Assembly: GCA_018817385.1 (NCBI GenBank)
Contig: JAHIUA010000035.1
Span: forward strand, 62,001 to 126,000
Length of the DNA: 64,000 bases
Source of the DNA: Pseudomonadota bacterium
GTDB taxonomy: Bacteria > Desulfobacterota > Desulfobulbia > Desulfobulbales > Desulfocapsaceae
Direction: 5' to 3'
Part shown: in pieces, positions 1 to 64,000 of the stretch
Layout: every line of letters begins with the position of its first letter
How positions within the stretch are numbered: the first letter of the stretch is position 1
Notes under the pieces: model-generated
Database searches by the model: none
What the model saw: the letters and a program-made list of their open reading frames with translations, nothing else
Told to the model about the DNA's origin: nothing
Translations under genes and position numbers: made by a program

Positions 1-985
1 TTGATGCAATCTGCTCTACTTTAAAAAAAACATACTGGAGGGCATTACTGCTGCCAACAATATTACTAAAATTATGTTCAAGGTTAATTTCTTCACGAAG
101 ACAAAAACTTTCAGCTTCAACCTGTTCTTTTAATTCATTTATTTCTTCAAGGGCACGGCGCAGCTCATTCTCAACTTTCTTGCGTTGCGTTATGTCCCGA
201 TTACTGGCCCGAAAACCTAACAACTCACCATTTTCCCCAATCACAGGTTGACAGGCATGTTCAATCCAGCAAACCTCGCCATCACGTCTTTCAATGCGGA
301 ATTGCAATTCTCGTAAGCTATGCGTTGTTCGAGAGTCAGAGCAATGTTTGTCCCAAAGCCCCTTGTCTTCGGCAACAACCACCTTCCGCAGCAGGCCGGG
401 ATTCTCAAAGAATTGGTACGGCGCATAACCGGTGAGCCGTTCACAGGAAGGAGAGACGTAGCGAAAAGTACCATCAGGACGTATCCAGTATTCCCAATCA
501 TAGGTACAGTTGGCAACAGTACGGTAGTTCTGCTCCACTTCTTTCAGTTTGTCATTTTCCTTCTTCAAGTCGCTTATGTCTCGCATCAAGCCGAGAAAAC
601 CAATCACCGTTCCCTGCTCATCTTTGACTGCTGTTGCGACCGTTTCCGAAAGGAAAGTTTCGTTGTTCTTCTTGCGATAATCTATCTTATAGGGCTCAAT
701 TTTTCCTTTAGCAGTCAAATTGAACCTGGTCCTTCCTTGTTCCTCATAACTCTCTTTGCTGGTATAAATTACTTCGGTGCTCTGACCAATTATTTCTTCC
801 TGTTTGTAGCCAAAAACCTTTTCCACCGCAGGATTGGACATGACGATACGACGTTCTGTATCTGTAAAAATTGTAGCCTCTGGAATTACATTGAAAATGC
901 ATTGAAAATGAGCCGCTATCCGTTTGTATTTTGCCAACTCTTCTTTCAACGTCCTGATTTGTTCCTTATTTTTTTCATTGGACAT
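1..985 (-). CDS. PAS-domain sigma-54-dependent transcriptional activator (partial, 5' part only)
   Basis: Reading the minus strand from an ATG at 985 gives 328 codons with no stop, running off the left edge. A Shine-Dalgarno GAAGGG lies 7 nt upstream of the ATG. Residues of about 15-125 form one PAS domain (motif NPAVEKVFGY, ending in RDISDLKKE) and about 140-255 form a second (YDWEYWIRPDG, ending in RDITQRKK). A charged linker follows, then FSNIVGSSNALQYVFFKVE, which is the usual entry of the AAA+ sigma-54 interaction domain. By family knowledge, such proteins sense a signal through PAS and activate RpoN promoters. The Walker A, GAFTGA and HTH parts would lie outside the window. The target is unknown. 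Sigma-54-type promoters occur elsewhere in this window, but nothing links them to this activator. Confidence 0.85.
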   Translation of the reverse strand, partial: MSNEKNKEQIRTLKEELAKYKRIAAHFQCIFNVIPEATIFTDTERRIVMSNPAVEKVFGYKQEEIIGQSTEVIYTSKESYEEQGRTRFNLTAKGKIEPYKIDYRKKNNETFLSETVATAVKDEQGTVIGFLGLMRDISDLKKENDKLKEVEQNYRTVANCTYDWEYWIRPDGTFRYVSPSCERLTGYAPYQFFENPGLLRKVVVAEDKGLWDKHCSDSRTTHSLRELQFRIERRDGEVCWIEHACQPVIGENGELLGFRASNRDITQRKKVENELRRALEEINELKEQVEAESFCLREEINLEHNFSNIVGSSNALQYVFFKVEQIAS

Positions 986-1541
986 TTGAATACCCTTCAA
1001 ACCTTACACTACAAAATACTTAGAGAAGAAACAGAAAATAATGAACGCGGCGCCCCTTCCGCTGCAAGCAGCTTCAGTGTCACAAAATTAATTATAGAGT
1101 ATCATGCCAGCTGGAGTCAATCAATGGAAAACCGAGGGCGAGAAACCAACAACAACGAGTGGCTAGGACAGGAGCACTCTCAAGGGCCAAGACACCAAAA
1201 GTCGGCTGGAAGTTGCCCAGAGTAAATGGGTTGCCTCTTGAATAATCTCATCGAGCTGAGATTGTTAGCGCAACCGCTTTTCCACACCCTTTATCGACCA
1301 ATATCTTGAAAATCGTGGAGAAGATCCTTGCGAAAAAATAAGGACTGTTTTGGACCCGCTCTGCCTGTCCCCCCTTCATAACAGGCCAAGCGGATGATTT
1401 GACAACGAATATAAAAATGAACAGGCGTGCCCCCCTGTCTCTCGCCACTCGCTCCCGGGCAAATTGGCGTCTCAGCAAAAGTGAAACACCGAGGTGGGAG
1501 ACACCGGACGAGTGACAGGGGAACACCGCTACTCTATCGGA
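986..1541. other. Intergenic, no gene seen
   Basis: About 550 nt separate the activator gene and thiC. The open frames here lack family resemblance, ribosome binding sites and plausible composition. The only structure noticed is the inverted repeat at 1432-1521, listed separately. Confidence 0.6.
1432..1521. repeat. Imperfect inverted repeat just downstream of thiC
   Basis: CCCCTGTC (1432-1439) and CACTCG (1446-1451) can pair with CGAGTG (1509-1514) and ACAGGGG (1515-1521), leaving a 6-nt bulge and a loop of about 57 nt. It begins about 20 nt past the thiC stop on the minus strand. It could be a 3' structure or a weak terminator. There is no clear T tract, so the function is open. Confidence 0.4.
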
Positions 1542-3416
<1,875 letters not shown>

Positions 3417-3560
3417 TTAATTTTTACGCAGGCGGATAAACACGAATGTGCAGCCTTGAAAAAGGAGACACCATGATCACCATCTGGATCATTATTGATA
3501 CTGACAGGGAAAGGTATGCGAAATGGGGCACAGGATGGATAATGCTTCCTTTCATGATGA

Positions 3561-3637
3561 CTTTCCCTCCGACTTTATTACAAGTATCAGGTTCAAGGAG
3601 TCTGCTCTCAGCCGAAACTCATTTCCGGCACCCCCAA
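3561..3637 (-). ncRNA. TPP (THI-box) riboswitch upstream of thiC
   Basis: Read on the minus strand, the segment shows GGGGGTGCC, then GGCTGAGAGC, then CCTTGAACCTGATA, then CGGAGGGAAAG. These are the conserved P1/P2, CTGAGA and GAACCTGAT...GGGAA elements of the thiamine pyrophosphate aptamer, in the right order and spacing. It is on the thiC strand in its leader. No clear expression-platform terminator was identified between it and the thiC start. Confidence 0.95.
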
Positions 3638-3640
3638 GTC

Positions 3641-4034
3641 TACGATGTTCAAATTCAAAACATCAATTACGTTTATAAATAAAAATCCCAGCAGAGTAAA
3701 GTGCTAATGGAGCCGTCTGCCCGGAACAGGCCGACATCATAGACTCCCTATGGAAACAACGATCTGAACGCAAACGATTTCAATTGATAAGGACAGGGCC
3801 TATACGAGCAAGCGAAAAGGCTTGATAATGAATGAGTATTCAGTTATGCTTTGCTGTTAATATCACCGTAACACACTGACTATAAGGTTTTTTATACAAC
3901 CTTACCCATATAACTTCTCACAACAGTGAGCGAAACTTTCACACAATACATATCTTGTTGCAAATGAACAAATCGACCAGACCTATTCATTCACTCAGGA
4001 AATTTAATAAATTAATTCTGCTGGAGGAGTACCG
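3641..4034. other. Divergent intergenic region with a small inverted repeat
   Basis: No gene is seen between the thiC leader and the plus-strand gene at 4035. A perfect 7-bp inverted repeat TAAGGTT (3883-3889) / AACCTTA (3898-3904) lies about 130 nt upstream of that gene. It could be an operator or a hairpin. Confidence 0.5.
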
Positions 4035-5213
4035 ATGCTCAACCATTACCGAGAACCGTATATCATAAGAGAGGTAGCCCCCTTTCATGTAGACGGCCTG
4101 GCCATTCCCTATCCGGAATTTGTTCCCAGACTCTATAATTTCTGCAAAGAACTTGGTTTTCGCAAAGGCTATATCATGCCCTCCCGGGCTTTTTGCTCCG
4201 ATGAGAACCAGGGCCTGCCCATCATTCTTCTTACCAAACATTTCGGCACCTTCCCCTTCAACCATGGCCGGGTCGGTGGCCTGCTGTCTATTAACCGAAA
4301 CGGCCCCCACTCACATCATGGAGACGACCTGGTAATCGTCCAGGCCAGTCACGTCGGCTATGACCCAGATACCGGCGAATATGGTGGCTACCGCAGGCCA
4401 CAGGTAAAGGGTGATAACCGTTGCGTCTCCTGTGGAAAACTTACTCATGTTTTCACACCATATCTCGAACAGTATCATTTCGCCCGCGAGCGTATTTTCC
4501 TGCGCCGAGATGAGGATGGACATCACCTGATTACGGCAAAAAACACCTTTATCGACTTTGGCTCCCACCCTGTGGATCAGGGACTTGTCCTGAAACTCTC
4601 AAATATTGTCGAACAGGACGAGCAGAGAATTATCCGTCCGTTCTCCCAAGCAAGCACCACCCAAACCTACGAGGTCTCCCCTGCCTTTAAAAAACGTCTT
4701 GACGATCAGGGCTATGAATGGAAATCCAACGAAGGGAAAAACATCGGCGAGCTATTGACCGCGGACCTTTTCTATTTCAAGGAAAAATTTCATGAAACGG
4801 ATGATTCTCTCGCCCTGGAAAGAAGCCTGATCGAATTCATGCCTGATATTGTCAGCGCCAAATACCCACCTCTACGGGCGGCACAGGCCAATGTCCAACT
4901 GGAATTTTCCCGAGTGGTTCAGTCCATTCGACGCGGCGAGGAGTACAGAGGACGAAGCCTCCTCTATATTACCGGACTCAACATCGATATCTCGGAATAT
5001 GAAGGCTTTCCGACAACAAATTATTTTGTCCCCTGGGCCGCCCACGTCCAACTCAAAGACGGCACACCGGAAGAATACACCCACCCCATTGAACAGGAAA
5101 AGCTATTCGCCAAGCTCATGTCCCAAAGTATGGAGAACCCCGACCAAACCGACTTAAAAGAAAATATCAAGCGCATGCTGAAAGCGCCGCACTTTGATAT
5201 CAGGGTAAGGTAA
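4035..5213 (+). CDS. LCIB/C-like (theta-type) carbonic anhydrase family protein
   Basis: The product is 392 aa with no signal peptide or membrane segment, so it is probably cytosolic. The ATG follows a strong GGAGGAG site. Motifs resemble the LCIB/C beta-CA-like family: C54-S-D56-E (CSDEN), a Gly-rich HGRVGGLLSI segment, H106 in QASHVGYDPDTGEYGGYRR, and C130-x2-C133-G. The Cys/His/Cys set would bind zinc and the Asp/Arg dyad would catalyse CO2 hydration. Family assignment is by motif recall, not a search. It stands alone between thiC and the hyf-like operon, followed by a strong hairpin. Alternatively it is an uncharacterised zinc protein with no CA activity. Confidence 0.6.
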   Translation: MLNHYREPYIIREVAPFHVDGLAIPYPEFVPRLYNFCKELGFRKGYIMPSRAFCSDENQGLPIILLTKHFGTFPFNHGRVGGLLSINRNGPHSHHGDDLVIVQASHVGYDPDTGEYGGYRRPQVKGDNRCVSCGKLTHVFTPYLEQYHFARERIFLRRDEDGHHLITAKNTFIDFGSHPVDQGLVLKLSNIVEQDEQRIIRPFSQASTTQTYEVSPAFKKRLDDQGYEWKSNEGKNIGELLTADLFYFKEKFHETDDSLALERSLIEFMPDIVSAKYPPLRAAQANVQLEFSRVVQSIRRGEEYRGRSLLYITGLNIDISEYEGFPTTNYFVPWAAHVQLKDGTPEEYTHPIEQEKLFAKLMSQSMENPDQTDLKENIKRMLKAPHFDIRVR

Positions 5214-5249
5214 CATCTTCCATGTGAAATCAGATTGAAGAAAAAGAAA

Positions 5250-5292
5250 GCCCGTTTCCTTTTTGTTTGCTGATTGCAAAAAGGAAACGGGC
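5250..5292. terminator. Perfect 16-bp hairpin (terminator-like)
   Basis: GCCCGTTTCCTTTTTG (5250-5265) pairs perfectly with 5277-5292 across an 11-nt loop. It begins 36 nt after the stop at 5213. The A-rich tract just before it makes a T-rich tract on the minus strand, so it could also stop leftward transcription. On the plus strand no T tract follows. Confidence 0.7.
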
Positions 5293-5761
5293 CCATGAGT
5301 ATGCCATGCCTCAACAAAAAGAGAGCAAACAATTTTACAAAAAAAAGTTTCCCCTGCCTGGCAGGTTAATCAGCTCGTGCAATCCCTGAGTATGTGGAAT
5401 CGTTGAAGAGGGCTTACGATTCCCCCAGGTTCAGGTACATATGAGCGACACCGGAGCAGAACAAAAAAGAAAAAAGTAGTTGACTTTTACTGAATAGAAA
5501 TTCATAATCGTCCGATTTTGTAAGTCGCCAGCCGTGGAATCCACCTCTGTGTTTTTCCTTTTCCAATGACCGACGACGATGGCAATGTCTTTTCTGACAC
5601 TGTTATTACCGTGGGTATCATCCCAATCTTCTCCACATTTATAGGTTTGACAAGTTACAAATTCATTGGAGAACTCCAGCTAGTCGCGGCAATGATTTTC
5701 TTTATAAAAATAAAAGCAATAATCAGCTCCCCCCTTTTATCGAAGTGACACAAGAGGACAT
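5293..5761. other. Leader region of the hyf-like operon
   Basis: This is about 470 nt without a supported gene. It contains the sigma-70-like promoter at 5480-5508 and then a leader of about 245 nt. A 60-codon frame at 5566-5748 has no ribosome binding site and was not accepted. Confidence 0.6.
5480..5508 (+). promoter_or_regulatory. Sigma-70-like promoter of the hyf-like operon
   Basis: TTGACT (5480-5485), a 17-nt spacer and CATAAT (5503-5508) each match the -35 and -10 consensus at 5 of 6 positions. It is the best promoter-like sequence between the upstream terminator and the first operon gene. Confidence 0.6.
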
Positions 5762-7720
5762 ATGAATATATTTTTTCTCGCTTTACTGCTCATTGGAGTT
5801 GGTGGAACACAGGCACTTACTACCTTCAAACGTTATTCGTTGATGAAAACCGGCGCAGTCCTGGCTATCATCACTGGCTGCAGCATTGGCGCCGTTGATG
5901 CGGCAACTCGGCTGCTTCAGCATGCTGAGCCGGTGATTTACACCCATAGCTGGTTGCAGATTTTCACCTTCTCTCTCAAGATTGATGCCGTTTCAGCCTT
6001 TTTTCTGGTACCGGTTTTCGCCATTTCTGCCATAGCCGCCCTGTACAGCTTTCAATATCTCCATGATGCAAAACGGGCAGCAGGCACCGCCATTAATTAT
6101 TTCTTTTACGCCCTTCTCATCATCTCAATGGCCCTTGTGGTCTGTGCGAATAACCTTATCTCCTTCGCCCTTGCCTGGGAGCTGATGTCTGTCGCATCAT
6201 TTTTTCTGGTTATTTATGATGTCCATAAAAAGGCCACCAGGGGTGCTGGATATATCTATTTTATTTTTACCCAGGCTGGAGCCCTTTTTATTTTTGCCGG
6301 TTTCGGTTTCCTCTACTCACACACCGGCACCTTTGGATTTGAAGCCCTTGCCTCTATTCCCGATTCGGCCAAACTTATTGCCTTTATTCTTATTCTCATC
6401 GGCTGTGGCTCCAAGGCGGGTATCATGCCTCTCCATGTCTGGCTACCCTATGCCCATCCCGCTGCCCCAAGTCATGTTTCCGCTGTCATGTCCGGCGTCA
6501 TGATCAAGATGGGTATTTATGGTATTGTCCGCTTCTATCTCCTCCTAGAACCGACATCTGTCGTTTTCGGCCAGATCGTTATCATTCTCGGCATCAGCTC
6601 CGGTATCCTCGGGGTAGTCTATGCCATCGGCAAGCAGGACATCAAAAAGATGCTTGCCTACTCCAGCGTCGAGAATATCGGCATCATCCTCCTCGGTCTC
6701 GGTGTCGGCATGCTGGGCGCAGCATCTGGTAACAAGACCATGGCCGCATTTGGCTTTGCCGGTGGCCTGCTCCATGTCTTCAATCACTCAATTTTCAAAT
6801 CACTGCTCTTCATGGGAGCAGGCTCTGTTCTTCATCAGACCAAAACCGGGGCGAGCAACCAGCTTGGCGGCCTGATGAAAACCATGCCGGTTACTGGCCG
6901 TAGCCTACTCATCGGTTCCATCTCCATCTCCGGCCTGCCGCCGTTCAACGGTTTTATCAGTGAGTTTCTCATCTATTACGGGGCAATCCACGGCCTTTCA
7001 CTCCATGGCGCATCATTTGTCCTCTCTGCTCTGGCAATTATAGCCCTGGCAGTTATCGGCGCACTGGCAGCAGCAGCCTTTACCAAATTCATTGGCGTAG
7101 TTTTTCTTGGTGAACCACGCACTGCCAATGCCGCCAATGCATGCGAAGCCGGCGTCCTCATGGGAACAGCCCTCTCGTTGCTGGCAGCTGCTTGTCTTAT
7201 CATCGGTATCTGGCCTTATTACTTTGTCCAGGCAGCCTTCCTGGTAACCCAGGCAATTCCACTGGTTGCCGACTATACAACGACTGATTTCATGCCGATC
7301 ATGACCAATATTTCCCGTACGGCTGCTCTCTTCATCTTCCTGTTTATCATTGTCACAGTTCTCAGAAAGATTTTTTATATCGGTAAAGAAGTCACCAAAT
7401 CCGGAACCTGGGGCTGTGGCTTCACCCAGCCAACAGTTCGAATGCAGTACACCGGAACATCTTATGCAGACAGTATGGTTGATTTTTTTCGACCCTTTAT
7501 CCGAGTACAAAAAAAGTACTCCGGAATAGAGAAGATTTTCCCTGGCAAGACAACCTACAGCTCGCACACACTTGATACCTCTGAAATCGGGCTGAACTTC
7601 TTTGTTGTCCGCCCGGTTCTCTATCTCCTTAGCAAGCTACGCTGGATCCAACACGGTAACATCCAGCTCTATATCGGTTACATTGTGCTGGCCATTGTGG
7701 TTATGCTCATCTTTATATAG
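5762..7720 (+). CDS. hyfB: HyfB-like antiporter-type membrane subunit of an Ehr complex
   Basis: The product is 652 aa with many hydrophobic helices. It belongs to the NuoL/M/N-Mrp antiporter superfamily, with the signature SKAGIMPLHVWLPYAHPAAPSHVSAV at roughly residues 218-243 written in part. In hydrogenase-4-like complexes this subunit forms part of the ion-translocating arm. The ATG is preceded by GAGG. It is the first gene of a co-directional run 5762-13040 with gaps or overlaps of only a few bases. The C-terminal third carries a further cytosolic or membrane extension typical of HyfB. The family call is secure; the pumped ion (H+ or Na+) cannot be read from the sequence. Confidence 0.92.
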   Translation: MNIFFLALLLIGVGGTQALTTFKRYSLMKTGAVLAIITGCSIGAVDAATRLLQHAEPVIYTHSWLQIFTFSLKIDAVSAFFLVPVFAISAIAALYSFQYLHDAKRAAGTAINYFFYALLIISMALVVCANNLISFALAWELMSVASFFLVIYDVHKKATRGAGYIYFIFTQAGALFIFAGFGFLYSHTGTFGFEALASIPDSAKLIAFILILIGCGSKAGIMPLHVWLPYAHPAAPSHVSAVMSGVMIKMGIYGIVRFYLLLEPTSVVFGQIVIILGISSGILGVVYAIGKQDIKKMLAYSSVENIGIILLGLGVGMLGAASGNKTMAAFGFAGGLLHVFNHSIFKSLLFMGAGSVLHQTKTGASNQLGGLMKTMPVTGRSLLIGSISISGLPPFNGFISEFLIYYGAIHGLSLHGASFVLSALAIIALAVIGALAAAAFTKFIGVVFLGEPRTANAANACEAGVLMGTALSLLAAACLIIGIWPYYFVQAAFLVTQAIPLVADYTTTDFMPIMTNISRTAALFIFLFIIVTVLRKIFYIGKEVTKSGTWGCGFTQPTVRMQYTGTSYADSMVDFFRPFIRVQKKYSGIEKIFPGKTTYSSHTLDTSEIGLNFFVVRPVLYLLSKLRWIQHGNIQLYIGYIVLAIVVMLIFI

Positions 7721-7729
7721 GAAGACAGG

Positions 7730-8665
7730 ATGAATTTTACTTTTTCTTTCACTTCACTTTTTTCACTTCTGGTCGCTTTTTCCTTGGCTCCCCTGTTCAT
7801 GGGTGTCATTTTAAAGGTAAAGGCCTTTTTCGGCGGCAAGCAGGGCCCACCATGGCTGATCAAGTATTATACATTAATCAAGCTGCTCCGGAAGGGCTCT
7901 GTCTATTCGACAAGCACGACATTTATCTTCAAGCTGGGACCGATAATCTCCTTTGTTACAGCCTTTATGCTGTTGCTCTTCTTTCCCTTTGCTGGTCTGC
8001 CGCCTATTCTTTCATTCCATGGTGATGTGGTTGTCCTCTTTTACCTCCTTGGTCTGGGACGTTTTTTTACCGTCCTTGCCGCTCTGGATACAGCATCACC
8101 CTTTGAAGGAATGGGCGCAGCACGAGAGGTATTTTTTTCTGCCCTCGCCGAGGCTACTATCTTTGTCATCCTGGCCCTCTTCTTTCGACTCAGTGGAAGT
8201 TTAAGTTTTGCTGAATATTTTTCAGGTACTCAAGTTGTCAATCTCTGGTCTCAGTCCGCGGCCCTGATCTTTTTAGTTCTTATCGCCCTGTTCATTGTTC
8301 TCCTGACGGAAAACTCTCGAGTGCCTGTTGATGACCCAGCGACCCATCTTGAATTAACCATGATCCATGAAGTCATGATTCTTGATCACAGCGGCCCGGA
8401 TCTTGCTCTTATTGAAATGGGTGCTTTCTGTAAGATGCTTTTTTACTCGGCCTTTATTTCCTGTCTCCTCTACCCCTTTCACACAGGATCTGCTCTATAC
8501 AATGTTCTCGTATTTAACATTATCATGACCCTGATTTACGCCGGGGTCGGCTTGGTCGAATCAATCACGGCACGGTACAAAATGGATATGGTTCCCAACT
8601 TTATCCTGACATCCTTTGCCCTGGTCTTTTTTGCAACTATTCTTACCATGGAGTTTGTCCAGTGA
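7730..8665 (+). CDS. hyfC: HyfC-like (NuoH-type) membrane subunit
   Basis: The product is 311 aa and strongly hydrophobic, of the respiratory-complex NuoH/HycD/HyfC family. Family features include GKQGPPWLIKYYTLIKL near the N-terminus, ENSRVPVDDPATHLELTMIH in the middle and a conserved acidic loop. This subunit joins the membrane arm to the soluble catalytic module. It starts 9 nt after hyfB, and its stop overlaps the GTG of the next gene in a GTGA arrangement, which supports one transcript and translational coupling. Confidence 0.93.
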   Translation: MNFTFSFTSLFSLLVAFSLAPLFMGVILKVKAFFGGKQGPPWLIKYYTLIKLLRKGSVYSTSTTFIFKLGPIISFVTAFMLLLFFPFAGLPPILSFHGDVVVLFYLLGLGRFFTVLAALDTASPFEGMGAAREVFFSALAEATIFVILALFFRLSGSLSFAEYFSGTQVVNLWSQSAALIFLVLIALFIVLLTENSRVPVDDPATHLELTMIHEVMILDHSGPDLALIEMGAFCKMLFYSAFISCLLYPFHTGSALYNVLVFNIIMTLIYAGVGLVESITARYKMDMVPNFILTSFALVFFATILTMEFVQ

Positions 8666-9318
8666 TCCATATATCCAATATCTTCTTGGCGATGATCCTC
8701 CTCTCAGTACTGCTTTCCCTGCGATCCAACCGCCTTATGGCTCTGGTCAAGCTCATGGCCTTTCAGGGAATCGTCGTTTCAGCAGTCCCCATGGTACTGG
8801 ATACTGCCCATGGTTTAACCTTCAATCTAATCATGTTTTTTATCCTCCTGGTTCTTGTAAAGGGCATCCTCATCCCAGGCATGATGTCCGTCGCCGTCAA
8901 TAAGGTTGTAGCCAGCAGGGAAATTGAACCGATTATCGGCTACCATGCCTCCCTCTTTGCCGGACTGATCATGATTGTTTTTTCAGTATACATAACCAAC
9001 CAACTCAATTTGGCCAGCTTGGCTGCAAGTCATAAACTGCTCCTGGTGACAGGTATCACCACCATGGGAGCCGGTTTAATCCTGCTCATGGCGCGCCGTA
9101 AGGCCATTACTCAGGTTATCGGTTACCTGATGATGGAAAATGGTATTTATCTCATCGGCACAGCCCTTGCCAAAGAGGTTCACACTCAATATGTGGTCGA
9201 GTTCGCGGTTCTTCTTGACCTCCTTGTTGCAGTATTGGTTATGGGTATTGTCTTAAACGATATCAACCATACCTTTGATGATGTTGACACTGCCCTCCTT
9301 GGACAGCTAAAGGATTGA
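8662..9318 (+). CDS. hyfE: HyfE-like membrane subunit
   Basis: The product is 218 aa, all hydrophobic helices, of the HyfE family (NuoK-like fusion). The GTG start overlaps the hyfC stop by 4 nt. Visible segments include ENGIYLIGTALAKE with the buried glutamate typical of NuoK-like subunits. In the complex it would add proton-relay residues to the membrane arm. No separate HyfD gene is present, as is usual for Ehr-type clusters. Confidence 0.9.
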   Translation: MIHISNIFLAMILLSVLLSLRSNRLMALVKLMAFQGIVVSAVPMVLDTAHGLTFNLIMFFILLVLVKGILIPGMMSVAVNKVVASREIEPIIGYHASLFAGLIMIVFSVYITNQLNLASLAASHKLLLVTGITTMGAGLILLMARRKAITQVIGYLMMENGIYLIGTALAKEVHTQYVVEFAVLLDLLVAVLVMGIVLNDINHTFDDVDTALLGQLKD

Positions 9319-9322
9319 AACT

Positions 9323-10753
9323 ATGCTCCAGTTTGTATTTTATATTCCACTGATTGTAGGAATTGCGGTTTTGTTTCTTCCTGCTAAAATAGGAAGAGTG
9401 GCCCTTTTTAGCACGGCTGTCATTCACGCGATGTTCACGGCCCTGGAATGGTTCAAGCTCAGCGGACCTCTGCACACCAGCTACTTCAGTAACACCCCTG
9501 AAGGCATGCTGGTTCTGGCCATCCTCTCCTTTCTCTTTCTTTTCATCTCCTTATACACAGTCTTTTATATGGGTGAAGTGGAAATGAGTAAGGAGCCTGT
9601 CTTTAACGGCAGTATGTTGCTCTTTCTCTCAGCCATGTCCATGGTTGCCATTGCCGATCATATTATTATGCTCTGGGTAGCCGTAGAAGCAACCACCCTG
9701 ATGAGTGCACCGCTTATCTTTGTTCATCGCTCCAAAGCATCTCTGGAAGCCACCTGGAAATATGTGCTCATCTGTTCCGTAGGCATTGCCCTGGCACTGC
9801 TGGGCTGCTTTTTTGTTATTTTTTCCATGGAAATGAGTAACATCCATGTGCCAATCAGTTTTAGCTCATTGAACACGGTTGCCTCCCAGCTTGATCCGGT
9901 GTGGCTGAAAGCCGGTTTTATATTTTTTGTTATCGGCTTCGGCACCAAAATGGGACTTGCCCCCATGCATACCTGGCTGCCTGATGCTCACAGTGAAGCT
10001 CCCAGCCCTGCCTCAGCTCTGCTCTCAGGGGCCTTGCTCAACTGTGCATTTCTTGCCGTATATCGCTGCCATCAACTCATGTTTACGGCCGGACTAGGGG
10101 ATTATTCGAGTAAAGTTCTTATCGCTTTTGGTCTTGCCTCCATGCTGGTTTCTGCTGTTTTTATCCTCAATCAGACAGATTACAAACGGATGCTGGCCTA
10201 TTCCAGTATAGAAAATATGGGCATCATTGCCGTTGGCATCGGCATTGGCGGCCTGGCCGCCTTTGGCGCTATGCTCCATATGATCCATCACTCACTTGTC
10301 AAATCCTCGCTCTTTCTCTCCGCCGGCAACATACTCCTCGGCTACGGCACCAAGACAATTGACAAAACAGGAAGTATGCTACGGCTGCTTCCTAAAACCG
10401 GTCTTACTTTTTTTGCCGGCTTTGCTGGAATTTCCGGATTCCCGCCATTCGGTCTTTTTGTCAGTGAACTCCTTATTATTCTGGGAGCCATCAAGGCTGG
10501 TCGTTACGTAGCAATCGGCATCTTTATCTTCAGTCTGATCCTTATTTTTGCGGGTGCCTCAAAACTCGTTATGCAGATGGTTTTCAGTGAAAAAGAGAAT
10601 GATGACATCCTTGTCCCTGAAAAATGGACCCGGGCGCTGCCACCCATTCTTCTCTTACTGACCTCACTGGCCTTAGTTATCTGGCTCCCGGATAGCATCT
10701 ATCAAACAATTCAAAATGCGATTTCATCCATTGGAGGCACGGTAAATGGATAA
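9323..10753 (+). CDS. hyfF: HyfF-like antiporter-type membrane subunit
   Basis: The product is 476 aa, an antiporter-family (NuoN/M-like) membrane protein. The signature GLAPMHTWLPDAHSEAPSPA is present together with the conserved Lys/Glu helices. It is the second pump-type subunit of the operon after HyfB. It begins 4 nt after hyfE and its end overlaps hyfG by 8 nt. There is no sign of truncation. Confidence 0.92.
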   Translation: MLQFVFYIPLIVGIAVLFLPAKIGRVALFSTAVIHAMFTALEWFKLSGPLHTSYFSNTPEGMLVLAILSFLFLFISLYTVFYMGEVEMSKEPVFNGSMLLFLSAMSMVAIADHIIMLWVAVEATTLMSAPLIFVHRSKASLEATWKYVLICSVGIALALLGCFFVIFSMEMSNIHVPISFSSLNTVASQLDPVWLKAGFIFFVIGFGTKMGLAPMHTWLPDAHSEAPSPASALLSGALLNCAFLAVYRCHQLMFTAGLGDYSSKVLIAFGLASMLVSAVFILNQTDYKRMLAYSSIENMGIIAVGIGIGGLAAFGAMLHMIHHSLVKSSLFLSAGNILLGYGTKTIDKTGSMLRLLPKTGLTFFAGFAGISGFPPFGLFVSELLIILGAIKAGRYVAIGIFIFSLILIFAGASKLVMQMVFSEKENDDILVPEKWTRALPPILLLLTSLALVIWLPDSIYQTIQNAISSIGGTVNG

Positions 10754-12266
10754 CCTCCTACAGATACAAAACGGACAGGCAGTGTCCCGGGCCGATATTC
10801 CTGACCTTGACTTTCCTCTCTTTCAACAGACTGTCCTTGACGTGACCCGACACAGTGGCTTTGTTGTGCAGTTTTTTGCCTACGAGGACGAACAGTCCAC
10901 TCTTAAACTGATCGCTGTCCTCCGCTCTGGACAGATGCTCTATGTCACAGGATGCTCACTTGCTGATGAGTATCCCTCGTTCACTCCTCACTGTGAAAAA
11001 TTTCACATGTTCGAGCGGGAGATTGCCGAACAGTTCGGCGTCCGACCCACAGATCATCCCTGGTTAAAGATGGTCCGCTATCATGAAAACTGTCGGGGTA
11101 AAGAGGATATATTCGGGAATGATTACAGCCAGGACATTCCTGGCAACTATCCCTATTTCACCGTGGACGGGGAGGCCATCCATGAAGTTGCCGTTGGTCC
11201 TGTCCATGCCGGCATCATTGAACCCGGCCATTTTCGTTTTCAATGTGCCGGGGAAAAGGTCTTCAGTCTTGAGATCCAACTAGGCTACCAGCATCGCGGA
11301 GCAGAGAAACTTCTCGAGCAGGCAGGACAACCCCTGAATCGCCTGCCGGTCATTGCCGAATCTATCGCCGGCGACACGGCAATCGGGCACAGTCTCTGTC
11401 ACTCTCAGGCCATTGAGGCCCTGGCCGGACTTACAGTTAATGATGGAGCAAAGATTGTCCGAACGATTGCTCTGGAACTCGAGCGTATCGCAAATCACAT
11501 TGGTGATCTTGGCGCCTTGAGTGGTGACGTTGCCTTCAATCCACCCATGGCCTATTTTGGCCGAATCCGCGGCGAGTTCTTAAACCTGACGCTTACCATG
11601 GCGGGCAACCGTTTCGGCAAAGGATTGGTCAGACCCGGTGGTATTGCCTTTCCTGTGCTGGCAGAACACCGCCAAATCCTGCGTAATAAAATTGCAGATG
11701 AAACTCCGGGGATAGCACATGTCTGTGAACTTCTTTTCTCGGCCCATACAGTGCTTGCCCGTTTTGAGCAGACCGGAACAGTCCCCCGCCATATCGCTGA
11801 GAAACTGGGTCTTGTCGGCTATGCAGGAAGAGCGAGCGGACTGCCGTATGATGCCCGGATCACCTTTCCCACAGAAGCTTACAACCAGGTAACGATAAAC
11901 AATAACAAGAAAACTGTTGGTGATGTCTTCAGTCGCGCCAGTGTCCGACGGGAAGAAGTCAAGCGCTCTTTGCAAATCATCCCTGAACTCCTGGCAAAAG
12001 AAATAAATGCAGAACCTGTTGCGGTTCCGGCATCCTACAGCCTTGCTCCTGATTCTTTTGTAGTCACCATCAATGAGGCGTGGCGGGGTGAAGTATCTCA
12101 CTGCCTGTTGACCGACAAAGACGGCTCAATACTTCGCTATAAAATTAAGGACCCATCGTTCCATAACTGGACCGGACTGGCCATGTCCCTGCGCAACCAG
12201 GGCATTTCAGACTTCCCCCTCTGCAACAAGAGTTTCAACCTTTCTTATTGCGGATTTGACCTGTAA
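10746..12266 (+). CDS. hyfG: HyfG-like fused NuoC/NuoD subunit lacking NiFe ligands
   Basis: The product is 506 aa. The N-terminal 1-140 is NuoC (30 kDa)-like and 150-506 is NuoD/NiFe-large-subunit-like (EIQLGYQHRGAEKLLE). In true group 4 hydrogenases two CxxC motifs hold the NiFe site. Here the N-terminal position reads ESIAGDTAIGH (about 205-215) with no CxxC. The C-terminus ends with isolated C493 and C502 instead of DPCxxC. The protein therefore cannot bind NiFe canonically, and the complex is best called Ehr (energy-converting hydrogenase related). The substrate at the vacant site is unknown. GGAGG precedes the ATG. Confidence 0.93.
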   Translation: MDNLLQIQNGQAVSRADIPDLDFPLFQQTVLDVTRHSGFVVQFFAYEDEQSTLKLIAVLRSGQMLYVTGCSLADEYPSFTPHCEKFHMFEREIAEQFGVRPTDHPWLKMVRYHENCRGKEDIFGNDYSQDIPGNYPYFTVDGEAIHEVAVGPVHAGIIEPGHFRFQCAGEKVFSLEIQLGYQHRGAEKLLEQAGQPLNRLPVIAESIAGDTAIGHSLCHSQAIEALAGLTVNDGAKIVRTIALELERIANHIGDLGALSGDVAFNPPMAYFGRIRGEFLNLTLTMAGNRFGKGLVRPGGIAFPVLAEHRQILRNKIADETPGIAHVCELLFSAHTVLARFEQTGTVPRHIAEKLGLVGYAGRASGLPYDARITFPTEAYNQVTINNNKKTVGDVFSRASVRREEVKRSLQIIPELLAKEINAEPVAVPASYSLAPDSFVVTINEAWRGEVSHCLLTDKDGSILRYKIKDPSFHNWTGLAMSLRNQGISDFPLCNKSFNLSYCGFDL

Positions 12267-12296
12267 GAAACAGAATATATTTAGAGGTTCATATAC

Positions 12297-13040
12297 ATGT
12301 TAAGTGTCATACAAAATAGACGGGAACAGGGATACAGGACAACTCCGTATCCCAAAGAACCGATCAATCTTTATTCCCGCTACCGGGGATTGCCTACGGT
12401 CCACCAGGACTGCGACAAGGCACTTGCCAGGCAGTGTGCAGAGGCTTGTCCCCAACAGGCCATTGATGTCGAGAGGATGGTTATCGACATCGGCCGTTGC
12501 ACCTTCTGTGGTCAATGCGAAATCCAGTCACAGGGAAAACTTGTCACCTTCAGTAACAATTTCGAGTTAGGCGCTTCCAGCAGGGAAGCCCTCTTTACCA
12601 GCGGAACCCTACCAGCCCTTGCTGAACACTCCAAACAGCACTTCAAGAGTCTCTTTGGCCGGTCTCTGCAGCTCAGACAGATCTCCGCCGGAGGCTGCAA
12701 CTCCTGTGAGGCGGATACCAACGTTCTCGGCACACCGTTTTTTGACCTGCAGCGCTTTGGTATTGATTTCGTGGCCTCTCCTCGCCATGCGGACGGTATC
12801 CATGTCACCGGTCCGATCTCGAACAACATGAAGGCGGCTGTGCTTTCAACCTATGAAGCCGTTCCAGCTCCCAAGGTAGTTATCGCCAGTGGCTGCTGTC
12901 CCATCTCCGGTGGCCCCTTCTGGGGCAGTAAAGATATCGTGGGTGACCTCAACAGCCTGATACCGGTTGACCTCTATATTCCCGGTTGTCCTCCCCATCC
13001 GATGACAACGCTGCATGCTCTTTTACAATTTTTTAAGTAA
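12297..13040 (+). CDS. hyfI: Ferredoxin-NuoB fusion (HyfH/HyfI-like) subunit
   Basis: The product is 247 aa. Residues 35-80 hold a ferredoxin-like module reduced in cysteines (C39, C47, C51-P and C68-x2-C71-x2-C74), which probably supports one 4Fe-4S cluster. From about 125 on it is NuoB/PSST-like, with GGCNSCEAD, SGCCPISGGPF and PGCPPHP providing the N2-type cluster next to the catalytic subunit. E. coli Hyf keeps ferredoxin (HyfH) and HyfI separate; here they are fused in one short protein. The start has GAGG upstream. It is the last gene of the operon and is followed by a strong terminator. Confidence 0.9.
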   Translation: MLSVIQNRREQGYRTTPYPKEPINLYSRYRGLPTVHQDCDKALARQCAEACPQQAIDVERMVIDIGRCTFCGQCEIQSQGKLVTFSNNFELGASSREALFTSGTLPALAEHSKQHFKSLFGRSLQLRQISAGGCNSCEADTNVLGTPFFDLQRFGIDFVASPRHADGIHVTGPISNNMKAAVLSTYEAVPAPKVVIASGCCPISGGPFWGSKDIVGDLNSLIPVDLYIPGCPPHPMTTLHALLQFFK

Positions 13041-13107
13041 AAAATGGTTGGCAGCCAAACAAACACACCCCTGGAGAAACTGACTCGAGGGAGAGAGCAG
13101 TGACAAC

Positions 13108-13132
13108 GGGGGCTTTTGCCCCTTTTGTTTTT
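13108..13132 (+). terminator. Intrinsic terminator of the hyf-like operon
   Basis: GGGGC-TTTT-GCCCC is followed at once by TTTTGTTTTT. It lies about 70 nt after the stop of the last operon gene. Confidence 0.9.
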
Positions 13133-13887
13133 CTCTCTCTTCCTTGCCTGTTGCAGTGACAAAAAGCGATAAAGCGATTCCCCATTTTTTTTCAGACTCT
13201 GCACGATTATCCCAGGAGCCGTCGAACTGAGCTATAAATCTGCCGCAAATTTTCCAAATCGGCCCATATTCCCATCCTTTTTTGCTGAACAGTCCTGTTA
13301 TTCGCCTCAAATCCACGAAAATCCAGTCTCGATTTCTCTGATTTCCACGACGATACTCCCAAGCCAGCAGACTCCCTTGTCAAGCATACGTGGGAAAAGG
13401 ATGGGCAACGGCTATAGAGCTATCCACCTTTCTCCACCACCTCAATCAGCTTCGACTTGCGTGAGTGAACAGAAAACCCGATCCAACTCCGCTTTTTCTC
13501 TGGATAATCTCAGACTATCCTCACCTTGCGTACTCATCTGTTCTGCTACAAGCGACCAGTACAGAAAAAAATGACTACTGAAGGTGGCCGATCAAAAGAC
13601 ATAGTAACAAGCTGAGACAGTACCAAAAACCGACCTTGATACAGTTGAACAACCACCAGGGGAACGGAAGCGGTAAACACTGGTAACTCCCTTCCCCATT
13701 ACTGTTCTCAGGACTGAGCAGCCAATAGCAGATCGTTATGATTCTCTTCATTTTTTTATTCCCCCAAATTCATTCCTTCTTCTTTTCCTTTACTTCAGGA
13801 TAGCAGAACTGCTAAATAAGAACAGATTCAGAATGAAAGTAAAACAGGCATAACAGTTGTTTTCTCAGTAAGCTGCGGAGGAGCAGA
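13133..13887. other. Long intergenic region with repeat R1
   Basis: There are about 750 nt between the operon terminator and the regulator gene at 13888. A copy of repeat R1 occupies 13211-13341 and no other gene is supported. Confidence 0.6.
13211..13341 (-). repeat. Dispersed repeat R1, copy 1
   Basis: On the minus strand this matches 35906-36045 over about 130 nt. Conserved blocks include CAGAGAAATCGAGA, GATTTGAGGCGAATA, CCGAT and CGACNGGCTCC. Both copies keep an open frame with peptide blocks DLRRI.GLFS.K.W, so it may be a coding remnant. Confidence 0.7.
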
Positions 13888-15954
13888 ATGGGATATCAGT
13901 ACGTCAGGCTGGCAAACGAGCTGGAGCAACAAATATTATCGGGAAAATATAGCGCAGGAGAAAAACTCCCCTCCCTGCGCGCCCTTCACGCCAGTACCGG
14001 TCGCTCTATTTCCACTGTTTATCAGGCCTACATGGAGCTGGAGAATCGAGGCGTTGTAGAAGTTCGGGAAAAATCAGGATTCTATGCGCGCCCCTTGCAG
14101 AATGCTATTCTCCCCCTGCCCGCCAGAGGGCAAAAGCAGAGGAAACCGCACAAAGTCACCATTAATGCCTTATCTGAAATGCACAAGCGTTCCCTGAACA
14201 AACCTGAAATGCTCCCCTTTGGCGCAGCAATGGCCACAGCCGAACTTCTCCCCGGAAAACAATTAGCCGCAGCCGTTCGCTCAGTGGCTGCCAGTTACCA
14301 AAACTCCGACCGCCTCGGTTATGGTTTTCCATCAGGAGAACCGGAACTGCAAAAAGAGATTGGCAAGCGTTCCCTTGGCTGGCTGGAAGATGGTGATGAG
14401 GAAGAGATTATCATTACCCAGGGCTGCATGAATGCCCTAGATATCTGTCTGCGCAGTGTGGCCAAGCCCGGCGATACTATCCTTCTTGAATCACCAACCT
14501 TTCTCTGCTACCTCCAGCTCATTGAAGATCTCAACATGCAGGCCCTTGAAGTTCCGGCAGATCCGAGTAAAGGGTTACCCATTCACACCCTCCGCCAGGT
14601 GCTGGATGAACATGATATTCGGGCTGCCCTCCTCAACTCCACATTTCATAACCCCCTGGGCTATGAAATGGAAGAGAGCAGTAAACGACCACTGGTTGAG
14701 ATGTTCGCTGAACGAGGTATTCCCATCATTGAGGATGATATATATGGTGAACTCTTCTTTGGAAAAACCCGCCCCACCCCCCTTAAGGCTTTTGATCAGG
14801 AGGGCGGAGTCTTATACTGCTCCTCCTTTTCGAAATCTCTGGCCCCAGACCTGAGGGTTGGCTGGACCATGCCCGGTCGATTCAGGGAAAAGGTCAAGCG
14901 ACTCAAGTTCAATGCCACCATTTCCTCCCCCCAGCTCAATCAGCTCATCGTGGCCGAGTTCCTCGCCAGCGGCACCTTCGACAGACACCTGCGCAGGATG
15001 CGAAACATTCTCAAAAAACAGGCATCAGAAATGGCCCATGCCGTTGCCAGACACTTTCCACCCGATACCAAGATTTCAGCACCCAAAGGAGGACTCTGCC
15101 TCTGGGTTGAACTCCCTCCTTCGGTGGACAGCCTGGAACTTTTTCGCCTGGCAGAAAAGAAAAACATCTCAATCCTTCCAGGAGCTCTCTGTTCAGGAAT
15201 GGGACAGTATGATCACTGTATCCGTCTCAACTATGCCCATATCTGGGATGAACGCAAGGAAAAGGGGATGAAAACCCTGGCAGATCTAGTCCACTCTTTA
15301 ATGGAAGCGAGGAAGGGTAAAAAAACAAAGATTGGCGTATCAAGCAATGAGATCCGTATAGGCCTGAACACTGATCCGGACTTTCTTAAAATTGAGAGGA
15401 TTTGCCAACAACTGGAGAATAAAAAACCCATTGCCAAAATCCGTTTTCATCAGTCTATCTCCGGCAATATCCTCAAATTAATCAGCAGTCAGGAACTCCA
15501 TGGCGGATTTGTCTTTGGCGATTGCGAAGCTCCCCAATTTCATATCCAATCCCTGGCAACATTTCACTTGATGATAGTAGGTCCAACACGAATGAGAGAA
15601 TTCCTGACCAGTGCCGATTACCAGGACCTTGCGGCCCTGCCCTGGATCGGCAATCCACCGGAATGTCCCTACTGTCAGGTGATGGAAGAGAAATTTCATG
15701 CCAGAGGCTTTCAACCAAGAATCACCGTTACCGCCAATGAAGAGTCGGCAATACTCACTATGATAAAGGCTGGAGTAGGTCTCAGCTTCATGCTGGAAGA
15801 ACCCGCACGAAAACTCGCCGCAGAAGGCACTCTGGTGATCTGGGAAAAAGAGCGTTTTGCCTTTCCTCTCTCTTTTGTCAGCCTCAGGAGTGAGCAGAAG
15901 AGTGAGAAAGTCAGAACGATGGTCAAAGCCATAAAGGAGATCTGGATGAGATAG
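13888..15954 (+). CDS. GntR-aminotransferase (MocR-type) regulator fused to a LysR substrate-binding domain
   Basis: The product is 688 aa. Residues 1-70 are a GntR winged helix (ISTVYQAYMELENRGVVEV). Residues 95-475 are a class I PLP aminotransferase fold with NPLGYE (N255), EDDIYGEL (Y286), Schiff-base Lys K316 in SSFSKSLAPDLRVGW, and RLNY. From about 485 to 685 it resembles the LysR substrate-binding domain (IRIGLNTDPDF near its start, NEESAILTMIKAGVGLSFM later). Typical MocR proteins end at about 470 aa, so the C-terminal sensor is an addition. The ATG has a GGAGGAG site. The function is presumably PLP- or ligand-responsive transcription control; the target is unknown. It stands alone. 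Confidence 0.88.
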   Translation: MGYQYVRLANELEQQILSGKYSAGEKLPSLRALHASTGRSISTVYQAYMELENRGVVEVREKSGFYARPLQNAILPLPARGQKQRKPHKVTINALSEMHKRSLNKPEMLPFGAAMATAELLPGKQLAAAVRSVAASYQNSDRLGYGFPSGEPELQKEIGKRSLGWLEDGDEEEIIITQGCMNALDICLRSVAKPGDTILLESPTFLCYLQLIEDLNMQALEVPADPSKGLPIHTLRQVLDEHDIRAALLNSTFHNPLGYEMEESSKRPLVEMFAERGIPIIEDDIYGELFFGKTRPTPLKAFDQEGGVLYCSSFSKSLAPDLRVGWTMPGRFREKVKRLKFNATISSPQLNQLIVAEFLASGTFDRHLRRMRNILKKQASEMAHAVARHFPPDTKISAPKGGLCLWVELPPSVDSLELFRLAEKKNISILPGALCSGMGQYDHCIRLNYAHIWDERKEKGMKTLADLVHSLMEARKGKKTKIGVSSNEIRIGLNTDPDFLKIERICQQLENKKPIAKIRFHQSISGNILKLISSQELHGGFVFGDCEAPQFHIQSLATFHLMIVGPTRMREFLTSADYQDLAALPWIGNPPECPYCQVMEEKFHARGFQPRITVTANEESAILTMIKAGVGLSFMLEEPARKLAAEGTLVIWEKERFAFPLSFVSLRSEQKSEKVRTMVKAIKEIWMR

Positions 15955-16129
15955 ACAGGATTCTCAAGAGAACAGGGGAGAAGGGCATCTTTGTTACCCG
16001 CTTGTCATAATAAAAAAAACATCCCGTCCCCAGAAGCTGTCAACCAGATGCAAAGGACCACGACGGGGGCAGTGGAGGAAACACCCCAAAAACAGTTCAC
16101 GGCTCAGGTAGACATTCTGCACCGAGGAC

Positions 16130-19100
16130 TCATTCCTGAGGTGCGCAACGGAGAGACAGGTCCTGAAGGGCTTTCAGATACTCCTCCGAGTGATCAAGAT
16201 AAAAGGCCAGGGCCCGGGAGAATTTTTTACCCAATACCCCGTCGATGAAGAGCTGACTGATCTGCCGTTGCTGCTCAAGAATGGACTGGGAGGCGACGAT
16301 GATCCTCCTCTCCTCCGCGGACATGGATTTCATGATCGAGGGCAGGGTACTGGTAGCCCGTGGCTGATACATCCAGATGTAAAGGAGATCAAGGGCGTTG
16401 ATGATTACGATCTTGCCCAAATTCGGATCTTTTTCAGCCATGGCCGCCATGAATTCCTTGGGCGACTCAAGCATCTCAAGGACATCCTCCTCCGGGAACA
16501 ATGTCTCGAGGGCTGCATAGGTTTCAAACACCTGGGCTATCTTGGCCGAATAATCCATGGAACGGAAACGAATATTGTTGAAGCGATCAGCCAAGCCCTC
16601 GATGAAGCCGGCCACACAATCCGAGGCCAGCTTGGAAATCACCGCCGCCCACTTCTGCAATATGTCGTTGACAGCGACTGCGCCAAATCCGCCGAGCAGC
16701 AAACCGATCATCCCATTGAAAAGGATGGCCAAGGGAATGGAGAGGATGCTGCGGAAGAAATTCCCGTACACCGCCCCTTTGGGCAGGCCTCGGAAGATAT
16801 TATGACCCGAAATGTAGACGCCGTTGGCCAATGCCATGAAGGAATAGAGGGCAAGCGGGTTGGTTCCAGTGGTAATGCCAAACATCTGTTCGAGAATAAG
16901 TGTCTTCACCAGCAGATCGAGTAAAGGAACAGAAAACCCGGTGAAAAGCAATGAATAGGAGAGTCTGTCCCAGCTCACATACTCCTTCCATTTGAGAAGA
17001 GGCGAGCGGGTGAATCCGCCACCGCCGAGAACCGACTGGATAATGTTGCGAATCCCGGTGATACCAAACCAGATAACCGCACCAAAATAGGCGAGAAACC
17101 ACCAGTCTTTGGTCAGGGCAAAGGTGGCAAAGGCAGGGATGAAACCAATGAGTATCCTGAGTCCGTTTTTCAGATAACTGTTCAAGTAGCCAAAGGGAAT
17201 TCTCTGCTCCTCGTCCACATCATCCCGGACCTCAAGGGACAGACCGTTATTCGTCCTATTCTGCGTCCGTCCCAGAGTGGCAACATTGCCGTTAGGTTCC
17301 ATATGGGTTGAGTAGGCCTGCACCACCCAGTCCCTCTTTCGCTCACAGCCGAAATTGAGTCCTGAAAAAACGGGCTCCAAAGCGCCTGCCGGGGTTGAAG
17401 AGATACTTTTCTGGTTCCAGAGAACATCTCGACGAGTCCATATTCCTTGGTGCTGACGCCTGGGAATGTAGGTCACCTGCAGATAGGCAGTAATACGTAC
17501 CGGGATGTTCCAGCGGCTGGGCTCCTGTGTTCGCTCAAGATCTTTCTTCACCCAGCGCGGCAGAGTATCCTTCATGACCAGCCCCATACCGTAGCGGTGC
17601 CGGGAACTGCCGGTGGAGTCGCTGCCGATGCGGGCCTTGAGCAATGAATTGTTATAGAAACCCTGCAATGTCAACATGTCATGCAATATGGCAGTGAGCT
17701 TGTTCCTCCTTTCCTCCACTTCTCGAACTAACGGATCAGCCTCATTCACATCACGGATAATCTTCTGGATAACCCGTTTGAGATTAATGATATTACCCTG
17801 ATTGATAGCCAGCTGCAGTTTATTGATGTCAGCGTAATGATTGGCCTTGCCGGTGGTATAATCCTTGAGATTGAAAATTTCAAGATGGGTAATCTTCCCC
17901 CGACAGTCGTAAATGAGCTCCAGGACGTCAGCTGGGCTGAGTTCGCTTAAATTCAGGGTCACCCGGAATCCGGAATGAAGACTTTCCAGCCGGGCGAGAA
18001 GTTCTTCAGGTGAGAGCATGAGCATGCCCGGCACCTCGGGACCATCATGGGGTATGAGGGGGTTGTGGATATCAGGATTTTTATTCGCCTCCAGAAAACT
18101 CACAATGATGGCGTCCGGGTCCATGGAGTTCATCATCTCAACGGCGTGCTTGATACGCAGCCGTTCCTCCTGGTCTGCCCCAGCCCAGCTTTCTCGGAAC
18201 GCTTCCACCTGTTCCCGCATAGCCGGCAGCATACGATTGTATATAAACTTGGCAAGATGCAAAAGTGACGGTTGACCGGAGCCGACAAAACTAAAAAACT
18301 CATGGCGCTCCAGGAGAGGGAGATTGATACCGTAAGCCTCATTGATCACCGGTCGATGCCTGGTGTTAAACTCCTGGAGGACATCAAGCACGTAACGCTG
18401 CTGATATTCCGAAACGTTACGACTTTCCTGCATGAAAGCCTTGGCCGGACCCTCCTTGATAAAATTGAGAAAGTCCTGTTTATCGGCAAAGCCGCGTGGT
18501 GCCCAGATGAGTTTGACATAGCGGCCGCGGAATCTGGCGGAGAATTCTATGCCGACCCTGACAGTGATACCCATGACCTCGGCCGATTCCAACAGTTCAG
18601 CTGCCACCTCCACGTTGATGAAGTTGTAATAAATCACCGTCAGGCTACGAATGCCCTTTATCCAGGCGTCCATAATCAGGTGAGTCGGTGACTTGCGTCC
18701 CTTGGTGTTGGCGTCATGTACATGGTCATCGAAAGCGATCTGGTTCCATTCCTCAGGCATCTCGATCAGATGGTATTTCTTCAGCTGGCTGCGGATAAAA
18801 CGGGGTTTTCCAAAGGTCGCTATCCGGAAATCCCGGGCAAGCTTCAGCTGCCGCAGAGAGTCGCCCTTGGAACGAACAAGCTCCTTCATGATCTCCAACA
18901 GGACCCTGGCCGTATTCCTGCGCAGCATGCTCTGGGAACTGCAAAGCACTTCATCATGGAGACAACGAAGAGCCTTCTGTCGGTCAGCCGCCTTGCCCGC
19001 CTCAAGAGAACCCAACAGATGAATGACCGCATAGGCGATGCGCAGGGCCATGGAAGCAGTCATTTCCTTGATGCCATGAGGGTGCAGATAAGGAATCAGG

Positions 19101-19216
19101 AGATTTTTGATATGCTTATGCGAGGCATCACGGTTAAGAACATCATTGACGATGTTCAACAAGACATAGTCATTTGGGTCAAAGAAATATCTGGATACTC
19201 TTTTATCTTGAATCAT
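16130..19216 (-). CDS. Large membrane protein with N-terminal PHP-like module, function unknown
   Basis: The product is 1028 aa. About 160-230 resembles the start of a PHP phosphoesterase domain: FDDHVHD (HxH at 165-167), then a Gly/Ser turn, and GIEFSA at 222-227. The usual DHN metal ligand is replaced by YYNF, so the site looks degenerate. A long soluble, helical region follows. Hydrophobic segments cluster at roughly 680-860 (GFIPAFATFALTK, PLAILFNGMIGLLLGGFGAV). A helical C-terminal tail ends the protein. The start ATG at 19216 has only a weak site. No family was recognised with certainty. It is flanked by a copy of repeat R2 upstream and stands alone. Confidence 0.75.
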   Translation of the reverse strand: MIQDKRVSRYFFDPNDYVLLNIVNDVLNRDASHKHIKNLLIPYLHPHGIKEMTASMALRIAYAVIHLLGSLEAGKAADRQKALRCLHDEVLCSSQSMLRRNTARVLLEIMKELVRSKGDSLRQLKLARDFRIATFGKPRFIRSQLKKYHLIEMPEEWNQIAFDDHVHDANTKGRKSPTHLIMDAWIKGIRSLTVIYYNFINVEVAAELLESAEVMGITVRVGIEFSARFRGRYVKLIWAPRGFADKQDFLNFIKEGPAKAFMQESRNVSEYQQRYVLDVLQEFNTRHRPVINEAYGINLPLLERHEFFSFVGSGQPSLLHLAKFIYNRMLPAMREQVEAFRESWAGADQEERLRIKHAVEMMNSMDPDAIIVSFLEANKNPDIHNPLIPHDGPEVPGMLMLSPEELLARLESLHSGFRVTLNLSELSPADVLELIYDCRGKITHLEIFNLKDYTTGKANHYADINKLQLAINQGNIINLKRVIQKIIRDVNEADPLVREVEERRNKLTAILHDMLTLQGFYNNSLLKARIGSDSTGSSRHRYGMGLVMKDTLPRWVKKDLERTQEPSRWNIPVRITAYLQVTYIPRRQHQGIWTRRDVLWNQKSISSTPAGALEPVFSGLNFGCERKRDWVVQAYSTHMEPNGNVATLGRTQNRTNNGLSLEVRDDVDEEQRIPFGYLNSYLKNGLRILIGFIPAFATFALTKDWWFLAYFGAVIWFGITGIRNIIQSVLGGGGFTRSPLLKWKEYVSWDRLSYSLLFTGFSVPLLDLLVKTLILEQMFGITTGTNPLALYSFMALANGVYISGHNIFRGLPKGAVYGNFFRSILSIPLAILFNGMIGLLLGGFGAVAVNDILQKWAAVISKLASDCVAGFIEGLADRFNNIRFRSMDYSAKIAQVFETYAALETLFPEEDVLEMLESPKEFMAAMAEKDPNLGKIVIINALDLLYIWMYQPRATSTLPSIMKSMSAEERRIIVASQSILEQQRQISQLFIDGVLGKKFSRALAFYLDHSEEYLKALQDLSLRCAPQE

Positions 19217-19822
19217 CTCGAATCACATCCGTGGAAAAGAACGACATAATTAATTGCTATATCAGATAATTAAAAGCAACCAACAAACAAATCCAGCCAC
19301 ACCAGTACTTGATATTCTATCTGCCATGATCGGGCAACAGTTAAATGCGTTGAACGCAACGACATCAGTACTCTTTTGACTGTAACAAGGTGTAAACTAT
19401 TCAGCAGCACTCCATCTTCGTCCATTTAGATCTTCTCGAATAGCATGAGTATGCTTCGAAGTCCTCACTGAACGAATATAAAGCACTGCTAAGCAGTTAC
19501 AGAGCAGTTGTTTGCCAGTTATTGGGCATTACCTTCTTTATTATTTCATTGGGACATGAATTGGGTAGGGTGATGGTTTACAATTCTCAATAGGAGAAAT
19601 GATGACTTTTCCTGTTGGTTCTCATCTCTCCGCAAGAGGCAAAAGCTTCCCTCTAACCATCTGGCAGGAAGTACTGAACTGGGTGGCTGCAATCACCTGA
19701 AATCCGCAATAGGCTTCGATGGCAAGGAGACAGAGATTTCTCCAGCAGCAAAGACTATTTCGATCATTGGCCGGAAGGTGATCCCAGTCCGCCTCCCTGA
19801 TGTTTTCTACGTTCCTTGCTTC
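19217..19822. other. Intergenic region containing repeat R2
   Basis: This 600-nt stretch has no supported gene. It contains R2 copy 2 (19402-19534); the remainder shows no clear feature. Confidence 0.6.
19402..19534 (-). repeat. Dispersed repeat R2, copy 2
   Basis: On the minus strand it reads GCCCAATAACTGGCAAACA, then CTGCTCTGTAACTGCTTAGC, then GAGGACTTCGAAGCATACTC and onward to GAAGATGGAGTGCTGC. It aligns nearly end to end with 33958-34096. Internal palindromes (GCCANTAANTGGC-like and ACTGCTTAGCAGT) suggest a structured element. Confidence 0.8.
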
Positions 19823-20992
19823 TCAAGAAGCTATAAATTCACTCAGATCTGAATCCAGTATATTTTTCAGCTCATCAAAATTATCCTCTCTGGTTTCCGT
19901 GAACAAAAAGCCAAATAGAGGATACTTTTTGTAATCGATTTTTCTCAGCTCCAGGGGCTTCTCAAAATTGGCCAGTAATTTCTCATAATCAAAGACTCTA
20001 ATCTGCTCACCATTGATGCCAGTGGAATTATCCAACACGATAAGACTAAAGAGTTTTCCTTCTTTACCCGTAAGGGCCTCAGCCCATTGCGGCTTTTTTT
20101 GCCAGTAGAAAGAGAGATAAGGGTTTACTCCATAGGCCAGGAAGGACATATCAGCGGTGGTGCACCAGCCACCAAAGCGCACTGGATTGACCTCGATGGG
20201 GAACAAGGTTCCGTCATTTTCCCGCCTGAGTTCAATGTGTACCGGAAAGTTTGTAACTCCAGCCAATCCACCAATCTTCCCGACAAAATCAGTAAACTCT
20301 TCAAGGTTGCTTTCAATAATTTCTTTTGATGAGATATAGACCCTGTCACTCACATCAATATCGGAAGAAAACGTATGCTTAAAGATGCCCAGAATAACTG
20401 CTTCGCCAGTTGCATTATAATAGGCATCAACAGCAAATTCTTCGCCGTTGATACATTGTTCAATAATAAATGAACTGGTGTCCAAGACCTCTTTAGGATA
20501 TAAATCCCTAATCTGCTCTCTTTCCGTCATGATTGAATCAACAGTATTCCCCCACTCCTCGTGGCTTGTAACCTTATAGACCCCCATGCTGAAAAAGCCA
20601 ACCGTTGGCTTGATAATAAAGGGAATAGGGATTGCATCCACCTGAATATTCTGTAAATCTTCCACACGAACCCCTTGGAAAAAGAAATTCGGAAAGATTG
20701 ATTTTGTCATTTCTCTAAATTTCAACTTATCCTTAAAGAGCTCTATCTTTGCAGGAAGATCGCTGAAAGCGAAATGCTTCGCGATCCACCCTATAGCATT
20801 TTCAGAGGTAGTATAGATTTTCAGAGTATCTGACTCCTGAGCCATTGCAACAGCCCTCTCTTCACTCATTATTTTGGTCCCATTGTAGAGGCCTGATTTT
20901 TTAGCGATCTCCGTACCGACTACAGGAATAGCATTATCCCTGACCGTCTTTTTGAAAAACTCCGAGACATATGGCCTATCGACGAAAAACAT
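19823..20992 (-). CDS. ATP-grasp domain protein
   Basis: The product is 389 aa and soluble. The central part reads as an ATP-grasp fold: PFIIKPTVGFFSMGVYKV (nucleotide-binding beta strand and flexible loop), FIIEQCINGEEFAVDAYY (E-rich ATP clamp), and IELRRENDGTLFPIEVNPVRFGGW (metal-binding E/N pair). Such enzymes ligate a carboxylate to an amine or thiol using ATP. The acceptor is not deducible. GGAAG precedes the ATG. It stands alone, co-directional with the MOSC gene upstream. It could belong to a small-peptide or secondary-metabolite ligase group, but no partner genes are nearby. Confidence 0.85.
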   Translation of the reverse strand: MFFVDRPYVSEFFKKTVRDNAIPVVGTEIAKKSGLYNGTKIMSEERAVAMAQESDTLKIYTTSENAIGWIAKHFAFSDLPAKIELFKDKLKFREMTKSIFPNFFFQGVRVEDLQNIQVDAIPIPFIIKPTVGFFSMGVYKVTSHEEWGNTVDSIMTEREQIRDLYPKEVLDTSSFIIEQCINGEEFAVDAYYNATGEAVILGIFKHTFSSDIDVSDRVYISSKEIIESNLEEFTDFVGKIGGLAGVTNFPVHIELRRENDGTLFPIEVNPVRFGGWCTTADMSFLAYGVNPYLSFYWQKKPQWAEALTGKEGKLFSLIVLDNSTGINGEQIRVFDYEKLLANFEKPLELRKIDYKKYPLFGFLFTETREDNFDELKNILDSDLSEFIAS

Positions 20993-21190
20993 TTTCTTCC
21001 ATCCGTGATTAAATTTTGCAGGGCATCCCCCCCACGCTCTTCAGCTTCTCCCTTCTCCCCGTTTTGCCTGCCATGAAAGATGACTCAATACCTTGCAGGG
21101 CAGCAGGCCCGACATGCCCCTTTCCCCGGCAATAGTGTCAAGCATATCGTTTGCCGTTCTTATACTAGAGTATCTTTGATAACATTTGGC

Positions 21191-21230
21191 AAAAAAAAAG
21201 GCAGATGGATGAATTTCCACCTGCCTTTTA
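21191..21230 (-). terminator. Intrinsic terminator of the MOSC gene
   Basis: On the minus strand AAAGGCAGGTGG pairs with CCATCTGCCTTT and is followed by a run of nine T. It begins about 27 nt after the MOSC stop. Confidence 0.9.
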
Positions 21231-21256
21231 CTATGTTATGGAGAAGGACTCTCTGG

Positions 21257-21694
21257 TCAGTCCTGCAAAGCTATCGAATCACCGGCCCTGGCATCTCCTC
21301 CCTGTATGACTTTTGTAAATATCCCCTCTTTAGGCATGATGCAATCACCGGTAGCCTTTTTTATGACACAGCCATCATTATGGCATTTCTTACCGATCTG
21401 GGTGACTTCGAGAATGATATCTGTGCCTATTTGCAGACGATCACCGACTGCTACAGACGACAGGAGCAGACCTCTGGTAATGATGTTTTCTGCAAATGCG
21501 CCATCTTTTAAGGTAGGAAGTTTTTCTTTGACGGTATCGATACTTTCTCCAGCCAGCAGAGAAACCTGTCGATGCCATTTGCCAGCATGGGCATCATCAA
21601 GAATTCCGAATCCAACTTGAAAAGTGGCCTGCTCAACCGGCCTTTTCACCATGCCTTTTTTTTTGCTTGTACAAATTGCTTCAATAGTTGCCAT
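21257..21694 (-). CDS. MOSC domain protein
   Basis: The product is 145 aa, the size of a stand-alone MOSC domain. Visible family features are a GILDDAHAG segment, an ENI motif (FAENIITRG), VAVGDRLQIG and the conserved cysteine in CHNDGCVIKK. MOSC domains carry or transfer sulfur for the molybdenum cofactor. AAGGAG lies at good distance before the ATG. It has its own terminator, and a partial R2 repeat lies directly upstream. XdhC, another Mo-cofactor factor, is present at 50738 but is far away. Confidence 0.92.
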   Translation of the reverse strand: MATIEAICTSKKKGMVKRPVEQATFQVGFGILDDAHAGKWHRQVSLLAGESIDTVKEKLPTLKDGAFAENIITRGLLLSSVAVGDRLQIGTDIILEVTQIGKKCHNDGCVIKKATGDCIMPKEGIFTKVIQGGDARAGDSIALQD

Positions 21695-21763
21695 AGTAAG
21701 TATCTCCTTCGATCTCAGGCCGTTGTTTCTGTAAAATTCGGATCGCTACAAATCGATGTAAAA

Positions 21764-21832
21764 ATGAACAGTTAATATAAAGCAATGCTAAACAGTTCCA
21801 GAGTGATTCTTTGCCAATTATTGGCCGTCACC
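21764..21832 (-). repeat. Dispersed repeat R2, copy 4 (partial)
   Basis: On the minus strand it matches the first half of R2 (GGCCAATAATTGGCAAAGAA, then CTCTGGAACTGTTTAGCA). The second half is missing. It lies about 70 nt upstream of the MOSC start. Confidence 0.65.
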
Positions 21833-22093
21833 TCAATAGGCTGTATTTTTTTAGAATTACCAGCGAAAAAGAACAAACAAAAGATATCCCCTCAAGCCAC
21901 CGAGAAACATACCACACTGTAGGACTACTTAGCAAACTTTTTGCCATTCCCCCTCTCAACAGAACCATCTGTGCTCATAGTGAAGGAGATTTCGCAACCA
22001 CTCACCAGGAGACAGGGAAAATCAAAAAAGGCAAAAACCACGCATACGCACAGATCCTGCCTTTCTGAGGTTCATGGAAAAAGATGGTTAAGC

Positions 22094-22153
22094 GAGGCCC
22101 CTGACAACTGGCCGCGGCAACACAGAGGAGCTGCCCTCAGGGGCCTCCTCTGT
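22094..22153. promoter_or_regulatory. Two overlapping, mutually exclusive hairpins
   Basis: GAGGCCCCTGA (22094-22104) pairs perfectly with 22137-22147, while ACAGAGGAG (22122-22130) pairs perfectly with 22145-22153. The two right arms overlap, so only one can form at a time. It lies just past the end of the broken cytochrome gene. Confidence 0.5.
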
Positions 22154-22172
22154 CAGCCGATGACGCCCTCTC

Positions 22173-22752
22173 CTATTTATTGCCATGAAAGCCTTTTGCT
22201 TTGCCGGCAGCCCATTCTTTATCGCGGCTGGCGTGGCAACTGAGACACGCATACTCAAGCGTCACATAGCCTTGGGCAAAAGACGATTGCTTCCCTTTTT
22301 CTTCCACGGTTTTGAACATCTCCGCCTTTGGATCTGGATTTATCTTGAAAATATGGGTACGAACATCGCCAATATATGAGGCGACACTGATTGCCGATTT
22401 GGAGGCCTTGGGCATATGACACTCGATACATCGGGTACCTTGCAAGCCATGAATGTTTTTGGCATAGGTTGCGGCCTCTTCCTCGTGGCACTCAGCACAG
22501 TTGTTCTTGGCATGAATTGCACGTTTATGCGGACTGTGACACGATCCTGAGAAACCAGATTACTGGCTTTAAGATTTTTCCGATGGAAGTTCCCTTGGTA
22601 TGATAACGAATCATATGCCAATTAACACCTTGGCACTCCCTGGAATGATTCTTCAGGGCCGTATCACCATAGAGGGTCAGTGTATTGAGAAACAAACCAG
22701 AGTTGAGCAAAAACAGAAAAGAGCTGCTGACAACGACCAGGCGGAAGAGCAA
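22173..22752 (-). pseudogene. Frameshifted multiheme c-type cytochrome
   Basis: Minus-strand frames together resemble one small multiheme cytochrome. A hydrophobic N-terminal anchor (LFRLVVVSSSFLFLL) and an ECQGVNWHMIRYHTKG-type segment lie in one frame. GSCHSPH, CAECH, CIECH and CLSCH heme or heme-like motifs lie in another, ending at 22173. A stop and at least two frame changes around 22555-22590 separate them (the NLVS and GSCH parts do not share a frame). The intact C-terminal 90 residues still encode two CxxCH sites after CIECH. It is either a decayed NapC/NrfH-like quinol-oxidising cytochrome or a sequencing error. It neighbours an intact decaheme gene. Confidence 0.6.
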
Positions 22753-22816
22753 AAGGCAGGGGTCTCAATCCCATGCTCCACCTGGCTCAACAACTCAGGC
22801 CATTCATATTACGAAA

Positions 22817-22965
22817 AGCTGGAACGTGCCGCAGCTCCAAGCCATAGAGCTAAAAAGAGTGGTAAACAATCTGTCAGGAGGTGAAGAACGTCTTTATCCC
22901 TGTAACGAGGAGATGCTGTACTTGTCGGCTTCGCAGTCAATTTTGATGAGAAAAGCGGGCTAGCA
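22817..22965 (+). repeat. Dispersed repeat R4, copy A
   Basis: The pattern is TGGAACGTGCCGCAGCTCC, then TTTATCCCTGTAACGA, then GCAGTCAATTTTGATGAGAAA. It aligns with 27662-27812, 36659-36795 and, more weakly, 41018-41135. It is non-coding and immediately upstream of the cytochrome pseudogene. Confidence 0.7.
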
Positions 22966-23011
22966 GTTTGTGATAAAACAGGAAAAGACAGTTACGCTTG
23001 CCACTCTCTTG

Positions 23012-23461
23012 CTACATATTTCGTAAAATTTCAAGCTGGTATCCATCCAGTATCCTGCGGGTGCTGTATATACAGCGCAGATGAAGCATGGTTGCCTCAG
23101 CCTTCAATTTGGCAATGGCCTGGACGATCGATTGAAGCGCCTCAGGTGTTTCGCCGCGAAAAATCTCCTCGGCAACCTGTTTTTCAAGCGGTGCTATCTC
23201 CTGACCAATCTTCTGGGCACCTGCAATAGTCTCTTTCCTGACCACCAGCAGGTTACTCTTTTGCTCATCTGATAGATTCAACTGCGAATTATTCCACTCT
23301 TGCATCAGCAGCTTGGTGAGATGGGGCAAGTTCCCTGTTATCAAGAAAGGCGGATTATTTTTCTCTTTTCCATTTCTGCCCTCTTGCGCCATCAGGTTGG
23401 CAGCAGCCAGAGAAAATATCAGCAGCAAAACAGTGCTCAACAAAACACTTCTTTTCATCAT
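23012..23461 (-). CDS. Spy/CpxP-like periplasmic protein
   Basis: The product is 149 aa with a clear signal peptide (MMKRSVLLSTVLLLIFSLAAANLMA). The mature part is helical and charged, with LNLSDEQKSNLLVVRKET (an LTxxQ-like motif), and later a helix rich in Glu/Ala. This size and pattern fit the Spy/CpxP/ZraP group of periplasmic chaperones or metal sensors. GGAGTGA precedes the ATG. It lies between the broken cytochrome gene and the decaheme gene, all on one strand, so it may serve cytochrome or envelope maturation. That role is inference. Confidence 0.6.
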   Translation of the reverse strand: MMKRSVLLSTVLLLIFSLAAANLMAQEGRNGKEKNNPPFLITGNLPHLTKLLMQEWNNSQLNLSDEQKSNLLVVRKETIAGAQKIGQEIAPLEKQVAEEIFRGETPEALQSIVQAIAKLKAEATMLHLRCIYSTRRILDGYQLEILRNM

Positions 23462-23686
23462 TTCAAATCACTCCTTTATTTTTTTACAATTCAGGTGGTT
23501 GCACACAAATGAGCAGGACAGGTCCAGAAATCAAAGCCAACAAAGATACTCAGGCACAGAGTGCCTGCTCTTTTCACTATAAGATCATCCAATGAGCAAA
23601 GCAATGACCACCATAGATACAGGAGAATTCGCCAGTTGCCTGCCAGGCGGCAGGGTAAGGCCCAGGCAGGACATCCCAGAAAAAAA

Positions 23687-23729
23687 GCCAGGGCCAAGGG
23701 GGAAAGAAAATCCCCTCCTTGGCCCTGGC
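23687..23729 (-). terminator. Intrinsic terminator of the decaheme cytochrome gene
   Basis: GCCAGGGCCAAGG (23687-23699) pairs with CCTTGGCCCTGGC (23717-23729), with an inner GGGGA/TCCCC extension. On the minus strand the hairpin is followed by TTTTTTT. Confidence 0.92.
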
Positions 23730-23761
23730 GAGTCAAAAACACTCCCTTGGCGGGGTCAGCA

Positions 23762-25873
23762 TCAAGGCATACGCAGATTACGTTCGGGCCTGGAGAAGCT
23801 ATGACACCAGGAACAGTCATACCCCTTGTCTTTTACATGCTTATCGTGAATCGTTGTGAAAGGCTTGGAACTCTCACTGCCATGACATTGAAAGCAGACA
23901 ACCGATTTGGCACCCTTCAGCTGATAACCGAGTTCTCCCGGAAGATCCATTGTAGAGGTGTTCTCATGACAGCTGTTGCACTGGAGAGCACTTGCAGAGG
24001 GAGAAATTCCATGATTAAGCAGCTGATAGGTGTCGGTTTCGACCCATGTATAGGGTTCATCCACTGGATATCCTGTGTTGACCAGACCTTTCTGCACTGC
24101 TGTGTCGACGTTGCCAGACCCCTTGAGGTACTCGAAGGTATCGAGAGCGATCAGTCTGGAGTCAGCAACGGTCATAGGTTGATTGGCCCTTTTATATTTG
24201 AACGGATAGAGCTTGCCATCTCCTATATCTCCAAGAGGCGTAGAAGTCGGATAAGTCCCTTTGCCTGCATCGTAGGTCAAAGAGGCATCATCGTCAAGAA
24301 GGGCGTTATCACTCAACCGATTCCAGAACCTGTACTCGGGAATAAGGTTTCCTTCTTTAATGGTGTAGGGATGACCAGGCCCCTCGCTTCCATCTGCCGG
24401 CAAGCCGGTATGGGTAGACTGCCAGTCACGGTAGATTTCTGTGGCCACCTTGGCATAGGTGGGAATATGACAGGTCTGACAGGCAACTCTGGCAACATGA
24501 CGGCCTATGGTTGAGTTGTCGTGACCAGCGAGAGAATCTTTATTGGTGTGACAGGTCGTACAGCTTATTTCCGCTCCTCGATTCAGGTCATCAGTAGGGC
24601 GCAGATCTGATCCTTTACCGATAACCAGATGATTCTCAAAGACATGGCACTTCTGGCAGGAAAGATCACTGCCGCTGGTGTTCATATGGACATCAAACTG
24701 AGGATCACTGTTATGGGCTGTGGCCAGAGAAAGGTCTCCCCGCTTTACTGCATCACCACCGCCTGCTTTTGCATGACAGCTCAGACAATTTGTTCTGGTG
24801 GGGGCGTGGAGATTTCGAACCATGGAATCAGTGGGCGCCAGAACCCCCATGCTCCCATCTGCCAAGCGGATCCTGGAAGTGGAATACTCTTCACTGTGAC
24901 AGACCAGACAGTCTATGTTTTCTAACCCTGCACTGGGATCATCAGGCCTTTTCCCGCGGCCGACATGGCAAGAACCGCATACGGGCCAGTCGCCCTTGAT
25001 ATTGATGCAATAACTATTCACTGCATTGGTGAGCTTGCCCTGAAGCGTCCCGCTGCTGTTGACCATGTCAGGAGTCTCACCCACCCATCTGTAGTGGGTA
25101 GAACTCTGCATTGCCATTGCCTCGGTATAGTGACAGCTGATACAATTGCCGGGGTATTGGCCAAATGTGAGTCCACCATGGGGACCATTAGTTGTCTCGC
25201 AGGCCAGATCCGCACCACTGCAGTCCTGATCTATAGTGTCACCGCAGACCTCCTGAGCACCTGGATAAATCAAGGGATCAGTATCATTACAGTCTTGACC
25301 GCCACAGCTCGCAGCGCTGACTCCGTCGCCATCGGCGTCTTCACATACCGGAGGGGCACAAGCCAGATCCGCACCACTGCAGTCCTGATCAATAGTGTCA
25401 CCGCAGATTTCCTGGGCACCTGGATAAATCAAGGGATCAGTGTCATTACAGTCCTGACCGCCGCAGCTCGCAGCGCTGACTCCGTCGCCGTCTCCATCCT
25501 GACACAGAGGAGGGGCATCAACGCACTCGTAGCCGGAACCTTTGCCGTTTCTGGTGCGGACAAACCTTGTTTTGCTTTCTCCCGAAGAAGAGACAACGGA
25601 AACAGAGCTCTCATAACAGGTCGGACTGAGGCGAAGCTGGTATCTCTTTCTATCTCTATTATAGGTCATGGGATACTCCTGCCCGTTATAGACAACAGTC
25701 AGGGTACGTTGCCTACGACTCTCTCCATCCTTTGCATTGACAGAAAGCTTCTCTCTATTCTGATCCCATTCAGCCCGGACGTCTTCAATCTCCGCAGAGG
25801 CCGTGCCATAAAAAAGAGGTGCCTGCATCAGGAGAAATGCAGTCAGAAGAATTGTTTTTTTGCTCATTTTCAT
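23762..25873 (-). CDS. Exported decaheme c-type cytochrome with two MopE-type repeats
   Basis: The product is 703 aa. A signal peptide (1-27, cleaved after ASA) is followed by a beta-domain of about 75 residues (29-105). Next come two near-identical MopE-like metal-binding repeats (about 124-172 and 177-225; DGDGVSAASCGGQDCNDTDP). Ten CxxCH heme sites run from CISCH (245-249) to CSWCH near the end. Such proteins work in the periplasm or at the surface as electron carriers or oxidoreductases. The substrate is not deducible. The start is the first or second ATG (25873 or 25867); GGAGG fits the second better. A sigma-54-type promoter lies at 25945 and a strong terminator follows the gene. Confidence 0.88.
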   Translation of the reverse strand: MKMSKKTILLTAFLLMQAPLFYGTASAEIEDVRAEWDQNREKLSVNAKDGESRRQRTLTVVYNGQEYPMTYNRDRKRYQLRLSPTCYESSVSVVSSSGESKTRFVRTRNGKGSGYECVDAPPLCQDGDGDGVSAASCGGQDCNDTDPLIYPGAQEICGDTIDQDCSGADLACAPPVCEDADGDGVSAASCGGQDCNDTDPLIYPGAQEVCGDTIDQDCSGADLACETTNGPHGGLTFGQYPGNCISCHYTEAMAMQSSTHYRWVGETPDMVNSSGTLQGKLTNAVNSYCINIKGDWPVCGSCHVGRGKRPDDPSAGLENIDCLVCHSEEYSTSRIRLADGSMGVLAPTDSMVRNLHAPTRTNCLSCHAKAGGGDAVKRGDLSLATAHNSDPQFDVHMNTSGSDLSCQKCHVFENHLVIGKGSDLRPTDDLNRGAEISCTTCHTNKDSLAGHDNSTIGRHVARVACQTCHIPTYAKVATEIYRDWQSTHTGLPADGSEGPGHPYTIKEGNLIPEYRFWNRLSDNALLDDDASLTYDAGKGTYPTSTPLGDIGDGKLYPFKYKRANQPMTVADSRLIALDTFEYLKGSGNVDTAVQKGLVNTGYPVDEPYTWVETDTYQLLNHGISPSASALQCNSCHENTSTMDLPGELGYQLKGAKSVVCFQCHGSESSKPFTTIHDKHVKDKGYDCSWCHSFSRPERNLRMP
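25199..25504 (-). repeat. In-gene tandem duplication encoding the MopE-type repeats
   Basis: 25358-25504 and 25199-25345 are near-identical with a period of 159 nt (53 codons), each encoding one Asp/Cys-rich motif. The very high nucleotide identity indicates a recent duplication or gene conversion. Confidence 0.9.
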
Positions 25874-25944
25874 TTCCTCCCCGAAGGGCTAAGTGAATAT
25901 TCTTGTTCTCGTAGGAAAGAACAATGCTTGTCACAATGTGGTAT

Positions 25945-25960
25945 GCAAAATGAGCGCCAG
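25945..25960 (-). promoter_or_regulatory. Sigma-54-type promoter of the decaheme cytochrome gene
   Basis: On the minus strand it reads CTGGCGC-N5-TTGCA. The invariant GG and GC are at -24/-12 spacing. The element is about 70 nt upstream of the start codon. Confidence 0.65.
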
Positions 25961-26888
25961 AATAACTTAACAAAGAGGAAACACCTGTAGCCTCTCCCCC
26001 AAAGGAGGCCTGGGAAAAGTGAAAAACACCAGTACAAATAATTACACGTTACCGGACAGATAAAGAACATCTTTTCAATACTGTTCGTTTTTATTTTTGT
26101 ACTTTAAGGCAAACAGGATATTCCATTTTTGTAATTAGAAGCAAAAAGAGAGGCAAAAGAAAAAAATCTAAAGAGAGCGTGCAGATCGTCCTGTCTTCGG
26201 ACAAAGGCCAAACAAGAGAACAATAGCGTAAACTTTATTTACGAATCGCCACCGGTACCTGTGGGTAGCGCAAACAACGTTTCCATGCCACAACTGTTAC
26301 CTCCTACAATTAAAAGGATGTCCGGCCTCTACCTCATGGGCGGCGGTCACAAAAGAAAAAACACCTTCACCGATAAACAGCACCTCCATTTCATTCATAT
26401 ATTATCCTATAGAATTATACAGCAACCTCTCTGTAGAGAAGCGATAACGTCCAGAAAAGGGCAGCAAGCAAAAGCTCATAGTGCAACCTGCCAGCGCCGC
26501 TGTGAAGAACAGGCTTTCCGTCTCACCTGCCCCCCTCTCTTTTTAGATATTCTCTATCAAAGACACCGTGAACATGAGATTTTTCCTTCAAAATCGAGGC
26601 ATGAGAAACCTGTTGGCACAAGGATCTGGTTGCTATTCCGAGGATAGTTTTTTGTCATGCCGAAGCGTTTGAGCGATGTTGCCAGGTGTCCTCAAAGACA
26701 TTGAGGATTTCGAGCTTCCTTCTCCTCAGTTTCATCTTTTTCTCCAAGCAGGTAACACTGACATTCTTCCCAGTCATTTCCTCCAAGAACGCCTCGCCAC
26801 TCCGCATTACATTCACAAATTTCCACTGCTTTTCTTTGCCGATTATTTATTTCTTCCATAATACACTCCGTTCCTGGCCGTCTGACAG
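25961..26888. other. Long intergenic region with repeat R3
   Basis: No gene is supported in about 930 nt. Plus-strand frames (such as 26261-26647) lack ribosome binding sites and family features. R3 copy 1 lies at 26581-26672. Confidence 0.6.
26581..26672. repeat. Dispersed repeat R3, copy 1
   Basis: The left end TTTTCCTTCAAAATCGAGGC continues ATGAGAAA; the right end is AGGATAGTTTTTTGTCATG then CCGAAGCGTTTG. Both ends match 48703-48823, while the interiors differ in length and sequence. The ends are imperfect inverted repeats (GCATGAGAAA / TTTTTNTCATG). Confidence 0.65.
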
Positions 26889-27074
26889 TTATTCATCGAT
26901 GGGGACCAGATAGTTTTTCAGTTTTTCATAAAGTGTTTCAGAAAGAGGCTCGCCGTTTATAAATGCAGCAGCCTCTTCTCCGCTCAGTGTCTCTTTGATT
27001 TCCAGAGGAAGTGACCTGAGAAGTGCCACTCGCTGCGGATCCGGGTTTTTTATGCTATTTTTTTTGTTTTCCAT
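26889..27074 (-). CDS. Small hypothetical protein (61 aa)
   Basis: The product is 61 aa, charged and soluble, with no cysteine and no signal peptide. The sequence is helix-prone with a DPQRVALLRSLP segment. A near-perfect Shine-Dalgarno AGGAGGG lies 4 nt before the ATG, which is the main reason to accept it. Upstream there is a 7-bp palindrome and a direct repeat that could be operator sites. No family was recognised. Its surroundings are otherwise non-coding for about 900 nt on one side. Confidence 0.7.
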   Translation of the reverse strand: MENKKNSIKNPDPQRVALLRSLPLEIKETLSGEEAAAFINGEPLSETLYEKLKNYLVPIDE

Positions 27075-27105
27075 TTTCCCTCCTGAATGTAGGAATGATT
27101 ATCGT

Positions 27106-27146
27106 TTACTGTTTTGTACAGTAAGTCTTTTTGCGGTCTTGTACAG
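27106..27146. promoter_or_regulatory. Operator-like palindrome and direct repeat
   Basis: TTACTGT-N5-ACAGTAA (27106-27124) is a perfect 7-bp dyad. The octamer TTGTACAG occurs at 27114-27121 and again at 27139-27146, 25 nt apart. It lies 30-70 nt upstream of the small protein gene, where a repressor would bind. Confidence 0.5.
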
Positions 27147-27661
27147 AGATTATTTATTAAGCCAGACACTCCGGTTCACCAATCTCCTGCGCTCCCTGCA
27201 AGATCTGAAGGCACAAATTCCGCTGCCAATCTTTTCAGGCATCTGATAAAGATCTTCCTTTGCATTAACGGGCCAGGAAAGGGCTAAGATCAAAGATGAA
27301 CTGCCAGCCGGCAAAACAGAGGCTGCCCCCCCCCGAAGCGGCTAAGTCATCCCCTGCTGTCCGTTACTCAGTGCTCCCACAGCCCGCTCACCACTGCCGG
27401 CACCTGACTTTAACACTAAGATGGGCACCGACAACAAAGTAAACACCAGGGGCCAGTCACAGGTTAAGCGTATGAAATCTGATCAGACACAGGAGATCTC
27501 AGGCATTGAAGAGGATGAGGGAGATGAGCAAGGGGTAAAACAGATAACCATCGGTTTTTGTTCGCTTGCCGTGAGTTTTTGTGATATTAGAAAAAGAAAC
27601 ATATGTTAGGCTCAACGTCTATCCATGCTAGCCAGCAGTTCTCAGCAAGGTTGTTGTGAGA
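27147..27661. other. Intergenic, nothing recognised
   Basis: About 500 nt lie before R4 copy C. No convincing gene, RNA or repeat was seen. Confidence 0.5.
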
Positions 27662-27812
27662 AGTTGGAAAATACTGCAAATCCAAGGCCCGGGAATAAAA
27701 CACTCGCAGGCATGCTTATCAGTATGGCAAGAATGTTTTGCTACCTGTAAGGAAAGAGATGCTGTTTTTGCCAGCTTCACAATCGATTGTAATGAGAAAT
27801 GCGAGCTGGAGT
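27662..27812 (+). repeat. Dispersed repeat R4, copy C
   Basis: The pattern is TTGGAAAATACTGCAAATCC, then CTACCTGTAAGGAAAGAGAT, then CACAATCGATTGTAATGAGA. It aligns with copies A and B. It supplies a spurious N-terminal extension in the frame of the following gene. Confidence 0.65.
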
Positions 27813-27832
27813 CTGCCAATGAGGTAAACAAA

Positions 27833-28420
27833 ATGGTCCCAAAATCTCTTTTCCTGCCCCTGCTTTTTGTCCTTCTCACATCTTCTACTGGCCTGGCTGG
27901 CAATCATCAATCAATTATCAATAAATTAGGTCTTGAAATAAGACAAGCTCAAAATACGGTGGCAAAGAGTACATTCCACATATACCGTGCCAGGCAGTAT
28001 ACACAGATACAGGAGTGGAAAGAGGCCCTGGAAGACTACAACCAGGCCCTGGAACTTAACCATCAGGGTTGGATTCATCTGGAGCGAAGCAGTTTTCTCA
28101 TGGCCATGGGAAAATATGAACTGGCCTACGAAGATGCCAAAGCAGCCAAAAATGAGGTCCCTACCTTGACCCAAGAGGCCGACAAACTCATTGAAGCCTC
28201 GGTGACAGCGCTCCGGAAAAGATATGAGGCCGAAAATCCCCTGACAATTATTATGGATAACGCAGTGGATCCTGACAGAAAGAGCCGTTTCGATGTGATG
28301 AGAGAGCAAGGGGTGTTGGCCGCCACTACGAGAAGAATTGATAATTTTAATCGCCAAAAGACGGCCAGCAGAAAACAACAGGAGGCTGCTGCCTGTGCCC
28401 CGACGAAATCAAGGGGCTGA
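27833..28420 (+). CDS. Exported TPR-like protein
   Basis: The product is 195 aa from the ATG at 27833. This start was chosen because a GAGG site precedes it, a signal peptide begins there (MVPKSLFLPLLFVLLTSS, cleaved near GLAG), and the longer frame upstream is repeat R4. The mature part holds one or two TPR-like helix pairs (WKEALEDYNQALELNHQGWI, then YELAYEDAKAAKN). TPR units bind partner proteins. The last 60 residues are charged and helical. It is probably periplasmic. It stands alone between repeat DNA and sodB, which is on the other strand. Confidence 0.7.
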   Translation: MVPKSLFLPLLFVLLTSSTGLAGNHQSIINKLGLEIRQAQNTVAKSTFHIYRARQYTQIQEWKEALEDYNQALELNHQGWIHLERSSFLMAMGKYELAYEDAKAAKNEVPTLTQEADKLIEASVTALRKRYEAENPLTIIMDNAVDPDRKSRFDVMREQGVLAATTRRIDNFNRQKTASRKQQEAAACAPTKSRG

Positions 28421-28709
28421 CGCGTTCGTATCTGATCCATAGGTTCTATGGATAGCCAAAACATTGACATACCATAACATCAGGGTTCTGTCCCTGAACC
28501 TTCCCCTTGTGTAACTCACTCTTCCTTCTCTCGATTCAAGGGTCAGGAACGGAAGACCTCCAGACATCTCTCTGAAAAGGTCTTCCGAAAGCACTTACGA
28601 GTCCATTTTAGGCAACTCATCTTGATCTCTAAAGAGTGCTTCCCTGACATCCCCACTATACTTTTTCCAGGCTAACTCAGCCTGACCTCAGTCTCTTTTT
28701 TTTCTCCAC

Positions 28710-29303
28710 TTAAACAAGATGAGAATTCACAAAATCCCAATTGATAAGATGGGTAATAAAGGCCTCAAGATAATTGCCTCGCCCGTTTTGGTAGTCAAGG
28801 TAATAGGCATGCTCCCAGACGTCCACGGTCAGTAAAGGCTTTACCCCATGAGCTATGGGGGTATCAGCATTTGAGGTCTTCATGATCTCCAGCTTGTTGT
28901 TTTTCAGTACCAACCATGCCCAGCCACTGCCAAACTGCGTTAACCCGGCATTTTTCAACTGCTCAGTGAAATTGGCATAGCCTCCAAAATCGGCATCAAT
29001 CTTCTTGGCGATCTCGCCGGTGGGCAATCCGCCGCCATGGGGCTTCATTGAGTGCCAATAAAAAGTATGATTCCATACCTGAGCCGCATTGTTAAAAACT
29101 CCGACTTTATCAGCAACACCTGCTGTCTTGCGAATAATATCTTCCAGAGCCTCAGCGGCCAGGTCAGTCTCCGCAATCAACTTATTGAGGTTGGTAACAT
29201 ACGCGTTATGATGTTTCCCATAATGAAAGTCTAAGGTCTGCGAACTGATATGTGGTGCCAACCCATCTTTTTGATAAGGAAGATCTGGTAAGGTAATCGC
29301 CAT
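28710..29303 (-). CDS. sodB: Superoxide dismutase [Fe] (Fe/Mn family)
   Basis: The product is 197 aa, the usual length of cytosolic Fe-SOD. It dismutates superoxide. Metal ligands are visible: the His in LDFHYGKHHNAYV, His in NHTFYWHSM, and Asp and His in LTVDVWEHAYYLDY. The sequence AAQVWNHTFYW and FGSGWAWL favour iron, although metal choice from sequence is not certain. GGAGA precedes the ATG. The hybrid kinase gene ends 88 nt upstream on the same strand, so read-through is possible. Its presence fits an anaerobe facing occasional oxygen, as does the hemerythrin at 42652. Confidence 0.97.
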   Translation of the reverse strand: MAITLPDLPYQKDGLAPHISSQTLDFHYGKHHNAYVTNLNKLIAETDLAAEALEDIIRKTAGVADKVGVFNNAAQVWNHTFYWHSMKPHGGGLPTGEIAKKIDADFGGYANFTEQLKNAGLTQFGSGWAWLVLKNNKLEIMKTSNADTPIAHGVKPLLTVDVWEHAYYLDYQNGRGNYLEAFITHLINWDFVNSHLV

Positions 29304-29391
29304 AATTTTCTCCTTTGTAGTAGATTTTCTTTATTGCGCCATTTCCTCAATTTCTTGTCTTGTAGTTCTCCGAACCAACTACTCAACAATA

Positions 29392-32310
29392 CTAGCTGTC
29401 CCACAAGGCATCATGAACTTTCTGGGCAAGCCAATTCTTACTGAACGGTTTCTGAATAAAGTGTACTCCTGCATCCAGCACACCATGTCGAGCGATCATA
29501 TTTTCCATGTACCCTGACATAAAGAGAACCTTGATATCCGGATGGAGAGCGACAACTCTATCTCGTAACTCTGCGCCATTCATCGCAGGCATAACCACAT
29601 CGGTGAGGAGAAGATCTATTGCCACAGCACTCTCCCTGCAAAGAGACAAAGCAGTACCAGGAGTTTCCGCAACGAGAACAGTGTAACCGAGACTCTCAAG
29701 CATTTTTGTTACCATCTCACGCACCATGTCATCATCTTCCACCACCAAAATAGTTCCACTAACCGAGCTATCCGGACGTTCTTTGCTTTCTTCTTTTGTT
29801 TGCCTTGCTGCTGTCGTTTCTGGGAGATATATTTTAAACGTGGCCCCCTGCCCTGGTTCGCTGGAAAGGTCAATAAGCCCCCTGTTCTGCTTGACAATCC
29901 CAAATACAGTGGCAAGCCCAAGCCCCGTTCCTTTGCCAATCTCTTTCGTAGAAAAAAAGGGATCAAATGCATGGGCCAGAGTTTTCTTATCCATTCCGAT
30001 CCCATTATCGCTTATTGTCAAAACGACATACCTTCCGGGAACACTCTCATGATGCGTCAGGCAAAACGCCTCATCGAGGACAACATTTTCAGCTTCGATC
30101 ATTATCTTTCCGCCATAAAGCATGGCATCACGTGCGTTGACAGCCAGATTGATAAGAATCTGATCCACCTGTGAAGGATCAAATTTGATATTCCAGAGAT
30201 CTGTTTCTGTGCGCACAATCAACTCAATGTCTTCGCCGATAAGACGGGCGAGAGTTTTTTCTAAACGGCTTAGATGGTCAATCAGATTTATGACCTTGGG
30301 AGCAATCGCCTGTTGTCTTGAAAAAGCGAGAAGTTGGCGAGTAGTATCCCTTGAACGAAGTGCTGCCTTTTCAATCTCCAACATATCAAGCAACAAAGAA
30401 GGTTCATCGGGATATTGCTCTTTAATGAGTTCAACATAGCCGATTATGACGCTCAACATGTTGTTGAAATCATGGGCTACCCCCCCTGCCAGGGTGCCAA
30501 CTGCTTCCATCTTTTGTGCTTGCAGAAGTTGTCTTTCTAAGTTTTGTTTTTCCTTTTCAAACTGAATTTTCTCAGTAATATCTTCCAACATTTCAATGAC
30601 GGCGATCACCTTGCCAGCGCCATCTTTTATTGGAGAAGTGATAATTCTATAATTTCTGGACTCATCACCTGTCGGTGTCTCTGTTATGGTTTCATGAACT
30701 GCACCATCCTGAAAAGATTTAATAGCAGCACAATAGTTACATGGCTCCTGCTGTGGCGGACAGTTAAAAATATCATAACAAACCGGATGAACTGTAAAAT
30801 CGACATCAGGAAACCATTGCCTGATCACTTTATTTACTGAGAGAACCTCCATGTCCTGGCCAATCAAGACGATACCTATCCCTATGTTATCGACAACACT
30901 CCTGTATCTTTCTTCGCTTTCCCGAAGTTCCTCCTCCGCCTGCTTACGTTCGGAGATATCCTGTATCGTCCCCAGCAGTGTTATAAGGGTCCCAGTATCA
31001 TCAAAAATTCCGCGAATGGTCGAGAAATAAAAGCCGATGCTGCCATCAGGACGGAGAAATCGCTGTTCAAATGATCCCTGTTCACGACTGTCGATAACCC
31101 TCTGGATTATCTCCTGATTACTCGCATTATCTTCCGGCCTGGCAGACAGGGTCATGATCGAATCCAGTTGTGGCCTGAATTTTTTAGGATCACGTCCGAA
31201 AATCCTGTATGTTTCCTCCGACCATTCACAATTGCCTGTGCCGGCATCCCATTTCCAGTAGCCCAGACCGGCCATTTTTTGAGCTTCTGCTAGCCGTTGC
31301 TCGCTCTCTTGCAGTCGGTGTTGCACCTCAATTCTTTCCGTGATATCACGAGCAAAGGCCACATGGTATTCTTTATCACCTAAGGTGAGATGATTTGCCG
31401 AGATCTCCACCGGAATAAAGGCTCCGTCTTTATGACGGTGGCGAGTATTGATAAAGCTATGGCCAGTCACGGCATCCTCTTCCCAAACGACAGCCCAGCG
31501 CTTCTCCGGGAAATCGGGATCAATATCCCACAGATGCAGAGCCAGTAATTCCTCCTTGGTATAGCCAAGTGAACGACAGGCCTGTTCATTAATATACGTT
31601 ATGAGACCGGAACGATCCAGCCAGAACACCGCGTCTGGAGCTTTTTCAATACTGAAGCGGAAGTATCCCAGCTCTTCTTCCAGTCTTCTTGGTCCAGTAA
31701 TGTCATTAAGGATGATAATAGCATTTATAATGGTGCCGTTCTCGTCTGTTACCGGTGAAATTGTCACATCAAGGATGACAAAACTTCTCTGACCTAGATG
31801 AAGAGATGTTAATTGGGAGCTGTCGTATTCAATCGAAAATTCGACCGTCTTCCCCTCCTCAAAAACTGACCTGACCGAGGAGAGATGCCCTTGTTTCTCC
31901 ACAATATTGTCTTTGAGAACATTATACTTGCCGACGACTTCTTCTGCCTGAATATTCAGCATGTCACAGCAAGCCTGGTTGATGCGAATTAATGTGCCCT
32001 TAGCATCGGAAACCCATATGGGGTAGGGATTTTGTTCAAAGATGTTAGAGAGCAGACGATCTCTAACCAGAGATGCCGCCTCCAACTGCTTATCCGCAGT
32101 GGCTCGTCTTGAGAGATTCGCTGTCAACTCATTCACAGCAGCAGCAAGGGAATCGAGTAGATCGTTGTTTTCTGAGATATCAAGACAAAGTGGATGATCA
32201 CTCAGAGAGGCTTTCTTAACTGCAGCAATTATCTTTTCAATCCGAACGGTTTCAGGTTTTTTGGCCATATGGATATTCACTGTTTCAAAACCTTTTGCTA
32301 GCTTTTTCAC
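29392..32310 (-). CDS. Hybrid sensor histidine kinase with four PAS domains and a receiver
   Basis: The product is 972 aa. PAS domains lie at about 85-205, 212-330, 340-455 and 465-585. The HisKA domain has H613 in GVAHDFNNMLSV. An HATPase_c domain follows (NAVNARD-type N box, DNGIGMD, GTGLGLATV). A receiver lies at about 850-965 with VVEDDD and LLTDVVMP. No membrane segment is visible, so it is a cytosolic sensor. The fourth PAS has C511, C517, C524 and C527 (CPPQQEPCNYC), which could bind a metal or cluster. The GTG at 32310 or the ATG at 32268 could be the start. The partner regulator is not adjacent. Confidence 0.93.
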   Translation of the reverse strand: MKKLAKGFETVNIHMAKKPETVRIEKIIAAVKKASLSDHPLCLDISENNDLLDSLAAAVNELTANLSRRATADKQLEAASLVRDRLLSNIFEQNPYPIWVSDAKGTLIRINQACCDMLNIQAEEVVGKYNVLKDNIVEKQGHLSSVRSVFEEGKTVEFSIEYDSSQLTSLHLGQRSFVILDVTISPVTDENGTIINAIIILNDITGPRRLEEELGYFRFSIEKAPDAVFWLDRSGLITYINEQACRSLGYTKEELLALHLWDIDPDFPEKRWAVVWEEDAVTGHSFINTRHRHKDGAFIPVEISANHLTLGDKEYHVAFARDITERIEVQHRLQESEQRLAEAQKMAGLGYWKWDAGTGNCEWSEETYRIFGRDPKKFRPQLDSIMTLSARPEDNASNQEIIQRVIDSREQGSFEQRFLRPDGSIGFYFSTIRGIFDDTGTLITLLGTIQDISERKQAEEELRESEERYRSVVDNIGIGIVLIGQDMEVLSVNKVIRQWFPDVDFTVHPVCYDIFNCPPQQEPCNYCAAIKSFQDGAVHETITETPTGDESRNYRIITSPIKDGAGKVIAVIEMLEDITEKIQFEKEKQNLERQLLQAQKMEAVGTLAGGVAHDFNNMLSVIIGYVELIKEQYPDEPSLLLDMLEIEKAALRSRDTTRQLLAFSRQQAIAPKVINLIDHLSRLEKTLARLIGEDIELIVRTETDLWNIKFDPSQVDQILINLAVNARDAMLYGGKIMIEAENVVLDEAFCLTHHESVPGRYVVLTISDNGIGMDKKTLAHAFDPFFSTKEIGKGTGLGLATVFGIVKQNRGLIDLSSEPGQGATFKIYLPETTAARQTKEESKERPDSSVSGTILVVEDDDMVREMVTKMLESLGYTVLVAETPGTALSLCRESAVAIDLLLTDVVMPAMNGAELRDRVVALHPDIKVLFMSGYMENMIARHGVLDAGVHFIQKPFSKNWLAQKVHDALWDS

Positions 32311-32861
32311 CCTGACCTGTTGGAGCCGACGAAGGTGAAAGCCAAAGAATAAGGAGCAGGACAGCCTAGAACATCACAGCAGCAGGAAAAAATAATACCA
32401 AGAGAGATTTGAAAAAAAAACCAATTCCAGAAGCCAAAGACACAGTGTTAATATATGAAATGGATAGGCTGACAAAAACTATACCACGAAAATTTCTCTT
32501 ACACGACCCTTTTAAAACTCGCCATCCAGAGAGGAGGAACTTATTTTACCTCAAGCGTCTCAGAAACATGAGGATACTCTTTGCACATTCGCTGGCTACT
32601 TCATCGAGCAAAAAGGATGTTGCATCGTTCAATTGAACAAGCCATGCCTCCCGGAATAGGTGTGGTAATTGTTTTTGTACTTTTTCCCTCCCCAAAGAGT
32701 ATTTCATGGGCCGATCACGAACAGAACCTGATGGCAAGGAAAGGGAGTTTGGCCAGAGAAGTGTTCCTTAGAGCTATGCGCCCTATGGTCTGGATCTCAT
32801 AACTCCCCTCTGCCCATGTTTCCCTCGGCAGCAAACAACTCTATCCAATCCCCCCGGTTGC
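32311..32861. other. Intergenic, nothing recognised
   Basis: About 550 nt lie between the kinase start and the end of the first PilT-like gene. Open frames on both strands lack ribosome binding sites and homology features. Confidence 0.5.
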
Positions 32862-33926
32862 TTATCCTTCTTCTCTGTCCGGATCAGCAAACAGACTTTT
32901 ATTCATGGCCTTTTCCCTTGCCGCATCCCGGGTTATGCTTTCTTTATGCAACAGCTCTTGCAGATGCTGATCCATAGTCTGCATCCCTTGAGATTTCCCA
33001 GTCTGTATCAACGAGTCTATCTGAGTAATCTTCCCATCTCTGATGATACTTGCCAGAGCAGAGGAACCAATCAATACCTCAATCGCTGCACATCGCCCCT
33101 TTCCATCCTTTGTCTTTAACAGCTGCTGGGCGATCACCGCTTTCAGGGATTCCGAGAGCATGGTCCGCGTCTGGGCCTGTTGTTCTGCAGGAAAGGCATT
33201 AATGATTCGATCAATCGTCTTTGCAGCGCTATTGGTGTGCAGGGTCCCAAAGACCAGGATACCAAGTTCAGCACAGGTCAGAGCGAGGGCAATGGTCTCC
33301 AGATCCCGCATCTCCCCTACAAGAATGACATCAGGATCTTCCCGGTTAGCAACCATCAAGGCCTTGGCGAAACTCTCGGCATGGGTCCCGATTTCCCTCT
33401 GGGAAAAAATACATTTCTTATTGGGATGGACAAACTCCAGGGGATCTTCAATGGTGATAATATGCTTGGGGTGGGTGTCATTGATCATATCAATGATGGC
33501 AGCCATGGTTGTAGACTTGCCACTGCCGGTCGGCCCGGTAACCAGAACCAGTCCCCGTTCATAATTGGCTATTTTCTTCACCACCTCCGGCATACCAAGC
33601 TGATCCAGCGTGAGGATTTTGGTCGGGATAATCCGGAATACCGCACCAATTCCTCGATGCTGGAACAAAAAGTTACAGCGAAATCGTCCAACACCTTCCA
33701 GTTCATAGGCCTTATCAAAATCTTTCTTTTTTTCAAAGGTCGCCTGCTGTTCCGAGGTAAGGATTTCGAAGAGTATCTCTTTATTGGATTCCGGGGTAAG
33801 AACAGGGGCATTCAGGGGGACAAGATCTCCACGCAAACGCAAGAGTGGAGGAAAGCCAATGACCATGTGCAGGTCACTGGCGCCATGTTCTTTCATCTGG
33901 GTGAAAAATTGATCAATCTGAGCCAT
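32862..33926 (-). CDS. pilT: PilT-family twitching ATPase
   Basis: The product is 354 aa from the ATG at 33926 (MAQIDQFF). A longer frame starts at 33980, but its first 18 codons partly lie in repeat R2 and are not PilT-like. Walker A GPTGSGKST is at 131-139, the Asp box is IITIEDPLEFVH, Walker B is DVILVGEMRD, and the His box is GTLHTNSAAKTIDRII. PilT hexamers power type IV pilus retraction. The C-terminus is typical. It is followed in the genome map by a second PilT-like gene upstream on the same strand, a PilT/PilU-like pair. No pilin genes are in the window. Confidence 0.9.
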   Translation of the reverse strand: MAQIDQFFTQMKEHGASDLHMVIGFPPLLRLRGDLVPLNAPVLTPESNKEILFEILTSEQQATFEKKKDFDKAYELEGVGRFRCNFLFQHRGIGAVFRIIPTKILTLDQLGMPEVVKKIANYERGLVLVTGPTGSGKSTTMAAIIDMINDTHPKHIITIEDPLEFVHPNKKCIFSQREIGTHAESFAKALMVANREDPDVILVGEMRDLETIALALTCAELGILVFGTLHTNSAAKTIDRIINAFPAEQQAQTRTMLSESLKAVIAQQLLKTKDGKGRCAAIEVLIGSSALASIIRDGKITQIDSLIQTGKSQGMQTMDQHLQELLHKESITRDAAREKAMNKSLFADPDREEG

Positions 33927-33957
33927 GATTACTCGATCTCTGGTTAATAGGCACCTA

Positions 33958-34096
33958 TGATAATGCCCAATAATTGGCAAACAACCGCTCTATAACTGTT
34001 TAGCAGTGCCTTCTATTCGTTTATTGAGGACTTCGAAGCCATACTCGTGCTCTTCGAGAAAACCTCAATGGAGGAAGATGGAGCGCTGCAAAATGA
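33958..34096 (+). repeat. Dispersed repeat R2, copy 1
   Basis: The copy runs GCCCAATAATTGGCAAACA, CCGCTCTATAACTGTTTAGC, GAGGACTTCGAAGC and GGAGGAAGATGGAGCGCTGC. This is the longest copy and fills the gap between the two PilT-like genes. Confidence 0.85.
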
Positions 34097-34155
34097 TTCT
34101 GTTCCTATAAACAAAAGCCCTTCACATACCTCTTGCTATGAAAAGTGTTCTCCTC

Positions 34156-35235
34156 TCACTCAACCGCCGGCTTTTTTTCAGGGGTCATAACACTCTTTAG
34201 CAAAAGCTTATTTTCGACATTGGCCAGTGCTGCCTCCAGAGTAATTTTCCCCTGCTCAAATAACTCCACTATGGATTCATCCATAAGGCGCATACCCAGT
34301 TTTTTACCCATCTGCATGGTGGAGTGAATCTGATAGGTTTTGTGATCACGAATAAGATTGGCAATGGATATATTGCCAATCAATATTTCAAGTGCCAGCT
34401 GCATCACCTTGCCATCGGCACCAGGGATAAGACGTTGAGTAATAACCGCCTTCAGGGATTCGCTGAGCATGGTTCGAATCTGATTCTGTTCCCCTGGAGG
34501 ATAAGAATCAATAATCCGGTCTACGGTCTTGGCTGCATTTGAAGTTGACAGGGTACCAATGACCAGATGGCCCGTCTCTGAGGCAGAAATCGCCAGCGAA
34601 ATGGTATCCAGATCCCTCAACTCGCCGATAACAATAACATCCGGGTCCTGTCGCAAGGCACCTTTCAGGGCATTCTGATAGGAAAAGGTGCTGTTCCCCA
34701 GCTCTCGCTGGTTGATAACCCCTTTTTTAAAAGGATGAATAAACTCGATGGGGTCCTCCACCGTAAGAATATGATGAGGGCGTTTTGAATTGAGATAATC
34801 AACCATTGCAGCCAGGGTCGTTGTTTTGCCATGGCCCGTAGCCCCGGTCACCAAGATAATACCCTGGTGATTATCAAGAACTGAATAGATTACCTCAGGC
34901 AAACCCAGCTCAGTCAGGGTGGGGATTTGGAGGGGAATAACCCGGAACACCCCGCTCATCCCTCTATTGTGCAGCATGACACTGCCCCTGAATCTCCCTA
35001 ACCCTTTAATCTCATAGGCAAAATCCAGCTGTTGCTCCCGAGACAGGATCTCCCGCTGCGCCGGCGTCAGTAACTCCCCTACCACCTTCATGGTATGCTC
35101 GGCAGCGAGGACCTGACTCTTCAAACGTACCAATCTTCCCAACCGGCGTACCATGAAAGGTTCTCCCGGCACGACATGTACATCCGAGGCCTGCATATCC
35201 ACAGCAGCCTTAAAAACTTTATCCAGTAAAGCCAT
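34156..35235 (-). CDS. PilT/PilU-family ATPase (second copy)
   Basis: The product is 359 aa from the ATG at 35235, which has a GGAGAG site; a start 10 codons further up is less likely. Walker A reads GATGHGKTT (131-139), with His in place of the usual Ser. The Asp box (ILTVEDPIEFIH), Walker B (DVIVIGELRD) and His-box region (GTLSTSNAAKTVDRII, with Ser for the His) are present. The LHT-type His is thus changed to LST. This could be a PilU-like accessory retraction ATPase. It lies upstream of pilT on the same strand with an R2 repeat between them. Confidence 0.88.
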   Translation of the reverse strand: MALLDKVFKAAVDMQASDVHVVPGEPFMVRRLGRLVRLKSQVLAAEHTMKVVGELLTPAQREILSREQQLDFAYEIKGLGRFRGSVMLHNRGMSGVFRVIPLQIPTLTELGLPEVIYSVLDNHQGIILVTGATGHGKTTTLAAMVDYLNSKRPHHILTVEDPIEFIHPFKKGVINQRELGNSTFSYQNALKGALRQDPDVIVIGELRDLDTISLAISASETGHLVIGTLSTSNAAKTVDRIIDSYPPGEQNQIRTMLSESLKAVITQRLIPGADGKVMQLALEILIGNISIANLIRDHKTYQIHSTMQMGKKLGMRLMDESIVELFEQGKITLEAALANVENKLLLKSVMTPEKKPAVE

Positions 35236-35407
35236 GGGACTTGTCTCTCCAAAAACGGACAACAACCTGAAAAAAATACCTTCCCGCCCTATCTCCTGAT
35301 CATCGCAACATGGAGGCTGCTCACAGATAACTCATCTGCTCCACTCTCTCCTTTTGATACGCCCTGATCTTAAACGGGAAATCTCATGCTTCAAAGGGCC
35401 CTGGAAG

Positions 35408-35644
35408 CTATAGTACACTTGCAGCAGGAAGAATAATCTCTATATTCCTGACCAGAACATTGATGAATTCCCCTCTCAGGAGTTCTTTTCCATTATGGTC
35501 GCTTACCGTGGCATCAGTAACCACCATATTGCTTTTGACGACATTCATGAAGTCGGTCAACCTTGCTCCGGGGAGCAGATCAATTTCACCTTCAACGCGA
35601 AAATACTTGGTCAAGAGAATGACCTTTGTCTTAAGATTCGACAT
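35408..35644 (-). CDS. Small conserved hypothetical protein (DUF6812-like)
   Basis: The product is 78 aa from the ATG at 35644, chosen because AAAGGA lies 7 nt before it; a longer frame to 35719 has no such site. The sequence is beta-rich (KVILLTKYFRVEGEI, then VLVRNIEIILP) and soluble. The pattern VEGEIDLLPGARLTDFMN is seen in small proteins next to pilus or chemotaxis-like genes, possibly PilZ-unrelated DUF6812; this name is from memory. It lies about 170 nt upstream of the PilT/PilU-like pair on the same strand, so it may be part of that unit. Confidence 0.65.
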   Translation of the reverse strand: MSNLKTKVILLTKYFRVEGEIDLLPGARLTDFMNVVKSNMVVTDATVSDHNGKELLRGEFINVLVRNIEIILPAASVL

Positions 35645-35905
35645 GATTCGTCCTTTGTTGAATTCTTTTACTGACAACTCAGACACAACAGCAGAGAGTT
35701 CTTTAAAACGCATCTGCAATGAGTATCCGTCACCTGAACGCAGATGTCAATATTTCCATTTTTCAAAATTCATCCAAACCAATGCCTGCACACCTGACAA
35801 TTTTTTTCCGTCTCCCTGGTAACCTTCTCGTTTCCGACAATGCTTTTTATCAATTCGTGTCTATCTTTTTCTGCTGCAAGGAGTCTGTCGGATTGTGAAA
35901 ATCGG

Positions 35906-36045
35906 AGCGAAAACCAGAGAAATCGAGATAAGATTCTCTATGATTTGAGGCGAATAGCAGGATTATTTAGCGAAAAGCCATGGAAACATGCACCGATTGG
36001 CAACGTCACAAACAGATTTATGTCTCCGTCCGACAGGCTCCCAGG
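35906..36045 (+). repeat. Dispersed repeat R1, copy 2
   Basis: This is the partner of 13211-13341. It lies directly in front of the phosphatase gene and contributes part of the spurious upstream extension of that frame. Confidence 0.7.
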
Positions 36046-36122
36046 CCAAGCAAATGGAGAGGAATGAAGGGAACCATACCCTTAACGTGCTTCACTGCCA
36101 GCCCAAAGAAGGAATATCCCCT

Positions 36123-36590
36123 ATGTTTGAGTACAAACTGAATTGGATCAGCAAAGAAATAGCCGTAGGTGCCGCCCCTTCCTCAACTGCCACCTTTGAG
36201 ACAATAAAAAACTCCGGCATTGAGGTCATTTTGAATCTATGCACCGAATGCGGCAATTTGCATGAAAGAGAAAGGGCGGCCGGTTTCATCGTTTACTGGC
36301 TGCCCATATCAGATGCAAACGCCCCGGAATTGGATGAATTGGATGAAGCCCTTGAATGGCTGAACGAACATGTCGATTCGGGTAAAAAGACCCTGATCCA
36401 TTGTCGTTTCGGCGTCGGAAGATCGGGAACCATTATTGCCGCTTATCTGCTCAAGAAGGGCCTCAACCTTGACCAGGTACTCGAAAAAATGCAAGAGATG
36501 CCCGCAACGCCGACCAGCCGGGAACAAAGAGAGCTTATATTTGCATATGCAAAGAGACTTGGCAGGGACACGAAAGCTACGAAAAGATAA
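36123..36590 (+). CDS. Dual-specificity protein phosphatase
   Basis: The product is 155 aa from the ATG at 36123, which has AAGGA at good spacing; the frame is open further upstream, but that part is partly repeat R1. The cysteine phosphatase signature HCxxGxxRSG is complete (HCRFGVGRSG, C94, R100). A general acid Asp is plausible in PISDANAP (D64). Such enzymes dephosphorylate Tyr, Ser/Thr or non-protein substrates. There is no signal peptide. It stands alone. The short length fits atypical DSPs of bacteria. The substrate is unknown. Confidence 0.88.
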   Translation: MFEYKLNWISKEIAVGAAPSSTATFETIKNSGIEVILNLCTECGNLHERERAAGFIVYWLPISDANAPELDELDEALEWLNEHVDSGKKTLIHCRFGVGRSGTIIAAYLLKKGLNLDQVLEKMQEMPATPTSREQRELIFAYAKRLGRDTKATKR

Positions 36591-36658
36591 TGGCCTGGAG
36601 CCAGACCACGAAAACCACAAGCTGGCCCCCATTTCTCATCACGGTGGATACGAGAAAA

Positions 36659-36795
36659 TGGAAAGCACTGCAGCTCCTGGTCCAAAAAGAAAAACCACTC
36701 GTAAGCAGGGTGTCAGTAGAGTGAAAATATTTTTCGGCCTGTCATGATGGGAGAGGCTGTGCTTGTCAAGCTGCACAGTCAATTTTGATAAGTAA
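36659..36795 (+). repeat. Dispersed repeat R4, copy B
   Basis: The pattern is GAAAGCACTGCAGCTCC, then GCTGTGCTTGTCAAGCTGC, then ACAGTCAATTTTGATAAG. The copy is fused directly to a partial R2 at its right end. Confidence 0.7.
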
Positions 36796-36893
36796 CCGCT
36801 CTGTAACTGGTTAGCTGTGCCTTGTATTCATTGAGTTAAGACTTTGAAGCATACCCGTGCTATTCGAAAAGACCTATTCTCCTCTGTAGATGA
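36791..36893 (+). repeat. Dispersed repeat R2, copy 3 (partial)
   Basis: The pattern is ACCGCTCTGTAACTGGTTAGC, shortened here to its core, then TTGAAGCATACCCGTGCTAT. The first 25 nt of R2 are replaced by the end of R4 copy B. Confidence 0.65.
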
Positions 36894-36900
36894 TGCCTTA

Positions 36901-37536
36901 TTACTGGCTCTGGCTCTCGTTCTTTTCCGGCAGCGGCCGCTCTTGTGGCAACGTGATCTTTCGATATTCTTTCGGCACCTCAAAGAGAAGGTCAGGAATT
37001 TCGGTGAATACCTGTTGCCGCCATTCCACCGTAGTAACAGTCTGCGGCTCCTCCCATCGCAAGGGGAAGCCCGGCCGATCGATTGATTCCCACAAAAAAC
37101 CCAGATATTCCTTTTTGCCATTTAGCATGGACACATGCGCTCTGTATTTAACAGCCTTGATGCCACCGACAATCTCCTCGCCCATCCTGATTTTCTCAAT
37201 CCTGATGTCCGGATGAAAAAAGTGCGGCACCCCAAGACCCACGGCATCGACAACCATTTCCATGTACTGCCGGGCCGCCGGAGCCATAAGCCAGAGAACA
37301 TCCTTGTCATAACGGACAATCATGGTAGAAAAGGTTCGGCCGCCAACCACCTGGAGATGGAGTTTTTCCCCTTTGAGGCTCATCTGCGCCACCGAAGTAT
37401 CACCCTGGACAGTTGTCACCATTTGGGCGCTGAAGCCCTCGTTAACACTTGCCACTCCCGAGGTCGTCATGACTGGCACAACCCAAAAAAAAGAGAGAAG
37501 CAACAGGATACATGCTGATTTGTGGTTGAAATTCAT
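36901..37536 (-). CDS. Exported LolA-like / DUF4412-like protein
   Basis: The product is 211 aa with a signal peptide (SACILLLLSFFWVVPVMT). The mature part is beta-rich with an outer-membrane lipoprotein-carrier pattern: FSAQMVTTVQGDTSVAQM, then MIVRYDKDVLWLMAPAARQYMEM, and KAVKYRAHV with FLWES. This resembles the half-barrel of LolA and DUF4412 proteins, which bind lipids or lipoproteins in the periplasm. The C-terminus is polar and Glu/Gln rich. It lies downstream of the large exported protein gene on the same strand, separated by a terminator, so it probably has its own promoter. Confidence 0.65.
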   Translation of the reverse strand: MNFNHKSACILLLLSFFWVVPVMTTSGVASVNEGFSAQMVTTVQGDTSVAQMSLKGEKLHLQVVGGRTFSTMIVRYDKDVLWLMAPAARQYMEMVVDAVGLGVPHFFHPDIRIEKIRMGEEIVGGIKAVKYRAHVSMLNGKKEYLGFLWESIDRPGFPLRWEEPQTVTTVEWRQQVFTEIPDLLFEVPKEYRKITLPQERPLPEKNESQSQ

Positions 37537-37586
37537 ACTGTTAAACAGACTACAGACTCTGTTTTCTTTGTTCCAGACCTGAAAAC

Positions 37587-37620
37587 AAAAGTGTCCCCCG
37601 GCGGCTGTTGGCCGCCAGGA
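37587..37620 (-). terminator. Intrinsic terminator of the 545-aa exported protein gene
   Basis: GGCGGC-N5-GCCGCC with outer partial pairing (GTNTCC/GGAGAC). On the minus strand it is followed by TTTTGTTTTC. It lies 18 nt after the stop. Confidence 0.85.
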
Positions 37621-37637
37621 GACAGCCTCCCCTCCCC

Positions 37638-39275
37638 TTAGCGAAGCTCTACATCAACGGTTACGCTCCCCCCAAGACCGGAAATAATTTCCAATGTCGG
37701 CAAGTACCCTTCAGGGATGTTGCGATAAAAGATATTTTTTGTCGGATCCCATTTCATGAAATAGGTCTGACCGCCATAAAGGATATTCAACGCAGCAAGC
37801 TCACCAGCACTGCTGGAAGCCTTGACCTGGAGGACGCTGGTAGTAGACATATACACTGCATTGATGACTGAGATCGTATCGATCTCAGCTGCTGGAGGCG
37901 GTGTATCATCAAGCGGATAATCTGGATCTTCCCATTCAAGATTGAGCTGAACATCCATGACCTCAGTCCCACTGTACTCCCCCTTGATAAAAAGGATCAG
38001 GTCAAAATCCGGTGTCAGAGGGGCACCTTCAGACCAGGAGAGGCCGTCGGGAACTGTATCGGCAGGATCATAGGGATTCAGGTCCAGATAATTGTTCCAG
38101 TTTGCCGTATCACTGAGCGGTGAAGGTACTGGAGGATTCATGGGCTCATAGGTGAGCGGATCACTCTCATTCCAGGCCAGGATGTCAATAGTAGTCGTGG
38201 TGATAGCGCCCTGAGTATACCAGGGAATTTCAACACCCGGGATATCCTGACCAAACTTACTCGACTTCAAACGATAGCGTGGATTATCACCAGCGAAAGG
38301 ATCACGGTCAAGAGAGGTGTACCAGGCATTGGTAAATCCAAGCCACTGGTCACCAGAACGACCATTTGCCAGATCAATCAGGGCCGGGTCACGGAGAACG
38401 GTTCCAGCTGGGATGAAATCTCCATCCCCCTCGAAGGCATCTTTGTCGGAAAGCCAACGGCCGGCAGAATCAACCGTATATCCCGGTTTGATACCGCTAG
38501 CCCATTCATTCTCAAAATCTTCAGGTCGAATCTGATCATTGGGACTGGTGGTTATCCGATGGGTGATCGTCAGAGACGCCTTCGTGACCTTGTAGTTGGC
38601 ACCTGGAACCTTCCATTCGTCAGGAAGCGGGATCTGTTTATAGAGGCGCAGCTGGGTCGGGCGTTTCTTGAAATTTCCCCACTGGTACAATATTTTCCCA
38701 TCATCCTTCTGCCGGGTCGTGTAATCACCAAGATTCAGCAAGGCACCTGTCTCTGGATCTTTCATAACCTCAACCAGCGGCGGCATCCATGGGGCATTGT
38801 TGACATGATCCATAACACAGTAATGTTCTGAACCGGCCTTGACATCCAAACCACCGACACCAGCCATGACCTCGCCCTTTAGCATACCGGTCAGGTACCC
38901 TGGAGTGGGATCATTTTTACAGTCGACACCGATGACATTGCCATTGCCATCAACGATATCTGCAATATACCCCTCCTCAAACAGGCCATCCATTGGACGA
39001 GGAAACATCGCCACACTGGGATCAAAATCTCTGACCTCAAAGCCATAGGCTGAATCAATCGCGTAATGGGTGTAGGTATCCTTAAAAAAATCTGCATCGA
39101 GCATTGGGTTGGCACTGTCAAGACAGGCCGGGCCAAACACCCCGACATCACACATCACATCCGCTGTTGAAAAAATATACTTGGGACTCGTGTAGACTCT
39201 GGTTGCCGCATCCGCTGCACCAGCAATCAAAACAAATGCCGCAGCCCACAATGCTGTTGAATAAAACTTTTTCAT
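37638..39275 (-). CDS. Large exported protein of unknown function with C-terminal beta-domain
   Basis: The product is 545 aa from the ATG at 39275, chosen for its GGAGGG site and the signal peptide that begins there (MKKFYSTALWAAAFVLIAGA, cleaved near ADA). The mature protein is acidic and rich in Asp, Pro and aromatic residues, with few cysteines and no CxxCH. The last 79 residues (467-545) match the N-terminal beta-domain of the decaheme cytochrome: both have a LxVxA strand, an L-x-Y-x-GQ-x-Y turn and a final strand after SG-G-S. A perfect sigma-54 element lies about 150 nt upstream. It could be a surface or matrix protein partnered with the cytochrome. No named family was recognised. Confidence 0.72.
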   Translation of the reverse strand: MKKFYSTALWAAAFVLIAGAADAATRVYTSPKYIFSTADVMCDVGVFGPACLDSANPMLDADFFKDTYTHYAIDSAYGFEVRDFDPSVAMFPRPMDGLFEEGYIADIVDGNGNVIGVDCKNDPTPGYLTGMLKGEVMAGVGGLDVKAGSEHYCVMDHVNNAPWMPPLVEVMKDPETGALLNLGDYTTRQKDDGKILYQWGNFKKRPTQLRLYKQIPLPDEWKVPGANYKVTKASLTITHRITTSPNDQIRPEDFENEWASGIKPGYTVDSAGRWLSDKDAFEGDGDFIPAGTVLRDPALIDLANGRSGDQWLGFTNAWYTSLDRDPFAGDNPRYRLKSSKFGQDIPGVEIPWYTQGAITTTTIDILAWNESDPLTYEPMNPPVPSPLSDTANWNNYLDLNPYDPADTVPDGLSWSEGAPLTPDFDLILFIKGEYSGTEVMDVQLNLEWEDPDYPLDDTPPPAAEIDTISVINAVYMSTTSVLQVKASSSAGELAALNILYGGQTYFMKWDPTKNIFYRNIPEGYLPTLEIISGLGGSVTVDVELR

Positions 39276-39866
39276 TTTTCCCTCCATTAAATTAACCATT
39301 CCCCCCCTCCCCACTTCTCCTCCTGGGAACTGCTGAAAAACAAGCCCTGTTGATTTCTCTTGATCACCTTCCTCAACTTCGCGTTGTTCTTAAGGCAGCC
39401 CCCCAACTTCTACAAATAGATGAGCAAATGGAGTGCCAGAATTAGAGAAAACGACATAACAATTTAATATTGCAGGGTAATCAATCAAAGAGCCAAACAA
39501 ATTCGGCGGAACATTAGGTAGCCACAGCAGGAAATGGCTCACCAGAAACTGATGAGCTGATGAGCAGAAACTGGTGAGTCAGATGCGAGAAGAGAGGAGA
39601 AAACTTATTCTTACAATCCACCAATACGATAGGATTTCAGGGTGATATCAGAGGTGGCAAGGGACGGAACCTGTGGGGAGACAGGGACAAAAGAGAGCCA
39701 GACGTTCACGAGGTGTTGGCTCACAACACCACCCAACTCAAAACAATAATCAAGGAGGCAGGTCCTGAAAAAACACTTTCCTCAGGGTGTTGCAACACAG
39801 CCATACCCTGCTCTCATAAAAAGCTAATTGTCATGCAGTACCTGAACAGGGACATACAGATTTCCC
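39276..39866. other. Intergenic region with sigma-54 promoter
   Basis: About 590 nt without a supported gene. The sigma-54 element at 39424 is the only clear feature. A segment at 39520-39600 has short direct repeats (GAAACTGGTGAG / GAAACTGATGAG). Confidence 0.55.
39424..39439 (-). promoter_or_regulatory. Sigma-54 promoter of the 545-aa exported protein gene
   Basis: On the minus strand it reads CTGGCAC-N5-TTGCT, a perfect match to the RpoN consensus YTGGCACNNNNNTTGCW. It lies about 150 nt upstream of the start codon. Confidence 0.8.
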
Positions 39867-40118
39867 TTAGGTCTGGTCCTTAAAGAAGACATGAAAGAGA
39901 CTGGAAAAGACAAAGTAGAGGCCGATGATCGCCACAAACCCGCCCACCAGGAGGGAGTCTTGCCTGTTATAGCCTGTAAACGTGGCCCCCCCCATCAAGT
40001 CAACTCCGGCCTTCAACACAAGAATACCAACCACTACCCGGCATCCGGTAACCAGCCACATAAAAGAACGTTTTAAGGCTGAGTGGTTCACCATGTCTTT
40101 TTTGGGGCTGGTTCCCAT
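39867..40118 (-). CDS. Small membrane protein (83 aa)
   Basis: The product is 83 aa with two hydrophobic segments: LVTGCRVVVGILVLKAGVDLM, shown here only by position (about 22-42), and a second at about 55-78 (GGFVAIIGLYFVFSSLFHVFF). It is probably an inner-membrane protein. No family was recognised. The ATG at 40118 or the one at codon 9 could be the start; neither has a strong site. It lies between the exported-protein gene and the metallophosphoesterase gene, all on one strand. Confidence 0.6.
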   Translation of the reverse strand: MGTSPKKDMVNHSALKRSFMWLVTGCRVVVGILVLKAGVDLMGGATFTGYNRQDSLLVGGFVAIIGLYFVFSSLFHVFFKDQT

Positions 40119-40187
40119 CGTTCTATTTCCTTATATCTACGACAGTGATAAAAAAAACAGCTGCAAACAAGGATGACCAGGAGATGC

Positions 40188-40823
40188 TTAGTTGTCAAGT
40201 CCTGCTCTGGTCATCATTCCCCAGTGCCAAACCTTTCTGGCCATTTTTCCCGATAAGGAAACAATCCTGACTTCCAGGCCGGGAAGACTCAGAATTGCAC
40301 AGCTATGGTTAAATTTTGTGCTTCCCGGGTTAATCACCAGGGTCTGCCCCAACACTTCAGCAAACACCTGATGGGTGTGTCCCACAATCAGTACGTCAAG
40401 ATCATATTCTTCCAACTCATGCGCCCACTGTTCTTTCTCCTTAGACACAATTTTTTCATCCTGATTCAAGAGGGTAATTCCTCTGGTCAGCGAAAGAGGA
40501 GGACTTGCATGAACCGCAAAAATCCGTTTTCCCTCTATCATTGCCTCCCAGGTCACAGGTAACGTGTGAAAAAATGTTTCAACACCCCCTTCCTGCCCCT
40601 CAACCTGATTGTCAAGGTACCAGATATCATGATTCCCCAGAATCGTGATACAGCCCTTTTCAACAAGCAGTTCAATACTCTGCTCAAGCTCCGTTCCATA
40701 GCCGGCCAGGTCTCCTGTACAGAGAACCAGATCGACATGCTCCTGCGCAAATAGTGTCAACGCCTCTCGCAGGGGAGCGACTGTAGCATGAACATCACTG
40801 ATCAATCCGATTTTTACAGCCAT
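40188..40823 (-). CDS. YfcE-like metallophosphoesterase
   Basis: The product is 211 aa from the ATG at 40823 (MAVKIGLISDVHA), where homologues begin; an extended frame to 40895 is less likely. The complete calcineurin-like metal set is present: D-x-H (SDVHA), GD (TGDLAGYG), GNHD, a His in AVHASPP, and GHTH. This fits the YfcE/MJ0936 group of small phosphodiesterases. The ribosome binding site is close to the ATG, so the start is uncertain. No signal peptide. The substrate is unknown. It is co-directional with the small membrane protein gene. Confidence 0.88.
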   Translation of the reverse strand: MAVKIGLISDVHATVAPLREALTLFAQEHVDLVLCTGDLAGYGTELEQSIELLVEKGCITILGNHDIWYLDNQVEGQEGGVETFFHTLPVTWEAMIEGKRIFAVHASPPLSLTRGITLLNQDEKIVSKEKEQWAHELEEYDLDVLIVGHTHQVFAEVLGQTLVINPGSTKFNHSCAILSLPGLEVRIVSLSGKMARKVWHWGMMTRAGLDN

Positions 40824-41293
40824 TTCCTCACCCGTTGTCAATGCAGGACCCTCACCTCCATTATACAGAACTGAACCCGCCAGGCAAAGCGACAAAGAAA
40901 AACAATCCCTCCCTGCCTAACTCTTTTCTTGCTCCGTGAATGCAGATTCACCGGCTGCAAATCAATGAAAAGAATTTTTTCGACCAGAGGCAATGACAAA
41001 AGGTTGAAATCGACAATCTGAAACAGCAGTTCCCATAAAATTCGTTACCAGAATTTGAAAAATGTTTTTATCCCTGCAACGAACGAGAAGCGGAGCTGAC
41101 CAGCTAGACAGGGGACTTCCATGAGAACCGCGACTGATCGATCTCTTGGAGCAACAGAAGTAACAACGAAGCGAACACATGTATAAGGAAAAAACAGGGA
41201 TCTCTCTTGGCCTGATCTCTGCAAACCCAGGGAAATGATTGACAACGGGAAGGAAAGCATGCTATTCTCAAAAAAGGACGAAAAGATAGATAA
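40824..41293. other. Intergenic with weak R4 copy D
   Basis: No gene is supported. A degraded R4 copy is present at about 41018-41135. Confidence 0.5.
41018..41135 (+). repeat. Dispersed repeat R4, copy D (degraded)
   Basis: GAAAAATGTTTTTATCCCTG, then CAACGAACGAGAAGC and CATGAGAACCGCG align with copy A. The alignment outside these blocks is weak. Confidence 0.5.
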
Positions 41294-41869
41294 ATGAGTA
41301 AAGATATCCTTTTCTCATATCGTCTTGCCGAACGGCACTTTTTCGCCACAAGGAGGCCTGCCATGGTCGCCCTCCATCCCCTCTCCATCTTGTCAGCTTT
41401 TATGACCTCTCACCTCCCGGAGTTTCTTCACCGTTTTGGCATCAGTTACTGCATTGATGGACCGCAGCTCGAATATTTCATCTATCAGAAAAAAACGAGC
41501 CTGGATATTTCCTGTTCAGTCACCGTCAGCTTTAATAAGGCGGGAGGACAGATTACCGTAATGACCTTTTATCCTGGTCTCTATTTACATCCAGATACCC
41601 ATTACCTTTCTGCCGTTTGCTTCTTTCTGATTACCCATCATTTTGCCATGTTTCACAATATTGAGTGTGATTTTCAAATCATTCTCAATACCAAAAGACA
41701 AGTCTTCAATCACTTTTATTCAGGGCTCAAAGATTTCGACTTTCACCTTCTGGCGAAGGGCACAGAAGACAACGTTTATATCCAAAGTCTCTTCCCAGCC
41801 TTGATCATAGACACATCGGTCTTTAATGAACGAGCACTTTCCTACGAATATTGCAGCTCACAGGCTTAG
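41294..41869 (+). CDS. Hypothetical protein (191 aa)
   Basis: The product is 191 aa, soluble, rich in aromatic and His residues, with no signal peptide. Some beta-rich stretches (LDISCSVTVSFNKAGGQITVMTF shown by position, about 69-91) and an HHFAMFHNIECDF segment are visible. No family was recognised. The ribosome binding site is weak. A GC-rich inverted repeat follows the stop (ACAGGCT at 41860 / AGCCTGT at 41883). It stands alone, so no role can be inferred. It may be a real but narrowly distributed gene, and composition does not differ sharply from the neighbours. Confidence 0.5.
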   Translation: MSKDILFSYRLAERHFFATRRPAMVALHPLSILSAFMTSHLPEFLHRFGISYCIDGPQLEYFIYQKKTSLDISCSVTVSFNKAGGQITVMTFYPGLYLHPDTHYLSAVCFFLITHHFAMFHNIECDFQIILNTKRQVFNHFYSGLKDFDFHLLAKGTEDNVYIQSLFPALIIDTSVFNERALSYEYCSSQA

Positions 41870-41985
41870 CCTTTTTGCTGCGAGCCTGTATCGAAAGATC
41901 TCCGCTTACAAACAAGATCTATTCCCTCCCTCTTCTTCCGCTAATATCGTATTCCCTTCGCTGGCCGAGTAACAGAGGCCGTCAA

Positions 41986-42370
41986 CTAAAATGCTTCCGC
42001 AAATGGTACAAGACGAACGCGAAGAGACAGCGCATTTAAGGCAATCTTATGAATCATTTCATCCACCGTTGTGCAACAATCGACAAGGATTGAGATCCTA
42101 TACTTTTCAGCCGACCGGGAAATCGCAGTATGGGTGACACAATTCTGGGTCATCATACCGCAGACAAGCAGTTCGGTGACACCAAGACCTGTCAGAGTCT
42201 CCTCAAGCGTGGTATCGAACAATCCGTCAGCAAAGGCTTTTGTAACGATGGTAGCATCAGGAGCCACCTCAAGAATGCGTGGATGCCCCCCCCCCCTCAG
42301 TACCCTCTTTGAAGAAGGGCGCAATACCCAAGGCCGCGTTAGCGATATGCTGTATCAAAAGAAGACAAAA
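41986..42370 (-). pseudogene. Isochorismatase-family hydrolase, frameshifted and truncated
   Basis: The C-terminal frame (stop at 41986) holds HPRILEVAPDATIVTKAFAD and the catalytic-cysteine motif CGMMTQNCVTHTAISR of the cysteine hydrolase (isochorismatase) fold. The preceding segment IQHIANAALGIAPFFKEGTEG lies in another frame. The shift occurs exactly at a run of 11 C (42286-42296, G on the coding strand). The N-terminal strand with the catalytic Asp is not found upstream. It is therefore a remnant, or a phase-variable gene that also lost its start. Confidence 0.7.
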
Positions 42371-42651
42371 AGTCTCTCCCCAACAATAAAGCGAAAATGG
42401 TATTCTATATTTTTTCTGGAGTGTTGTCCTCCAATAATGATATCCTGACATGAGCAATGCACAGAGTATGAGCAACTCAGAACATGACTCCCCACGAGAT
42501 CAACCCAGGTCCAGGATGTCATGGGGGACAATGATACCTTTCATAGGTTTCCTATGGTTACAAAGAAAAAATACAGGGAACAACCGAATTACAACCAGTA
42601 CTGGATCATTCACGAAAGAGCGACAAACAGGAAGAACAGGAGCAGGAATGT

Positions 42652-43059
42652 ATGGAAATTATAAAATGGCGAGAAAGTTTTAAAACCGGTGTGACATCAA
42701 TGGACGATCAGCATAAGACCCTGCTTGAACTGATCAATCAACTCTATTCAATTCTCAGAGGCCATCGTGAACGAAACGAAATCTCCGATATTGTCGATGT
42801 GTGCCTGAATTATGCTCAAAAACACCTCCACGACGAAGAACAGCTCCTGATTGAGTATGATTTCCCGGAACTACAGGAACAAGTTGATCACCATGCCCAG
42901 TTTATCGAGACTGTAAACACCTTTAAAAACAGACTTGCCGACTCACCGGAAACAGTTGTGCCTGAGCTTTACACCTTTCTTCGCACCTGGTGGTTGTCAC
43001 ATGTTGTCGAAATAGACAAAAAGTATGGACCTTATCTTCAGGAGAAGGGTGTGGAGTAA
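42652..43059 (+). CDS. Bacteriohemerythrin
   Basis: The product is 135 aa, the typical single-domain length. Di-iron ligands are visible: H21 (DDQHKTLL), H58 and E62 (KHLHDEEQ), H81 in DHHAQF, H117 and D122 (HVVEIDKK). One further His ligand is likely H80. Hemerythrins bind O2 reversibly and are used for oxygen storage, delivery or sensing. AGGA lies 5 nt before the ATG. It stands alone. Together with sodB it suggests defence against, or use of, low oxygen. Confidence 0.95.
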   Translation: MEIIKWRESFKTGVTSMDDQHKTLLELINQLYSILRGHRERNEISDIVDVCLNYAQKHLHDEEQLLIEYDFPELQEQVDHHAQFIETVNTFKNRLADSPETVVPELYTFLRTWWLSHVVEIDKKYGPYLQEKGVE

Positions 43060-43354
43060 TACATTTTTTAACCAGCAAAAACCAGAGACGCAGTCAAGCG
43101 TGCCCACAAAGCCTATCACACATCGTTAAAATTCTACCGTGATAGCAGATCGTTACCTTGAATCTCTTCCGTGTTCAGCATTCAGGGAACTCTCCTGTTC
43201 CGGGATGCCACCAGGAGCTTTTCCGAAAATAGGCATGTTGTCCAAAATAAAGGCGCTTCTGAAAAAACAAACTCAGTCATCCAGTTACTATTACCTCCAT
43301 TATTTTTCAGACAGAACGAAGAGTTTGAGAAAAAGGACATTCCCGGACAAGTTC

Positions 43355-45115
43355 CTAGTGAGAAGGGGCCTCAAAGCTGTATTCCGCCCGCCAGCCCTGG
43401 CCCTGATTGCGCCCATCGGTGACAAACCAGACCAGCACCTTATTGCTCCAAGTGGACAGTTCGGGCGGAATATTGGGACCGCTGAAGATTGCCATGATCT
43501 TTTCGTGAGTCCCAGAACCGTTAAAAAAATAGATCAGATCTCTTTTGGCTTCTGTATCAAATGAGGTGAATTTTATCCTAACTATCTGCCCCTCAGGAGC
43601 TGTTATCTGCCATTTACAATCACTGCCGGGCGAATAATTCTCTCCCCCACTCCCGTCTGTAAAGGCACCTTCTTCGTAGAGATTTTTGGTGCCCGAGCAG
43701 TAAAGACTACGAAAATCAATGGTCTCAGCCCTGTATTCCATGAGCCAATAGCCATCCTTCTCCAGAGTAGATGGTTCGAACTGAACCACGACCCGGTTAC
43801 CGGCAACAAAGACCTTTTCGGGCATAGAGGCAAGAGGGTGGCTTACATAAGGGTTTCCCTCTTTGGAATCTTCCCGAAAAAAATGAAGAATACCGCCATG
43901 AAAGTCCCCTTGAATAAGGGGCCTGGTAAACCAGAAGCCTTTAATCCTCTCAGGGATGGCAATCTGCCAGGTCACCGTTTCGTCTGTTCCCTGGCGATGG
44001 AGAAGATATCCTTGCGAACGCAGGCTGGAATGCGCTCCTGGGCCCGGTGAAGAAAGTATGGTAAGCGCCCTTCCGATATTCAACTTCCCTGCGCCGAGCT
44101 TGGCCTTCATCTGCGGATCATCGAGCTCAAGAAGATCCGCCCCATTCTTTAAGGCAGCTTTCACCTCCTCTGCTGAATAGTTCGGGTGCCGGCTTTTGAT
44201 CAACACAGCAGCAGCGGCGACCATTGCTGCGGCCTGTGAGGTCCCCTCATGCAGTTGCCTGTCACTATCGGAACAGGATCCGGAACTCACTATTCGAATT
44301 CCGGGGGCCGACAAATCGACAAAAGAACCGAAGTTCGAACGCGCAAACTTCTGGCCTCGTTCATCAAGGGCAGCCACCCCGACAACTGACTCGAAGGCAG
44401 CTGGATACTGCTTTCGTTCCTCAGGAAAATTACCGGCGGAACCAATGATCAGGACCCCTTTATTCCTGGCCTGACGAAGAATCTGTTCTTCCTTTTCAGA
44501 AATGTGAGCAGCCCCCCATGCGCAGAGGATTACATCGGCACCGACCTGGACAGCATATTCAATCCCTCTATATCCCTGCCGTATGGAGGTGTCCTCTGCG
44601 TAATCAGACAGGACTTTTACAGGGAGAATAGACACATATTCCTCTGCCTGGGCACCATAGGCCCTTGCCACAATGGCGGCGACAATGCCAGCAAGATGCG
44701 TTCCATGGAAAAAATCACCACTTCTCTGGTCAGAAGGAGACACCTGGCCGTTCTCATCAGCCACATCCCAGCCATGCAGGTCATCAATCCTGGCATTGCC
44801 GTCATCATCGATCAGGTTGCCCGAGATCTCCAGTGGATTCGACCAGATGAATCTTTTTAAATCCTCATGGGATATGCGAATTCCGTCATCAACAATGGCC
44901 ACAACCACTTTTTTATCAGAGACCGGCAACAAATTCGCTGGAACATTGATGGCACTGAGGTAATCGAAAGCAGAACTCTTTGCCCAGCCCAGAGCTGGGA
45001 TTCCCCCCATGAAAAAAAAGAGAAGACTCACCCCGAACAGAACTCTGGACCCTATTGATTTTGGAAAAGCGGAGCCCCCCCTTTGTTGCAGAAAACTGCC
45101 TGCGTTGACTTTCAT
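43355..45115 (-). CDS. Exported subtilisin-like (S8) serine protease with CUB domain
   Basis: The product is 586 aa from the ATG at 45115; a TTG start 6 codons up is possible. An internal hydrophobic signal (about 24-44, VLFGVSLLFFFMGGIP) exports it. The catalytic triad is complete: D76 (AIVDDG), H137 (HGTHLAG) and S293 (GTSQAAA), with N229 as oxyanion Asn (SAGNF). A linker domain of about 100 residues follows. About 455-580 is CUB-like (CSGTKNLYEEG, DCKWQI, then a final NQGQGWRAEYSF). CUB domains are rare in bacteria and bind ligands or Ca. It follows the tail-collar gene with a 24-nt gap, in one transcription unit. Confidence 0.88.
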   Translation of the reverse strand: MKVNAGSFLQQRGGSAFPKSIGSRVLFGVSLLFFFMGGIPALGWAKSSAFDYLSAINVPANLLPVSDKKVVVAIVDDGIRISHEDLKRFIWSNPLEISGNLIDDDGNARIDDLHGWDVADENGQVSPSDQRSGDFFHGTHLAGIVAAIVARAYGAQAEEYVSILPVKVLSDYAEDTSIRQGYRGIEYAVQVGADVILCAWGAAHISEKEEQILRQARNKGVLIIGSAGNFPEERKQYPAAFESVVGVAALDERGQKFARSNFGSFVDLSAPGIRIVSSGSCSDSDRQLHEGTSQAAAMVAAAAVLIKSRHPNYSAEEVKAALKNGADLLELDDPQMKAKLGAGKLNIGRALTILSSPGPGAHSSLRSQGYLLHRQGTDETVTWQIAIPERIKGFWFTRPLIQGDFHGGILHFFREDSKEGNPYVSHPLASMPEKVFVAGNRVVVQFEPSTLEKDGYWLMEYRAETIDFRSLYCSGTKNLYEEGAFTDGSGGENYSPGSDCKWQITAPEGQIVRIKFTSFDTEAKRDLIYFFNGSGTHEKIMAIFSGPNIPPELSTWSNKVLVWFVTDGRNQGQGWRAEYSFEAPSH

Positions 45116-45139
45116 GGTACGTCCAGATCGCAACCTGCT

Positions 45140-45724
45140 TCAATCCACAACAGTTGTCTCGGAGCCCCCTCGCTCACCCAAACTGCGAGTCGAAAGGCCT
45201 GAACCGGTCCCGGGATGCAGCGGCACCCGACCACGAAGGTCCGGGAGGGCAAAGGTTGTACGACCATCCCCGCCAAAGGTAGTGCCAAGGAGTGAAAACA
45301 AGGAAGTATTTTGCGAGATGGCAAGTAACTGCCCATTACAAAATGCCCACAATCTGGGGGCGAAATTTCCAGCGAACATGCTTATTTCAGCAAGGGTTGG
45401 GTCAACGATCGAGCTCCTGGCCGGATAGTAGCCACTCAGGGCAATGATGTAATTTATCCCCAGATAGGGTTGCATGATACTGATTGGGTTGTGCGATGCG
45501 GGGGGAGTTGCTATCCAGTTGTTACCGTCCCATGTCATCAGGTCGCCTGGGTTTGTGGCAGCACTCAGGCCTATCACATCCGTGCTATTATCCACCACAA
45601 TTGGTAATTCCCCTGTATATCTGGCACCGCTCAAGGGAATCACGACAACCTTGTCTTCGCTATATACATATGCTGCTGTAACGACAGAGATCGCCAACAA
45701 TGTTACCATTACTCCTTTTTTCAT
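45140..45724 (-). CDS. Exported phage tail-collar domain protein
   Basis: The product is 194 aa with a signal-like N-terminus (VMVTLLAISVVTAAYVYS). From about 80 on it is a phage tail-collar (microcystin-dependent protein) domain: GINYIIALSGYYPAR-like region, then FAGNFAPRLWAFCNGQLLAI, SLLGTTFGGDGRTTFALPDL and RGRVPLHPGTG. There are no phage genes nearby, so it is a cellular surface protein and not a prophage piece. GGAGATGAG precedes the ATG. It is the first gene of a two-gene unit with the S8-CUB protease, which suggests a shared extracellular role. Confidence 0.85.
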   Translation of the reverse strand: MKKGVMVTLLAISVVTAAYVYSEDKVVVIPLSGARYTGELPIVVDNSTDVIGLSAATNPGDLMTWDGNNWIATPPASHNPISIMQPYLGINYIIALSGYYPARSSIVDPTLAEISMFAGNFAPRLWAFCNGQLLAISQNTSLFSLLGTTFGGDGRTTFALPDLRGRVPLHPGTGSGLSTRSLGERGGSETTVVD

Positions 45725-46181
45725 CTCATCTCCTTTTTCCAGGTATAGGTGATGGTGATGGGGGAAAAAGTTGCTTTCACCGAGAAAGTAACATCATCTC
45801 CCCTCTCTTCTGCCAGCTTTATCCAATCCTAACCCACTGCCATATCTTTTCCTATGCTATTTTTCAATACCCCTTGCCAAAGGCGGCCAAAACCGGTAAA
45901 TCCTCTTTGGCTGCTCCCTTTTATTCTTTGAACATATTACTGAAATGTTGGGATGCTGCAGCCTGATTTCCTATGGTGTCTCCTCCCTCCAAGCACCCTC
46001 CCCACCCTCCAATAGTTGCTTATCCCATAGTGTTTCCCAACTTCAAAAAGAGACAGGAATGCGTGTTAGCCTCTTTTTTGTCTCCTTTGCCAGCTATCCT
46101 CATGACATCTCCTCTCATAAATGATACACCCTGAGTGCAAACAGAGCCCTCAACCCCCTGCTCAGCCAATGGAGATATGCC
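45725..46181. other. Divergent intergenic region
   Basis: About 450 nt between the minus-strand tail-collar gene and the plus-strand EFR1-like gene. Promoters for both must lie here, but no strong promoter or repeat was recognised. Confidence 0.5.
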
Positions 46182-46982
46182 ATGAATATTGAAACCGCAC
46201 ACCTCATCTGTTACTCCCCCACCCGTACCACCTTCACCAACCTTCACCACGTGGCAGAAGGGATGGAGCTTTCCACCTCTCATATTCTCGACCTCACACT
46301 GCCAAACGGAACCTCTGACGAAGAGATTACCATTAAGGATGGTGTCGCCCTCATTGGTGTCCCCATCTACGCCGGGCGTGTCGCCCCTGTGGCCGCCAAA
46401 CGCCTGCAAACCATCAAAGGAAGGGGCACCCCTGCCGTGATCGCAGTGGTCTACGGGAACCGCCACTATGAGAATGCCCTTATCGAATTGAAACAGCTGG
46501 TGGAAGATTCCGGCTTCAAGGTCATCGCAGGAGCAACCCTTATTGGTGAGCACTCTTACTCCAGCGACAAGAAACCCATTGCCCTGGGACGCCCCGATGA
46601 AAAAGACAAACATATTGGCAGACAATTCGGGGCCAAGATTATGGAAAAACTCAAAAAGGTGACAGACCTTGCGCATCTGCCGCCCCTTGAACTCCCCGGC
46701 TCCCTCCCTGAAGGGCCCTACCTCGGACCGGCCAACATCACACCCGAAATCATCCCCGAGCGCTGCATTCTCTGCGGCCAATGCGTCGAGTGCTGCCCCA
46801 CGGGTGCCATCAAAGCGAATGAGACCATTAGCATCAATGCCTCCCTCTGTACCTTCTGCTGCGCCTGCCTGAAAACCTGCCCGGAAGATGCTGTTCGCAT
46901 CACCATCCCCAAGGTCTTGGAGAAGGTGGATTATCTCTACGAGCACTTTCAGACCCGCCGTGAGCCCGAACTCTTTTTATAA
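46182..46982 (+). CDS. EFR1-type flavodoxin-ferredoxin fusion protein
   Basis: The product is 266 aa. The first 155 residues are flavodoxin-like (YSPTRTTFTNLHHV phosphate loop, then IGVPIYAGRVAPVAA and VVYGNRHYENAL). The C-terminal part holds two complete 4Fe-4S motifs: C195-x2-C-x2-C-x3-C205P and C223-x2-C-x2-C-x3-C233P. This fits the EFRODO/EFR1 family, which moves electrons between flavin and iron-sulfur partners. It is soluble and probably cytosolic. GGAGAT lies before the ATG. It stands alone. The partner enzyme is unknown. Confidence 0.92.
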   Translation: MNIETAHLICYSPTRTTFTNLHHVAEGMELSTSHILDLTLPNGTSDEEITIKDGVALIGVPIYAGRVAPVAAKRLQTIKGRGTPAVIAVVYGNRHYENALIELKQLVEDSGFKVIAGATLIGEHSYSSDKKPIALGRPDEKDKHIGRQFGAKIMEKLKKVTDLAHLPPLELPGSLPEGPYLGPANITPEIIPERCILCGQCVECCPTGAIKANETISINASLCTFCCACLKTCPEDAVRITIPKVLEKVDYLYEHFQTRREPELFL

Positions 46983-47194
46983 ACATTGTGACAACCCGCT
47001 CTTGAGATTTCCATCCCCCCAGCATTCCAGATTCAGCTCTGGGCTCCCCGGTCACTCAGGGAAAATTGAATCATAGAGAGCGTTTCAAACACCAACCTCA
47101 GGTCCCTGAATAACTCTTGCAGTGATCTAACCACCGGGGAGCAGGGTTTAGATCTTCGTGTTGAAAGGATTATTTTTTTTATGGAGTGCAGATA

Positions 47195-47404
47195 ATTATG
47201 CTGGCTTTTTCCAGATTGGCCTATTTCAGGCTTCCTTCGTTCACCTCCACCAAACACCACTGGCAAAAGAGTACCCGGCTCAAAAAAGGCGATCAAATAT
47301 CCGCTGCACAGGACAATGACCAGTATCACAGCAAGCAGATTGATCACATTCTCCCGCTGAAGGAATAAATAAAATTTCTGCAGCTTCTTTCCCATAATTT
47401 GCAT
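47195..47404 (-). pseudogene. Ion-channel (potassium-channel-like) remnant
   Basis: The minus strand from the ATG at 47404 encodes a short N-terminus and a first membrane helix (NVINLLAVILVIVLCSGYLI) ending FEPG. The next frame over continues GYSFASGVWW and then stops. This matches the helix, E-P-G turn and pre-pore segment of two-helix K+ channels, with a one-base shift after FEPG and loss of the selectivity filter and regulatory domain. It is a decayed fragment. The call rests on about 50 residues. Confidence 0.5.
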
Positions 47405-47563
47405 CTCGTTTTGTTGTCAGCTGAACATCTTTGCCAACAACGTTACCTCTGAATATACATAGCTTGCACACGAGCTACGTATCCTGCTGTTTGCGCGCTT
47501 CCACCAGAGCCGGCAACCGCCTCCAGCTTGACTCCTTTTTTCACCATACTCTTACCCACACCA

Positions 47564-48649
47564 CTACCCTCGCAGTTCCTTTGCCTTTTTTTCGGCAGGC
47601 CGAACAACCTTATCCGGCACCTTGGTGATGAGTTCTTTGAGATCGCGATACCGATACAACGGCAGGACTGAGGAACGATTGCGAAAATTACTCTTGAAGG
47701 TAGCCCATTCCTCCTCCCCAGACTTTAACAGGGGTTGGATAGGGACCGATGGCAACTGTTGCGCGATTGAAGTGAGTTCTGCGCGGACCTCCCTCGCGTC
47801 GGTAACGTCGGCGATGATGAAACGCGCCATACGCGCCAGCAAGGTGATGGTCTCCTCGTAGCTGAGTGTGTTGGGCCTGGAAAAGTCGAAGAGCACCGGC
47901 ACGTAGTCGTTTTTCCGGAGTTCCTCACGCATGGCATCGAGGACAGGCTTCCGCTGGTCATTGAAGTTGCCGAGGATGAGTACGACTTTTGAGGTGATGG
48001 TGTCGATAAGGCTGCGGATCGTCTTGTTGTTGAGAAGGGTGTAAATGAACTGCGCCACTTCGAGATTATCTACGGTTATTGCCGGTTCAGCAAGCCTGGC
48101 GATATAGTCCGACGGTAGCTCATCCTTTAATTCATAGAGATTAAGCTCATCTATCTCGGAGAATTCAAGGGCACCTCTGCGAATAACAAGATTGCTCTGA
48201 TCGGCCTCTGACAATTTTACATTCCAGCAGGAGCACCCATAAACATTACACCCCCGAAGTATGGCTTTTTCAAAATTTGTTCCAACGAGAACAGCACCAC
48301 TGAGATTTGCCTCGGTAAGGTCAGCTCTCTTAAAGTACGCGTCTCTCAGGTTCGCTTCCCTGAGGTCAGCCATCCGTAACCTGGCATCTTTGAAATTGGT
48401 GTTCCAGAGATTCGCTCGCTGCAAATTTGCACAGGTCAGGTTGGAAGAAAGGAAAAGTGCCCCCGTAAGATTGGTATCAACAAATTGTCCTTCAGTTATA
48501 TCGCATGCACTCAGATCAACTCCGACAAGGTTTTCGCCGCTGAAATCCGCACCCCAGAGGTCAGGTTTGATTTCTGGATTTGTTATCCGCCACTCATTCC
48601 AGGCAGTGCTTCCTTTTTTGATAATTTCTAGATGTTGTGGATTTGCCAT
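47564..48649 (-). CDS. Pentapeptide-repeat protein with C-terminal alpha/beta domain
   Basis: The product is 361 aa. The start (MANPQHLEIIKKGSTAWNEW) is typical of a wide bacterial group. About 30-150 is a run of A(D/N)LxX pentapeptide repeats, which fold as a right-handed beta-helix. About 195-345 is a separate alpha/beta domain (TSKVVLILGNFNDQRKPVLDAM, given in part, then MARFIIADVTDAREVRAEL). The latter looks like the TIR-like/nucleotide-effector domains seen in some defence proteins; this is inference. There is no signal peptide. It stands alone. A repeat R3 copy lies just upstream. Confidence 0.82.
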   Translation of the reverse strand: MANPQHLEIIKKGSTAWNEWRITNPEIKPDLWGADFSGENLVGVDLSACDITEGQFVDTNLTGALFLSSNLTCANLQRANLWNTNFKDARLRMADLREANLRDAYFKRADLTEANLSGAVLVGTNFEKAILRGCNVYGCSCWNVKLSEADQSNLVIRRGALEFSEIDELNLYELKDELPSDYIARLAEPAITVDNLEVAQFIYTLLNNKTIRSLIDTITSKVVLILGNFNDQRKPVLDAMREELRKNDYVPVLFDFSRPNTLSYEETITLLARMARFIIADVTDAREVRAELTSIAQQLPSVPIQPLLKSGEEEWATFKSNFRNRSSVLPLYRYRDLKELITKVPDKVVRPAEKKAKELRG

Positions 48650-49081
48650 TCGCTCAAAGGCCGACCTTTTTCATTGAATAAAGGGTGCCGTGAAAAATTA
48701 GAATTTTCGTTCAAAAACGAGGCATGAGAAAAATTTTAGCGCATGTGCCCCGCAGGAAATGCCCTTGAGGTGCATCTCTTTGATAATCAAAGGATACAGT
48801 TTTTCTCATGACGAAACGTCTGGGGGAAAAGGCAATTTTACAAAGCGGCCTACAGGTATTGTTGATGACAATTATACCTGCTCTCTGCCTCTAACGATAG
48901 AGACAACTTCGTTTTTTGGAAGTTCCAGAGCCATTTTCCTTAATTGTTTCTGAAAAGGAAAAGGGAAGAAGGGTACCTTCGTTTACCAAATAAGAACATG
49001 CAGTCTGAGTTACCCGCAGATTTCTGCGGCGAGGCAGATAGGGTCAGGGGCAAGCTGAGGATGTTTAACGGAAAGGAGTTC
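48650..49081. other. Intergenic with repeat R3
   Basis: About 430 nt, no gene supported. R3 copy 2 lies at 48703-48823. Confidence 0.6.
48703..48823. repeat. Dispersed repeat R3, copy 2
   Basis: The left end is TTTTCGTTCAAAAACGAGGC plus ATGAGAAAA; the right end is AGGATACAGTTTTTCTCATG plus ACGAAACGTCTG. The ends match copy 1 and are imperfect inverted repeats of each other; the inside differs. Confidence 0.65.
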
Positions 49082-49459
49082 CTATGGAGAGCTGTTCGTC
49101 CGCTTTCGCCCCCTGTAATACCGGCGCCAGACCCAGGCATACACCGCACAGTTCAGAACCAGCACCACAATGCCAAAAAAAATCTGCAGCTGACGGGTAA
49201 GTCCTGACGGATAGACCAGGGGCAGAATGTAATGCGATATGAATCCGGCGTGATATCCTCCTCCCTGCCTGAAATAGTTTTCAAGGGAGGTGAGAGGGCA
49301 AAACCAGCCCTGAAATTCAATAAGCGCCCCCCACACGGCGGCAGGGAAATGGAGGAAGATGATCCAACGCCACCTGAGGACAAGGAATCCTCCCATCATC
49401 ACAAAGATGATAAAAGCAAGGTGGAGAACAACAAGGAAATCAGCAAGTAACTGAGACAT
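49082..49459 (-). CDS. DUF2784 family membrane protein
   Basis: The product is 125 aa from the ATG at 49459 (a GTG lies one codon before). It has three to four hydrophobic helices and the family pattern LHLAFIIFVMMGGFLVLRW, then EFQGWFCPLTSLENYFRQ with GYHAGFISHYILPLVYP. These match DUF2784, small inner-membrane proteins of unknown role. The last residues are basic. It stands alone next to the tandem duplication. The function is unknown. Confidence 0.88.
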   Translation of the reverse strand: MSQLLADFLVVLHLAFIIFVMMGGFLVLRWRWIIFLHFPAAVWGALIEFQGWFCPLTSLENYFRQGGGYHAGFISHYILPLVYPSGLTRQLQIFFGIVVLVLNCAVYAWVWRRYYRGRKRTNSSP

Positions 49460-49517
49460 CACGGGGAGTATGGGGGTAAGGTTTCGAGTCTGAAGTTAAG
49501 GGAATTTATAATGTTAT

Positions 49518-50064
49518 AACGAAATTACAAAAGCTTTATAAAGACCACCAGCGAAAAAAACAGCGACGGCTATTTTGATAAAAGTTGGAGCAACTCCCTT
49601 GGCCTCTTTTAGAGGGAAAGCATAGAGCCAAGATCACAGATCTGTCGGTCTTGAGAGTATCCCGGTAATAACTGCAGTCGTCAGCAAAGCTGCAACTGTC
49701 TGCCGATGATGCCCTCGCTGAACTATAGGCTGCGGGCCTTAATGAAAAAGTATGCCTGCCAGCCATCCCATCAGATAAATTGTGACAATTAATCATCCAA
49801 TAACTTACCCCCTTTCAATTCCATATTGCCCTGCTTAACCCCAAAATCGACACCACTGTCTCGTAATATCTGCCAGTTAGCATAACCAGCCCCCAAGCTG
49901 AGCATGTTGGGGAATTATGTTTCTTGATCTCCAGAAACCCGATAAAACATTTCCTTAAAAGCCCCTTTTACAGCCCCAAAAGAGACTTCTAAGCACTGAA
50001 ATCGACATTTTTTACATCATTTTTACTCTATTAACAGCCTGTTAACTTGGTCCGACCCGAGGTC
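49518..50064. repeat. Tandem duplication, copy 1 (about 547 bp)
   Basis: It matches 50077-50622 at an offset of 559 nt with high identity. Differences concentrate in the stretch 49675-49765. On the minus strand a 38-codon frame (49789-49905) ends in KLLDD. Another frame ending at 49514 encodes a hydrophobic C-terminus (APTFIKIAVAVFFAGGLYKA), interrupted by an in-frame TGA at 49634-49636. No ribosome binding site or named family was seen. Confidence 0.9.
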
Positions 50065-50076
50065 GTTGGTCCTTAC

Positions 50077-50622
50077 AACGAAATTACAAGAGCTTTATAA
50101 AGACCACCAGCGAAAAAAACAGCGTCGGCTATTTTGATAAAAGTTGGAGCAACTCCCTTGGCCTCTTTTAGAGGGAAAGCATAGAGCCAAGGTCACAGAT
50201 CTGTCGGTCTTGAGAGTATCCCGGTAAGAACTGTAGTCGTCATCATAGACGAAACTGTCTGTCAATTATGCCTTTCCTGAATTATAGGCTGCGGACCTTA
50301 ATGAAAAATTATGCTGCCAGCCGAACCATGAGATAAATTGTGACAATTAATCGTCCAATAATTTATCCCCTTTAAATTCCATATTGCCCTGTTTAACCCC
50401 AAAATCGACACCACTGTCTCGTAATATCTGCCAGTTAGCATGACCAGCCCCCAAGCTGAGCGTGTTGGGGAATTATGTTTCTTGATCTCCAGAAACCCGA
50501 TAAAACATTTCCTTAAAAGCCCCTTTTAAAGCCCCAAAAGAGGCTTCTAAGCACTGAAATCGACATTTTTTACATCATTTTTACTATATTAACAGCCTGT
50601 TAACTTGGTCCGACCCGAGGTC
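50077..50622. repeat. Tandem duplication, copy 2 (about 546 bp)
   Basis: It has the same structure as copy 1, including the in-frame TGA (50193-50195) at the same place. In the hydrophobic minus-strand frame many of the changes are conservative (AA to SS, LL to MM, I to L, F to L). In the KLLDD frame the start ATG is ACG, so that peptide is not intact here. Confidence 0.9.
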
Positions 50623-50737
50623 TGCTCCGAGGTCTGCTCGAGCTCTTGCTGTTCATTCAGCTTTTTTCTTGCCAAGATCAGCCCTTTTCCGTATCCTCAG
50701 CACTTATCTCCCCGCCCTATTTCCCTGAGGTACTGCC

Positions 50738-51838
50738 ATGATCCCGGAACTCTTTTTCAATGACCTCTGTCGCAGAAAGACCTGCGGTGTCATGGCCACT
50801 GTCCTGCACTCGGACGGCCATGGTCCGGCACGAGCCGGAGACAGGCTCTTTTTTTCTGCGGGGAGACTGGTAACAGGAACCGTGGGTGGGGGGAGCAATG
50901 AGCAGCAGGTCCTTCAGGCCTGCGCCGCCCTTACAACAGGGAGACGCCAACTCGATATCAGTTCCTTTCTACCGGGGACTCTTCCTTCCTGTGGGGGAAG
51001 GCTCCGGGTCCTGCTGGAATGGCTTGACCTGGGCAATCCGCCAGCATCCTCTTTCCGGGAAACCCTGCAGCAACTGGTCCCGGGCCCTGACCCTCTCCTC
51101 CTCCTCTCTCTGCTCGACGAATCAGATGCGCCTCCCTGCTATCTGCTGGCCAATGAAAACGGTGTCCTCGCTGCCTTGAATGGAGAGGGGAGGACAGTGG
51201 CAGTAGCAGCTGAGCTCTGGCCGCAGCTCATGACTACCGAGCAATGTGGTCTGCAAGAACTGACCATCAATGCGGGCCGCTGCTCCGTCTTTTTGCAACC
51301 GCTGAACCGGAATGGCCGCCTCTTCCTTCTCGGAGGCGGCCATGTGGCCAAGGAAGTGGCCTGGCTGGCAGACCGGACCGGATTCCAGGTCATCGTCGTC
51401 GATCCACGCCGGGAACTGATGGGCCCAGAATCTTTTCCCGCCACCTGCACTCTCTGTCCCGAGCACTATGATCATTTTATTTCTCGAAGCTCCCTGGGTT
51501 CCAGAGATTTTCTGGTCATTGCCGGGCCCGATCACGCCACTGACCTGGCTCTCCTTGAGCAGGCGGCAAACACCTCAGCCCGCTATATCGGGGTGATGGG
51601 CAGTCGAGGAAAAATCGCCTCCTTTGAAAAAGTACTCAGGGAAAAAGGGTTGTGGCAGATCCTTACGGGCCGTCTTCACGCCCCCATCGGCCTTCCCATA
51701 GCTTCCAGAAGGCCTGCCGAGGTAGCAGTCTCTATTGTCGCCGAGCTGATACAGGTACGGGCCCAGTCGACACAGACAGCAGATGCCGTATCCACATCGC
51801 CAGGTTCAGGGCCCGTAAATAAGATTATAGAGGAATGA
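50738..51838 (+). CDS. XdhC/CoxF family protein
   Basis: The product is 366 aa. The N-terminal 1-110 is the XdhC/CoxI domain (LVTGTVGGGSNEQQVLQ). From about 190 on it has a Rossmann fold with GGGH (199-202), VVDPRRE, then YIGVMGSRGK and IGLPIASRRPAEVAVSIVAEL. XdhC proteins bind sulfurated molybdenum cofactor and insert it into xanthine-dehydrogenase-like enzymes. GAGG lies at good distance before the ATG. No molybdenum hydroxylase gene is adjacent, so its client is elsewhere. The C-terminal 25 residues are Ser/Thr-rich and not conserved. Confidence 0.9.
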   Translation: MIPELFFNDLCRRKTCGVMATVLHSDGHGPARAGDRLFFSAGRLVTGTVGGGSNEQQVLQACAALTTGRRQLDISSFLPGTLPSCGGRLRVLLEWLDLGNPPASSFRETLQQLVPGPDPLLLLSLLDESDAPPCYLLANENGVLAALNGEGRTVAVAAELWPQLMTTEQCGLQELTINAGRCSVFLQPLNRNGRLFLLGGGHVAKEVAWLADRTGFQVIVVDPRRELMGPESFPATCTLCPEHYDHFISRSSLGSRDFLVIAGPDHATDLALLEQAANTSARYIGVMGSRGKIASFEKVLREKGLWQILTGRLHAPIGLPIASRRPAEVAVSIVAELIQVRAQSTQTADAVSTSPGSGPVNKIIEE

Positions 51839-52206
51839 GAAAAAGGAGGAGCCATCAAAATAAAAGCGTACCATAAAATTTCTATACTCTTTGGCCACCT
51901 TCATGATAGTATAAAAACAGACAGAACAGCTGAAAACATTAGGTGATTGACCTAAATGGAAATGCAAGATTCTCCGGCTAGAAACAGAAGGCGGGAAGAA
52001 GAACCAAACATGATTTATGCTCCGTATGTGCTTGCCACTCTATGAGTATAAGTTCAAGCCTCTCTGTAAAACTCAACAACAAGGTCAGGTAACAGCAACA
52101 AACCGTTTTGTGAATACTTTTCCTGAACGCTTCCCTTAGGTCTACAATCAATGACCAAGACACGCCACAAAAACAGAAAGAAAAAGAGGGCCCCTTTTCA
52201 TTGAAT
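51839..52206. other. Intergenic, nothing recognised
   Basis: About 360 nt between xdhC and the response regulator gene; no gene, repeat or strong promoter was seen. Confidence 0.5.
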
Positions 52207-52878
52207 ATGGATTATCATGACAGCAATCTGAAGGATAAGCCAGTGAAAGAAATCAGTATTATGATTATTGATGACCACCCTGTCATCAGACATGGAGCCA
52301 AATCCATCCTCGACAGACAAGAAAACATGTCTGTCGTTGCGGTATGCAGTGATGCCAATTCTGCCTTAAAGACCATCAAGAAATTACATCCTGATGTGAT
52401 CGTCCTTGATATTACCATGGCAGGCATAAGCGGAATTGACCTTATCCCCCACATCAAAAACATAGCAAAAGATTCTGCCATCGTCATCTACACTATGCAT
52501 GAAAGCATTGGCTATATCCATCGGGCAATCAATGCTGGTGCAAAAGGATATGTGCTCAAAATAGATGCACTGAGCGAACTGATACAAGCCATACAGGATA
52601 CCCATAAAGGTCGAATGTATTTCAGTCGGAATTTACCGGCAAATATTTTAGATCAACTGATTACCGGTACTGCTGAACAAGGGGTCCTTGGCAACTTGAC
52701 TCCCCGTGAATTTGAAACCGCCAATCTGCTGGCACAAGGTATGTCTCCTGAAGAAATTGGCAAAACCCTCTTTATCAGTCCTAAAACTGTACGGGTTCAC
52801 CGCACTAACATCATGCACAAGCTAGGCTGCAAAAGTGTCACTGAACTCCTGCTTCAGCTCAACGACTTCTTCTCGTAA
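52207..52878 (+). CDS. NarL/FixJ-type response regulator
   Basis: The product is 223 aa from the ATG at 52207. A GTG at 52243 with AAGGA 7 nt upstream may be the true start, since receivers usually begin at ISIMIIDDHP. The receiver domain has DDHP, the phospho-acceptor Asp in VIVLDITM and the Lys in AKGYVLK. The C-terminal LuxR-type HTH is clear (LTPREFETANLLAQGMSPEE, then ISPKTVRVHRTNIMHKLG). It regulates transcription after phosphorylation by a kinase that is not adjacent. A small hairpin (CTAAGC/GCTTAG) follows the gene. Confidence 0.93.
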   Translation: MDYHDSNLKDKPVKEISIMIIDDHPVIRHGAKSILDRQENMSVVAVCSDANSALKTIKKLHPDVIVLDITMAGISGIDLIPHIKNIAKDSAIVIYTMHESIGYIHRAINAGAKGYVLKIDALSELIQAIQDTHKGRMYFSRNLPANILDQLITGTAEQGVLGNLTPREFETANLLAQGMSPEEIGKTLFISPKTVRVHRTNIMHKLGCKSVTELLLQLNDFFS

Positions 52879-52947
52879 CACTCTGATCTTCACAACCTTC
52901 TTTTCCATCTAAGCATTTTGCTTAGTCGTAAGTAAGTAAAATGCCAA

Positions 52948-52976
52948 TTGTTTCATCCATTGTTACCTCTTATAAT
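52948..52976 (+). promoter_or_regulatory. Sigma-70-like promoter upstream of PEP-CTERM protein 1
   Basis: TTGTTT (52948-52953), a 17-nt spacer and TATAAT (52971-52976). It lies about 95 nt before the start codon. Confidence 0.6.
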
Positions 52977-53072
52977 TCACTTAACTAAGATGGAATATCT
53001 CTACTGAGATAGACCTCTGTATACTCGTATTATGAATGTCTCACATTATCGCTATCAACAAGGGAGAACGGT

Positions 53073-53828
53073 ATGAATACCAAAAGAACAGGCATTACTT
53101 TTGCGATTGCCACACTATTCCTCTCAACCTCAGCCCTGGCGACAGTTGTGGTTGATGGAGTATTTGATAGAAATGGAGAATGGCTGAATGCTCATACCTC
53201 TGAGGATTTCGTCAGAGCAGATGGCTACCTGGGACCTGGTTGGGGCGGTCAAGCCTACGATGTCGAACACATCGGCACAACTTTTGACTCAAGCGCCCTC
53301 TACTTCGGCATCCAGGCCGGATATAACTTTGCCAATCCCCCCAGCGACCTCTGGTTGCCTGGTGATTTTGCACTCAATGTTGACAATGATGCATATTATG
53401 AATATGCCATTGATTTTTCGATTACAGGGACCGCAGTAACCTATACGCTCATAGACATGACAGCAGCAGGATCAAGCTGGCAAACGCCTTACTATACAGA
53501 TGCCGGGCCCTGGAGTGCAGCATACACTACAACTCTGGCAACCTGGACCCACGACTTTGCTTTTGGATCCGGATTGTGGTCTGAAAATCATCGTCCCGGG
53601 GAAGACGGCACATCGTATGTCCTGGAAGGCATACTTGATATGTCTCTGCTCGAGTTATACACAGGCGGGGACATTACACTGCACTGGACCATGGGGTGCG
53701 GAAATGATGTCCTGGAACATACTGCGGCACCTGTTCCGGAACCTGCCACAATGCTCTTATTTGGCACCGGACTTATTGGTTTAGCCTCCCTGAGCAGAAG
53801 ACGTAAGAACAAAAAAAGAGAATCGTGA
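53073..53828 (+). CDS. PEP-CTERM sorting domain protein 1
   Basis: The product is 251 aa. A signal peptide (1-23, ending ALA) is followed by a soluble beta-rich domain (WGGQAYDVEHIGTTFDSS, FALNVDNDAYYEYAIDF). The C-terminus has the PEP-CTERM tripartite signal: VPEPATM, a hydrophobic helix (LLFGTGLIGLASL) and a basic end (SRRRKNKK). This signal is cut by an exosortase in bacteria with extracellular matrix systems. No exosortase gene is in the window. GGGAG precedes the ATG. It has a sigma-70-like promoter, unlike PEP-CTERM protein 2. Confidence 0.93.
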   Translation: MNTKRTGITFAIATLFLSTSALATVVVDGVFDRNGEWLNAHTSEDFVRADGYLGPGWGGQAYDVEHIGTTFDSSALYFGIQAGYNFANPPSDLWLPGDFALNVDNDAYYEYAIDFSITGTAVTYTLIDMTAAGSSWQTPYYTDAGPWSAAYTTTLATWTHDFAFGSGLWSENHRPGEDGTSYVLEGILDMSLLELYTGGDITLHWTMGCGNDVLEHTAAPVPEPATMLLFGTGLIGLASLSRRRKNKKRES

Positions 53829-53901
53829 CAGAACAAGAATTTCCCTGAAAAAGATACATTCTGATTGTAGAGGGATGGCCCTCTAAGAGTCGGCAATTGC
53901 C

Positions 53902-53940
53902 TAAGCCAACACCCCCCTTGGGGGCTGTTGGCTTAATTGT
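53902..53940 (+). terminator. Terminator between convergent genes
   Basis: TAAGCCAACA and TGTTGGCTTA form a 10-bp stem with an inner CCCCC/GGGGG extension. TTAATTGTTT follows. It lies about 75 nt after the stop of PEP-CTERM protein 1. Confidence 0.8.
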
Positions 53941-54162
53941 TTCCAGCAGAGGAAGGTGCCATTTGTCTGCCAGCGATTTTTCTTTACCTGCCCTTTGCAA
54001 ACCCCCTTCCTCTTGGTTCACAAACGAATCAACGCGGCCTGAATACCTCTTCCACCTTGGCAGCCCAGGAGCTGTTGTCAAGCCCTTCAATATCCCGCTC
54101 TCACTCCCCACGCCTTGTGCCATACCCCACTCTTAAGAACGTGTAACCAAAAGCCCACCACA

Positions 54163-55788
54163 TCACTGGTCCCCCCCTCCTAAAAAGCAGTAAGGATCCT
54201 TCTGTTTGCTGATATCCAGGCCACTGGACTGGATCACGGCCTGGCAGCCACCGCAGACCGGACGAATTTTACAGCCTCGACACTCTTCCGGTCCCAACCG
54301 ATAGCGTTCTGCTGCCGCGGAGCGATAGAGTTCCAGCAAGGAAGAATCAAGGACATTGCCGATGGGTGACTGAAATTTACGACAGGCATGCAGGTCACCA
54401 TCTGGCAGAAGGGAACAGAAGTTAAAGGCAGCGCCGCACCCGAAGCCGGTACAGCCGCCAAAGGGAGCCAGTCCCTGTTCTGCCTTGAGGATATTGATCA
54501 GATTATCCTTGAGGCTGATGGTGGGATTGGACTTGGCGGCCTGGAGAAACTCTTCAAGAAAGCCCCGGTAATTCTCCGTGTCCGCAGCAGCCAGGCCGGC
54601 CCCTTCCCCGGTCTGTGAGAGGCGGTTAAAGGTGAAGAGATCAACCTTTCCCCGCAGGATCTCGGCCAGCTCCAGGACCTGCCCCATGTTTTCCCGGGTC
54701 AGGGTCAGCATCACCATGGAATAGATGGAAAGCTCCTGCAGAATCTCGAGAAACTCCATGATCCGCTGGAAATGCCCTGCCCCCCTGATCGAGTCGTTGT
54801 GCTCGGCCAGTCCTTCCAGGCTCACCTGATAAAAGGAGAGGGGCTGAATCTGCTGCAGAGATTCAAGCACCTTCCTGGTCGTAGGATTACCGAGAATGGC
54901 GATGGTAAAATTGCGCTGAGCTGCCTCTCTGTACAACTCTGTAAAGTGGGCATAGAGAAGGGGGTTGCCGCCGGTAAAGGTCACTTGACCATGTACCCTC
55001 TGTTCAAGGACAAACTCACGGAACTGATCAAGGATCAGTTTCCCCTGCTCCAGGGTCAGAGGTGAAATAGCGGAGCGGTCATAGCAGTGCTTACAGTGAA
55101 GATCACAGGCCTGGGTCACGTGCCATTGGAGGGTAAAATACTCGGAGCGCAGGTGGCGCTGCCAGCCATGCGGACCTTCTGCCGGATAGTGGGCAGCTGT
55201 CCGCTGGATAGCTGAAGGTGGAGAAAGAAGAAGCCCCTTATGGCAGGCCTCTTCAATGGCTGCATCCACCGTTCCCACAGGCACCCCGGCCTCGTCTGCC
55301 ACTTTCTGACGATCCAGATGTTCGGCCAGTACCTTCAGGGCCAGCAGATCTTTCTCTGACGCCGGACGGACTCGCACCTGCCCCTGAGCCGGAATCTTGT
55401 AGAGCAGAACGAACTCCTGTCCCAGTTCGGGGACAAGCTGCCTTTCCCTGTTCCATAAAACGCTACAGAGGTGCCTCCACTGCAGTGGCAGGAGAGTGAG
55501 CGAAGGATTGATCTGCAGGGCGCCCCCCTCCTCCAACACGGCAGGAGCAGGCATGGCCTGCAGTTCATGCACGGCCAGCTCAAGACGAGCCAGGTCAGGT
55601 AAATAGGCAGGCCTGGAAACAGTACTGGTCTCTAAGAACTCAGAAAACACTTCTGGAACAGCCTCTTCACCAAGACCTGCAATCAATGCATCCCACCCCT
55701 CTCCCACCTGTTCTGCACAGCGGGGATAAAGGACCTTGAGCCATTTTATTTCCATCATCTCACCATAGCGTATGGGTTCCTCTAACAT
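54163..55788 (-). CDS. Radical SAM/SPASM peptide maturase, SbtM-like
   Basis: The product is 541 aa. An N-terminal region of about 215 residues precedes the radical SAM core, with the cluster motif C228-x3-C232-x2-C235 (ACDLHCKHCYDRS). A C-terminal SPASM-type region is rich in cysteine (GGCTGFGCGAAFNFC, then CRKFQ, ECRGCKIRPVCGGC, PYCF). The domain layout and the LQWHVTQACDLHCKHCYD motif recall SbtM, the maturase proposed for thio(seleno)oxazole peptides; this subfamily is a suggestion. A substrate peptide gene was not found in the adjacent gaps. The ATG follows GGAGGGG. Confidence 0.87.
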   Translation of the reverse strand: MLEEPIRYGEMMEIKWLKVLYPRCAEQVGEGWDALIAGLGEEAVPEVFSEFLETSTVSRPAYLPDLARLELAVHELQAMPAPAVLEEGGALQINPSLTLLPLQWRHLCSVLWNRERQLVPELGQEFVLLYKIPAQGQVRVRPASEKDLLALKVLAEHLDRQKVADEAGVPVGTVDAAIEEACHKGLLLSPPSAIQRTAAHYPAEGPHGWQRHLRSEYFTLQWHVTQACDLHCKHCYDRSAISPLTLEQGKLILDQFREFVLEQRVHGQVTFTGGNPLLYAHFTELYREAAQRNFTIAILGNPTTRKVLESLQQIQPLSFYQVSLEGLAEHNDSIRGAGHFQRIMEFLEILQELSIYSMVMLTLTRENMGQVLELAEILRGKVDLFTFNRLSQTGEGAGLAAADTENYRGFLEEFLQAAKSNPTISLKDNLINILKAEQGLAPFGGCTGFGCGAAFNFCSLLPDGDLHACRKFQSPIGNVLDSSLLELYRSAAAERYRLGPEECRGCKIRPVCGGCQAVIQSSGLDISKQKDPYCFLGGGDQ

Positions 55789-55972
55789 TCATTTGATTCC
55801 CCTCCAGTTGTATAGTGATTCGAAAAAAGAAGCAAGTCCAGGTCAACCTGAAGCGGAAGAGGAGCTTGCAAAAACTCCATTCCTTATCCGGCAGGAAATA
55901 TAAAACTGTAGCAGAAGAGACAAAAAAACTGCTACAATCAACCATACTCAATCATATTACCGTCACGAAATC

Positions 55973-58489
55973 ATGCCTACCACTGCCGACAACAAAAAAC
56001 TGGGAACCTTTTCCGGGGTTTTCACCCCCAGTATCCTGACCATCCTCGGACTCATTCTCTTTCTGCGAATGGGGTACGTGCTGGGCAGTGGTGGTCTGGG
56101 AAGAGCCCTGCTCATCATCTGTCTTGCCAATCTCATCTCCATACTCACCTCTTTTTCTCTGGCTGCCATCACCTCCAATCTCAAGGTCAAGGGAGGCGGA
56201 GACTACTACCTGATCTCCCGCACCCTGGGAGTTGAGTTCGGAGGAGCCATCGGCATAGTCCTTTTCCTGGCCCAATCCATCTCCATTGCCTTCTATTGTA
56301 TCGGCTTTGGCGAAGCGATAGCCAGCATAGTAGTTGTGGACATCCCTTTCTTTCCCCAGATAAGTGCTGCTCTGGCCCTGGCTATGCTGTTTATCCTGAC
56401 CTGGCTGGGAGCAGACTGGGCCACGAAATTCCAGTATCTGATCATGGCCACCCTCGTCCTGGCCCTGATCTCTTTCTTTTCCGGAGCGTTACAGCATTGG
56501 AGTCCAGCAACACTTGTAGCCAACTGGCAGGGGAACCCCCAGAAAAACAATTTTTGGATACTCTTTGCCATCTTTTTCCCGGCAGTCACCGGTTTCACCC
56601 AAGGGGTGAGTATGTCAGGCGACCTCCAAGATCCCGGAAAGAACCTGCCCCTTGGGACCTTTCTCGCCGTAGGCCTCTCCTTTCTCGTCTATCTCGCTGT
56701 GGCCGTGGTCTTCAGCGGCGCCGTGCCCGGCGACACCCTGATCCGCGATTATCAGGCCATAAATCGTGTTGCCTCCTGGGGTTTTCTCATCGATGCCGGG
56801 GTCATTGCCGCCACTCTTTCGTCAGCCCTTGCCTCCTTCCTTGGCGCTCCGCGTATCCTCCAATCTTTGGCCAGCGACCATATTTTTCCCTTTCTCGATC
56901 TGTTTGCCAAGGGTTCCGGCGCCAATAACAATCCGCGCCGCGGCATCCTCCTCTCTCTGACCATCGCAGGACTCACCATCGGGTTGGGCCAGTTGGATCT
57001 TATTGCCGGAATTGTCACCATGTTTTTTCTCATCTCCTACGGACTGCTCAACTACGCCACCTACTTCGAGGCCCGCTCAAAAAGTCCCTCCTTCCGGCCA
57101 CGCTTCAAGTGGTATCATCAAAAAGTCAGCCTTGCCGGATTCCTGGCCTGCCTTGGCGTGATGATGGCCATTGATATCAAGATCGGCATCCTGGCCGTTA
57201 CCATCCTTTTTGCCATCTACCAGTACCTGCAGAAGACATCCGGTCCAGCCCGCTGGGCAGACGGCCAGCGCTCCTACCAACTGCAACAGGCGCGCAACAA
57301 TATCCTGGCTGCAGCCGGAGAAAAAGAGCATCCACGGGATTGGCGTCCCTACCTGCTGGCACTTTCCGATAACAGTGAACGCAGGTGTCAACTGATCAAC
57401 TTTGCCACCTGGATCGAAGGAGGAAGCGGACTCACCGCCGTAGTCCGCTTTATTCCAAGTAACGGAGTGAGAATGCAACGCCTCCACAATCAGGCAGAAC
57501 AGGAATTGAGGCGGGATATCAACCATTGCCATTCCGACGCCTTTCCACTGGTTATTAACAGTTCCGAACCAAGCATCGGACTGCAGACCCTTGTCCAATC
57601 CTGGGGTATCGGCCCCATGCATGCCAACACCCTGCTTCTCAACTGGCTGGAACAGCATCCGGGACCTGGCCAGGAGAGACGTGAACTGCTCTATGGGAAA
57701 AATCTCCGTATCGCCTATCATCAAGGCTGTAATCTGATCATCTGGTCTGGAGATGAAGAATCAGTTGCCGCCCTTGCTGAAAAGGAAGGGGAAGAAAAAC
57801 AGATCAATGTCTGGTGGAATGGAGACAGAACCAGTCGCCTGATGCTCCTTCTTGCCTACCTCCTGACCCGACACGAAGAATGGAAAGGGGCGACGATACG
57901 CCTCTTTGCTCTGAATTATGATTCGGCCTCCGCCGAAAACGAAGAGCACCTGGCCGCCCAGCTTGAAGAGACCAGAATCAAGACAGTGACTGAGATTATC
58001 AGCAAAAAAGACAGTGAGACCATTATCAGCCACTCTGCCGATGCCTCCATCACTTTCGTCCCTTTCCGTCTCCATGGTGATCTCCTCGAAGATCTTTCCG
58101 GAGAACCGGTGGAACAGATCCTCTCCCGCTTACAGATGGCAGCCCTGGTTCTGGCAGCTGAAGACATTGATCTTGATGCAGAGCCGGAAGAGGGCGGCAT
58201 GGAAGAAGTGGTGGCAGCCCTTGACCACCTTGAACATGCCGAAAAACGAGCCCACCTGGCCAGAAAAGAGGCAAACAACGCCGTGGAAGAGGCCGAGAAA
58301 ACCCTTGCGGCCATCAAACTTTCCGGCCAAAAATTTCCAGACGATCTCCTTCTCCGCATTGCAGCGGCACGAGAGGCCAGAGAGGCCGCAGATCAGGCCC
58401 TGCAGCGGGCATCAAAGGAGGAGGCAAAATCCACGGTGGCCTCAAAGGCAGTGGAAAAACTGGGAGGCAAAACAGAGTCATCCAATTAA
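55973..58489 (+). CDS. SLC12-like cation-chloride cotransporter (APC superfamily)
   Basis: The product is 838 aa. About 10-430 forms the 12-helix APC fold (GVFTPSILTILGLILFLRMG start, SMSGDLQDPGKNLPLGTF, then SALASFLGAPRILQSLASD). About 430-745 is a soluble domain like the SLC12 C-terminus. The last 90 residues are a charged coiled coil (Ala/Glu/Lys rich). The family moves Cl- with Na+/K+, or amino acids; the bacterial substrates are not clear. The ATG at 55973 has a weak site. The radical SAM gene is divergent to it across about 180 nt. Confidence 0.88.
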   Translation: MPTTADNKKLGTFSGVFTPSILTILGLILFLRMGYVLGSGGLGRALLIICLANLISILTSFSLAAITSNLKVKGGGDYYLISRTLGVEFGGAIGIVLFLAQSISIAFYCIGFGEAIASIVVVDIPFFPQISAALALAMLFILTWLGADWATKFQYLIMATLVLALISFFSGALQHWSPATLVANWQGNPQKNNFWILFAIFFPAVTGFTQGVSMSGDLQDPGKNLPLGTFLAVGLSFLVYLAVAVVFSGAVPGDTLIRDYQAINRVASWGFLIDAGVIAATLSSALASFLGAPRILQSLASDHIFPFLDLFAKGSGANNNPRRGILLSLTIAGLTIGLGQLDLIAGIVTMFFLISYGLLNYATYFEARSKSPSFRPRFKWYHQKVSLAGFLACLGVMMAIDIKIGILAVTILFAIYQYLQKTSGPARWADGQRSYQLQQARNNILAAAGEKEHPRDWRPYLLALSDNSERRCQLINFATWIEGGSGLTAVVRFIPSNGVRMQRLHNQAEQELRRDINHCHSDAFPLVINSSEPSIGLQTLVQSWGIGPMHANTLLLNWLEQHPGPGQERRELLYGKNLRIAYHQGCNLIIWSGDEESVAALAEKEGEEKQINVWWNGDRTSRLMLLLAYLLTRHEEWKGATIRLFALNYDSASAENEEHLAAQLEETRIKTVTEIISKKDSETIISHSADASITFVPFRLHGDLLEDLSGEPVEQILSRLQMAALVLAAEDIDLDAEPEEGGMEEVVAALDHLEHAEKRAHLARKEANNAVEEAEKTLAAIKLSGQKFPDDLLLRIAAAREAREAADQALQRASKEEAKSTVASKAVEKLGGKTESSN

Positions 58490-58663
58490 GAACACGGCGA
58501 AAAGTGTGCTTTGGGGCCAAGCTCTTCGTCACTGCCAAAAAATTAACGGCAAGCTGACAGGGCACCACCCCGGATAGAGAACGAGTCAGGAAGATGATCA
58601 ATTCTAGCTCGATAGCCCCGCAATGGAATGGTCCTCACCGACAAAGAGACAATACCGCCACCC

Positions 58664-59266
58664 TTACAACGTCTCTTCACCTCTTGTTGCAAGACCGACC
58701 ATGAGCTGCTCCACTAATTTTTTTGCGAATTTTTGATCAAGAGGAGCATGTCCTAATAACAGGCGGTACCACATTGGCCCAAACAGGGTGTCAGCAGCAA
58801 TCTCCATGTCCGTATCAGGAGGCACTTCCCCTCTGTTGATCCCTTTCTGGATCAGAGCAAATAGCAGTTCTCGTCTTTTTTTAATAAATCCTGTGTAAAA
58901 TTGTTCGCCAACATCCGGGGCAGTCTGGGCCTCTGCTATCAGACCAGTCATCACCTTAGATGTTGGCGCTATGCGGATTCTTGTAAAAATAGTTCCCAGC
59001 AGCTCCTCTAAATCCAGTTGCAGCGATCCGGTATCAGGTGACTGAAGAGTGCTTGTGACTTTTTGAGAATAGGCTTCTATTGTCAGTGCAGCTTTGGAAG
59101 GCCACCAGCGATAAATGGTTTGCTTTCCTACCCCGGCACGAGCAGCGATCCCTTCAATGCTTAACCCCAAATATCCTTTTTCTTCAATGAGTTCGAGTGT
59201 GGCCGCTATAATGGCTTCGTGGGCCTGCTTACTCCGCCGCCGTGTCTGTTGCTTCTTTGGTTTCAT
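58664..59266 (-). CDS. TetR family transcriptional regulator
   Basis: The product is 200 aa from the ATG at 59266, chosen because AAAGGA precedes it; a longer frame to 59419 has no TetR sequence upstream. The N-terminal HTH is typical (LIEEKGYLGLSIEGIAARAG, then VGKQTIYRWWPSK). The C-terminal ligand domain resembles the TetR_C_16/AcrR-like group. Such proteins repress efflux or stress genes in response to a small molecule. The target is unknown; it stands alone, with no adjacent pump on the same strand. Confidence 0.93.
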   Translation of the reverse strand: MKPKKQQTRRRSKQAHEAIIAATLELIEEKGYLGLSIEGIAARAGVGKQTIYRWWPSKAALTIEAYSQKVTSTLQSPDTGSLQLDLEELLGTIFTRIRIAPTSKVMTGLIAEAQTAPDVGEQFYTGFIKKRRELLFALIQKGINRGEVPPDTDMEIAADTLFGPMWYRLLLGHAPLDQKFAKKLVEQLMVGLATRGEETL

Positions 59267-59829
59267 GTTTCCTTTTTTAAGCGATACGAACCGGACCGTC
59301 AAATAGATATTGGAGCAGAGGAGACGTCTCCCCTGCCCTGATGGAGCTACCATACCATAACTTACTGAGCACAATATGCGGCAGATGAGATTGGACGATG
59401 ACCACCTGGCTATCAGCATAACAGATTGTAACGGAGGCAGGTTATCTGGGAAAATGGGCAGATGATCGGATGTACCATGAAATTTTCCACTCTTTTGCTT
59501 CCAAAGCAGGACGACAACAATCTGGGTGTCGCCGGAAAGCTATAAACGACCTGAAGACGAGGAAGGAAGAAGCAACCAGCTATTTTCGGCAAGCCATCCC
59601 ATGAAACAATCCACCTCTTGCTACTGCCAGCCAATCTGATGAAGTGTAAAGTAATCCGACGCCCGGGAAATCATACCGCCGGCGATGGGCTCCCATAAGC
59701 CCAGTCAGGGATAGCCGCTTTCGGGAGGTCTCATGCCCTCTGTTGATACTGTCGGGATCTCTTACAAGCCCGTTCTTCAATACCCGGGGCACCCAGGAAA
59801 TATGCACTCAAATCAGTTAGATAAAAATT
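59267..59829. other. Intergenic region upstream of PEP-CTERM protein 2
   Basis: About 560 nt without a supported gene. A GC-rich segment (59660-59770) can fold (GGGCTCCCATAAGCCC), but no known RNA family was matched. Confidence 0.5.
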
Positions 59830-59845
59830 TGGCACGCTTATTGCT
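59830..59845 (+). promoter_or_regulatory. Sigma-54 promoter of PEP-CTERM protein 2
   Basis: TTGGCAC-N5-TTGCT, a perfect RpoN consensus. It is about 70 nt before the start codon. Sigma-54 control is established for some PEP-CTERM genes through the PrsK/PrsR system. Confidence 0.88.
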
Positions 59846-59913
59846 TTATGTACCACAGCGTTAACATTGACTAGGGGAGGCAGTTGAAATAACTATTTTT
59901 TTTGGAGGGGAAA

Positions 59914-60528
59914 ATGAAAAAGAAGTTTGCAGCAGGATTGGCGACCGCGATATTCTTGGTTGGCCTGGTGGCAACGGCAGGGGCAACCGCTTTTACTGAC
60001 ACCATAGACTTTACTGGATCAACACAGGGCGGAGTGACGTATCAAACCATTACCGATGATTTTAGTTATACCCATACCATCTCCTTGGCGGATTTCACCC
60101 CCGAGCTGACAACTTGGGCCAATTTGACCTTGGACGATGCCATCTTAACATTACGGCATTCTAAAAACTCTAATAATAATAGCGAAGTCTGGTTTTCCAC
60201 TGCCGCGGACAGTGGTTTCTTTTTAACGATTGGTCAATTATCCGCAAGCAATAACGACTGGACAACAGATACCTGGATCTTGTCCAGCGACGTGTTAGAT
60301 TTGATGAGCAGTGGCACCCCGTGGGATCTTACAATTCGTCTATACGATAACACCAACGGCACAGATAACCTCAGAATTGACTATTCAGCATTATCCGGCA
60401 ATGCTTCATACCCCGCTCCCGCGGCAGCTCCCGTTCCCGAACCAGCCACCATGCTGCTTATGGGTACGGGCCTGGCTGGTCTGATCGCAGGCCGGCGCCG
60501 GAAGATCACAAAATGTCTGAACGGCTAA
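59914..60528 (+). CDS. PEP-CTERM sorting domain protein 2
   Basis: The product is 204 aa from the ATG at 59914, right after GGAGGGG; a TTG 4 codons up is not needed. A signal peptide (FAAGLATAIFLVGLVATAGA) leads into a Thr/Asn/Asp-rich beta domain. The C-terminal signal is VPEPATM, then LLMGTGLAGLIAG and RRRK. By family knowledge it is exported and cut by exosortase. It has its own sigma-54 promoter and a terminator directly after it, so it is a single-gene unit. Confidence 0.93.
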   Translation: MKKKFAAGLATAIFLVGLVATAGATAFTDTIDFTGSTQGGVTYQTITDDFSYTHTISLADFTPELTTWANLTLDDAILTLRHSKNSNNNSEVWFSTAADSGFFLTIGQLSASNNDWTTDTWILSSDVLDLMSSGTPWDLTIRLYDNTNGTDNLRIDYSALSGNASYPAPAAAPVPEPATMLLMGTGLAGLIAGRRRKITKCLNG

Positions 60529-60547
60529 ACAGGGTAGAGAGTACTCT

Positions 60548-60572
60548 GCGGCAACCTCTGCCGCTCCTTTTT
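60548..60572 (+). terminator. Terminator of PEP-CTERM protein 2
   Basis: GCGGCA-N5-TGCCGC followed by TCCTTTTTAA. It begins 20 nt after the stop. Confidence 0.85.
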
Positions 60573-60980
60573 AAAAGCAACGGACCTCGGAGAAGTTGAG
60601 TTAATAATGGCAAAGGATCTGCTGAAAAAAACGCTCTGAATGCAAAACGCTATTGAGAGAAAAAACCGTGGGAACGGAGCGACGACTCCACCCAGGTGTT
60701 CAGGCAGAAAAGCGGGCCTTGATTCAGGTGACTGGAAGTACCGCCATAAAGAGGACAGAACTCTTTTTGTTGACCTTTGCCAGGGGATGCAAAAACAGAT
60801 CTGTCCTCTCTTTTTTTATGCATGGGAAGCCCCCCCCCCTTTAACAGGCCCTGAATGTTGGCCTAATTCCCACCAGAGAATTGACAACCCGCTAAAACTA
60901 CAGGACATTCTGACAGGAGGACACGATACCAAAGGGGAAGCGAAAGGCCTGGGTTGGAATAAAAAACCCTTGGCATCCCC
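60573..60980. other. Region between two plus-strand terminators and SulP
   Basis: About 400 nt without a supported gene. A second terminator-like hairpin in plus orientation lies at 60750-60817, so a short plus-strand transcript may end there. Confidence 0.5.
60750..60817 (+). terminator. Terminator-like hairpin, possible end of a small RNA
   Basis: AGAGGACAGA (60750-60759) pairs perfectly with 60800-60809. An inner TTTTTG/CAAAAA helix extends it. CTTTTTTT follows. No gene reads into it from the left other than the already terminated PEP-CTERM unit. Confidence 0.65.
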
Positions 60981-62510
60981 TTAAGCCAGCTGGTCGGTGG
61001 CCACCCAGTAACGGGGGTCTTCGATCACGTTGACCTCGATCATACTGCCGGCGTTATGGAGCAGGGTGCGGCACTCCGGACTGAGGTGTTTGAGGCGCAG
61101 TTTTTTACCCCGGCTCAAATAACGCTCGGTGAGACTATTGATAGATTCAATACCCGAATGATCGCAGACCCTGGCCCGGCCGAAATTGATAATCACCTCA
61201 TCCGGATCTTCCTGAGGGGTGAACTGTTCCTGGAAACTGTGTATGGAACCGAAAAAGAGGGAGCCGCTCAGCCTGTAGACCTTGGCACCGGATTCATCGA
61301 TACTGCTGCTTGAGGTGATGCGCTTGGCGCTTTCCCAGGCAAAGACCAGCGCCGAGACGACAACCCCGACCCCAACGGCAATGGCCAGGTCGGTGGCAAC
61401 AGTGACGCCGGAAACGAGTACCAGCACCAGGGCATCGCTAAACGGAATCTTGTGGAGAATACGAAAGCTCGACCAGGCGAAGGTACCAATGACAACCATG
61501 AACATGACGCCAACTAAAGCAGCCAGGGGGATTATCTCGATCAGGCCTGAAGCAAACACAATAAACACCAGGAGAAAGAGGGCCGCCGCAATACCGGAAA
61601 GCCGGCTCCGGCCTCCGGAATGAACATTAATCATGCTCTGGCCAATCATGGCGCAGCCTCCCATACCACCAAAGAAGCCCGTCACCACATTTGCGACCCC
61701 CTGACCGACGCACTCTTTGTTCCCCCGGCCGCGGGTCTCGGTTATTTCGTCGATCAGACTCATGGTCATCAGTGACTCGATCAGGCCGATGGCCGCCAGA
61801 ATAGCTGCGTAGGGGAGAATAATCAGGATATTCTCAAGGGTGAGCGGCACCAGGGGAACATGAAACTGGGGCAAGCCGCCAGCCACCGAGGCCAGGTCGC
61901 CGACCAGACGGGTATCGAGATCCAGGCCTTGAGCCAGAGCAGTGACGACGACAATGGCAACCAGGGACGCAGGGATGGCTCGGGTCAGTTTGGGGAGAAA
62001 ATAGATAATAGCCATGGTCAGCACCACCAGGCCGAGCATCATCCACAGGACAGGGCCGCTCATCCACTCCAGCAGTCCCTCCGCGTTTGCAACCTTGAAC
62101 TGACTGAGCTGGGCCATAAAAATGACGATGGCCAGACCGTTGACAAAGCCAAGCATGACCGGATGGGGAATCAGACGGACAAACTTCCCCAGCCGCAGCA
62201 CCCCGGCACTGATCTGGATAATACCCATCAGGACCACTGTTGCAAAGAGGTACTCGACCCCATGCTGGGCCACGAGAGTGACCATAACCACTGCCAGGGC
62301 ACCGGTGGCCCCAGAGATCATACCCGGACGGCCACCAATGATGGCGGTGATCAATCCGACCAGAAAGGCGGCGTAAAGACCGACCAGGGGATCAACCCCG
62401 GCCACGAAGGAAAAGGCTACCGCTTCAGGCACCAGGGCCAGGGCCACGGTCAGGCCCGATAATATATCATCCTTGAAACTTGCAGTTCTTCTCACAAAAA
62501 GCTCAAACAT
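60981..62510 (-). CDS. SulP family anion transporter with STAS domain
   Basis: The product is 509 aa. About 1-390 is the SulP/SLC26 membrane domain ([36 protein letters not shown], then GGRSRLSGI). About 395-500 is a STAS domain ([19 protein letters not shown], then [18 protein letters not shown]). SulP proteins carry sulfate, bicarbonate or other anions; the substrate cannot be fixed from sequence. In a sulfate-metabolising organism sulfate is one option, bicarbonate another. AAGGATAACG precedes the ATG. Confidence 0.94.
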
Positions 62511-62841
62511 CGTTATCCTTATGGGTTAAATTCAGGAAAAAGACGGCGAACCTAAACAGGATGGTCTGGAATAGCAAGGAATAACTGGAACCACCCCGAA
62601 CCTGACAGCTGGCTAATTAAAGCTCGGGTTTCAATTCCTGATAGCCTGACCGATTCCGGACGCGCGGATGTATCAGCGAGCGGCGACTGCGGCTGGCCCC
62701 TTGTCTGGTTGACCTGGGTGGAGGAGCTTTGCGGCTGAAGCCGCTGCTACCTGGAGGGAATTATGGGGACAGGATATATGGGTGAACGCACCTTGCAAGT
62801 ACTACCCACGTTAGAGCACATAGGTTTTGCCAAAGAGGTCG
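62511..62841. other. Intergenic, nothing recognised
   Basis: About 330 nt with a small perfect hairpin (GCGGCT/AGCCGC near 62730) and no gene. Confidence 0.5.
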
Positions 62842-63789
62842 TTACAGCCACCCTTTTCGTTTAAAATAGATATACGGACTTATTCCTGCCAATATCATAA
62901 AGAGTATGGATAAAGGATATCCCCATCTCCATGTCAGTTCAGGCATAAAATGAAAATTCATCCCGTAAATACTTGCAATCACTGTGGGTGGCATAAGAAC
63001 CACTGCAGCTATCGAAAATATTTTAATAATTTTATTTTGTTCAATACTGATAAAACCAAGGGCAGCGTTTAAAAGAAAGTCGATTCTCTCCGAAAGAAAA
63101 GCGTTGTGTGTTAATAGGGTTTTAATATCCTCAAGCATTTCATTTGAGTTGTTACAGTCATCATTCGTTAATCGTCCTCTCCGGAGTAAAAAAATCAAAT
63201 CCCGTTGTCCATCCATTAAACACAAACGAATTTTTCCATTCAAGTCATCTTGCATGGAAAGATCATCTATTGTTTTCTCTAACCCGGCATTTCCCCTTTC
63301 AAATATTTGACGGCTAATTTTCTCGATAGAAAGATAGCCGCCTTCTGACAGATCGGCAAGTTTCTCGATCTTCATTTCAAGCAATGCGATGATAGTGGAT
63401 TTTGGATCACTACTCAATCGAGCACTCAGTTGCCATTGACTTTTCAGCGAATTGATTGAAGGGATTTCATATGAACAGATGCTTACGAGGCAGTTACATT
63501 TGCACAAAAAGGCAACATTTATATTTTTAAATGTATTTTCAATCTTGTTTAGAAATGAACAGTTGACCTGAAAGCCATCAGGATATACTTCATAATGAGA
63601 ACTGGCTTCCAACTCTTCAGTTTCCTGAATCTTTGGCAAAGACATGCCGATGAACATTTCTACAGTTTGTCTTTCTTCTTCAGTCGGATTGACTAAATCG
63701 ATCCACACTGCATCTTCAAGCCAGCCGGAGACGGTTGATGGGGGTATTGGCGACAAGAAATTATTTATCACATTATATGCAGTCAACAT
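62842..63789 (-). CDS. corA: CorA family magnesium transporter
   Basis: The product is 315 aa, the usual CorA length. The N-terminal cytosolic domain is followed by two C-terminal helices with the GMN signature (IYGMNFHFMPEL) between them. The first helix is IKIFSIAAVVLMPPTVIASI and the last segment ends in basic residues. CorA pentamers carry Mg2+ or Co2+. AAGAGA lies before the ATG. It stands alone, and no magnesium riboswitch was recognised upstream. Confidence 0.95.
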   Translation of the reverse strand: MLTAYNVINNFLSPIPPSTVSGWLEDAVWIDLVNPTEEERQTVEMFIGMSLPKIQETEELEASSHYEVYPDGFQVNCSFLNKIENTFKNINVAFLCKCNCLVSICSYEIPSINSLKSQWQLSARLSSDPKSTIIALLEMKIEKLADLSEGGYLSIEKISRQIFERGNAGLEKTIDDLSMQDDLNGKIRLCLMDGQRDLIFLLRRGRLTNDDCNNSNEMLEDIKTLLTHNAFLSERIDFLLNAALGFISIEQNKIIKIFSIAAVVLMPPTVIASIYGMNFHFMPELTWRWGYPLSILFMILAGISPYIYFKRKGWL

Positions 63790-64000
63790 AAATGATCTCT
63801 TTGCTACAGGGAGAGGTGCTTTTGTCTGTCCTTAGTCATAACGGCACGGCTACTCTGAGGCGTCTTTGAACTTTCAGGACAACGCCACCGAGCTTTCGCG
63901 GCCAGGTTATGCCGATTGTTATCAAGTTGTTATGTTTAATTTTGGCGCCACTGGGACAGTATCTATACGTATTAATTGTCTTTATTAACTTCCCCCCGAA

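Follow-up and report, generated by a model that had tools for sequence, protein, structure and literature searches.

What can a complex of the hydrogenase-4 type do when its large subunit no longer carries the ligands of a NiFe site? The question arises at positions 5762-13040 of the window (the whole 64,000-nucleotide stretch of DNA that was analysed), where six genes on the + strand encode a hydrogenase-4-like complex. The operon is tightly packed, with intergenic gaps of 9, -4, 4, -8 and 30 bp, and is preceded by a leader and by a further gene:

4035-5213, +, LCIB-type gene (predicted carbonic-anhydrase fold), accessory; 392 aa; PF18599 at E 4.4e-4, under the cut-off
5480-5761, +, promoter-like site (5480-5508; pattern match only) and a leader before hyfB that is conserved in near relatives
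5762-7720, +, HyfB, NuoL-like antiporter subunit; 652 aa; PF00361; NF005086 (hydrogenase 4 subunit B) under its cut-off
7730-8665, +, HyfC, NuoH-like subunit with a predicted altered E-channel; 311 aa; PF00146
8662-9318, +, HyfE, membrane subunit; 218 aa; NF008556 at E 9.6e-19, under its cut-off; no Pfam match
9323-10753, +, HyfF, second antiporter-like subunit; 476 aa; PF00361
10746-12266, +, HyfG, NuoC-NuoD fusion, large subunit without NiFe ligands; 506 aa; PF00346 and PF00329
12297-13040, +, ferredoxin-NuoB fusion; PF01058

Profile and Pfam matches identify a gene set like that of complex I and the group 4 hydrogenases, including antiporter-like subunits; the operon encodes no NADH module. 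A first-pass annotation of this DNA had described the NuoC-NuoD and ferredoxin-NuoB fusions, and both are present. It had also described a full membrane arm of HyfB, HyfC, HyfE and HyfF. Those four subunits are encoded, but HyfD of E. coli hyf is absent, so this is not the whole arm of hydrogenase-4. The ferredoxin-NuoB protein was found at 55 named loci, and hyfG, at least in part, adjoins it at all 55; the gene arrangement is therefore more than chance. Culturable relatives with the operon include, for example, Desulfogranum marinum and Desulfopila aestuarii, both among the named records. A chance or pseudogene origin is ruled out by the open frames, the conservation across the operon and the site residues invariant in 74 relatives.

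The large subunit has lost its NiFe site

When HyfG was aligned with HycE and HyfG of E. coli, all four NiFe cysteines proved to be replaced, by A208, T211, S500 and G503. The N-terminal CxxC reads A208-G-D-T211 within ESIAGDTAIGH (residues 205-215 exactly), and the C-terminal CYSC reads S500-Y-C-G503 within the terminal NLSYCGFDL. The absence of the N-terminal CxxC at about 205-215 and of the C-terminal DPCxxC, both noted earlier, is thus confirmed. The protein ends three residues past G503, with no C-terminal extension of the maturation-cleaved kind. HyfG has neither the four NiFe-ligating cysteines nor the cleaved extension that mark a group 4 [NiFe] hydrogenase. A lone cysteine at one of the four ligand positions occurs in a single one of the 74 relatives (L108), and a Pfam search of HyfG gave no match to PF00374. 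The fold is nearest to that of E. coli HycE (Z 38.1, rmsd 3.1, 489 residues). An alternative reading with an intact CxxC is ruled out: the alignment with HycE runs column by column through the regions of both motifs, and the frame of 506 aa is uninterrupted. As judged from the alignment, the NiFe site of the large subunit is lost.

Only C493 and C502 had been said to remain. This is correct near the C-terminus, but the whole of HyfG has nine cysteines (70, 83, 116, 167, 218, 327, 453, 493 and 502), and C493 is not conserved (32/50). C167 and C502 are kept in 50/50 and C218 in 49/50. We considered these three as a new metal site but did not adopt the idea: of 25 distant rows, 22 have C167, 4 have C218 and 21 have C502.

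The complex is of the Ehr kind

With its complex I/group 4 gene set and a large subunit that has neither CxxC motif, the complex belongs, as first proposed, among the energy-converting hydrogenase-related (Ehr; also Ech hydrogenase-related) complexes of Geobacter, Nitrospira and Margulisbacteria, to which it was likened by description (passages of PMC10284858, PMC6349859 and PMC7894505). In these passages the function of Ehr is described as unknown, as never investigated or as needing tests, in keeping with the earlier view that the substrate is unsettled. Compared by description with published Ehr, this clade differs in the one-cluster ferredoxin half and in the LCIB-type neighbour found in a subset of genomes. 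By profile, Ehr is widespread in Desulfobacterota: the large-subunit profile has a strong match (E <= 1e-116) in 62 of 296 genomes and any match at E <= 1e-60 in 74 of 296, the weaker ones including true hydrogenases.

The likeness to E. coli hydrogenase-3 and -4 (Hyc, Hyf) extends from the closest solved large subunit to homologues of HyfB, C, E, F and G, a hydrogenase-type proximal cluster and a shared proton path, whereas the NiFe ligands, the C-terminal extension, HyfD and HyfA are missing from this operon and the E-channel is altered. With complex I (Nuo) the operon shares homologues of NuoC-NuoD and NuoB and the antiporter-like pumping residues; unlike complex I, it is without the NADH module, the quinone His/Tyr pair and the tandem cysteines.

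Invariant residues occupy the vacated site

A search for conserved residues in place of the NiFe ligands, one of the checks that had been suggested, found E159, G209, D210, N494-S496, N498, Y501, G503 and D505 invariant in 74/74 relatives; the vacated site has not decayed. The proton path of the HycE type, whose residues are named in part of PMC9474812, is kept in all 74 (E159, R447, H251, E404 and R362). The position of HycE D529, which the same part of PMC9474812 describes as strictly conserved throughout the superfamily, is N498 in 74/74. His38 and Tyr87, the quinone residues of complex I (Nqo4 numbering), are I158 and G209 in HyfG. Loops 152-161 and 502-506 of the HyfG model have pLDDT < 50, and therefore no cavity can be read from it.

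What is reduced at this site? Neither the quinone His/Tyr of complex I nor the open cluster of MBS is present, which leaves the acceptor unsettled. Our tentative choice, at somewhat short of an even chance, is menaquinone, in a binding mode that does not use the classical His/Tyr pair; two matches to PF02621, a menaquinone-pathway family, in the window's genome support it. A passage of PMC6349859 describes some Ehr-bearing lineages without recognised quinone pathways, which counts against quinone as a general acceptor. The missing His/Tyr pair and tandem cysteines, and N498 at the position of HycE D529, also speak against a quinone.

Next after menaquinone ranks a small polar substrate. Here a non-quinone compound would be reduced by ferredoxin at D210/T211/K495/N498/Y501 with ion export, and the LCIB-type gene would be simply a co-regulated neighbour. 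The replacement residues are polar and invariant, the classical quinone residues are missing, and Ehr is present where quinone pathways were not found (the same passage of PMC6349859), but there is no candidate substrate and the pocket loops are those modelled at pLDDT < 50. We regard this reading as rather unlikely.

A hydrogenase-type proximal cluster follows a one-cluster ferredoxin half

The ferredoxin half of the fusion is predicted to bind one [4Fe-4S] cluster (C51, C68, C71, C74) and the NuoB half a four-cysteine proximal cluster (C134, C137, C201, C231). These eight cysteines are kept in 50/50 sequences, and C39 in 30/50. The proximal ligands, a CxxC plus two cysteines spaced as in HycG, are of the hydrogenase type in 50/50; the tandem cysteines of complex I cluster N2 are absent, with the CxxC C134/C137 instead.

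These ligands bear on a sulfane-sulfur reductase of the MBS kind, which would fit sulfur-disproportionating relatives. The nearest named records include Desulfocapsa, known for sulfur disproportionation. MBS of Pyrococcus furiosus is likewise a complex I relative without a NiFe site (part of PMC7684303). However, its chemistry needs a three-cysteine proximal cluster with a shortened motif, whereas all four cysteines at hydrogenase spacing are found here in 50/50, and the proton-donor glutamate E159 is kept in 74/74, whereas MBS is without MbhL E21 (part of PMC7684303). Because of these ligands we set MBS-type chemistry aside, and we consider an MBS-like enzyme highly improbable.

By its cysteine ligands, one of two [4Fe-4S] sites has been lost from the ferredoxin half in 49/50 sequences of the clade; both motifs are retained in 18 of 19 distant fused rows. 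The ferredoxin-NuoB fusion had been taken as the mark of a minimal form. It occurs at distant Ehr loci too (the 19 distant rows) and is usual in Desulfobacterota Ehr, so that this interpretation is not supported; the reduced part is instead the ferredoxin half. The lost site is, we assume, the one usually farthest from the membrane, which argues against a relay fed by a separate formate dehydrogenase (FDH-Ehr). None of 14 recurrent flank proteins, from clustered flanks of 55 loci, resembled formate dehydrogenase by eye. FDH-Ehr has been proposed for other lineages in a passage of PMC6349859, and a passage of PMC7894505 reports Geobacter Ehr subunits as more abundant with formate than in hydrogen-containing conditions; for the present clade we find it improbable.

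Pumping residues are kept and the E-channel is altered

In HyfB, the positions of NuoL E144, K229, K305, H334, H338 and K342 are kept in 36/36 relatives, and in HyfF those of NuoM E144 and K234 in 47/47. In HyfC, NuoH E218 and Y225 are both replaced by His and E228 by Asp in 45/45. HyfB and HyfF thus retain their predicted pumping residues, and the E-channel of HyfC is altered. Since two usual E-channel glutamates are changed, coupling may differ from the usual.

We conclude that the complex is probably a ferredoxin-fed, ion-pumping Ehr oxidoreductase of the complex I superfamily. Reduced ferredoxin would pass electrons to the single cluster kept in the ferredoxin half; from there they would move to the proximal cluster with its four cysteines in the NuoB half, and on to an acceptor in the rebuilt HyfG pocket, with E159 as local proton donor. 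Turnover in this direction would make HyfB and HyfF export H+ or Na+. The LCIB-type protein encoded next to the operon in some lineages may contribute to this process, probably by converting CO2 and bicarbonate into each other. The invariant non-NiFe site and the shortened relay provide concrete residues to mutate.

An LCIB-type gene adjoins the operon

The LCIB-type gene (4035-5213) lies outside the span of the first-pass annotation, which mentioned neither the invariant replacement site nor the altered E-channel. Against five LCIB/LCIC chains and 6kfs its model (pLDDT 70.9) scores Z 9.2-11.1, with the next match at 6.4, which marks an LCIB (beta/theta carbonic anhydrase) fold. PF18599 is matched by 10 of 13 relatives at E <= 1. 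A sequence-profile alignment to solved LCIBs gave two chance matches only. Candidate Zn ligands are C54, H107 and C133, both cysteines being present in 10/13.

The gene adjoins the Ehr operon, on the same strand, in the window and in 19 other genomes (20 in total), upstream in most and downstream in two (L046 and L052). No paper on an LCIB gene adjoining an Ehr complex was found in the open-licence literature; the neighbourhood is new here, the carbon link putative. It offers a gene-level lead to the role of Ehr. An obligate partnership was rejected: the search covered 49 genomes with named Ehr loci, of which 28, some perhaps incomplete, gave no LCIB match, and 20 of 32 Ehr loci with enough flank have no adjoining LCIB.

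Could the two work as one machine? The LCIB-type protein might dock on the NuoL-like HyfB end, its proton being moved by the ferredoxin-driven antiporter subunits, as a redox-driven CO2-hydration (or bicarbonate-dehydration) pump. This would be an anaerobic counterpart of cyanobacterial NDH-1MS (CupA) and DAB (DabA-DabB), systems comparable in their way of working, each pairing a NuoL-like subunit with a protein that is CA-like or hydrates CO2 (parts of PMC13144422 and PMC6981117); DAB2 joins a beta-CA-like protein with such a subunit (part of PMC13144422). Besides the fold and the adjacency, the outer neighbours vary, close LCIB relatives adjoin two very different Ehr operons in a tree of the fetched loci only, LCIB and Ehr presence is correlated in 36 relatives while LCIB is otherwise rare (7/296 genomes), and the window's genome has PF03598, an acetyl-CoA synthase family. 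Against this stand the Ehr genomes and loci lacking LCIB, a genome with LCIB but no Ehr (G040), three adjacent copies without the candidate Zn cysteines (L039, L042 and L044), the 548-bp gap with a promoter-like site between the gene and hyfB, and the Foldseek search, which by itself brought no LCIB chain within E <= 0.001 (best chains E 0.012 to 0.12). We judge such a pump unlikely. A DabA-type pump was rejected, as PF10070 (DabA) has no match in the window's genome; the neighbouring protein has the LCIB fold instead.

If the link holds, CO2 chemistry would in one more case be coupled to a pump of the complex I type, here in an organism whose genome carries an acetyl-CoA synthase family gene. 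A ferredoxin-driven Ehr with a two-cluster relay, acting through HyfB and an LCIB carbonic anhydrase, would perform vectorial CO2/bicarbonate conversion in anaerobic sulfur bacteria; the pairing would join DAB and NDH-1MS, and Ehr would gain a physiological role.

The leader before hyfB

The promoter-like pattern was found 16 times in the region against 11.3 expected. A known riboswitch was rejected: of the 13 Rfam matches at E <= 10 in 5200-5780, none attained the gathering score of its family. A 15-base leader pattern and its control, one mismatch allowed, each occur 19 times in the window's genome, with no excess. The leader consensus folds into a weak 9-pair hairpin, two pairs of which are changed on both sides.

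The large subunit has lost its NiFe ligands

The six hyf-like genes lie where the first-pass annotation had placed them, and their families are as expected, with HyfD, which E. coli hyf has, missing:

5762-13040, + strand: HyfB, NuoH-like HyfC, HyfE, HyfF, a NuoC-NuoD fusion (HyfG) and a ferredoxin-NuoB fusion, with intergenic gaps of 9, -4, 4, -8 and 30 bp.

The host genome is 5.38 Mb; among named records, Desulfocapsa, Desulfobulbaceae and unclassified MAGs come closest. The same annotation had proposed that HyfG lost its NiFe site, and alignment with E. coli HycE and HyfG bears this out: the N-terminal CGIC corresponds to A208-G209-D210-T211 and the C-terminal CYSC to S500-Y501-C502-G503. 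The window HyfG is 506 residues long and lacks the C-terminal extension that HycE has. Ten residues do not vary in its 74 relatives (49 named, 25 distant): E159, G209, D210, N494, K495, S496, N498, Y501, G503 and D505. A Cys occupies any of the four NiFe positions in 1 of 74 rows (L108, a single Cys). This constancy suggests that the site is under selection and so was rebuilt rather than decayed. Three further Cys are constant within the window's clade (C167, 50/50; C218, 49/50; C502, 50/50) and are found in 22, 4 and 21 of the 25 distant Ehr sequences, respectively. The structural model (pLDDT 84.6) matches HycE best (Z 38.1); loops 152-161 and 502-506 score under pLDDT 50, too low for the geometry of the pocket to be judged.

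The papers that defined Ehr are reportedly those of Coppi and of Marreiros and colleagues. Ehr complexes without CxxC are described in Nitrospira (PMC10284858; function unknown), Margulisbacteria (PMC6349859) and Geobacter (PMC7894505; role never investigated). A strong large-subunit match (E <= 1e-116) occurs in 62 of 296 Desulfobacterota genomes, and a weaker one (E <= 1e-60) in 12 others, this weaker set including NiFe hydrogenases, TGA-containing hydrogenases and a second NiFe-less type.

Electron relay, acceptor pocket and membrane arm

The ferredoxin half retains C51, C68, C71 and C74, one full cluster, while 49/50 clade sequences, all but L079 from Fibrobacter, have lost the ligands of its other cluster. 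By complex I usage, we take the lost cluster to be N6a and the kept one N6b, adjoining the proximal cluster. C47 is also kept (50/50), without known reason. Five further window-clade rows (L097, L098, L100-L102) have the one-cluster pattern; among distant fused rows, 18/19 retain both Cys motifs, L112 lacking one Cys of the first. L023, L116b and L119, distant rows outside those 19, have no ferredoxin half.

Proton-path residues were taken from the E. coli FHL paper PMC9474812, which gives HycE E193 as proton donor and D529 as strictly conserved. E193 corresponds to the window's E159, and HycE R478, H284, E437 and R395 to R447, H251, E404 and R362, each invariant in 74/74; the D529 position, in contrast, is N498 in all 74. 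Where complex I has its quinone residues (Nqo4 H38 and Y87), HyfG has I158 and G209. The NuoB half carries a hydrogenase-type CxxC plus two Cys (50/50), whereas complex I has tandem Cys there and MBS a catalytic three-Cys cluster (PMC7684303). By these residues, the complex does not read in sequence as a hydrogenase, a classical quinone reductase or MBS.

In the membrane arm, HyfB retains the equivalents of NuoL E144, K229, K305, H334, H338 and K342 (36/36) and HyfF those of NuoM E144 and K234 (47/47); the positions of NuoL R175, D178 and D400 and of NuoM K265 and H322 differ. HyfC is unlike both complex I and Hyf in having His at E218, His at Y225 and Asp at E228 (45/45), and its THLEL recurs in 21/21 distant rows. 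Ion pumping is likely.

The best-supported reading is a putative ferredoxin-linked, ion-pumping Ehr complex in which electrons would pass from the single ferredoxin-half cluster to that of the NuoB half, a two-cluster relay into a rebuilt acceptor pocket. Because the genome carries PF02621 (two matches), menaquinone is our tentative choice of acceptor, held at slightly under an even chance; the classical quinone residues missing from HyfG count against it.

An LCIB-type gene adjoins the operon

4035-5213, + strand: LCIB-type protein (lcib), 392 aa, whose match to PF18599 is weak (E 4.4e-4) and falls short of the cut-off.

PF18599 is matched at E <= 1 by 10/13 family members (best 6.4e-6). The model (pLDDT 70.9) gives Z 9.2-11.1 to five LCIB/LCIC chains and the CCM-related protein 6kfs (166-201 residues, rmsd 3.7-4.0), the next-best Z being 6.4; Foldseek also ranks the LCIB family top, but at E 0.012 or weaker. 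The gene is rare (7/296 phylum genomes including the window's, two of them weak). Of the 32 named loci whose sequence extends 1,300 bp or more ahead of hyfB, 12 have it next to Ehr:

Upstream of Ehr: L025, L027, L031, L032, L035, L039, L042, L044, L045, L070
Downstream of Ehr: L046, L052

Coordinates put it beside Ehr in genomes G008, G012, G020 and G022 as well, and G013, G076 and G158 also have it there, a regulator-like gene intervening before hyfB in G076. G002, G006, G014 and G018 have the same contig positions as L025, L027, L031 and L070 and were excluded from this second count, which brings the total to 20 genomes, window included.

This adjacency may be meaningful. Genes outside lcib vary among lineages, and lcib sits at the opposite operon end in L046 and L052. 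In the LCIB tree, L171 (G076) and L172 (G158) group with L169 (support 91/92), whereas the large-subunit tree places L171 in a distant subclade past a branch of 1.25 (82/100); by these moderately supported trees, close LCIBs adjoin two different Ehr operons. Co-occurrence points the same way, with p values that ignore kinship:

Genomes with both genes, LCIB only, core Ehr only, or neither
36 relatives: 12, 1, 2, 21 (p 8.7e-7)
Four distant-Ehr genomes counted as Ehr: 12, 1, 6, 17 (p 3e-4)
20 same-genus genomes alone: 9, 1, 2, 8 (p 0.005)

In the core-Ehr-only genomes (G001, G015) the contigs break off inside hyfB, and in the LCIB-only genome (G003) lcib homology is lost beyond about residue 297. 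Several observations count against a link. No LCIB match was found in 28/49 searched genomes of named Ehr loci; L028 has no adjoining lcib, although a copy is present on a different contig of that genome; and the adjacent copies in L039, L042 and L044 lack the candidate Zn Cys (inferred from conservation), the L039 genome having another, fuller copy. In G040, where a profile search of the genome found no Ehr match, the LCIB-type gene (L169, 7828-9030) is convergent with a gene at 5993-7696, a SulP-type transporter by eye. In the window, the 548-bp lcib-hyfB gap holds a promoter-like site and, near 5246-5294, a strong inverted repeat, so a shared transcript is not assured.

A bolder alternative is that Ehr and LCIB together form a CO2 pump, for which NDH-1MS (PMC6981117) is a comparison system. 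DAB2 joins a carbonic-anhydrase fold with a NuoL-like subunit (PMC13144422), and the window's genome contains PF03598 (acetyl-CoA synthase); a profile search of that genome found no DabA.

Flanking genes and other large subunits

The leader before hyfB (window 5510-5625) is conserved in L025, L027, L031, L032, L046, L052 and L070; of the 9 pairs in its weak consensus hairpin, 2 show changes on both sides, and no Rfam family scored above its gathering score. An HTH plus PTS EIIA-type protein (by eye) lies near Ehr in 15/20 distant loci, L171 and 7/55 named loci, possibly reflecting shared regulation:

Distant loci and L171: L102-L106, L108-L112, L114-L116, L118, L119, L171
Named loci: L057, L059, L060, L061, L067, L076, L078

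TrkH/TrkA genes (L032, L037, L050) and ClC channel plus universal stress protein genes (L061, L067, L076, L078), all by eye, lie near the Ehr operon and could indicate an ion-homeostasis context. At 13888-15954 the window encodes a regulator of 688 aa whose single chain combines GntR, aminotransferase (MocR type) and LysR substrate-binding domains, a fusion we take to be unusual.

Group 4-like large subunits L153, L154 and L155 (G173, G079, G191, with which G043 is grouped) have in-frame TGA-x-x-TGA at the N-terminal NiFe Cys codons, possibly double-selenocysteine ligands, and an intact C-terminal CxxC. The second type without NiFe Cys, distinct from Ehr (L150, L151, L152; G277, G096, G127), has Ser or Thr for the N-terminal pair, and its C-terminal pair is replaced by Ser and Glu.
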